The notes under the pieces were generated by a model. The model had not been told where the DNA came from. It worked only from the letters and a program-made list of their open reading frames with translations, and ran no database searches. From Glaciozyma antarctica PI12 (lineage: Eukaryota; Basidiomycota; Microbotryomycetes; Kriegeriales; Camptobasidiaceae), in contig KZ627155.1 in assembly GCA_002917775.1 (NCBI GenBank), positions 930,680 to 974,849 on the forward strand: a stretch of 44,170 nt of DNA, in the 5' to 3' direction. Positions 1 to 44,170 of this stretch are shown one piece after another. The position numbers and the translations under genes were made by a program. The first letter of the stretch is position 1. Each line of letters opens with the position of its first letter.

Positions 1-636
1 GCATTTGAGAGCTGCGGGAGAGGGCAGCGGGGTCAGAATGGCTGCTTCCACTGGCCTCGGGAGAAGGCGATCAAAGGGAGCCCCGCTGGAGCAGAACCCT
101 GGTGCAAGAGCAGGCGTACGTATACGTACCTGGCTGGGCGTTGTGTGCCTTGCGTAGACGTGGGTAGGAGGAAGGCGGCCCAAGTCGGGGCAGGTTTGCC
201 AGGAGGTGCGTGCGTGAATCCTCGGTCAAATCGGCGCCCCCACAGTCTTTCGACCTCCTCAGACTCATGGATTCTAGCGCTTTGAACTCGCAAGTATCGA
301 GCTTTTCAACAGAGAGGTGATTAGCGAGCAGACGAGGTCAATAGAAGTGACCACCGTGCGAAGGACAGAATAACTCCGAGGTTGGTGGTGTGGACGAGAG
401 CAGGCAGAAGCAGACAGAGTGCAGATGAAGCTTTGACTCCCAGGGAGTGTACAGCTGAAGCAGGGAGCGTGAACGAGGCAGCAGGACCTGTCAAAATCGG
501 GGCGAGCTGCGAAGAGCGAGCTCTTGACGAACCAGACAAGCTGCAGAGGCGTCCACGAAAGCGAGCAGCGTCCCAAAACCCACACTCCGCCTAGCGAGCC
601 GACCAATCGACCAGCGATTGCATTCCTCTCTGTCCC
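1..636. other. Left-edge stretch, no gene recognised
   Basis: Several short open frames occur on both strands, but none has a recognisable motif, a good start context or a plausible set of introns. The right part lies just past the stop codon of the minus-strand membrane-protein gene and is probably its 3' untranslated region. I see no tRNA-like or repeat structure. Confidence 0.4.
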
Positions 637-1354
637 CTATGCGAACCAGCCCATCATCGCGTCCACCCCCGCTCCCACCTTCCTCGCGCCCCACCGTACG
701 ATCCTGAACGCGAGGACGAGGCAATACAGCCCTGCCCACGCAGCCGCAGCTACTAGGACGAGCGTGTCGACCGTTGTGCCGAACCACACGAGCGTGCTCT
801 GCTTCGTGCGGTCCGAATAGATGGGCGTCATGGCCATGAGGGCGATGACAGACCAATACAGCTGCAGCACCGTCAGCTCCTCTCCCGTCCAAAGATAAGG
901 ACTGAACGCACTGGCACCACGCGCAACGCGAGTCCTCCCCATCCTCCCTGCGCCCCAGACCCATTCGCGAGAAACGCCAACGCCAATGCCATGCCTCCTT
1001 CGACGACCGGTGGCGGGTGAAAGAACGGCGCGACCTCGAAGGCCACGTAGTGGTACTTGCCGCCCCCCAGCCCGCGCGTCACCCAGCCTAGGAGCGGGAT
1101 GATAGCTGGGGCCAGGAGGAGCGAGCGAGGTCTTCGGAAGCGAAACGGGTCGAAACGAGCGTTGATGATGGCGAGCCAGAGGAGGGCAAAAGTGGAGAGG
1201 GAGACGAGGACGTGGATGTGGGCTGTTGAGGCGTCGTAGAGGTCGGCATAGTGCAGAGTGACTCCCTGGCGCGTGGAGGAGCTGTCAGTGCGCGCGGTGC
1301 TCCCGGGGGATGAGGACAGCTCACCGGATGCGCAGGGAAGCCGTTGGAGCTCAT
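637..1354 (-). CDS. Small polytopic membrane protein, function unknown
   Basis: Three exons can be joined: 1354-1325, 1265-961 and 910-637. They give 202 residues (609 nt including the stop, exactly in frame). The second intron is a 50-nt GT...CCAG intron (960-911) that restores the frame between the two long open stretches. The protein starts MSSNGFPAHP. It has about four to five hydrophobic segments, for example VLVSLSTFALLWLAII, LLLAPAIIPLLGWV, MALALAFLANGAFSPYLW, VLQLYWSVIALMAM and LVLVAAAAWAGLYCLVLA. Short charged loops (RFRRPR, SDRTKQ) separate them. No family motif is recognised. It is read divergently from the acyl-CoA dehydrogenase gene. The topology is visible; the function is not. 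Confidence 0.65.
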
Positions 1355-1694
1355 GCTGGAGCGTCTCTTGTTGCTGATGTTGGCTGGTTGAAGGAGGAAG
1401 GAAGAAGGAGACACCCTCACGCACGCGGCAGCTTCCCGGGCGCCTCGGCAGGGGAGAACTTGGTAAAATCGACACTGGCTGTCTGCGGAGCGCCAAATTC
1501 CTCCCTTGCAAGGAGAACTTATCTACCGAGCCCTCAGAGAGGAAAGGAGGAATAAATGGGGGAGGAGAGGAGGCGCTTGTACTGATTCGATACTATGCCT
1601 AATTCGTCCTCGGCGAAGTCGAAGCGGCGAGGTGAACTTGCACAATCCTAGGAGGAACTCAGCTCTCCCTTGTCCATTCAACGTACTCTCCAGG
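1355..1694. promoter_or_regulatory. Divergent promoter region between the membrane-protein and acyl-CoA dehydrogenase genes
   Basis: These 340 bases separate two start codons that point away from each other, so both promoters must lie here or overlap it. No TATA box or other named element stands out. The evidence is gene arrangement only. Confidence 0.4.
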
Positions 1695-4120
1695 ATGAAG
1701 GTAAACCGAGAACGCAGAGGAGCTGGAAGGGACTGAACAGGCCTTTCAGACGTTCACCGTGCGAGATATTTCCGCGCACTCCTCTGTCGAACAAGGCGTC
1801 TGGCTGATCGTGGATGGAGGCGTGTACGACGTGTGAGTGCTCACGCCGTATCTCCTGGTTGGCACGAAGCTCACACTACGACCGCAGGACCTCCTTCCTG
1901 GACGACCACCCAGGCGCGTTCATTCCCCACTCTCAGCGCAACCGAGGAGCTCACCTCCTCTCCACGCAGGCGGCAAGAAGATCCTCCTCAGTTCAGGCGG
2001 CAAGGACGCCTCCGAGAGCTTCTGGAAGTTCCACAATGCCAAGGTCCTCAAGAAGGTCGGAGGTCCTCTTCAGATTGGAACGATTGGAGCAGCCGAGCTC
2101 GCGCCCGTCGAGGAGGAGGTCACGCAGGTCGAGGACGAGGACACAACCTACTTTGGAGACCTCGTTCCTTTCGGAGATCCTCTCTGGTACCAGGACTGGG
2201 CGTCTCCCTACTACAAGGACTCGCACCGCAAGGTTCGTACTGCGATTCGCGAGTTCACCGGTACGTCCTGCGCTTTCCGAGTCGTCGTGCAGGAACTCAC
2301 GATTCTCTCTCTTACTTACAGACACGCACCTTACGCCTAATGCTCACGAGTGGGACGAGGCTCACGCGATTCCGGTCGAGGAGTACAAGCGTGTCGCGGA
2401 CGCCGGTGCGCGACGCTCTCTCTCGTTCCTTCGCACGGCCAGCTGACAATCGAATCGCAGGTATCCTCGCCGCAATTGCTGCCGGAGCCACGGGCTGGCT
2501 CACCGAGTATGCTCAAGGCATTCCAGTCCCCGGAGGGATCGATCCTGCTGAGTGGGACGCTTTCCACAGTGCGTCTTTCTCTTCGCCCTCGCGTCTGCGC
2601 GTTTTAACCCCCTTCGAGACTTTGTCAGCGTCGATGAGCTTTGTCGCTGCGGCTCTGGTGGGATCCTGTACGGCCTCATCGGTGGCTTCGGCATCGGGCT
2701 TCCCCCTGTCATCCATTTCGGCAGCGACTACCTCAAGAACAAGATTGTCGGACCATGCTTGCGCGGAGAGAAGCGCATCTGTCTCGCCATCACCGAGGTT
2801 CGTCTTTATCTTTTACTCACCCCCATCGAGCGAACGCTGATTCGGCTCTCCTCGACAGCCTTCTGGTGGCTCGGACGTCGCAAACCTCGTCACGACTGCC
2901 GTCAAGACCGCCGACGGAAAGCACTACGTCGTCAACGGTTCGTCGCTTTCGTTGCTGGACTTGACTTCGCCCTAACCCTTGGTTACAGGCGAGAAGAAGT
3001 GGGCTACGGGAGGCATCACAGCGGACTACCTCGTCACGGCCGTTCGTACGGGAGGCAAGGGGATGGGAGGGATCTCACTTCTCGTCATTGAGCGCTCGAA
3101 GGGAGTCACGACGCGCCAGATGGATTGCATGGGCGTTTGGAGCAGCGGGACGAGCTACGTTTCGTTCGAGGACGTCTTGGTGCCGGTGGAGAACGTTCTT
3201 GGGCAGGAGAACAAGGGGTTCCAGGTGCGTACTTTTTCGCTGCGACCTCGCTGTGGCGTGCGAAGCTGAGCTCGAACCCCTCGCAGCTCATCATGGCCAA
3301 CTTCAACCGTACGTGCTCTTCCTCGTCTATCCAAACGAGCCTCAGTTAGTCTCCTCCTCCTTTGCAGCCGAGCGCATTGGCATCGCCATCCAGGCAAACC
3401 GCTTCGCCCGCGTCTGCCTCGAGGAGTCCATCAGTACGTCCTCTTCCTTCCTCGACGTCCCTCGCTAACCTCACCATCGACCTCCAGAGTACGCAAGCAA
3501 GCGCAAGACCTTTGGCGTCCTCCTTCGCGACCACCCCGTCATCCGTAACAAGCTCGGCCACATGGCTCGCAAGGTCGAAGCCACGCACGCCTGGATCGAA
3601 GCTGGTTCGTCCGTGCGAGATCATCTCTTCGTCACTCGCTGATCCTCCACCACAAGTCATCTACCAGTCGACGCAGTACGACGCCGAGACGCTCACTCTG
3701 CGCGGAGGCGGGATGATCGCTCTTCTCAAAGCCCAAGCCACCGGTTCGCCCTCGCTCACCTCCGCACGCAGCGCCGTTTTCTGACTCTCTCGCTGCACAG
3801 ACACGTTCGAATTCTGTGCGCGCGAGGCGGCTCAGATTTTTGGAGGACTCAGCTACTCGCGTGGAGGCCAGGGCGAGAAGATTGAGAGGTTGTACCGAGA
3901 GGTGCGCGCCTACGCGATTCCTGGTGGGAGCGAGGGTGAGTTTGGGTTTCTCCTCGCGCGTGATGATAGTGACTGATGCTCGTGCGTTTGCAGAGATCAT
4001 GCTCGACTTGGGGATGCGCCAGTCGATCAAGGTGGCGGAGATTATGGGGTGAGGCTTCCGGTGCGAGAACCGACGGTCGAGCTGGCTGACACCGCGTCCC
4101 TCCGCAGAGCGAAGCTGTGA
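1695..4120 (+). CDS. Cytochrome b5-acyl-CoA dehydrogenase fusion, probably peroxisomal
   Basis: About 16 exons give a protein of roughly 540 residues. The first coding exon is only ATGAAG (1695-1700). Residues 1 to about 85 form a cytochrome b5 domain. Its two haem-ligand histidines are seen in FLDDHPGG and FWKFHNAKVL. An acyl-CoA dehydrogenase follows, with substrate/FAD-binding stretches CLAITEPSGGSDVANL and VNGEKKWATGG and the C-terminal signature QGEKIERLYREVRAYAIPGG followed by SEEIM. The Glu of that last motif aligns with the family's catalytic base. The last residues are MGAKL-stop. AKL is an accepted PTS1 variant, so import into peroxisomes for fatty-acid or branched acyl-CoA oxidation is likely (inference). 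The HPG|G join needs an intron with a GC donor (1914-1969). The family is known in fungi; the exact substrate cannot be told. Confidence 0.93.
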
Positions 4121-4196
4121 TTGTACCTTCTCCTCTCAGCCAGTTTGATGAAGCACGTTGTTTTCCTACTCAAGCACAAGCTGTACACCGCACTGC

Positions 4197-5856
4197 TCAA
4201 TCCTTGTCGTCTCGTCCCTCCTTAAATCCATCGTCGCTATCGTCGTCAACGATCACCTCCTCCCCACTGCTCGACCCTCCCTCCTCCCCAGCATCCGCAT
4301 CGTCTCCTCCCGCACCGTCGTCTGAATCATCGTCGCCGTCCGGCGGCGTAGGCGAGATCATCTAGTGCCATCGCAAACCGTCAGCGACATCGCTCGCGAC
4401 CTGAAGCAGCGAGAACATACTTCATTGATGCACTGGACGAAGGGACATAGGACCTCCATCACCTTGCGAACGGTTTCGATAAAGTCGGGCGACAGGACTT
4501 CGGCGTCGGTGAAGTGCTTCGAGACGGCGATGGAGCGGAGCCTGTGTGACGTCCCACGTTAGCGAAGGAGCAGGGAACGAAAGGGGAGGACGTACTTGAG
4601 GAGATCGATGTCCTTATGCTCCTTGGTCACGCCCGGGAGCTTGGGACAGTTCTTTAGCCTGCGAACGACGTGTCAGCCTTCGAGCGAAGAGTGGGGAGGG
4701 AGGGACGCACTCGTCATCCTGTCCAAAGACGTTACTCCTCACGCCCTTCTTCGCCTCGGGCTCTCCGAACAGCTTGACGAACGCCGGTTCCGAAATCGCC
4801 TTGCGAAGGGGCGCAGGATCTCGGAGGATCGAGTGCCTGATCGTCGAGAGTTCGGACGAGCCAGGCTGCCAGACACCGGCTGCTATGAGACTGCGACCTC
4901 CGGGCTGACATGAGGAGCTGCCATTAGCGTGAGCGAACGAGCATGAGACGGTACTTGGATGTCTGCGAGATTCAGGTCAGCTTGCGGATTCGGCACAGGA
5001 AATTAAAGGGACGTGCGGATGTAATAGAGAGCAAAGATCCCCTTTCTGCCAGTGCGAGAGAGAGACAGAGCGAGGTTGCATTTGTACGGCGTTTTGTCGT
5101 TCGAGAATCTGAGAACGACGCGAGTCAGAGAAATCGTTCCTGACGACGCGCGAGAGAAAACGCACCGGACGTCGCGCGCGATTCGATGCACCAGGTCCTT
5201 GGCGGGAAGATGAGGCAGCGTCCAGTCGGCTCCAGACGCCACGGGAACCTGCGAAACGACTCGTTAGGCGCGTTCATTCGCACGGCACGAGGAGGGACGA
5301 ACGAGAGCAGTCACGAAGCTGTTCCAGTTTACGAGCGCGTGGCGGTACAGTGGCTCATGCTCCCAGAACCACTCGCGCTCGTTGTTCTTGCTCAGCTGGA
5401 GGAGGAAGTCCATCGTCGAATTGAGGATGACGGAGGTGTCGGCTGCAAGTGGTGAGCTCCCCAGCTCCAGCTGCCAGTCCTCCAAGCCCCTCACCTTTCT
5501 CTTTGGGCGCCGCCACCTTCTTGATAACCTTGACCTCCCTCGTGTTCTTCCCTCCATCGTCCTTGACCTTTGCCGCCTTCTTCCCCGAGCTGCCATTGTC
5601 CGAGCCCTTGCGCTTATTCTTCGTCTCCTTCTCCTCCATCCAGACCATCCAGATCATCACTCTCCAGCTCGATCACCTCCACCTCGGCTTCCTCCTCCTC
5701 GGTGTCCTCCTCCTCCTCGACCCCCGCTGATCCCTCCTTGTACTCGTCCTCCGATCCGCCGTCGTCTGAGGAGCTGCTGGCGTCCGAGTCAAGCTTCGCC
5801 TTCTTCGCCGGGCGCGTAGGCTTCTTGCTGTCCTTGGGCTTAGCTGCTTTCGCCAT
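4197..5856 (-). CDS. DUF2461 (TIGR02453) family protein with acidic tails
   Basis: The start is MAKAAKPKDSKKP at 5856 and the stop ends at 4197. A basic, then strongly acidic, low-complexity N-terminus precedes the DUF2461 core. The core shows TMDFLLQLSKNNEREWFWEH, LPAKDLVHRIARDVRFSNDK, TPYKCNLALSLSRTGRKG, ALYYIHIQPGGRSLIAAGVW and PDFIETVRKVMEVL. The C-terminus is again acidic (PDGDDDSDDGAGG and GFKEGRDDKD). Restoring YYIHIQPGG needs an 8-nt micro-exon (4955-4962) and an upstream intron with a GC donor (5016-4963). An intron of about 43 nt in the acidic stretch near 5620-5670 is needed to move from the first to the second frame; its exact ends are ambiguous in repetitive sequence. The biochemical role of DUF2461 proteins is not established. 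The acidic tails suggest a nuclear or chromatin setting, which is only inference. Confidence 0.85.
4955..4962 (-). other. 8-nt micro-exon of the DUF2461 gene
   Basis: The minus strand reads ACATCCAA between an AG acceptor (4964-4963) and a GT donor (4954-4953). Together with the preceding C and the following CCCGGAGG it restores the family motif YYIHIQPGG. The flanking introns are 54 nt (4963-5016, GC-AG) and 50 nt (4905-4954, GT-AG). Confidence 0.75.
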
Positions 5857-6372
5857 TCGAGCTGGGGGGCGAGCGTCGGATGGCAAGTTCGGAAGACGCG
5901 CTCGATCGCCGATTGAGCAGCCTGGTAGCAGCTGAGTTGGTAGTACGCTTCTCGATCCCTCTTCCCAAGGGAAGCGGGAGCGAACACAGAGCTGCAAAGG
6001 AACTCGAAGAACCCCAGGAACTACGAGAGTGAGAAGAGGAGAGAGAGAGAAAAAAGAAAAATGAAAAATGAGCTCGCTACCGAGGTACCGAACTGTCCTC
6101 TCCTCAGCTGAGCGTTACGCCTTGCCGGTCGCAGATTTACTCGGTGATCCAGGCCGAATTGCGATGACTCTCCGGTACTTTGCTCACCTGTGTCGAGCTC
6201 ACCGCGATACAAGCACTTGCACGCTCAAACCACTTCTACCTTCGCAATCCCCTCTCCTTCTCCCCGTCCCCCCCAGCGGTCACACCGCGCTCATCTAAAC
6301 TATAAACTGATTTTCCAACCGCCAACGACGTACTAAAAACGATGTACACAAGAACAGCGCCGAAAACGACTC
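5857..6372. other. Intergenic: upstream of the DUF2461 gene, downstream of the F-box gene
   Basis: No coding region is supported here. A purine tract (GAGAGAGAAAAAAGAAAAAT-like, about 6025-6070) lies about 170-210 bases upstream of the DUF2461 start. The right part is the 3' flank of the F-box/RCC1-like gene. Confidence 0.4.
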
Positions 6373-8585
6373 CTACGTCTCCGCCGGACCCGCTCCCCTC
6401 ACTCTCCCCCTCCCCGCGTACCCAATCCTAAACGGCCTCCCACCCCTCCCCCTAAACATCGGTACCGCGTCCTCCTCCACCCTCCCTGCCTCCCTCTCCT
6501 CCCTCTCCACCTGAATCTCCTCTCCACCCTCCCCCAGCTCAACCGCCAAACAGCCCGAATGCCACCCCCCCGCACAAACCACAAACACGAATTTCCCCTT
6601 CTTCCTCTCCCCTCCCTCCTGAGCCTCTTTCTCCCCCGCGAACCGCACGAGCGTAGGCCTCTCCACCCTCTCCGGCGGCGCGGAGTTCCTGTTCGCCACG
6701 CGCGTGCGAGGTGGTCCGACGCGGGGGAGAGGGTAGGGAGTTGGAAGACCGCCTTCGTTCTCGTTGAATGGGATCGGGGGGTGAGGAGCTGAGAGAGGGG
6801 TGTTGAGGAGTTGGGGGTGACCGAGGCCGAGGGCGCCGGAGGAGAAGGAGCCCCAGGCGAGGAGGTGGCCTGCGGAGTGTCAGTGGATGGACAGGGGAGG
6901 GAGGGAGAGAGGGAGACGGACCGAAGGAAGTTAGAGCGAGGGAGTGGTAGTCGCCGAAAACGACTCTGTGAGGGAGTAGGTTGGGTGAGTCGATGTCGTT
7001 CCGAGGGAATGCGAAGGACGTACTTGATGACGCTTTTGCCTTGGAGCTCGGGGATGACTTGAGGGAGAGAGTCGATGGTCGATTCGTCGGTTCCGAGGAG
7101 GACGATCGAGCTTGAGGAATCCTCCGAGGACGTGGGGACCGAGTCTGTGATCGCAAAGACGCCGTCAGCGGACGAAAAATGCGCAGCGAGGAATCGAAGA
7201 ACGCACAGACGACGAACGAGTGAAAGTGCGCCGAGATGTGGTTGATGCGAGTCGAGAGCGGAGGAGGTTCGATCTTGGTCGTCGCCTCGTCTCCCTCCTG
7301 AGCGAACGCCTCGAGCTTGCGAATCTCGTCGATATCACAAAACTGTCGCATGAGCTCCCACCGCCTCTGCCCCGACAAGAACGCAGCTTCGAGTCTCGCA
7401 CGACTGGCGAAGCTTCGCACGGGACTGTCCTCGGGGTCGTCGCTGCCTTGAGGAGCGAGAGGTTGGTTCGGGAGAGGAACGGGGGAGATGTCGAGGCGGT
7501 AGAGGAGGGAATCGCGCGTGAGAGCGAGGACTTGATGATCCATACAGGCGAGCATGACGATCTTGTCGTCCTGGGGTCCGTTCCTCGAATGAGGCAAGTC
7601 GGGGAGCCAGGTCGTCTCGGCCTCGACGACGAACGTGACGCCCTCCTTCTGCAGATCCTCGAGCTGCTTTTCCCCCGCCTCCTCCGCCAGCTTCGCCAGT
7701 TTCCCCGGCCCGAATTCCCACCAAATAAACGCACTCCCCGCTTCCGTCAACACCGCCGAATGAGCCCACCCCGCCGCCACCGACCGCACGAACCCCGCTC
7801 CCACTCCCCAAGCAGGATCCACAACCCTATACACCCTTCCAAACGAATAATACTCCCACACCTCCCCCGCCTTGTTCCTCGCCACCACATGCTTCCTCCC
7901 ACACTCCAACTGAACGACCTCCCCCATCGCTTCGCTCGCAGGAAGGACGAACGGAACACTCTTCACTGCTCCAGGATGGGAAAGCGTCGCCCCAGCAGGC
8001 GAGACCCATTGTTCTCCATCCATCGTTCCCCAGCTCAGCACCTTTCCCTCCGAGCTCAGAGCGTGGAAGCTCCAGCCTCCAGCTTCGAGTCCTACGAGCG
8101 AGGCAGGGACGTCCAGGCGGGTGGGGAGGGTGAGGCCATCTTGAATCAAGAGACGGCGGGTACGGTGGTCGTCTGAGGAGATGCCGAGGCGGCCGTTGCC
8201 GTTCTGGCTGTGAAGGAGAGGGGTTAGCTGAGCGGAGGGAGAGCAGGAGGAGACGGACCCCCAGATGAAGAGGCTTTGGTGCGTGAGACGACGGTAGAGC
8301 TCTCGCCAGCCTTGGCGACGCCCGGTGTTTTGTGTGGGGAAGGAGAACTCGTCTGCGATCTAGGTGGTCTCGAGTCAGCTGCGTGCTGGCTGGAGAAAAG
8401 GAGAGACGGACCTTGCGCTTCCAGACTATCTCGCCCTCGGGTCCTTCGACGAGGCGGTGAAAGCTGGTTGAGGTGGTGCTGAGGTGGGAGAGGTCGGCCG
8501 AGTCGAGGAGGGGGAGGAGGGAGTCTTGGAGGATGTCGAGGGGGAGGTCACTGAGCGTGGTAGTCTTGCTGTTGTCGCCGTCCAT
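6373..8585 (-). CDS. F-box protein with RCC1-like repeats (Saf1-type)
   Basis: ATG at 8585 begins an N-terminal F-box (LSDLPLDILQDSLLPLLDSA, then HLSTTSTSFHRLVEG and IVWKRK). Introns follow near 8412-8360 and 8260-8212. The rest resembles RCC1/beta-propeller blades, with repeats such as GWSFHALSSEGKVLSWGTMD, LECGRKHVVARNKAGEVWEY, SVAAGWAHSAVLTEAGSAFI, FGDYHSLALTS and, at the end, FVFVVCAGGWHSGCLAVELG. This order matches fungal SCF-associated factor 1 type proteins: the F-box binds Skp1 and the propeller recruits a substrate for ubiquitylation. The last exon codes an arginine/glycine-rich tail and ends at 6373. Exon joins between about 6700 and 7210 are approximate. The substrate is unknown. 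Confidence 0.85.
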
Positions 8586-9020
8586 CTTGGTGCTCGTCCT
8601 CGTCGTCGTCGTCGTCGTCGAGAGCGATGAGAAGGAGAGAGATAAGTTGATGACGCGAGCGGAGAAAGGTCGAAGTTTAGGGGCTTTTTTTTGGCCTCGC
8701 ACTCTTCTCCCTTTGAACGTCTAGACACTCGCTTGATTTACACGAACGAAAAGTACTACACGAGAACTACGGACAGGAACACAGCTCGTATAGGAAGGCT
8801 ATGAATGCGGACAAAGAAAAGTATGAAAGTATGCGAAGGGAGGATGCGGTACTGCGCGGACGGAGGGAAGGGAGGGAAGCGAGGGGAGGAATGGAGGACG
8901 ACTGTGGATGCTGGTGGGAGGGTAGATGGTTGCCAGATTCGTCGAGAGGTCTTAGTTGAGAGAGGTCAGCGTTCGCTCGCTTTCGCACACTCGCGACGAA
9001 CGACGACTCACTTTCTCTGC
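8586..9020. other. Leader/promoter of the F-box gene and 3' flank of the small-protein gene
   Basis: A perfect trinucleotide run (8601-8620, GAC repeats on the sense minus strand) sits 16-35 nt upstream of the F-box start codon. A well-formed intron signal (GTGAGT donor near 9010, CTGAC, AAG acceptor near 8950) lies just after the predicted stop of the small-protein gene, so its transcript may extend into this region. Confidence 0.4.
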
Positions 9021-9432
9021 TCAAGTCGAGGCCGTCTGAGGAGTCTTGCTGCTTGAATCCTCCCGAGTAGGGTGAGAGCTACCGTCCTGTTGTCCACTAC
9101 GCAACTCGACTTCGCGCTTGAACGCCAGGAACCGAGCAGCCGTAAACTCTCTGAGCTCTTCTGCAACAGCGATCACCATCGTCAGTTGACTCGCTTCGTG
9201 GGTAGAACGACGACTCACGCCTGTACTTCCTGATCGCCTGTTCCTCCTCTGGGAACCCCTCGCCGTCCTCCTCAGTCTGTGTCCGCTGGTTCTCGTTGGG
9301 CATGGCGACTTGCGATGTGGGTTCGGTGATGGCGACGAGGGAGGTTAATCGTGTCAAGAGGGAGGTCGCAGGGAGGGAGGTTGACGTAGAGGATGCGGGA
9401 GAGAGTGACGGATGGAGAGAGGGAGACGTCAT
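9021..9432 (-). CDS. Small hypothetical protein (about 117 residues)
   Basis: Two exons (9432-9219 and 9160-9021) join in frame, across a 58-nt intron with GTGAGT donor and TTGCAG acceptor. Residues 1-40 are Ser/Thr/Pro/Leu-rich (SLLTRLTSLVAITEPTSQVA). An acidic linker (EEDGEGFPEEEQ) and a charged, probably helical stretch (IRKYRQELREFTAARFLAFK) follow, then a hydrophilic tail. I recognise no family. Just beyond the stop there is a further good intron signal, so the last coding exon may be spliced differently and the true C-terminus could lie nearer 8800. The start at 9432 is the first ATG of the frame; MPNENQ is a possible internal start. Confidence 0.5.
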
Positions 9433-9845
9433 GGTATCGACGAAGGCTGGCTGGGAGACAGATCAGGACGCGCTCAAGAGAGGGAGAGCGAGATCTGGCT
9501 TACCTCGAAATATGTGGCGACGGGCGGGGGGTGGAGAGAGTGAGGAAAGGGACAGGAGACTAGACTGCTCGAGGAGAGGAAGCGCGCTGGAAGCACCCTG
9601 GCCTGCCCCGGATCCCGGCCGCGCGTCACTTTGACCGCGCGAGATCTTCCAAGTCTGCACTTAGCGTGGCACTGTGGCCCCATGAACTCACAGGGGACGA
9701 TCAATTGAACGCACTTGTCCCTCGCTACTTCGCAAGCAAGCTCCTGCTCGCGTCAGAAATCGCACTCGGGGAGCAGCACCGAGTCGAACGAGCTGTGAGG
9801 CGGTTCCTGGTTGTGTGCGTGTGTTCGACCGAGAACCCGCAAAAG
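9433..9845. other. Intergenic between the small-protein gene and PRP40
   Basis: This contains the upstream region of the small-protein gene and the 3' flank of PRP40. Open frames here show no recognisable domain. No repeat or RNA gene is seen. Confidence 0.4.
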
Positions 9846-12424
9846 CTACTCAATTTCTCCTTCCTCTACTTCCCCAGTCTCAAGTACCTGCAAGCGAACC
9901 GTCAGCGAGAGCGAGGGAAAAAGAGAAGACGTCTGCAGAAACGCACTTTCGTCTCAACATCCTTCATCTCGACGTCCCTATCCTCCTCCGGCACCACGAC
10001 ACTTGACGACCTCATCCCTCTTGACGACCTTAGCCCTCGGCGCCCCCTCCCCCTCCTCACTCGCACCCCTCTTAACCTTGCTCTCCTCCGCACCCAAACC
10101 CAAATCCCGACTCTTGCGATCCCCACCGCGTCGAGCAGATGACCTCCCGCTCTCGCTTTCGCGGTGCTTGGAATCGCGGTCATGACGATCTCGGTCGCGG
10201 TGAGAGGAGCGAGAGGCGTCCTTCTCGCGTCGCTTCTCCGATTCGAGAGCGTCGAGCTCGCGTTCCTTGACTTTCTCCTGCGATAGAAGGGGATCAACTG
10301 CCTGCAGAAAGTAGGGAGATGGAGAAGACGCACCTTTTGTCGCTTGACAAACTTGTCGAAAGCGGTTCGACGAGCAGCGTCGTCCTCGATGATCTTGAAC
10401 TCGGGTGCGTCCTGAATCCGAGGAAGAACCTACGACGACGCCGCGATCAGAACAGTGCAAGCTCTGTGTCCAGAAGGCACGCACCTCCTCGTACGTCGCC
10501 TCGAGATCGACCGGAGGATCCAGCTTCTTGTACGCGTACCGCAAGTCGTCGATCTGCAACCGCAAGTTCTTCTCCGCCTTACGCCGATCCTCCATTCGCC
10601 TGCCTAACCGCTCTCGCATGCAACTGCATCCACTCCATCAGTCCTCGCCGCCAAACGGGCAAAAGGAACGCACCTTGTCGTAAGCCGCTTTGAGCACGAC
10701 ATAATCCACCTCCTTCATCCTCGCATGCCCCTCGACCATCTCGCCAAACTCCTCATACGTCGTCTCCTCCCCAACCCTCTTCTTCCGCTCCTCGAGAACT
10801 ACCTCAACCGCACGCTGGTCCTCCTCCGCCTGGCAATCGAGCGCGTCGACGACGTCCCAGAAGAGGTCGAGTGGGGAAGAACCGGGAGTGCCGAGCAGGT
10901 TTTGGTACCGCTCGTCAGCTTCGAGGAGAGGGTAAATCGACTTCCAGGTGGCGTAGGCGGTGATGTGGCCGGCCGTCTTGAGTTCCGTGAGCAGGTCCTG
11001 CAGGACGTCACGAGGTCAGCGAAGGACGCCACAGGAACAGGAACCGAACGTACAACAAAGTCTTCGCGCGCCTTCCTTGCTCGCCGACGCTTCTGCTCCG
11101 CCGCTCGCTGCCGAACATCGTTGGCGTCCTTCTCCGCCTTGCGAACCTTGCGAACTCGAAGATGGCGAGAACGTCGACCGGGTCGATCTTCTGCAGTTCC
11201 GTGTCGTGCTGCCATTCGGGCGTACGGAAGATGGTCGACTGAGCTTCCTTCCACCGAACGTCGCCGGCGAGGTTGAGCGAGAGCGTCTGGAGGATCGACG
11301 TGACCTTCTCCATGTTCTTCTCCCGCACGACGCGCTTCTTGGTCTGCAGGAAGAGGATCAGCCGTGTTACTAAAGAGCGACGAGAGAAGGAACGTACCCC
11401 CTCGCGAACCTTGAGCGCCTGAACAAAGTCCTCAAACAGCGTCTTCCTCTCCTCGTCGTTCCTCGGCGCATCCCAAACATCCGGATTCATCCTCCTCTCC
11501 AACTCCTTCCTCCCCATCGTCTCCCACCTCCACCAGCTCTTCACCCCATCCTCCCTCTCCGGCCCTCCTCCCAACTTCTCCAGCGCCTTGTTCCAATCCT
11601 TCTTGCACCTCTCCAAGCTCGCCTTGCGCTCCTCTTTCTCCCTCTCCACGCTCTCTCCTACGAATTTCTCCCACGCAGATTTCCGCTCCGCGAGCGTCTT
11701 GAGAGCCTTGTACATCGGCTCCGTCACCGTTTCCCGCATCGTTCGCTCCCACGTCCATTCAGAGGTCACGTTCAACCGCCTGAGCATGTCCATGAAAGCC
11801 CGTTCCGCGTCCTTGTGCGTCTGAAAATCGGGGACCGTCTGAAAGCTGAGGCGGGGAGAGAGAGGGAGGGAGGGCCGGCGGAGAAGGAGCCTGGAGCTGC
11901 GAGAGCGCCGGTTTGGGAAGTGAGAGCTGGGGATTGGGGTAGGAAGGAAGGGGCTGGTGGGAGAGAGGCAGGGGGAGGGGGAAGGGTCGCGCTATGGAGG
12001 GATAGCGTTGAGCAAGGGCTGGAGGGGAGGGGCGAGGACCTACGAGGCTCGAGAGAGGATCTCTTGCAGGATCTGAGGCATGTCCCAGGTCGTCGTACCG
12101 TCCTCGGCGTGCACCCAGTACTTGCGTCCTCCCGTCTCGTACTCCTTCCCTGTGGCTCAGCATCAGCAGGCGTTTCGCAGAGAGGCGCCGGAGACAGAGA
12201 GCTCACAAGGAGTCCGCTCCATCTCGCGCTCGACAGGCGTTTTGAGCTCCGTGGGCTTCTCCCATACGCTCTGCTTCGTGATCTGCGTACGCGGGAAGTG
12301 TGAGCGGAGGAGCTGAGGGGAGGTCGTCGGTGCGCACGCTGTGGTTCCAGAAAGGGCGTCCCTCTGGCGAGTAGTGAGCGATCCAGACTCCAGTCTCGGG
12401 TGGAGGTGATCCTGCTGCCGACAT
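9846..12424 (-). CDS. PRP40: Pre-mRNA-processing protein Prp40 (U1 snRNP), WW-FF domains
   Basis: ATG at 12424. Two WW domains lie at the N-terminus: GVWIAHYSPEGRPFWNHS joined to ITKQSVWEKP, and then KEYETGGRKYWVHAEDGTTT followed by WDMP. FF-type helical repeats follow (HKDAERAFMDMLRRLNVTSE, SAWEKFVGESVEREKEER, NDEERKTLFEDFVQALKV). The tail is rich in RD/RS and SR-like residues (HRDRDRHDRDSKHRESESGR). Prp40 is a U1 snRNP component that bridges the 5' splice site and branch-point factors. One frame stops at 9978. However, a neighbouring frame continues as PEEDRDVEMKDVETK into a canonical intron (GTGCGT...CTGAC...TTGCAG) and a last exon, 9887-9846, coding VLETGEVEEGEIE-stop. One extra base near 10001 would separate the two frames. 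I take 9846 as the probable end. Confidence 0.9.
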
Positions 12425-12527
12425 CCTGAGGTCGTAGCTAACGGTTGCGGCTGAGCGAGGTCAACGGCGGGAGGACAACGACGAAAGCACTTCGCGCGCC
12501 TCTTGACCTTCTCCCACTCGCTCCAGG
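12425..12527. promoter_or_regulatory. 103-bp divergent promoter of PRP40 and SPC19
   Basis: Two divergent start codons are 103 bases apart. The interval contains TTCGCGCG, which resembles E2F/MBF-type cores, but such GC-rich words are common in this genome. Confidence 0.4.
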
Positions 12528-13192
12528 ATGGCCTTCTCAAACTCACGGAGCGCGAGGCAGTCTATCTACCCTCAGCCACCACCAGAGGACTACTTCAGTG
12601 TCCTCGACTCGTGCAGCCAATCCGTCCACGCCTCCTGCAGCTCCGTACGCCATCCCAAGCCTTCAGTTGACCCATCTAACCTCCTCAACAGCTCAACAGC
12701 GCCACCACCACTCTCCACCAAGGGACGTACGACTTCCCCCGCCTCGCTACCATCGTAGGAAGTAGGCGCGTACGTCCCCTGCTCTCCTTCGCGTTAGACG
12801 CCAGCTGAATCGCGCGATAAACAGTGTTTCGAGGTCGTTACCGAGTCGGAGGTGCGCGCCGCTCAGCGCGATTTGGCGAGCGAAATAGAGCCGCAGATCA
12901 AGGAGCTTATTGAGCGTGCTGAGGGGGGGATTGGAGGGGTTGAAGAAGCGGGAGAAGGCGCTACAGGCCAAGGTGCGCTTTGTTTGGTCGGCTCTGGCGG
13001 CGAGGACGAGCTGATGAGGACCTTGGGCAGATGGAAAAACGTGCGGCGGTGTCGTCGAGACCGGCTTCGGCGATGGTTAATTTGGATGCGCTCGAACGGC
13101 AGCTCAAGGCACTGAGGGAGAAGAAGGAGACGCTCGGGAGGATGGCGGAGAGGTTGGAGGGACCGTCCAAGCAGGCGCGCGGAGGGAGATGA
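12528..13192 (+). pseudogene. SPC19: DASH/Dam1 complex subunit Spc19, with one frame break
   Basis: Exons are 12528-12644, 12692-12769, 12825-12972 and 13031-13192. Spc19-type features are EDYFSVLDSCSQSVHASCSS, TYDFPRLATIVGSRRCFEVV, TESEVRAAQRDLASEIEPQI and KELIERAEGG, then LEGLKKREKALQAK and a coiled coil (LERQLKALREKKETLGRMAE). The DASH ring couples kinetochores to spindle microtubules. Exon 3 is 148 nt, one base more than fits. The break falls in a run of seven G (12923-12929), and one base fewer would give a continuous Spc19 frame. The gene is otherwise intact and probably essential, so an assembly or sequencing error is more likely than real decay. It is typed as pseudogene only because the printed sequence is out of frame. 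Confidence 0.8.
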
Positions 13193-13466
13193 GGTTGTTG
13201 GAGGGCTGCTCTTGTTGTACTTGCACGGATTCTGGGTCATCAAATCGCGAGAGCGGCCTTGGGAGGACGATGTTGTCTGAGCAGCGAGGACGCAGACCGA
13301 ACTCTTCTTCTTCGAGTGCTCGAGTGATGGTATCACAGGGTCTCCTGTTGCGCTTCTGACTAATGCTATGACACGGGGGAAGGGAAGAACGACTAACGAC
13401 GTTGAAGCGAGGGAAGGACGAGAGGGAGAGTACTAGGGTAGCGAGAACGCGAGAGAGGGGGGAGGG
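13193..13466. other. Convergent 3' flank of SPC19 and the histidine kinase
   Basis: 274 bases separate two stop codons that face each other. No gene is supported; both transcripts must end here. Confidence 0.4.
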
Positions 13467-16400
13467 TCATGGTAGTACAAAGGGCGCTGGCGTCGACGGC
13501 GTTGATGCTCGCTGAGCCTGCAACGCCCGCACCTCGGAGCGTTGCCTGTCCGCGAAGCCGAGGAACCGTCGCAAGTCTGCCTCCAGCACCGGTTTCGTGA
13601 GGACGTGCGAGGCTCCACGAGCGCAGTACTCTTCGATGTCGGCCAGTGCAGCGTTGGCGGTGACTCCGACGACGAGCTGAGAGAAACGATGGGTCAGGAC
13701 GAAAGAGGGAAGGTAGCGAGGAGGAGGAACGTACGTCCTCTCGATGCACCGCACGTAATCGCGAGACCATCTGTAGCCCCGAACACACCGGCATCTGTTC
13801 GCGCCAAGCCTGTCAGCAAAATTTCGAGCGAAAACGAAAGAAAAAGAACGCACCTGATTGTCGAGGAACGTCACGTCAAAAGTAAAGACGTCCCTCGCAA
13901 TCGCGCCAGGCCTCGTCGCATCTGAATCCCCCTCGCTCTCCGGTGGTCCGAGGAGGAGGTCGAGCGCGACCTGACCGTTCTCCGCCGTCGTAACCTGGCA
14001 GCCGAGTCGCTCCATCATGCGGCCCATCAACTTGCGCGTGAGCACGTCGTCGTCGACGACGAGGACGCGTAGAGGTCCGTCGGCGAACTCGAGAGGTCGT
14101 GCGGTGGAGGGTCGGGTCGAGGAGGTGGGAGGAGCGGAGGAGGAGGAGAGGTGGGTGACGTTGTCGGGGCGGAGGGAGGGGCCGGAGCCTTGCGAGGTCG
14201 GGAGAGCGGGAGAGGAGAGGGGAGAAGGAAGTAAAGGAAGTTGGCCGTCGCTCGAGAGGACTGGAGTCGGCGCGGGGGAGGCGAAGCGGTAGTTGGTCGG
14301 AACGAGTTCGATCTGCGCCGTCGTCCCGCCTTGCTCGTCGATCTTGCCGAGGGGAGCGTCGCTCGGTCCACGCCCCAAGCTGGGAAGGAAGCGGTACTCG
14401 GACGGCTCCCCGCTCGACGACGGCGTCGACATCTCGGTCACCATCGAGTTTACGCGACGATGAGGTTCGAAGGTGTCCGTCTTGCGTGTTTGAGGACCGA
14501 TACCGAAAGGCATCTCGACCCAGAACGTCGACCCTTCTCCGACGTGACTCTTGACTCCTAGACGACCGCCCGAGAGCTTGACGATCTGCCGGACGAGGGA
14601 GAGTCCGAGCCCGGTACCCTTGCCGCCTTGGTGTCGTCCAATCTCCGTCTGGACGTACGCAGAGAAGAGGCGGTTGTCGGCCCTGGAATCAAGGTCAGCG
14701 AAGGAGAGAAGCAGCGGAAGAAGCGAACGCACATGTCCGACTTCCTGATCCCCACGCCAGTGTCGCGGATTTCGATCCGAACTACGAGAAGCTTGTTGCT
14801 GCTCTGGTCCACGCACGTCTTGGCTTCGTGCTGTTGAAGTCGGTTCGCTGAGAGGTGAGGCGCAGAGTAGCTCGTCGACGCTACCGAGGCTCCATCTGAG
14901 CCGACCTTGCGGATCTCGGGAGTGGGGAGCTGATGGGTTGCAGATGCCTCGCCGTCGTTGGACAAGCAGCAATCGAAAGGCTCCGAGGGGTAGACGAGCG
15001 AGGTGTGGATGCCGACAGAGCCGTTGCTCGTAAACTTGCAGGCGTTGGACGCGAGGTTGTTGATGACTGCAAAGGCGCGAGGTCAGCAGCAGTACGAACG
15101 CGAACAAACGCCTCATCTCACCTTGGCGCAGTCGCATCTCGTCGCCCATCACCATCCCTTCCCCCTCTTCGATGATTCCCTCGCACTCCCTCGCGCAGGA
15201 TACGCTGCCTTCTTCGCCACCTCGTCGACCCGAGGATCGAGATACGTCTCGAGTGCGAGTCCTCGTGCCGTCGCGTCGAGCTTGAGCGGTCCAAAGATCG
15301 ATCGCATGACGTTGTGGAAGGAGAACGGACGAGAGACCGACGAGAAGCCGCCTCGTTCCATTCGAGAGAAGTCGAGGACGTCCTGGAAGCCGCCACCGCG
15401 TCAGCAAAGCTCCAAATCGCGCGTCCGTTGACGGCAGCACTCACATTCAACACTTGCGACATCATCTGCAGCGAGCCTTCGAGAGCAGCGTACTCGAGAG
15501 CTTGCTCACTCGCCTTGTCGAAAACGTTCGCCCATTCGAGGTTTTGAACGGCCAGTACTGCGTCAACAGGTAAGCATTCGGCGAGCTGAAAGAACGTAGC
15601 GAGGACGACGCACAGGCAGTGTTGAGAGGAACTCGAACTTCGTGGAAGATGTAGCTCGAGAATCGACGTTTCGAATCCATCGTCTTGCGCTCGTTGATCT
15701 GCGCCTTCTGCTTCGCGCGGAATTGAACTGAGGAGAAGGACGCGTCAGTCGCTTGTGGAGAAAGGAGTGCGATCGTGCTCACCCTTGAGTTCGGCACGCA
15801 TCAGGTACATTCGCCGATCTGCGACCTCCCGACGATAATGCGTGTACAGCACGAATCCCTGGAAGAGGAAAACGTTGACGACTGCGAAGACGAAGCGATC
15901 AGTGGCCGCGCGACATCTCGGCGAAAAGTCTGAACGAACCGTTGCGAACGTAGGGCGTTCGTACTGGCAGAATAGTCGCAAAGACGACGACGAGCCAGAC
16001 GAGCGACGACATCGTCGAAAATAGGCGCGATTGAGATAGAGCGAAGAGAGCCATGACCTGCCAGGCTGAGGTTAGCCAAAAAGAGCTGCGAGGTTGGGAA
16101 AGGACGAACGGGCAGGGCCGTGGCGAAGTACAGCGTTCCCTGTGAGAGATGGGTTAGTCGGGTGCAATGAGATACGGAGAAGTGGAACTCGCCATGAAGT
16201 CGCGGTTGCCGCAATTTTGAAGCACAGGGTCATAGAAATTGCACAAGTGCATGTCGATAACGTTCGAGGTGGCTGCCGAAAAAGACGTTAGTGACGGTGC
16301 GCAGAGCTGAAAGGGAGAACGCACAACTGATGCAGACCGAGATGAGGAGCAGAGTTTGCCAGATGTACCAGTGCTTCCTAGGAAAGTCGAGGCAGGCCAT

Positions 16401-17313
16401 GGGGAGGAAGGGGACGGATAGGAGGGGTCCGAGGAGATATGCGTGAATTTCGTTCCAGCGCGAGAACGGTCGAGGGAGGAGAGAAATGATTAACACCCAG
16501 TTGATGGTGAGAAACAGTGCTCCAAATATCGCTGTGGACTTGGATGTGTACCATAGCTGCAACGTCCGAACTCGTCAGAGGGGAAGGTGTAGGATTGGGG
16601 GGAGAAAGGGGGAGAGAACGACGCACTTCTTTCTGGTAAGCTTCCTCTATCGCTTCGTCGTGGTACCGAGGCTGCGAAGGCTAGGCGTCAGCACGAATCT
16701 CGCTTCCCAGAGCAAAGGCGGCGCACAGAAAAAAAGTGCCTGTGCGAGTAGGTCCATTAGCTCGGCCTCCGTTAAGATCATCCACGACCGCAACTCACTT
16801 GAGAAGTGGATAAACCCTCCAGCGGCAGAAATTCGCAACACACGAGAGCGGTCCAGTGTTCTCAAACGCCGTGTTGCGCAGAGAGCTGCACTCGCTCTGG
16901 CGGGTCGCGCCGTGGACGCCCCCAGTCCCAGGACTCGTCCCCGTCCCTCCTTTCCCATCCGACGTCGAGCCTAGCTCCACCCTCGTCCAGTTCTCCGGCG
17001 CCGCGTCGTTCTCCACCACGACCTCGTCCACCTCGTCGTCGTCCTCCTCTCCTTCCTTCCCGTCCTTCCCAAAGTCTCTCGTGCCGCGCCGTCCAAAGCC
17101 GCTCCCGCTCCCAGCGTCCGACTCCGTCCCGTTCGTCGGCTCGCCCAAGGACTCGTCAGGCGATGAGCCGGTCCCAATACGCTTCTTGAGCTTGCTCCAA
17201 CGAACGCGGAGAGTGCTGGCGGCTCCAGGAGGGACGAATCGAGGTCGGCGTTCTTGCGCCAAGACGGGGGGAGGGAGCATGTTGAACGAGAGAGACTCCT
17301 TGTCGGATGACAT
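13467..17313 (-). CDS. Membrane-bound hybrid histidine kinase
   Basis: The N-terminus is cytosolic and acidic/Ser-rich. Several membrane segments follow (IFGALFLTINWVLIISLL, YLLGPLLSVPFLPMACL, IWQTLLLISVCIS, LVWLVVVFATILP, VVNVFLFQGFVLYTHY). The kinase core has the H-box FSSYIFHEVRVPLNTA (phospho-acceptor His at 15644-15642), the N/G1 region RIEIRDTGVGIRKSD, and the G2 region GTGLGLSLVRQIVKLSGG. A C-terminal receiver has acidic residues VLVVDDD, phospho-acceptor Asp in DVTFLDNQMPVCSG, and Lys in HVLTKPVLEADL. Such proteins start His-Asp phosphorelays towards Ypd1/Ssk1/Skn7. One intron has a GC donor (16192-16140). The start is uncertain: 17313 is a safe ATG. A canonical intron upstream (GTAAGG...CTGAC...CGCAG) joins an open frame (AVTAHEFETSLLGMSSDKES) that could begin at 17688. 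The signal sensed cannot be told. Confidence 0.88.
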
Positions 17314-17686
17314 GCCGAGTCTGCGAGTACGAGTAGTCGTTCACTCCAGGTCAGTTCCGTACCCTCTTGCTAGCTTCACCTCGGTCCTTACAAACTCGTC
17401 TCAAACTCGTGCGCCGTGACGGCTCGAGCTTCTCGACTTCGGCTTGCTTGAAGCGGATCAAAAGGGCGAGAGGCAGGTGAAGGGCCTTGGGCGTGTAGGA
17501 GGAGGTGTGGTCGTCCTTGCTGTGGCGGAGGATGAGAAAGTAGCGAGCAGAGAACGAGTGAGAATCGCACCAGCGCCGGGGCCCAGCTCGATCGGCCTGG
17601 GCGATCTCGCAGGCGAGTCGCTCGCGTGTTGTTGACTTTCCGACTCTCCAGGACTCTTCCTTCCTTCTGCTTCTGTTTGTTCAGAC
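17314..17686. promoter_or_regulatory. Divergent region; may hold 5' exons of the histidine kinase
   Basis: This lies between the conservative kinase start (17313) and the membrane-protein start (17687). The minus strand carries open frame and good intron signals, including a 71-nt GTAAGG...CGCAG intron that leads in frame into the kinase exon. Part of it may therefore be coding. The two alternative start codons overlap in one CATG at 17686-17689. Confidence 0.4.
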
Positions 17687-18922
17687 ATGCTCCAGGTCCA
17701 GCTGAGCAAGGATCACCTCCCGTTGGCGGGGTACTTCGTCCTCATCGGCGCGCTCCTGTACCTCGTCTCTCCAGCCATCCTACGCCGGCCCTTTGACGTC
17801 GCTGCTGCTTGCCACGTCCTCCTGGCCGGCGCCTCGCTCGCCTTTACGTGGACCTACATGTTCCTCTACTTTGAGCGGTCCTTCATCGAAGCAGGTGAGG
17901 AAGGCGCCTCCTCGGAAGGGGTGACGCGGCTCACTCAACTTTTCTATCGACAGCGCTGCGAGCGAACGTTCGTCCATCGGTCTACAGCACGCAGCAGTGG
18001 CTCGAGTCGACGAGCCTCTTCAACGAGGCCTGGAGCAGAGTCTGCTCGTCTCCGCTGAGGTGGTGGTGGAGCGAGCAGCTTTGCGCCTGGACCGCGAGTG
18101 CCTTCACCGCGTTCCTCTTCGCGGAAGGTAAGACGCGTACTCTCCAACTCCTTCTTCTTTCGCTGACGGAAGATCTCCACAGCTCAGCGGAAAGGCGTGA
18201 AGCGCAGCTGGGCCTACATGCTGCTGGGCCAAGTGGTCGCCGTTTCGTTCTGCCAGACGCTGTTCTGTGCCGCCCTCGCCCTCTCTCCCAAAGGCCACAC
18301 TCTCGCGAAAGCTCCTCAAGGTCGAACGCTGGCCCTACCTCCCGAACCCACCTCGCCAGCTCGACCCAGCTGGCTCCTGTGCGGCTGCACCCTCACCTCC
18401 CTCGCGACCGTCGCCCTCACTCCCCTCCTCTTCAACACTCCTTACTTCCTCCCCAACCTCCTCCTCATGCACGCGCTTCTCGTACTCCCCCTCCTACCCA
18501 CTTTCGCCAAGTCTCAATCCGGCCCCATCGCATATTCAACCCTCTACCTCTCCTTCGCCCTCATCACCCTCCTCCTTCGTCTCCCGACCTACTTCACCCG
18601 ACCTACTCCCATCCCTCCGACCCACCCCTCTCTCAAATTCTCTCCGCCCTCTCCGCCCTCCCCCCAAAACGTCGTCTACACGCTATTCGAGCATCCAGCG
18701 CAGTCGTCAATCGGGTTCGACGTCGTCTTCGCAAGCGTGTCTTTCGTCGTCTGGATGCTCACCGATTTGGCGGAGCGTGGTACGGGTCTAGTAGGATGGA
18801 TTACGGTCGGCGTGCTGGGGCCTTTGACGCCGGTCCTCGGAGTTGCGGTGACGGGGAGCTTGTACTTGGCGAAGAGGGAGCTTGAGATGGGGGTGGAAGG
18901 GAAGAAGGAAAAGACCCGGTGA
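17687..18922 (+). CDS. Multi-pass membrane protein, function unknown
   Basis: ATG at 17687, two introns (about 17895-17953 and 18129-18181), stop at 18922, about 370 residues. At least seven hydrophobic segments are seen, for example YFVLIGALLYLVSPAIL, AAACHVLLAGASLAFTWTYM, AYMLLGQVVAVSFCQTLFCA, LTSLATVALTPLLFNTPYFL, LLMHALLVLPLLP, LYLSFALITLLLRLP and GFDVVFASVSFVVWMLTDLA. A lumenal or cytosolic Trp-rich loop (RWWWSEQLCAW) lies between the second and third. The C-terminus is basic (EGKKEKTR). The layout looks like a conserved fungal integral membrane protein, but I recognise no named family or catalytic motif. Confidence 0.7.
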
Positions 18923-19512
18923 AGTTGTTCGTTGAGTGATTTGGTCGTGTCGAATAGAGGCGCATCCAGTTGACGAACGGCAGAGAGAACCAGGCGAGCT
19001 TCGTTGGCAGCGAGCGAGCGAAGGAAGATCCGGTTCCGAGACCGCAAAGTTTGCAGCTTTGCTCTTACAATCTCTCCATCCGACGCTGTTGGCTTGAAGC
19101 TCGAAGCCTGCGTGCTTTGGGACAGAGGAGCGAGGGCGGAGAGGTGCCCGAGGTGCGAAGGCGTAGGGCGTTCCCCTCGTTGGCTGAGTCGTCGAATCAC
19201 CCTGAGACGAGCTGGTCATAGACCGGAGCAGCTCTAGCTTGAAGAACGTCCATATAGGCGAGAAAGAAGTGACTCCCTTCCAGAGCGAAAGTCGTCCACC
19301 AGGACCGAAGTCGAGCAAGACTCCTCTCCGTCCGCCCAAACACCACACCTCAACACCCGCGACTTCCCCTCTCAACAGCCTCAGGCGATCGCCACCAGCA
19401 AGCACCAGCCACAGCAGCTCAGCGCCTCCCACCCCAGTCGCCTTCTCTCGCCAAATCGCGTCCTCACAACTCGCCCATCTTCCCCCCCCCCCCCTCGACC
19501 CCTCACCGACTC
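18923..19512. other. Intergenic before the RBR ligase gene
   Basis: 590 bases without a supported gene. The right part is the leader/promoter of the RBR ligase gene and includes a run of 13 C (19482-19494) ending 18 bases before its ATG. Confidence 0.4.
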
Positions 19513-21769
19513 ATGTCCGACTCTGACAGCATCCTCTCCGATATCGGGTCCGACCTAGGCTTCGATGACGCTGACGAGTCGATGGACGAAGCAGGTTCGT
19601 CGCCCTTCCCCCTCCCCCAGCTCGGCCACTGCTGACTCGCCACCGCCTTCCCTTCTCCTCTCACAGACCTCGACGACAAGTCGGCTTCGGACGCAGGCTC
19701 TATCTCCGATTCTGGGTTCAGTCCCATCAGCTCGGCGGCGAAGGGCAAGGGGAAGAGCACCGAGGTCGGGGGCGTCGATTACAAGGTCTTCAGCATCACC
19801 AAGCTCATGGAGGAGCAACAAAACGCTATCGACTACGTCAAAGATATGCTCGGGCTCAAGGTGGGTCCCTCCTTTCTTTGCTCGGACGAGGGGACGGCCG
19901 TTGGGGGAGGGCGAGCATACCGGAAGGTCCGCGCGGGTGATCAGAGCGGAAGCTGACGCGACTCGGAGTGTGCAGGCGTCTGATGCTGCAGTACTGCTTC
20001 GATACTTTGCCTGGAAGAAGGAGAAGCTCATCGAGGTGCGCCGTTCTCCCGCTGGTTCGGAACGCCCCAGCTGATGCCCCCCCCCCCCCACAGAACTACA
20101 TGGAGACCCCCGAGAAGACGCTGGCCGCTGCTGGGATCCACGAGGGAGGCGCTCAACCTCGGCTGAAGCGAGTGCGAGGATTCATCTGCGAGATCTGCTA
20201 CGAGGAGGACGGCGCGAAGGAGACGCTCGCTCTGAGCTGCGACCACCGCTGTGAGTTCTGGTCGCGCGCGTCATGAGGGGGCGGAGGAGAGCTAATGCGT
20301 TCGTTCTCCCAGTCTGCAAGGAGTGCTACTCGCACTACGTTACGTCCAAGATCATGGACGAGAGCGAAAGCCGAAGGATTCAGTGCATGGGCTCCGACTG
20401 CAACACCATCGTCGACGAGAAGACGATCGAACTCCTCGTTAGCAAGGAGACTCTCATTCGGTGCGTCCCTCTCTCCCTCCACATTACCAGCTTACTGACC
20501 CGACCCCATTACAACTACAGCTCCCTCCTCAACCGCACCTACGTCGACGACGACTCTCACCTCCGCTGGTGCCCCGCCCCCAACTGCGAGTACGCGATCG
20601 AATGCTCAGTCCCCGCCCGCTCGCTCGACGTCGTCATCCCCATCGTCGAATGCGCGTGCCACAACACGTTCTGCTTCGGCTGCGGCGAGCCCGACCACCG
20701 CCCGTGCTGCTGCCCTATCGTCAAGAGGTGGATGAAGAAGTGCGCCGACGACAGCGAGACGTCCAACTGGATTGCCGCCAACACCAAGGAGTGCCCCAAG
20801 TGCCATTCGACGATCGAGAAGAACGGAGGATGCAACGTGAGTGGGGATTTCGCGCGTGAGCGAGGCTGGCGTCGATGCGGGAGCTGACGTTCTTCTTTCC
20901 TCCCTCGCGCTTTCTACTCCTCAGCACATGGTACGTTTCAGCTTCGCTGGCAGCGTTTGCGAAAGGACCAAGCTAACGCCTCTCTTTTAGACCTGCAAGA
21001 AGTGCACTTGGGAGTGGTGCTGGGTCTGCGAAGGAACTTGGAGCGACCACGGCACGTCTTGGTACAACTGCGCCCGGTTCGAGGAGAAGGGCGACAAGAA
21101 CCAGGACGCGCAGAGCAAGTCTCGCGCCAGCCTCGAGCGATACCTCCACGTAAGCTGTCCCTTCGCTCTCGTTCCCCAAGATTGAGTTCGCTGACTCGTC
21201 GTTCCACAGTACTACAACCGCTTCGCAAACCACGAACAGTCGATTAGGCTCGAGCAGGAGCTCTACAAGGCGGCCGAAGCGAAGATGGAGGACGTCCAGC
21301 GCGCGAGCGCCCTCTCGTGGATCGAAGTTCAGTTCCTCGCCAAGGCGGTCGAGACGCTCGGCAAGTGCCGCACGGTGCTCAAGTGGACGTACGCGATGGC
21401 GTTCTACCTCGCCAAGAACAACCAGACGCAGATGTTCGAGGACAACCAGAAGTGCGTCGTCTTTTCGTCGACGTTTTCTGGAGCGGGCTGCTGATGCTGC
21501 CGACTCCTTTCGCAGTGATTTGGAGCAGGCTGTCGAGTCGCTCGCTGAGCTGATGGAGAAGCCCATTGAGGAGGAGAAGATCGCCGAGCTTCGACAGCAA
21601 GTGACCGACAAGACCGTCTACGTCGCGCGACGATGCCAAGTTCTGCTCGAGGACACGCTCAAGGGCTACGACGAGGTGCGTACCTCTCCTCTCTCCCTTC
21701 TCTGCCGCTTCTGACGCGCTTTCGCGTTCGCAGGAGCGATGGGTGTGGGCCGACCCAATGAAGCTTTGA
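19513..21769 (+). CDS. Ariadne-type RBR E3 ubiquitin ligase
   Basis: About ten exons give roughly 520 residues. The acidic N-terminus (SDSDSILSDIGSDLGFDDAD) and a UBA-like region precede RING1 (CEICYEEDGAKETLALSCDH, RFCKECY), the IBR (CPAPNCEYAIEC, CACHNTFCFGCGEPDH) and RING2 (ECPKCHSTIEKNGGCNHM, TCKKCTWEWCWVCEG). The Cys of GGCNHM corresponds to the thioester-forming catalytic Cys of HHARI-type ligases. A C-terminal Ariadne helical domain follows (RYLHYYNRFANHEQSIRLEQ, VETLGKCRTVLKWTYAMAFY). The protein ends ERWVWADPMKL. Order and length fit the Ariadne subfamily, which takes ubiquitin from an E2 onto Cys and often works with neddylated cullins. The residues HM of RING2 come from a separate 6-nt exon (20925-20930). 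A 13-C run forms the pyrimidine tract of the intron ending at 20093. Confidence 0.93.
20925..20930 (+). other. 6-nt micro-exon of the RBR ligase (codes His-Met)
   Basis: CACATG is flanked by acceptor CTCAG (to 20924) and donor GTACGT (from 20931). The introns are 88 nt (20837-20924) and 60 nt (20931-20990). Inclusion restores the invariant GGCNHMTCKKC of RING2. Confidence 0.85.
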
Positions 21770-22024
21770 TTCCGCCGGCCGGTCACTGCTGTCCCCTTTC
21801 GTCGTTCTCGCATCCCTCTCCCGCATTTGTTCTACGCCCCCTCCCGTCTCCCGACCTTGCTACCCGCTTCCACCACCTTACCCTTGCTATTCCTCTGCAC
21901 AGAGAATGATCTCTCATACCAATGAACAGCATTCGATTTGCACGCTACGAGTGTGGAGAGCGAGAGAAGGCTGTTGAAGGGTGCGGTGTTGCATTAGGTC
22001 TACAAAGCGAGCGATTGAATCCCT

Positions 22025-23059
22025 CTACAAGCCCAAGCTCCTCCCAATTCCCATCCAGCTCCGCACCTGCGTCCCCGCGCCATCAGCAGGAGTTCCTCAC
22101 GAATCACGCGTGTCGACTCACAACGAACGTCCCAAACTGCTCTGCGTCCTCCATCTTCTTTGACACAAGGTTCGAGTTCTCGAGCAGGCGGTCGATCAGC
22201 TCGAGCGTCGAGGCGGTTCGGTCGGCGGGGGAGAGCGAGGCGAGAGAGGAGGACATGAGGTGGAGTTCTGCGGCGCGCTTGCGTGAGCATCTGTGACCGA
22301 GCGAATGGGGGATCGACGTACCTGCCATTCCGTAGATCGTGCCGATGCGTGCTCGGGCTTTGTACCATTCGACCTGAGCTCGAGCCGGTCAGCTCAACGG
22401 GATCATGAGACGGCAAGAGGCTAAACGCACGCCCTGGCCTTCTCCTCCCGAGGCTTTGGAGAGATCGTGGGCGATGTGAGCGACGTGCTCGAGGTAGGGT
22501 GCCGGGGAGGGGATCGGGAGGAGAGCCGAGATGGAGGAGAGGGGGGAAGCGGTGGAGGCGCCTAGGAGCGCCAGCGCCTGCAGTACGACCAACCGGATCA
22601 GCTCCCTCCCCTTTCATACAGCGCAGGAGAAGCACTCACGTCCGGCAGCTTGTCAACAACGTTCTCGTTCCACCGCACCCGCTCCCTCAGGCCCTCCCTG
22701 ACTCCCACCTCCCCTCTCCACCCCCCACGCTCCACATGGCTCACCATCACCCTCCTCCCCTCCTCCAACCACTCCTCCACCAGCGCCTTGGCCGGACCTA
22801 ACCGCTCCTCCTCCCTCCTCGGCAATCCCGCCGCATCGGCCAACAGCTCCTCCCTCGTCAACGAGCGTTTCCGGGGCGTCGGAGGGGCAGAGGGGAAGAG
22901 GGATTGGAGGGTTTGGTGAGAGTAGCCGGGGGCGGGGGCGGTGTGAGGGGAGGGGAGGAGGACGGAGGCGGCTGAGAGGGTTTGGGTCGTGAAGCCTGAG
23001 GAGGGAACGAGAGGAAGGGCGAGGCGTAAGAGCTGTTGGGGGAGTCGAGTGGTGGCCAT
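22025..23059 (-). CDS. COQ9: Ubiquinone biosynthesis protein Coq9
   Basis: ATG at 23059 starts a mitochondrial-like N-terminus (MATTRLPQQLLRLALPLVPS). A TetR-like fold region with SGFTTQTLSAASVLL follows, then a C-terminal part with RVRWNENVVDKLPD, ALALLGAS, YLEHVAHIAHDLSKAS, EWYKARARIGTIYGMAELHL and a final amphipathic helix (FGTFVVRSWMGIGRSLGL). WY...R..IG.IY..AEL is the typical Coq9 signature. Coq9 is a lipid-binding subunit of the inner-membrane CoQ synthome that presents substrate to Coq7. A last intron near 22110-22060 brings in the C-terminal helix; without it the frame would stop at 22104. A GAC-repeat (23078-23096) lies in the leader, 19-37 nt before the start codon. Divergent from the FAD-dependent gene, 161 bases apart. 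Confidence 0.85.
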
Positions 23060-23220
23060 TCTAAGCTGCTTTTTGAGGTCGTCGTCGTCGTCGTCGCCGT
23101 TGTCGTCGCTGAAGAAGGCCAAAAACGAATGGCGAGGTCCGACCTTCTCGCGCGCGAAGTCCTTCTCCCTCCTCTTTCCTCACCGATACCAACTCAGTCG
23201 ATACCCCCAGCCTAATCAGG
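23060..23220. promoter_or_regulatory. Divergent promoter of COQ9 and the FAD-dependent gene
   Basis: 161 bases separate the two start codons. It includes the GAC-repeat in the COQ9 leader. No defined binding site is recognised. Confidence 0.4.
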
Positions 23221-25205
23221 ATGGTAAAGGATACCACAGTCAAGATCGCTGTGATCGGTACAGGGTACGCCGCTCACTCGCTCGGCTGCTAACGCGTCGC
23301 CTGTACTGACCCCCTCTCGATCCAGTCTTGCAGGCCTCACTACCGCCCACCTCCTCCAGACGCTGCCGTTCGAGTCCAAGGATGGCTCAAAAGTCAAGTT
23401 CCAGGTCCACATCTTTGACAAGGTGCGTAGGTGGGGCAGCAGGCTGAGGAGGGTGAGCTGACCGGCGACTTCATGCAGAGCGCAACCTTGGGGATGGACT
23501 CCTCTTCGGTGACAGTCAAGACGGACAGCGGCTCGTTCAGGCTTGATACGCCGATGCGATCCATCAACGGAGGTGCGTAACGAGGCTGAGACGCATCGAG
23601 AGGAGGAAGCTGATCTGGGTCCCCGCCACAGGATCTCACTCTCGGGTACTGCTCCTCTACAAGTTCGTAGGCAGCAAGCTCCGCCGATCCAACTTCTCCT
23701 ACTCCTTCTCGCGCCTACTTCAAGCTCCCAAGGCGTCCAGGCCCCCGCCAGCGTACTCTACGGACGGCACCTCCCCATCGGCACGTTCAACCTCCTCCCC
23801 GGCGGCAACGCCTCAGGATCCTCTGTTTCTGTACGAGGGAAGCAACGGGTTTAGATGGCCGCCATTGACCTTTCCCTCGACCGTCACATCGACCTTTGCC
23901 CGCCTAAAGCACCTCGGCCATCTTCTCCTCCTCGCGCTCTCCTACTTGTGAGCTTGGCGATCTCGCGGTCAAATGACAAAGCTAACTGTGATTCCTGTGC
24001 AGCCACCTCCTCTTCCTCGCCTTCTTCTATAACCTCACAGGTCTCACCGGGCGGGAGAAGAGCACCACTGGATCGTGGACGGCGCAAGCGCTCGGAATCC
24101 GCAATGTGGCGAACGAGCCGCTCGATCAGTGGTGTACTCGCCACAAGGTGTGGAAGGGGATGAGGCAGGAGGTTCTGGAGCCTCTATACGCAGCAGTATC
24201 GACGGTTGGGAGGGCAGAAGTCGGTGCACTTCCGATTGGCGAGATTCTGGACTACATCGTCGCCACGTTTGGCTCCAGCCGTGAGTTCCTTGTGCACAGC
24301 ATTCCCGCGCGTAACTGACGCATCTCTTTCGAACAGACTACGTTTCGGCCAACGGCGTTGAAGAGCTCGTCAACCTCCTCGCTAAACCTATCCCGACTTC
24401 CCAACTCCACCTCGGCACCACCATCACCTCCCTCTCCCCCACCCCTTCCTCTCCCTCGCGCACTCGACTTCACTTTGGCACCTCCCACCTCGACTTCGAC
24501 CACATTATCCTCGGCACGCAAGCGAACCAGGCTAAGGCGCTCCTAACGCTCTACCAGGCCTCGCTCTCCTCCCCCGACGAGAAAGCGCGCGAACAACCTC
24601 GCCTCGACGCCCTCGGGACGTTCATGTACGCCACGTGCCTCGTCGTCAACCACTACGACACGTCGCTCCTCCCCGCCCCTGCAGACCGGCGTGATCTCAA
24701 CCTCGTCACCTGCGCGCCAGCAGCAACCTACTCGACCGTCTCGACCCCCATGACGCTACCTCCTTCCTCGGTCCAGGCAACGCATATCATCTCCCGCACC
24801 CACCCCTCTCTCGCCAAAGCCCTTCCTCCCACCGTCGAGCTCCTGCAGACGACGAACCCGATCGTCGTGATCGACCCGAGCAAGGTCATCAGCGCGACCT
24901 GGTACGAACGCGCCATGGTCTGCCCCGCGTCGAAGCGCGTACTATCGCACTTTGTTCTTCCCAAGCCGGCGAGCTCGAGGAGGAGCGAGGCCGACTATCA
25001 GGGCCGGAATGGGATTTGGTTCGTGGGGAGCTGGTGTGCGGATGGCCTGCCGCTTCTCGAGGGGTGCGTCGAGAGCGCGGAGAGGGTGGTCGTGGCACTC
25101 GGCGGGGAGGGAGGGGGCAAAGACAGTGATACCGTTCTAGATTATCTCGCAATATACTATAGAGAAGAGGACTCGGTTCGCGAGAAAGAGTTTTGTACAG
25201 CGTAG
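23221..25205 (+). CDS. FAD-dependent amine-oxidase-like protein (predicted NAD/FAD-binding, COG2907-like)
   Basis: ATG at 23221. The N-terminus carries a dinucleotide-binding Rossmann motif (VKIAVIGTGLAGLTTAHLLQ) split by an intron after GTG. Further matches to the amine-oxidase-like family are HIFDKSATLGMDSSSVTVKT, RLDTPMRSINGGSHSRVLLL, a hydrophobic segment (GHLLLLALSY and HLLFLAFFYNLTGL), ANGVEELVNLLAKP, HLDFDHIILGTQANQAKALL and, near the end, GRNGIWFVGSWCADGLPLLE with GCVESAERVV, a typical FAD-binding C-terminal signature. At least six introns. The substrate is unknown. Bacterial relatives often sit with cyclopropane-fatty-acid synthase genes, so a lipid role is possible but unproven here. 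Its stop is 44 bases from that of the convergent MBP1-like gene. Confidence 0.8.
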
Positions 25206-25249
25206 ATTTCGTTCAATTGGCTACTGCGGCCCCCTGCTCTCCGCGACCT

Positions 25250-27702
25250 CTATACCAGCGAGCCGTCCTAGAGATAACGGTCAGCGCCAACGATGAGATC
25301 CCTCATCGCAGCTCGAAACTCACCTTGACTCTCGACAAGAATCCCGCGACCCGCGCCATATCCAATCCCGATCCATCCCTGCTCATTCACAAATCAGCTC
25401 CATCCCCACAACGACGAGAGAAGGCGACTCACGACTCCAACGCAGCCAACAAGCTCTGCAGCATCCCCTCAACCCGTTCCGGCTCGACGCCACAGCACCC
25501 AGCGACGATCCTCTGCAGCCGCGACTCATGCTCCGCGTTCCCTCCCTGCAGCGTCTCGACCCTCTGCCTCAGCAAATCGACGACGCGATCGTACCACGTC
25601 TGCAGCCGCACGAGGTGGACGAGCGAATTCCGATCCGAGTCGTCGGAGGGGAGGGGAGGGTCGGCGTCGAACTCGATTGAGATACCGGGAGGGAGGTTGG
25701 AGAGGGTCGATCCTGGTCCGCGGTACGTGAAGCTCAGTCCAGCGGAAGGAGTCGAGGGCGTTCCGTCGATCTCGGTTCGGCCGGTCCAGTCGAACGATTC
25801 CTCCTCCGCCAACGCTCTCTCGAGGTTCTTGATCCTTTGCATCTTGTCGTCCACTTGAGCGACCTGAGCTCGCCAGTGCGAGATCTGTTTCCGTTGGTCG
25901 GCGAGTTCGCGAGTCGCCGTGCCAAGTTGGGCGCGGGTGCGGTCGAGAGCGTCGGTGCGGTCTTTGACCTCGAGTGTGAAGTCGGCCGAGAGGGAGGTGA
26001 TCATGTTGGTGAGGCTGGCGATGACTTCGTGCGACTTTTCGACGGGGACGGAGAGGGTGGGAGCGCGGAGGGAGGAGATGGCTTCTTCGGCGGGCGAGAC
26101 GGCGAGATCCTGTGATCGCAATGCGAGGTCAGCTCTCGTTCGAAGCGAAAGGAGTAAGGGAAGACGACGCACGACTCCATCGACTCCGAAATCACCTGGT
26201 CGCAGTCCCAGCTTGTTCGGCTTGACCTTGTCCGCTCCGACCTCGATGAGCATCCGAACGAGTCCCTTGTTCCCCACCCTCGCCGCGATGTTGAGCGCCG
26301 TATCTCCATGCGAGTCCTGCGCGTCGACGAGGTCCTTGAACTGCCCCTTCTCGTGCCTCGCCACGTACTCGAGCACACTCTCCATGTAGTACCTCGCGCT
26401 GCTCGCTCGTCCCTTGACTCCCGCCACGAGCGCCGCATGGTGCAGAACCGTCCTCCCCATCAAATCGACAGTGCGGAGGCTCGGGCCTAGGACTTCGAGC
26501 AAGCGAGGGAACGTATCCTGATCGCTGTTGTTGGTGACGAGGACGGCGCGGATGAGGGGAGTCTCGCCGACGTTGTTGCCGCGGTACATGTCGGCGCCAA
26601 AGTTGACGAGGGCGCGGACGATCGAGATACGCGCGAGGGCAGCGGCCCAGTGCAGCGCCGTGTGGTCGTTGTCGTCGATGGGCGTGTCGGGCTCGATATC
26701 GGGAGGAAAGAGGGTGGAGAGGTCGGGGGTGGCGGAGGAGGTGGATTCGGGCTCGATGCCGAAGATGGACTTGAGGATCGTCTTGTGACGCTCGGCGCGG
26801 AGAGGGTCGTCGACGAGCGAGTGGTTCGCCGAAGGTCTGAGGGGTTTGGTCGACTGCTTGAGCTTCCAGTCGTCCATTCCAGGCGTGCCATCGTACGCGC
26901 CCATCCCTCCGTCGAGCTTCGGGCGCTTGAAGTCCTCCTGTCCGCCCGAAACGCGCGACCGCTTGCGTCCAGACGAGTCGACGCCGTTCAAGCCGCTGCC
27001 TTCGGGCGTATGGCCTTGCTCGCGAGCTCTTGAGAGAATGCTCGCAGCGTCGGCGTCTTTTCCATTCCGGGACGCGCTCGCGGAAGGACCGGCTTGACCG
27101 AGAGTACTGGGAGGAGGAGGGGCGGTGTAGTCGAAGAGCGGGGCGAGGAGATGGGAGACGCCGTGGGAGTTGGCGAGGTCGACGGCGCGTTCAAAGGGGA
27201 TCCTGCAGTAAACGTCAGCTCCCCGTCGCGGTCTCAATACTTTAAACCGTGCTCACCAAGTTCCCTGATACCTTCCGTACCCGCCCTGGACCTTCTCGTG
27301 CACCCCCATCGCGATGTCCTTCTCGAGGATCTTGGTGCGTTTGCCCTTGTCCACTCCCGCGACCTTGAGGATCTGAGTCGCGTTCATGAAGCTGTCGGTT
27401 CGGCGGCGCATGACTCCGATTCCGCGGCACATCATCTCGTAGACTGGGACGGAGGAGTAGACCGCGAGGTAGATGTACGGGTTCTTTTGCACACTGGCGT
27501 GGGCGAGACAGATCAGCTCTCGGTCCTATCGCCACGTCTCCAGTGCGCGACTGCCAGCGTCCTTTGCTACGCCTGAAAGCACAGAGACTCGTGCTTACTT
27601 GGGATTTGGGTAACTGATGCCCTGGTCGGCAATCTGAGGCGACGGCGCGAGCGAGTCGAGGCGACGAAAGTTCGGGTTCGGGTGGGTGGAGGAGGAGGCC
27701 AT
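25250..27702 (-). CDS. MBP1: Mbp1/Res-type cell-cycle transcription factor (APSES + ankyrin)
   Basis: ATG at 27702. The APSES/KilA-N DNA-binding domain covers about residues 35-140: YLAVYSSVPVYEMMCRGIGV, MRRRTDSFMNATQILKVAGV, DKGKRTKILEKDIAMGVHEK and [20 protein letters not shown]. A linker with a basic patch (GRKRSRVSG) follows, then ankyrin repeats (NDHTALHWAAALARISIVRA, VGETPLIRAV, MGRTVLHHAALV, HGDTALNIAARVGNKGLVRM) and a coiled coil (ELADQRKQISHWRAQVAQVD). Two last short exons code DGSGLDMARVAGFLSRVK and DGSLV-stop (25250), restored by canonical introns; without them the frame ends at 25429. Such proteins are the DNA-binding half of MBF/SBF and drive G1/S genes through ACGCG-type sites. 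The shared upstream region contains GACGCGA words at about 27784 and 27941, so autoregulation is possible. Confidence 0.92.
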
Positions 27703-27995
27703 GGTGGCGTGGGAGAGGGCTGGGAGTAGGTAGGACGGACGGGGTCGGAGGAAGGCGAGGCGCGACGTGCGCGCTGGTGGCTGGACGCGACTGATTCGGC
27801 GCGAGGGACTGGGCGGGAAAGGGCGGTGACGGGCTGCGAGTGGGGCGAGTGCTGTTGCTGAGAGCTTCCGACTCGACCTGTGAGAGAAGCGGCGCGAGAG
27901 GGACGAAGCCAAGGGACGCTGGAGCAGAAAAACGGCTCGGGACGCGACGACTCTTCCTCCCTCGACCACCTCTGCTTCTCTGGACTCTCTTCAAG
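27703..27995. promoter_or_regulatory. Divergent region upstream of MBP1 and of the LRR gene
   Basis: About 290 bases lie between the MBP1 start and the first certain coding sequence of the plus-strand LRR gene. No ATG occurs on the plus strand from 27704 to beyond 28120, which leaves the start of that gene unexplained. Two GACGCGA motifs are present. Confidence 0.4.
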
Positions 27996-30243
27996 CTGGA
28001 CGTTGAGAGGTATAAACCTAGGAGGGAGACTCCCAGCGATCTCAGAGCGGAACGGGAGGAGAGGAAGAAGAAGTGGGGCAACAAGCTCGACCGACTCAAC
28101 CAGGAACAACAGGTCTCGTAGGTCACAACGCGGCCTGAACGCGAGGGGAAGGGACTGAGCTGACAGCTTACCGTGTTCAGCAAGACTTCTGCAGTCAAGA
28201 TCTCCTCTGGCGGCGACATCAGCTTCAGAGACTTTGACCTCGGTCGCTCTCTCCCCCTCGTCTCACGCTCCACCCTCGACAACCACGCCTATACCCGCCG
28301 CAACCTCCCACAACTGGAAGCACAGGGAGTCCCGACCCTCTCCGCCATCTGCATCCGAATCTTTACTGGCGCCTGGAACGAGGATCGCGCGCTCATAGGA
28401 TTGACGGAAGCCCATCGCGTGTGGGTGCGGCCGATGCTGAAGGCAGTCGAGTAGGTTTGGCGACGTTGTGCTGAGTAGAAGCACATGCTGACAATCTTGC
28501 TCTGTAGAGATTCGGTCAAGCACGACGGCCCGAGGAGACTCTCCATCCTCCCGTTCAAAGTCTGGTCCGCTTTCGCCTCCACCTTCCCCCACGACATCCC
28601 CCTCCGCCGAAGGACTTATCGAGGACTGTGCGTCGATGAAGACGTCAAGGAGCTCGAGCTACTTTGCTCCTCCAACGTCGTCGGGTCGAAGGAATGGCAA
28701 ACCGCCGCCGCGCTGGAAGCTGCCAACGAATCGTACGCCCGCAGCCGAGGACGCCGTCACATTACCAAGGAGATCTACGCTCCAGCATTTTTCCTCGCCG
28801 CTCTCGACCTCGCGCAGGATACCACCTTCCGCGACGACGATATCTCCAAGCTTCGCAAGCCGCTCTCGTCATTCCTCGCCTTCCTCCGCCTCGACTACAC
28901 GCACGTTTCGGACGCCGGGATCTCATCCATCGCTCGTGTGCTCGGCGATGAGGACGAGTGCTATGAACGTCTCGAGGTTCTCTCCCTCAAGGGCCTGCGC
29001 GGAGTCACCGATTCCTCGTGTCGCAAGCTCGCCAGGCTTCCCTCGCTACGAATGCTCGGTTCGTCTCCTTCTTCCGCGACCTCTTTACTCCCACTAACTG
29101 TATTGTGAAAAAGACCTTCGCGAAACCTCCTGCACCTCGGCCTCCCACACGATCCTCAACAAGCCACCCGCCATCTCCTCCTGGCGACCCGCCCGACATC
29201 GCTCCGACATCGCACAAATCTCCCTCGAGCTAGAGCTCTTCGGCCCCTCCTACTCCCCCTCCCTCATCCTCACCTCCCTCCACCTCCTCGCCTCCTCCCC
29301 CGCCGAGAAACCCCTCCTCGTCCACCTCTCTGCCGTCCGTCGCGCGCATCCTTCGACGATCCCTTCCGTTGCAGGCGAGGAGAAGACGGCCCAAGAGCTG
29401 TACGAGGAGCAGCTGAGCCTGGCGACGCGCAACTCGAACGCATCGTACAACACGACGTACGGCGCTGTCACTTCTACGAAACGGATCTCCCAGGGTCTTC
29501 TTGCGCTCGATGAGATGGAGGAAGCGGGGAGTGGGAACTGGCGAAGTCGGGCGGATGGCGTGGCGCAGGGACAGTACGTCGGAGTCGGGAGGACGGGCGG
29601 GAGAGCAACGAAGTTATTCGATGCTGGGCGGCGGAAGTTTGCGCCGCGAGTGGAGAAGGAGGAGCCGATGAGTGATTGGGGGGATGAGGAGGGGGAAATG
29701 GAGAGGGAGGAGCTGGTGGAGAGGGAGGTGGCGCAGGCTGCGTTGCCCGCATTTTATCGCACGAAGAGCGTGCCGAGGAGTCAGAGGAAACCGGTCCTGG
29801 CGGCGTGGTCGGAGCTCATGTTGTTGAGGCATTTGCCGGTGCGGAAGCCGTTCGAACGGGTGGAGAGGAGGGAGGAGAAGGTCGTGGGAGGGGAGCGGAA
29901 GGTCGTTTATGAGGAGGGGACGAGCTTGAAGCGCAAGAGGGCTTTAGCGGACGATGGGACGTCGGCGCTCCTAGGAGGGTTCGGGAAGAAGGTCGCTTCG
30001 CAAGCTTCCTCCTCGTCGTCGATCTCGAGTTCGCCTTTTGCCTCAACGAGATCGACTCCGGCGCCAGCACCAACACCTCGGCGAGCGAATCCGTTTGCGA
30101 AGGAGGTTCGAAAGCCGTCGGTCGCCAAGGTTGTCAAGCCTGGAGTCCCGGCACCGTCCTTTGCGAAGCTCCCGCCAAGGTCGGGATTAGTGGCGTTCAA
30201 GGGTCGGAAGCAGGAGCGAGAAGGGAGAGCTGTAGCGTCGTAA
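27996..30243 (+). CDS. Leucine-rich-repeat-containing protein, start unresolved
   Basis: The coding frame is clear from LDVERYKPRRETPSDLRAER onwards, then a basic stretch (EERKKKWGNKL), then GGDISFRDFDLGRSLPLV. Introns lie near 28118-28180, 28450-28507 and 29059-29116; each restores the frame with good splice signals. A middle part (FLAFLRLDYTHVSDAGISSI, YERLEVLSLKGLRGVTDSSC, RKLARLPSLRMLDLRETSC) has leucine-rich repeats like those of Amn1/RAD7-type proteins. The C-terminal half is hydrophilic, with basic Ser/Pro/Ala-rich sequence (PAPAPTPRRANPFAKEVRKP). Length is over 600 residues. No F-box or enzyme motif is seen. No in-frame ATG exists upstream in the first certain exon, so either a distant first exon or a base difference must supply the start. 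Function unknown; possibly nuclear. Confidence 0.7.
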
Positions 30244-31265
30244 ACATGTTGTTTCGGTCCTTGGAGCGCGAGCGAAAGCAGAGAGGGTTAGGCCGATTGG
30301 TGGTGGGGGTAGATTGAGAGAGCGTGGCGAGAGGAAAGAGAGGGAGATGAGTTGGCGCGTGGCCGCTATGTAGCGAGAGGAATGCTCTTGAGAAGCGACA
30401 AAGTCGCCGCCGTCCAAGTTTGCTGCGCGAGCGTCAAGAGATTGAAGGATGGCGTGGTGCGAGAAGATGAATCAATCTCTAACGGCGTGGAAGCAGAGGC
30501 GAGCGGTGGGTGGATTCAAGAGTGAGCGAGACGTCCTCCGCTCCGGCGATGACGCGCTGGATAGCCCTCCCGACCAAGCGTGCGCCCATCCGAAAAGGCT
30601 CCTCCGGCTCAGTCCTTGCCAGCTCTTTGAAGCGAGCCACTGGCGGCACAACATCTCGAACGGCTTCGAGCAACAGGAGGGGGCTCCCTCGACATGGCGC
30701 ATGGCTGCAAGGAATGGCAAGATCACGTCGACAGTAACAAAGCAGAGGGGCTCGTCGATTCCTGTGGCCGGGAAGTTGAAGCAGCTGGACGTCCACAAGG
30801 TAAGGCGTGTCTGGGAGAGAGTGATGCAGTCGAGATGATGGCGCACGTTTCGGGGATGAATCGACCGTGGCTCTTTCGTGAGGCTCCCCGAGTGTATCGT
30901 GGTCCTCTCGACCGTGAACAACGCTGCTTTACGTCTTGCCTGCCGTCTTGAAGTCCCCCAGAGCGGTTGACGGCCTCGCCCCGCTCTAGCGAGGTTGGTG
31001 CGGACCAAGGTCTTTGTCGTCGCCTCGCCGCCGTTCAGCCCGTCGAGAACGTTCGGCTACTTACTTCTTCATAGCTCAGGATCACTGGAACCAAGCAGAG
31101 TTGAGCAGAGTGCAGGAGAGAAAGGGTAGCCCTGACCCTGAAAGTAGTACTCTCGACTGAAGTAGCAGCCCTGCTCAGCTCCCGACTGAGCCCGACTTGA
31201 AAGGTCTTCGCCCCAGCCTCTGTTCCTCCTCCCCTCCACTTTCCCCCTCAAAGTTCCTCTCCAGT
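30244..31265. other. Long intergenic stretch: LRR gene 3' flank to ATP1 promoter
   Basis: About 1 kb with no recognised gene. It holds a 129-codon plus-strand open frame listed separately. The last 70 bases before the ATP1 start are pyrimidine-rich (TCCTCCCCTCCACTTTCCCC-like), as is common in leaders of strongly expressed fungal genes. No tRNA or repeat is seen. Confidence 0.4.
30449..30838 (+). CDS. Doubtful hypothetical ORF, 129 codons
   Basis: It begins with a true ATG (MAWCEKMNQSLTAWKQRRAV) and includes a GTAAGG donor-like site at 30799, so it could be the first exon of a small gene. The composition is mixed and hydrophilic with no motif. The opposite strand is also open over much of the same interval, which weakens both readings. 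It could equally be non-coding sequence between the LRR gene and ATP1. Confidence 0.2.
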   Translation: MAWCEKMNQSLTAWKQRRAVGGFKSERDVLRSGDDALDSPPDQACAHPKRLLRLSPCQLFEASHWRHNISNGFEQQEGAPSTWRMAARNGKITSTVTKQRGSSIPVAGKLKQLDVHKVRRVWERVMQSR

Positions 31266-32594
31266 ATGCTCCGGAGTGTTGCTTCCCTCGCCACCAAGGC
31301 ACCCGCCGTGAGTAGACCTCTCCCGGCCTTGGAACGACCCCGACAGAGCAGAATTGACCGACTTGCCCCTCCACCCCAGCGCCAGATCCCGGCTGTCGCT
31401 TCCAGCGCGCGCTTCTACGCTACCGCCAAGCCTGGTCCGTCTTTGCTGTCTAGTTCGACCTTGTATAGAGCGCTTACCAGCTCTGTGGACCTCGCAGCCG
31501 CCTCTGAGGTCGCCTCCATCCTCGAGTCCCGAATCTCTGGCTCGACCGCTGGCGCCGATGTCCAGGAGACTGGTCGCGTCCTCACCATTGGTGACGGAAT
31601 CGCCCGGTACGTTCGTTTACTCTTCTATCGAGGACTGCAGCTTACGCCGCTCTCCCCGCAGTGTCTACGGTCTCCGCAACGTCCAGGGTGGGTGAACACG
31701 ATTCGATTTGATGGGGGGCGGATCATGGCGGGGAGGGATGGGACTGGGACTCGGGAGCTGACTTGCTGTGCTTTCTCTCGCAGCTGAGGAGATGGTTGAG
31801 TTCTCGTCCGGAGTTCGCGGCATGTGCTTGAACTTGGAGGCCGGCAAGTCTCTTCTTCTTCGCTGCTATCCTCAACGCGGGTCCTAACGCTCGCCATGCC
31901 CTTCCTTCCCTCTTCCTAGACAACGTCGGAATCACCATCTTCGGAAACGATCGTCTCATGTGAGTCCTCCGCCCTCGGCCTGCCCGCTCAGCTTCGAGAG
32001 CGCAGTTGACTGACGAACGTTCTTTCCCATTCACAGCAAGGAGGGTGACACCGTCAAGCGTACCGGACACATCGTCGACGTTCCCGTCGGACCCGAGATG
32101 CTCGGTCGCGTCGTTGACGCCCTCGGAAACCCCATCGACGGCAAGGGACCCATCAAGGCCGCCGAGCGTCGTCGCGCCCAGGTCAAGGCTCCCGGAGTCC
32201 TCCCCCGCCAGTCCGTCAGCCAGCCCATGTTGACTGGACTCAAGTCGGTCGACGCCATGGTCCCCATCGGACGTGGTCAGCGTGAGTTGATCATCGGCGA
32301 CAGGCAGACCGGCAAGACGGCTGTCGCGATCGATACCATCCTCAACCAGAAGCGCTGGAACGACGGACAGGACGAGGCCGCCAAGCTCTACTGCGTCTAC
32401 GTCGCCATCGGACAGAAGCGCTCCACCGTCGCTCAGCTCGTCCAGACCCTCGAGGAGAACGACGCCATGAAGTACACCATTATCGTCGCCGCCACCGCCT
32501 CCGAGGCCGCTCCCCTCCAGTACCTCGCCCCCTTCTCCGGAACCGCCATCGGAGAGTGGTTCCGCGACAACGGAAAGCACGCCCTCATCATCTT

Positions 32595-32627
<33 letters not shown>

Positions 32628-33646
32628 TCAGATGTCCCTCCTCCTCCGCCGACCTCCCGGACGTGAGGCCTACCCCGGAGACGTCTTCTACCTCCACTCC
32701 CGTCTCCTCGAGCGCGCCGCCAAGCTCTCCGACAAGCACGGAGGTGGATCCCTCACCGCCCTCCCCGTCATCGAGACCCAGGGTGGAGATGTCTCGGCCT
32801 ACATGTGCGCTCCCTTTCGTTATCGTAGTGCGAACGCCTTGCTGACTCGACTTTGTGCAGTCCTACCAACGTTATCTCGATTACGTAGGTCGACTTTTCT
32901 CTCCGCGTTTTTCGCGTCGCTCCTGAGCTACTCTCTGACCCGTTCCTCCCCCTCACAGCGATGGACAGATCTTCCTCGAGGCCGAGCTCTTCTTCAAGGG
33001 TGTTCGCCCCGCTATCAACGTTGGACTCTCCGTCTCCCGTGTCGGTTCCGCTGCCCAGACCAAGGTTCGTCCTTCGCGTTCCCTCCCCCGCCCCCGCTCA
33101 TCAAAGCTAACGCGTCCCTCCTCACCTCTCAGATCATGAAGGCCGTCGCTGGATCCCTCAAGCTCTACCTCGCTCAGTACCGTGATGTCGCCGCCTTCGC
33201 CCAGTTCGGATCCGATCTCGACGCCTCCACCCGTTTCCTCCTCAACCGTGGCTCCCGTCTCACCGAGCTCCTCAAGCAGGGCCAGTACCAGCCCCTTGCT
33301 ATCGAGATCCAGGTCCCGATCATCTAGTGCGTTCCCTCTCCCTATTTGTCGAGGAACTCAGCGACTGACGACGAACCTTCCCTACCTCAGCGCCGGTGTC
33401 AACGGTCTCCTCGACCGTGTCGCCGTCAACGACGTCGGAAAGTGGGAGGCGTCCTTCATCGCCCACCTCGAGTCCTCCCAGCAGGCCCTCCTCACCGAGG
33501 TCAAGAAGGGAGTCATGACCCCCGCTATCGACGCTTCCCTCAAGAAGACCGTCGTGGAGTGCGTTCCCTTTCCACTCTCGCGTACTCTCTGGGCGTAGCT
33601 GACCTCGCCGTTCCGCAGCCACGTTACCTCGTTCGTTTCGGTTTAA
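31266..33646 (+). CDS. ATP1: Mitochondrial F1-ATP synthase subunit alpha
   Basis: Twelve exons. The first two code a mitochondrial presequence ([32 protein letters not shown]). The mature protein shows [40 protein letters not shown], the P-loop [15 protein letters not shown], the segment [20 protein letters not shown] with [40 protein letters not shown] and the C-terminal ARFI-like helices ending DHVTSFVSV. Length (about 540 residues) fits the family. Alpha subunits carry the non-catalytic nucleotide sites of F1. The codons are strongly biased to C-ending forms, as expected of a highly expressed gene. One intron has a GC donor (31844-31919), and a 24-nt micro-exon (32861-32884) codes the join [14 protein letters not shown]. 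All joins are fixed by the near-invariant protein sequence. Confidence 0.98.
32861..32884 (+). other. 24-nt micro-exon of ATP1
   Basis: Flanked by a GTGCAG acceptor and a GTAGGT donor. It codes the middle of [14 protein letters not shown], a near-invariant stretch of F1-alpha. Both splice phases match: AT|T before and AC|C after. Confidence 0.9.
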
Positions 33647-33909
33647 AAGACGTTCAAAATCGGAGCTTTTGTGCGCGGTGCAATCAAGGGACTCATAAAC
33701 TGCATCATTTAGCGTTGTGAGCATATGCCAACCAAGTTGCTGGAGAGCGAGAGAGATATTGCTGGCGAGAGGGAGAACGAGAGAGCCTCGTCGTCGCTGG
33801 CGCCGACCTCGTTGCGCCGCGTGGTTCTCGCTGGGCTCCACTCCCTCGACGCCTCTCTCGCACGCACGTAGATCTAGTAAATCTCTATATTGCTACTCGA
33901 GCACAACCT

Positions 33910-36272
33910 CTAGAACCCTCCACGTCCACCACGAGGCGCACCACGTCCACGTCCTCCTCCCCCTCCTCCGCGTCCACCACGTCCTCCACCTCCTCCACGT
34001 CCTCCTCCACCACCCTGGCGTCCTCCACCTCCTCCACCTTCCTTCCCAGGAAGAGCGGAAACGATGTTCAAACCCCTCGTGCCGCGGAGTCCCATCTTGC
34101 CGACCGTCGTCGCGAGCATCTGCGAGAGCGTTAGGATTTGAGGAGGGGAGCGAGGGAGAGGCGACGCACGCCGGGAACTTCGCCATTACCGCCTGCGTAG
34201 GCGAGTCCGTCCTTGGACGCAGCGTACTCGTTCATCACCTATTCCCATCGCACGGAGTCAGCTCGACGTCGACGAAAGGAGGAGAGAAAGGAACGCACGT
34301 TGACCATTCCCTCGGCGGTCTGGAAGCACTCCCTCAAGAAGCTCTTGTAGAAACCCAAACTGGCCGAATAGAACTGAGCCTTGGTCTCGTCGTCGACGGT
34401 CGCCATAGCCTTGTTGCAAGCCTGCCTCGCCTGCGCGAGCGCCTGTCCTCCGACCGCCAGCGTCGTTTGAGAAGCCGGGTGAGGCGCGAGAGGGAGAGCG
34501 GCGATCTCGCGCTTGCGGAGGAAGAAGGCTTCGAAAGGCGCGAGGACGATGATGCCGGATCCGGCGGCTCCAGCGCGCGCGGTACGACCGAGACTGCGTG
34601 GAACGTTAGAAGGGAGCGAGCGGAGAGAGGGGAGGACGAACCGGTGGATGTATTGCTCGGCGTTGGCGGGGAGTCCGACTTGGAGAACCGTGGTGACTCC
34701 TGCGAAGCGGCGCTGGGTTAGAAATGCGGTAGAATGAGAGCAAAGCAGGACGAACCAGGGAAATCCATTCCTCGAGCACTGTGCGAAAAAGATCTGTGAG
34801 CATTGAGCCTACAAAGGCCAAGCTGGAGCGACCTACGTGACATCGGACGAGAAGAGGATACCGTTCTTGGCGACCTTGAACGCCTCAGCCGCGGCGTTTC
34901 GCTGACTCTGACTCTTGCGAGAGTGGATCTCAGAGACGGAGATACCGAGGTCGAGCCTGTTGAAGAGGGCGGCGGCGAGTCCGGTGGCGCGGGCGGTGGG
35001 GAAGAAAGCCATGATCTTGGTCGCTGCGCCGTGGATGGCGAGCTCGGAGCGGATGGCGGCGAGGGTCATGGGGAAGGTGTCGTTGAGGGGAGCGATGAGC
35101 GAGTGCTGGGGTACGTGCTCGTGCGTGTTGGCGTCGGCTTCGGAGATGGTGGAGATGAAGGAGAACTTGGGGAGGAGGGCGAGGGATGCGATCTGCGTCG
35201 GTAAGGTCAGTGACGCTGAGGAGACATGACGAAAAGGGACGAACCTGGTGCACTTGCTGGGGAACGGTGGCGGAGAAGAGGAGAGTCTGGCGGGGAACGC
35301 GGTTGCGGTCGGGGAGGCAGTCGATGATCTTCATGAGCTCGCGACGGAATCCCTGCTCGAGGAGGCGGTCGGCCTCGTCAAGAATGAGCGCGCGGAGGTT
35401 GACGAGCTTGGGTTTGAGGTTCGAGTTCTCGAGGTGGTCGATCATGCGTCCAGGAGTACCGACAAGGATATCGCAACGCTGCTTGTTGAGGCGGTTCGTC
35501 TCCGAGTTCATGTTGGTTCCGCCGACGACCTGGGTTCTATGTGAGCTGCGAGTCCTTTGAACATAGCAAGACTGGACGTACGTGCTGCACGCCGTAGTTG
35601 GTGGCGCTGAGGAGAGACCTGGCGGCCTCCTCAATCTGAATCGCAAGCTCGCGAGTGGGCTGCAACAGCCGAGTTAGCAGGGTCCCGTAGCTCTGGGGCA
35701 AGACCACTCACGGAGAGGATGAGGATGGAGATCTGTCCGTTCGCAGGCTGAGGGTTGGAGCGGAGGAGGAGCTCGATAGAAGGAATGAGGAACGCAAGCG
35801 TCTTTCCAGTTCCCGTCTTCGCTTGTGCGAGGCTGTACGGCGTCCAGTCAGCTCCAGTCTCCCTCCCAGCTCCCGTTTCAACTCACACATCAACACCGGT
35901 CAAGATGACAGGAAGAGTGGCGGCCTGAACCTCGGTACAGAACTCGTGAACGGGGCGGAGGGAAGCGATTCCAGTGGCGGTAGCTTGGGAGATGGAACCC
36001 TTGGCGAGGAAGCCGTTGAAGCGAAGGCTGGTGAATCCACGGCTGGACTCGGGTCCTCCAGCAGGAGTGGAAGGGCGAGGAGTGACGGAGGGAGTGTCGA
36101 TGGGAGTGCTGGAAGTGGAAGGAGCGACGGGGAGTTGGGCGACCTGGGGCTTCTTTGCAGGCCTACGGCGCTTGGCGGGAGGCGTGGCTCCTGAAGGAGG
36201 AAGGCGGTTGTTCTGTTGCATCTTGAGGAGCAAAGAGAGTCGAGAGGAGAGGCGAAGAGGAGTCGCCAACAT
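33910..36272 (-). CDS. Mss116-like mitochondrial DEAD-box RNA helicase
   Basis: The first true ATG is at 36272 and gives a presequence-like N-terminus (MLATPLRLSSRLSLLLKMQQ). All helicase motifs are present: FNGF and the Q-motif region (EFCTEVQAATLPVIL), I (LAQAKTGTGKT), Ia (SPTRELA), GGTNMN, Ib (VGTPGRMIDH), II (LILDEADRLLEQGF), III (LLFSATVP), IV (KIMAFFPTARA), V (FSSDVTARGMDFPGV) and VI (QYIHRLGRTARAG). The C-terminal extension ends in a glycine/arginine-rich RGG tail (33910-34040) built of repeated GGGGRGG units. Mss116/CYT-19 proteins unfold group I/II introns and aid mitochondrial transcription and translation. Assignment to this subfamily rather than another DEAD-box group rests on ARGMDFPGV, the C-terminal extension and the presequence, so it is likely but not certain. 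Confidence 0.9.
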
Positions 36273-36442
36273 CGCCTTCCACTTTTTCACGCGGCGAAGT
36301 CCAAACGCCCTCGGGTGCCACTATTGACGCGAGATGCTACTTCGCGATGACGACGACGGCGAGAAAAAAGAACGGTGAAGGATGCGACGACGAGTGGGTA
36401 TAATTGCACAAGGGAAGAGTACAAGTACAGCGAGCGCGCCGT

Positions 36443-37509
36443 CTAGTGCGCAAACATGCGGAGGTAGGCGAGCAGCAGCGCTCCCGTTCCTGCGACGCGT
36501 TGAGCTTGAGCTTCCAAGCACACAACGAGGGAGAGGATAGGAACGTACCCGACATGACGGCAAAAGCGTATTGAAGAATGCTGCAGAGGGATTGGGTGAG
36601 CCACGAGATCTCGAGGAGTTAGCTCGCTGAAACTGACTTGAACTTGACGGCCTCCATCCTGTCGACAAAGTGGGGTCAGTACGAGCTTATAGAAGGCGCA
36701 TCAGGAACGACTGACGAAGTACGAAGCAGTCCAATCTCGTTCTCTATCCGCGTATCGACCTCGGTGAGCTTGACCTCGCGCACGCTCATCTCGTCCCGAA
36801 TCCGACCCTGTCCCGCGCACGACGCGCATCAGCTCTGCCCCTCTCGAACACACCTCTAAAAGCACCTTCTCGAGGTTGAGATCCAGTCGTACACCGGCCT
36901 GAGTCCTCGTAACCTCGTAATGCGGAGCTTCTGCTTGAGCCGCTCAATATCGCCCAGCAGTCGCTCGTTCTCCGCCTTGAGATTCACAAAGTCCGTCTTC
37001 TCGGAGAGCTCGAGGTTCTGTTTCAGTGAGGCAAAGTCGACCTGAGGGATCTGCAGTCAGCGGGCGCGAACGACAGAGGTACCCGGAGTAGGGCGCACCT
37101 TCTGGGTGTAGTGGTGCTGCGAAGAGGCACAGGTCAGCTCCCAGTCCTCCCGTATCTAGCTTCACTCCTAACGCACCTTGTCCTGCTCTGCCCTCGTCAC
37201 GAGGTTCCCCTGCATGTTCCTGATGCTGATAATCGATAACCTCCTCCAGCGTATCGATGACACCCTCCGCCTGCCTCCTAGACAACCCCTCCCTCTCCAG
37301 CCGCTGCACGTACTCTGCCGTATCAAAGTGGTCTGTTGGGAGCAAAGAGACCCGTGAGTGTGGTTCGGAAGCGCGAGGGAGCCACGAGACGCACAGTGCG
37401 CGGGGAGGGTTGGCGTGTAGTGCAGCAGGCGGTGGCGGAGCGGTGGAGGAGGATGAAGGGGTCTATGGACTCTTGCTATTCGCTGGAATGCTTTAGTCGG
37501 AGAGTTCAT
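36443..37509 (-). CDS. DUF1640 mitochondrial coiled-coil protein (Fmp32/MCUR1/CCDC90 family)
   Basis: ATG at 37509; several short exons; stop ends at 36443. The basic N-terminus (MNSPTKAFQRIA, then RVHRPLHPPPPLRHRLLHYT) looks like a mitochondrial presequence. The family core follows: HFDTAEYVQRLEREGLSRRQ, AEGVIDTLEEVI, NMQGNLVTRAEQDK, VDFASLKQNLELSEKTDF, VNLKAENERLLGDIERLKQK and LREVKLTEVDTRIETEI-like sequence. One C-terminal membrane anchor ends the protein (SILQYAFAVMSGTGALLLAY, LRMFAH). DUF1640 proteins are inner-membrane proteins linked to respiratory-chain assembly in yeast (Fmp32) and to the calcium uniporter in animals (MCUR1). Length about 220 residues is normal. It is divergent from RAD9, with 73 bases between start codons. 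Confidence 0.88.
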
Positions 37510-37582
37510 CCTGCAGTGAGTGGAGGAGGAACAAGAGGCGAAGTGGCCGACGCGCTCGTTGCTCCTCCTCCTTCAAGGCGCG
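37510..37582. promoter_or_regulatory. 73-bp divergent promoter of the DUF1640 gene and RAD9
   Basis: The start codons are only 73 bases apart. The interval includes GACGCGC (about 37550), an ACGCG core like those bound by MBF. The core is short and could be chance in GC-rich DNA. Confidence 0.4.
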
Positions 37583-39103
37583 ATGATTGAGCTCGCTATC
37601 CCAGCAATCTCCCTCAAAGGTGAGCACCAGCTTACTCCCAGTCAGCTCACTCTGAAACTCACTCCTACCTCCAGACTTCACCCGAGCTCTCAACTGTCTC
37701 GTCAAGTTCGGAGACGACATCGACGTGAGCGCGCACGCCACTCAGCTCAAGCTCTCTTCGATCAACTCGAGTCGCTCCGCATTTGGCTGCTTCATCTTCG
37801 AGTCCACCTTCTTCAGCCGCTACGACGTCGCGTTGACCGAGGAAGGTGGACCCGCGTCGTTCTGCGTGACTGGCAAGGTGAGTGTTTTGAGCTGATGTGG
37901 CGTGGGGGGAAGGAAGAGGAGAACAGCAGCGAAGGAGCGTGGAGTAGGGGAGCTCTCCTGCACGCGTGGAGCTGTGGGAGGTGTCTCGGGTCGAACGTGG
38001 ACCTCACAAGCTGATTGCGTCTTGCTCCTCCGCGCAGGCCTTGCTGGCTCCTCTTCGGTCTCGCTCAGCCGCTACCATCGAATCATGTACCCTGTCTCTC
38101 ACCGACGATGATCCGGATCGAGTGCAAGAACCTGGGGTCGAGGGGGGAGAGTGTCGGCTCGTCATCCGCCTTCATTGCCAGCATGGTGCGTCCTCTCTCC
38201 TCGGGAGGGAACGAGGGAGCTAAAGACGACACGGCCTCCTCAGGCATCATCAAGACTCATCGCCTTACGTACTCGAACGCCACGATGCTCTACGCCAATG
38301 CTTCTCGCTCAAAGTGCACCTCGGCCTGGTCAGTCTCGAGCAAGGTCCTCAAGGACTGGTAAGTTGGCGTCCTTCCGCGTTCGAGAGCTGAGATCTAACG
38401 ATTTGGTCTCACAGGACAGACCATTTCCATCTCAAGGCTGGGAACCAAGGCGGGACTGAGGAGATCTCTTTCTATTGCGAAGGAAGCCAGTGTCGCATCA
38501 AGAGCTTTGGGAGTGCAGGAGCCCAAGGTGAGCCTTCGATTACTCGTTCTCTGACGATATCACGAGCTAACTCTACTCTCCAGACGATCCGCTCACTTCA
38601 AGACCGCTCACGACCGAGCTCGTCGTCGACGTGGAGGACTTTGACTCCTACGATGTACCCGACAACCCCATCGTCACACTAGCTCTGAAGGAATTCAAGG
38701 TACGTTCCTACATCTTCGGGGATCTCCATCGTGATATTGACTCCCGAGATTCCTGCAGGCCATCGTCACTGTCGCCGACAGCGTCAACGCCGCCCTCTCC
38801 GCCGCCTTCGCACGAGGCAACGCTCCCATCATCCTCGACCTCGCCGCCGATACCGGTCTCTTCAAAGCCCACTTTGTCGTCGCAACAACCGACTACGACA
38901 GTGGCGACCTCGATGCCGGCGCGGCGGTCAAGCGCGAGAAGAGCGAATCCGTCGCGCGAGTGGCGTCGAAAGCTGCCGACCGCAGGAGCGTCTCGGGCGC
39001 GGGGAACGCCGTCGCTGGGCCGTCGAAGCAGCGTGTGGTGCAGGCCGCGAAGAATGCGCAGCCGCTGTTTGACCCCGAGTCGTCGCAGGAGAGGGGAGGG
39101 CAA

Positions 39104-39145
<42 letters not shown>

Positions 39146-39494
39146 TTTGGCGGGATGGACTTTGGGGCCGACGACTTTGCGGCGATCGACCGCTTGTCGC
39201 AGGCGCCGCCGACGGGGCCGGGGAGGGGGAGTCAGGCGAGGGTGGTACTGGTGCAGGATTCGGGGTATGGGGACTTTGCGAACCGGGAGGAGGAGGAGGA
39301 GGCGCAGGGTGGGGAGGACGATGGGATGGAGGGAGCTGGCTCTCGTCTTTCTACGCCGTCGATCAAGAACCAGTTGGGACCGACGCAGGATGGGAAGGGT
39401 GCGAAGAAGGTGTGTGTTCGCTTTCGGTTCGAGAGGACGGCGCTGACGATCTCGCTTCTCGCAGGCGAAGTGGAACCTCCTCGACGCGCAGTGA
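37583..39494 (+). CDS. RAD9: DNA damage checkpoint clamp subunit Rad9 (9-1-1)
   Basis: ATG at 37583 (MIELAIPAISLK) joins to DFTRALNCLVKFGDDIDVSA, then LSSINSSRSAFGCFIFESTF and FSRYDVAL, as in Rad9 PCNA-like domain 1. Later parts include ALLAPLRSRSAATIESCTLS, LVIRLHCQHGIIKTHRLTYS, LKDWTDHFHLKAGNQGGTEE, LTTELVVDVEDFDSYDVP and LALKEFKAIVTVADSVNAAL, the second PCNA-like domain. The C-terminal tail is long, Ser-rich and acidic, with a perfect 42-nt repeat of seven GACGAG units (39104-39145). It ends AKWNLLDAQ-stop (39494) after a last intron. Rad9-Hus1-Rad1 is loaded at damaged DNA and recruits checkpoint kinases through the phosphorylated tail. About seven introns. Stop codon is 72 bases from that of convergent MUS81. 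Confidence 0.88.
39104..39145 (+). repeat. (GACGAG)7 microsatellite in the RAD9 tail
   Basis: Forty-two bases of perfect hexanucleotide repeat code alternating Asp-Glu in the acidic tail. Length changes in whole units would keep the frame. Confidence 0.9.
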
Positions 39495-39566
39495 TGAAGA
39501 TACGTGCTTAAAACGACTGTAAACCTGTTGACGAAATAAAACCACTGCTACAACATCGTCCTCCCC

Positions 39567-42500
39567 TCAGTCGTGGTACTCCTCCGCCGCGAACAGGTGG
39601 AATAGCCTCGTCGCCACCTTCCCCTTCACCCCTCGCTGCGCCACTTCTCCTCCCAACACCTCTGTCACAAAATCCTCCGCCTTGCGCTTCTTCGCCTTCG
39701 CCTTCGCCTTCCCCTTCCCCGTCTGCGACTCGTCGAACGCCTCGTTCTCCTCCTCGACCTCGAGCCGATGCGCCTCGGCGTCCATAAAGAAGGAGAGTGG
39801 CGTCGGCCAGCGCTGGAGGACTTGCACGGCCTTCTCGGCGCTGACCCCGCTGACGCGCTGAATCATCGAGCCCCACTGCTTGCGGAGAGTGAGAGCGGCG
39901 TCCGTCTTGTTGAGGCTCGCAAAGGCGGAGTAGGTCGTGAGGAATTTGGTGGCGGGACGAGTCGAGCGGAGGTGCTGCTGGAAAGCGAGGTAGGCGGGGC
40001 GGTCGATGTGAGTGTCGGGAATGATGTGAAGGTCGGTCTGCTGAAAATCGAGCGAGACTCGTTAGCGGCACACTTGACTGGGCCAGCGAAGCGAAGACTC
40101 ACCTCATACATCTCTATCATCACCTTCGTTCGCTGACTGAGGTAGTTGACCGTGTCGGCGATGTTGTGAGACTCGTGGACGTAGAAGCCGTCGTTCACTT
40201 GAAGCTGCGACTTGGCGGTCCAGATCTGCGCGCCGAACTGAGCGTCTGCGAGCGAGCGAGAAGGATCAGCGTGGCTCCTTCGGTGAGGAAGACGGGACGC
40301 ACACTGCAAAGCAGCGTCGTAAGTCTCGATCAAGTAGATGCGGTGCGAGATAGCCGAGTCCTTGATGCGAATCTGTACGAAACGTCAGCTCAGCGCGGCG
40401 AAAAGCATTCAGCAAGTAGAACGCACCTTCTGCGCCGTGTACCTCCCATCCTTGATTGACCCGCACAAATCATCGAGTCGCTTCCGCTCAACAATCGCAT
40501 CAAGCACGACGTCGTCCTCCCCCGTCGGGACACCGTTCCTGTAGCGCCTCCCAACCCAGATCATGTCGCCCAGCGGTAGCATCTTGCGGTCGACGAGCAC
40601 CTTCGTCTTCGCAACCTTCTCGACCATCTCGAGGCGATTCTTGGCGTTGGTCCCGATCTCCCTCGTATCGATGATGAGAACGACCTTGAACGATCCGGCG
40701 GGCCAGACAATCGAGTCGAAGCGAGGGAAGTGATGCGTCTCGGTGGGAACGTAGTCGCGGACGGGATCGAGAGGGTGGCGGTTGGTGTGTGGCTGGTTTG
40801 GGAGGCGGTCGAAGGCGGCTGCGATGGGTTGAGAGGAGGAGGGTCGGAGAGGAGCGGCGGAAGTGCCAGGGAAGGCGCGAGAGGTGGTCGCAGCGCTCGT
40901 TCCAGCGTTCGCTCGGACGGGCGCCGATTGCGTCCTCGCGACCCCAGGCGGTTTGGCGACGCCCTTCGGGGAGGAAGCAGACGCCAAAGTCGACGCTCCC
41001 GCCAGCGGCAACGAGTTTCGAGCGAGAGCGTAGGCGTCGTTCCCCGAGCGGCGAACCTCGGCTGAAGGAGCCATGTACGCCGCCTTGTCGACCTTCGCAG
41101 GCGCCTTGTACCCTCCCATCAAGCTCGCCATCGAGTCATCGATGGTCGCGGCGGCTTTCGCAATAGCTTCCGGGAATCCTGGACAGATGGCGTTGGCGAC
41201 TCGAGCGCGAAGGTAGCCCGACATCGTCGCTGGTCCAGGAAGGCGCGCTGCGCGGACGAGAGGCGACTTGCCGGAAATGCCTTGAGCCATCTTGTGGAGG
41301 TCTTGCGCTGTCCGATACTCGATCCTGTACGTCGACTGAAGGTTGTCGTCCTGCCCGACTTCAGCTTGCTCGCGACTCTTGACGCGATGGTCGTCTGCGA
41401 AGGAGGGCGAGTCAGCAACGTTCACGATTCGAGCCCACCGCTCATTCCTTACTCTCGTCGAGGTAGTGGTATCCGAATGGCGAATCTGAGGAAGCACAGC
41501 GTCAGCTTCCTGCGCCAAGTGGGAGCGAAGAACAAGGACGCACCGACTCCGAGCGTAGCTGATACTTTAGCAGGCTCGCCGACGTTCCCAGCGTAGAGAC
41601 CCTTGGCAGCCTTGCGTCCATCGAGTTCGTTCGCCGGTCTCGAGCTTGACGAAGCGGGGTTGTAGTCTCGAGGCTTCGGCTTCGGGAGGGGTCGACGTTC
41701 GGCGAAAGAAGTCGCGCCGTAGGAGATTGATCCGCTACTCGATGCTTGCGCCGACTTCAAGCTCTTGTTCATAGCCCGCTGAAGCTGCGCCTGGAACTCG
41801 GCCTCCTCGTCGTCCTCGTCGCGCCCGTCGATGGGACTTGCGGGTCGACGAGCAGCATTCGAGCTGCCTACTCCAAACGCGCCTCCAACAGAAGAAGACG
41901 ACGGTCCGCGAACGTGCTTGGCGATTCCAGCCTTCGTAGCGAGAGACTCGGCGATGATGTAGCCAGTCTCGGTCAACGCCCAACGGGGTGGCCGCTTGTT
42001 CTGCGCCGCGAGGAGTCCGTATTTGATGAGCGTCGCCTTTCCGTTCCAAACGTTGTAGTTCCCTCCGCCAGCTTCGGCGTTCCCTGCTCGCATCGCTGTC
42101 GGCGCGTCGAAAGGGGTCTTGCTGTACTCGGCGCCGGCGGAGGTGATCTCCTCCTTGATGCACCACTTGTCTTGCTCGTCGTAGGAAGAGAGGATGTAGA
42201 GCGCGACGAGGATCGCGTAGGCGCCGCTGCGGAGGGCCGGGACGTACGCCTTCGCGTTCTTGACTTTCGCGGGGCCGGCTGCCGCTGGAGCGTCGTCGTC
42301 GGAGAGATCGAGAGGAGTGTGGGATTGTGAGGGTGCTCTGATGGGGACGAATCCGGTTCCGGTCTTGGTCCTCTGGCGACGCTCGTCGCGAAGGCGGTCT
42401 GCTTCGTCCTCGTCGCTCTGAGAGGGAGCGCCGCGCTTCTTCTTCGACGCCGCTCCAGACGCCTTTGCGGCTCGAGGCTTCTTGACGGGTACGACTGTGT

Positions 42501-42842
42501 AGCAGAGTCAGCTCGACTCGAACGCCGCCGGGGCGCGCACTCACTTCGTTCTGGCATCTCTTCTCCAGTCGACTCGCAGTGCGCCCTCAGCGCCGTGACG
42601 AGCCGTTCGACGATCTTGGGTCCTATTCCCTCGAGCGTTATCGCCTCTTCCGGATGGACAAAGGTGACGGGGTTCTTCCTCAGCGAGCTGGCGGCCTGGT
42701 AGCGCGACGTCAGCTGGGTTCCTCAAGACGCGACCCGCCCTCTCACCTTCTTGTACGACTGTTCCGCCTTGCTGCCCGTCTCCGCCGCTTGAAACGCCCA
42801 TTTCTCCACCCACTCCGCCCATTGTGGGTTTCCGACGGCCAT
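39567..42842 (-). CDS. MUS81: Crossover junction endonuclease subunit Mus81
   Basis: ATG at 42842 begins MAVGNPQWAEWVEKWAFQAA. A helix-hairpin-helix segment follows (EAITLEGIGPKIVERLVTAL), then a basic linker and a winged-helix region (AYAILVALYILSSYDEQDKW, WNGKATLIKYGLLAAQNKRP). The XPF/ERCC4 nuclease domain carries VVLIIDTREIGTNAKNRLEM, LPLGDMIWVGRRYRNGV and VLDAIVERKRLDDLCGSI, i.e. the GDx(n)ERKxxxD catalytic motif. The C-terminal part has YVHESHNIADTVNYLSQRTK, a second HhH (IQRVSGVSAEKAVQVLQRWP) and an interrupting basic stretch (GKGKAKAKAKKRKAEDF). It ends at 39567. With Eme1/Mms4 it cuts branched DNA at stalled forks and in recombination. A perfect ACGCGT lies 213 bases upstream of the start (43055-43060). 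Confidence 0.95.
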
Positions 42843-44170
42843 CCAGGCGAGCTACAGGCGGATTGGCCCAATTCGAAGAAGGCGGAGGGCGCGCCGTAGG
42901 GCGCAGGCGGCTGAGGTGGGCGGGCGGGAGAGGCGGGAGAGCGAAGTCCTCTCGTGGAGCGGAGAGGGGTGTTCTCTGATGCGTGAGAGGAGCAGGGAGG
43001 GTGGAGGAAGAGCTGTGCTGGCGCGCGCGCGCTGGAACTGACACGGACAAGCGGACGCGTTTTTGGCCCTGGTGCGGTTCTGTCGTTCTCTCGTCTACTC
43101 CTAGCTGTTCTATCTTGCCTTGGTGTACCTTCAGGCAGAGATTGAGACAAATCCAAGTTAAGGCGGCCAACGACACTCGCTTTCAGGCTTGCCCGTCCTC
43201 CTACGTTTCGGACTTCGTCAGGCGTCAACTTGCGCCGTAACAGTGCATCAAGACGATTGTAAGCCAGCGCGAGCTTCAAGATTATCCCTGCGTGAATCAC
43301 TGTTGTACTTGAATCTGTCTCAAGAATTTGCGGAGATTCGGCCGCCTCGTTGGTTCTCTGCGGAATGGGACCGCTGATGAGCCACACAAGAGCCGGCACA
43401 TTCGATAGCACGACGCACGTATCGCATGCAGCATCGTTCAGAGCTGAGAGAGGACTGGTCTGCGGCCCTCTCACTTGAGAGTCGAGTCTCGGGCGCCTCG
43501 CTCGCTCCCTCTCTCCTCTGGTTCAGCTGCACAAAGCCAAGTGATGATTAGAAATACACTGTAGCTCGTACTGAAGAATTTCCGCTGACCTCGCAGTCCT
43601 CTCTGACTTTGCCGCCCTTGCGAAAGGAGCTTCACGTTACCTGAGCTCTTCTCGCTGCCTCGCTTGTCCGGGAATTGGCTGGGAAGGCCATTGAAAGCGT
43701 CTTGAGGTGATCACATCAGCTAAATTATCATGCTTTGGCCCTCTTGTCCAGCTCGGTTCAGTGGCCGCCACACACGCAGCTGTGTGTCTCGCTCATTTTT
43801 TTGCAAAAAGTGTTGACAAGAAGGCAGGTTGGAGTTGGTAGCTTTCCTCCCGCTTGTGCTTCTTCAGAACATGTTGTCAATTAGGAAGCAGTTCAGCTCC
43901 GTCCCACGCGCACAGGTCCAGAATCTGGAACGGAGTGAGGTCAAGCGCGAGAATGACCTCCGGCTTGAGCAAAGCCAGGGAAAAGAAGGCCTGAACAGGC
44001 TCAGTGGACGCTGGTAAGTCGGATACTTGTGTCCACCAGGGAGGGAGAGTGCCTGAGAGCACTGCGTTCAGCACAACCCGGCTCGCAAGCTGAAACTCGC
44101 TGCCGAACCCTTTTATTATTTCTCCGTTCCTCCGGTCCAATCGGGGTGCTTTCACACCAACCAGAACTGT
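42843..44170. other. Right-edge stretch: MUS81 upstream region and unassigned DNA
   Basis: No gene is recognised. It includes the MUS81 promoter with ACGCGT at 43055-43060. AT content rises somewhat after about 43530. The last 300 bases have open frames on both strands, described separately. No repeat family, tRNA or transposon ends are seen. Confidence 0.4.
43877..44170 (-). CDS. Doubtful partial ORF running off the right edge
   Basis: About 97 codons are open from the window edge to a stop at 43877, with GEIIKGFGSEFQLASRVVLN, LSGTLPPWWTQV and VILALDLTPFQILDLCAWDG. The plus strand of the same stretch is also open from ATG 43871 (MLSIRKQFSSVPRAQVQNLE) to a strong GTAAGT donor at 44014, so the coding strand cannot be decided. 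No family is recognised. Confidence 0.2.
   Translation of the reverse strand, partial: TVLVGVKAPRLDRRNGEIIKGFGSEFQLASRVVLNAVLSGTLPPWWTQVSDLPASTEPVQAFFSLALLKPEVILALDLTPFQILDLCAWDGAELLPN

Follow-up and report, generated by a model that had tools for sequence, protein, structure and literature searches.

A probable six-nucleotide exon encoding the catalytic histidine of an ARIH1-type ubiquitin ligase in Glaciozyma antarctica

Exons of a few nucleotides are known from both fungi and mammals, and we compare the present locus with those that resemble it most (papers are cited by PMC number, from extracts of their text). In Trichoderma virens, a tiny exon of Xlr2 (PMC11121469) encodes metal-site residues of a conserved domain; it is 20 nt long, which is not a multiple of three, and its inclusion depends on glucose according to the RNA evidence in the extract. 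Exon II of rtnA in Aspergillus niger (15 nt, PMC6616335) is frame-neutral and is skipped, and the skipping is tied there to a twin intron (stwintron). The 4-bp exon of human MPC1 (PMC9929638) is described as constitutive and reliant on nearby intron sequence, in a mammalian setting of long introns and exon definition. On the protein side, the closest system is the RBR ubiquitin ligase ARIH1 (HHARI), with a UBA-like domain, RING1, IBR, a RING2 that carries C-x-H and Glu, and an Ariadne domain. In vitro, the ligase loses its activity when any one residue of the Cys-His-Glu triad is substituted, while the Glu of parkin is seemingly less important in cells (PMC3940038, in whose extract the HHARI residue numbering is inconsistent by two between sentences).

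The locus lies in a stretch of 44,170 nt of Glaciozyma antarctica PI12 (the window), to which all positions refer unless another stretch is named. Like the Xlr2 exon, its micro-exon encodes metal-site residues of a conserved domain in a fungus, but it has 6 nt, is frame-neutral and is known from sequence. It shares frame neutrality with rtnA exon II, whereas its two flanking introns read as ordinary and separate; it shares extreme shortness with the MPC1 exon, but its introns are short. The predicted protein has the same domains as ARIH1 and differs from it in spacing two RING2 cysteines more closely, by two residues (TCKKC versus VCRNQNC in ARIH1) and, in a comparison made at the protein level, in drawing its His-Met pair from a 6-nt exon of its own. 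Among the open-licence papers that our literature searches listed, none concerns this micro-exon, or any micro-exon in an RBR ligase or in a red yeast.

The gene, its predicted protein and the micro-exon

The gene occupies 19513-21769 with eleven exons and ten introns, all of them GT-AG, and its spliced frame is open over 519 codons (Table 1). In a search of PDB-chain sequences, ARIH1 is the top match of the predicted protein (residues 63-514 aligned, E 5.5e-121), followed by ARIH2 (1.2e-77), Cullin-9 (2.5e-29) and the best parkin chain (4.9e-10), so that by E-values among PDB chains it is nearer to ARIH1 than to the other three. The Pfam domains over cut-off are UBA_ARI1, zf-C3HC4, IBR, IBR_1, IBR_2 and Ariadne. 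The RING1-IBR-RING2 order is present (zf-C3HC4 at residues 144-184 with 23.2 bits against a cut-off of 21, IBR at 215-278, IBR_1 at 300-339), as are the N-terminal UBA-like domain (UBA_ARI1, 1.4e-15) and the C-terminal Ariadne domain (7.5e-15). Exons 8 to 11 encode the remainder of RING2, including Glu329, and then the Ariadne domain. The predicted 519-aa product is a full-length RBR ubiquitin ligase of the ARIH1/HHARI type.

Table 1. Positions of the gene's exons, of the two introns flanking exon 7 and of the stop codon
Feature	Positions in window	Strand	Basis or score
Exon 1	19513-19594	+	spliced translation, ARIH1 alignment
Exon 2	19667-19860	+	spliced translation, ARIH1 alignment
Exon 3	19976-20035	+	spliced translation, ARIH1 alignment
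Exon 4	20094-20250	+	spliced translation, ARIH1 alignment
Exon 5	20313-20460	+	spliced translation, ARIH1 alignment
Exon 6 (last codons: catalytic Cys318 and Asn319)	20521-20836	+	spliced translation, ARIH1 alignment
Intron 6 (88 nt, phase 0; gtgagt...agctgacg...cctcag)	20837-20924	+	score 25.6, 30th percentile of 358 introns
Exon 7 (6-nt micro-exon CACATG, His320-Met321)	20925-20930	+	spliced frame, ARIH1 alignment, shuffles
Intron 7 (60 nt, phase 0; gtacgt...agctaacg...ttttag)	20931-20990	+	score 28.5, 63rd percentile of 358 introns
Exon 8	20991-21149	+	spliced translation, alignment, Pfam
Exon 9	21210-21451	+	spliced translation, alignment, Pfam
Exon 10	21516-21675	+	spliced translation, alignment, Pfam
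Exon 11	21734-21769	+	spliced translation, alignment, Pfam
Stop codon	21767-21769	+	spliced translation

Exon 6 ends in GGA-GGA-TGC-AAC and exon 8 starts with ACC-TGC. With exon 7 between them the spliced frame reads TIEKNGGCNHMTCKKC and gives the RING2 motif GGCNHMTC, which aligns without a gap over GGCNHM to GGCNHMVC of ARIH1; the spliced frame and this alignment bear out the proposal of the initial annotation that CACATG is a 6-nt exon restoring the motif. It had also held that skipping would leave an otherwise complete ligase in frame, and translation agrees: joining exon 6 straight to exon 8 yields a protein of 517 aa with the motif GGCNTC, the frame kept and the remainder unchanged. If intron 6 or intron 7 is retained, translation ends early, after residue 335 or 340, respectively. 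By alignment, the Cys-His-Glu of RING2 corresponds to Cys318, His320 and Glu329, and His320 is present only when exon 7 is included. The His is not beside the catalytic Cys, as first described, but at position +2 (C-N-H), while the role ascribed to it in HHARI-type catalysis agrees with the in vitro substitutions (extract of PMC3940038). The alignment implies a catalytic triad split over three exons, with Cys318 in exon 6, His320 in exon 7 and Glu329 in exon 8. CACATG is called an exon because of its sequence and of the homology, and very probably it encodes two active-site residues, the catalytic His included, in six bases. A ligase made without it is predicted to be inactive.

A 6-nt exon with the catalytic His is easily overlooked by gene finders, so that database entries for its protein could be missing His-Met and appear catalytically dead. 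The gene also offers a natural test of how a short-intron genome splices an exon far below the size of the splice complex, and a clean one, because enzyme activity should need correct splicing.

Splice signals of the flanking introns

To judge the introns on both sides of exon 7 we use a splice model built on 241,470 bases of this genome, comprising twenty 10-kb stretches and the window minus 19301-22000. Simple rules give 377 seed introns, with the branch point 12-22 nt from the acceptor end in 338 of them and with GTGCGT (97), GTGAGT (79) and GTACGT (42) as the commonest donors. The model is trained on the 358 seed introns whose branch distance is 10-24 nt, all of them predicted and not proven by RNA, and because of this limit its percentiles for distant branch points are biased low. 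With introns of up to 130 nt, overlapping ones counted and one shuffled copy per score, it counts 602 introns for the real sequence versus 47 for the shuffled at score 21, and 384 versus 10 at score 25. A further run allows introns of up to 400 nt and prefers those of 130 nt or less; it returns 403 introns, versus 35 in a shuffled copy, 18 of these 35 being at least 140 nt long.

Intron 6 has the donor GTGAGT, the branch point AGCTGACG, whose A lies 38 nt from the intron end, a very long pyrimidine tract and CAG. Intron 7 has the donor GTACGT, the branch point AGCTAACG, whose A lies 15 nt from the intron end, and TAG. By the model, the donor of intron 6 is the stronger, and intron 7 is the shorter with the closer branch point. 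The splice sites around CACATG had been called good. That holds for both introns as wholes, which score in the normal range of the genome; the acceptor of exon 7, however, has a middling score and an odd build. The branch point at 38 nt is the single good one in intron 6, and a distance of 38 nt or more occurs in 3 of the 403 modelled introns when distance is scored, compared with 20 of 233 when it is left unscored, in a run that picks up stray motifs. Because of the latter count, the oddness of this acceptor appears less firm than 3/403 implies. From branch point to AG, 30 of 34 bases are pyrimidines, as many as in just one of the 403 modelled introns; likewise, the 35 bases preceding the final CAG hold 30 pyrimidines, a number reached by 1 of 233 other introns. 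In human micro-exons, according to the extract of PMC4317164, T content is raised more than 20 nt upstream if the exon is alternative and 5-20 nt upstream if it is constitutive; the tract of intron 6 spans both zones. The odd acceptor fits constitutive inclusion and a switch alike, and it could mean inefficient inclusion of exon 7.

We also considered whether short exons of this genome generally come with distant branch points or long tracts, and two Spearman tests over 233 exons do not support this: shorter exons do not have more distant branch points (-0.07, p 0.29), and they have slightly fewer upstream pyrimidines (+0.20, p 0.002). Without a distance term, and thus with noisy picks, branch distances of at least 30 nt are found for 6 of 18 exons below 40 nt, 14 of 160 exons of 40-299 nt and 13 of 55 exons of 300-599 nt.

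How often would such an arrangement arise by chance? On both strands of the 241,470 other bases there is no second 6-nt gap between two introns that both score at least 25, and at this score no inter-intron gap below 13 nt occurs across the sample. At score 21 the model offers candidate gaps of 1, 3, 5, 6 and 11 nt, one of each; in the shuffled copies, neither score gives any gap of 1-60 nt. The window contains YAGCAYATGGTRNGT a single time, and none of 100 shuffles has it. The 6-nt gap at score 21 (ATGCCG, 13789-13794, minus strand) proved to be a decoy, namely the start of a longer exon that encodes a receiver domain (Response_reg, 4.4e-19, joined reading); at score 21 the splice score alone yields false micro-exons. 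The gene that contains the decoy (13480-15400, minus strand) has histidine-kinase-like ATPase motifs, as read by eye, and its receiver domain, recognised in the joined piece, is split by an intron just upstream of the conserved Met-Pro. The splice model also places candidate exons of 13-30 nt in the sample, and small exons are probably not foreign to this genome. Strong scores are given to candidates of 15 nt (L032:5897-5911, minus strand) and 18 nt (window 37099-37116, minus strand).

Inclusion, skipping and a possible switch

We think it likely that CACATG is a real exon which is normally always included, and that the gene encodes an active ligase of the ARIH1/HHARI type. Each short intron would be recognised on its own, by intron definition, a mode reported for ascomycetes (extract of PMC6616335), and with two separately recognised introns the His-Met pair would be included whichever of them is removed first. 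As for the order of removal, our guess is that the first to go is intron 7 (60 nt, branch point at 15 nt), which would fuse CACATG to exon 8; with intron 7 gone, intron 6 would be left with one good acceptor and His-Met would be locked in. The signs are mixed: of the two, intron 6 has the better donor and a long tract, and intron 7 the shorter length and closer branch point. In animals and plants, the upstream intron tends to be removed first where the upstream sites are strong, the pyrimidine tract is long and the branch point lies close; for most SRRM4-dependent micro-exons it is the downstream intron that is removed first (both from the extract of PMC10250204). The distant branch point and the very long tract of intron 6 may, in addition, leave room for two splice complexes around the 6-nt exon.

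Several observations support constant inclusion: the full-length protein is gapless at the motif, both introns are in the range of the model, and the 6-nt gap is otherwise absent. The presence of C-x-H in six of seven RBR genes and the truncation on intron retention are counted toward it as well, as are the reports of rare exon skipping among fungi (extracts of PMC5006051 and PMC6142364), of intron definition in ascomycetes and of the constitutive 4-bp exon of MPC1. Against it stand the odd acceptor, the signals of the skip junction (20836-20991, 154 nt), which at 29.5 exceed the 25.6 of intron 6 when the length term is omitted, and the 50 of 403 modelled introns of at least 150 nt, many of them perhaps false (18 of the 35 introns in the shuffled copy are at least 140 nt). 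The counts of 50/403 and 20/233 make constant inclusion less firm, and make it likelier that some skipping leaks through unregulated. Such a leak, in which a small and steady share of transcripts would lack exon 7 as splicing noise with no role, is the alternative that fares best, with a strong competing acceptor 66 nt downstream of a middling one at the micro-exon; even so, we regard it as unlikely.

Next comes a regulated switch, which we rate as improbable. Under some conditions the donor of intron 6 would pair with the acceptor of intron 7 to give a 517-aa ligase without His-Met; this product, unaltered elsewhere, might still bind both E2~Ub and neddylated cullin but could not transfer ubiquitin, and so would inhibit the active form. 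The kept frame with the remaining protein unchanged, the strong skip-junction signals (29.5) and the odd branch point and tract at the micro-exon acceptor all speak for it, as do the fungal precedents of Xlr2 (20-nt exon, PMC11121469) and rtnA (15-nt exon II, PMC6616335) in their extracts. However, modelled introns near 154 nt are scarce (4 of 403 at 140-170 nt, with up to 400 nt allowed), and exon skipping is reported to be low: its events are few in Cryptococcus neoformans (extract of PMC5006051), and fungi as a group have comparatively low levels (extract of PMC6142364). The fuller version, in which intron 6, through its odd, distant branch point and its tract, sets a condition-dependent skipping that yields a dominant-negative ARIH1 occupying neddylated cullin-RING ligases, we place lower again, as quite improbable. 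Because short exons as a group lack the features of intron 6, neither this idea of adjustable inclusion nor that of room for two splice complexes gains general support. Regulated skipping, if it occurs, would be an unusually economical off-switch for a ubiquitin ligase.

Very improbable, finally, is that CACATG is unused and the 154 nt form one intron of a catalytically dead RBR protein: the well-scoring skip junction and the open frame speak for it, but chance would then have had to place precisely the two conserved codons that are missing between an acceptor and a donor that are both good; a 6-nt gap at score 25 is absent in 241 kb, and the short motif occurs in 0 of 100 shuffles. We are left with a real-looking 6-nt exon that is probably always used, in an otherwise ordinary ARIH1-type gene; a switch on top of this is speculative.

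The catalytic Cys region in other RBR genes

Searching the genome with the protein recovers this gene exon by exon, together with two further places (E 5.4e-4 and 0.0025). A scan for relatives with the protein gave 5 pattern matches on viral contigs and 22 on genome contigs, with none confirmed. By eye, we read six further RBR-like genes in the genome, a lower bound on their number: C11 (L010), C5 (L011), C8 (L013), C12 (L020), C15 (L021) and C14 (L022), the last with an RBR match (E 0.02) under the family cut-off. Five of the six carry C-x-H (CNHITC in C11 and C8, CNHMQC in C5, CPH in C12, CDH in C15), and C14 has CNK in its place; with the present gene included, C-x-H is found in six of the seven RBR genes read and C-N-K in the seventh. 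None of the six further genes, read by eye, has a 6-nt exon at the catalytic Cys region. An intron does fall in the stretch bounded by the codon preceding the catalytic Cys and the end of the fifth codon that follows it in six of the seven, at differing places, with C11 having none; this span was chosen post hoc, and the intron positions come from consensus and frame.

Two of these genes have further peculiarities near the catalytic Cys. In C12 (L020:1759-1880), the RING2 that follows an intron within CPHM seems by eye to be HILFRCQQQF and to lack its usual second Cys; the RING2 may be divergent, or the intron boundary may be wrong. At the catalytic Cys region of C15 we see, by eye, two exons of about 28 nt. 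Near L021:2045-2092 of this gene we see no frame-keeping GT donor, and reading GCDH|MTC there requires the removal of a 48-nt AT-AG intron (ATATGC...GCTAAC...CACAG), which may reflect an intron of the rare AT-AG type, an altered donor or a mistake in the assembly.
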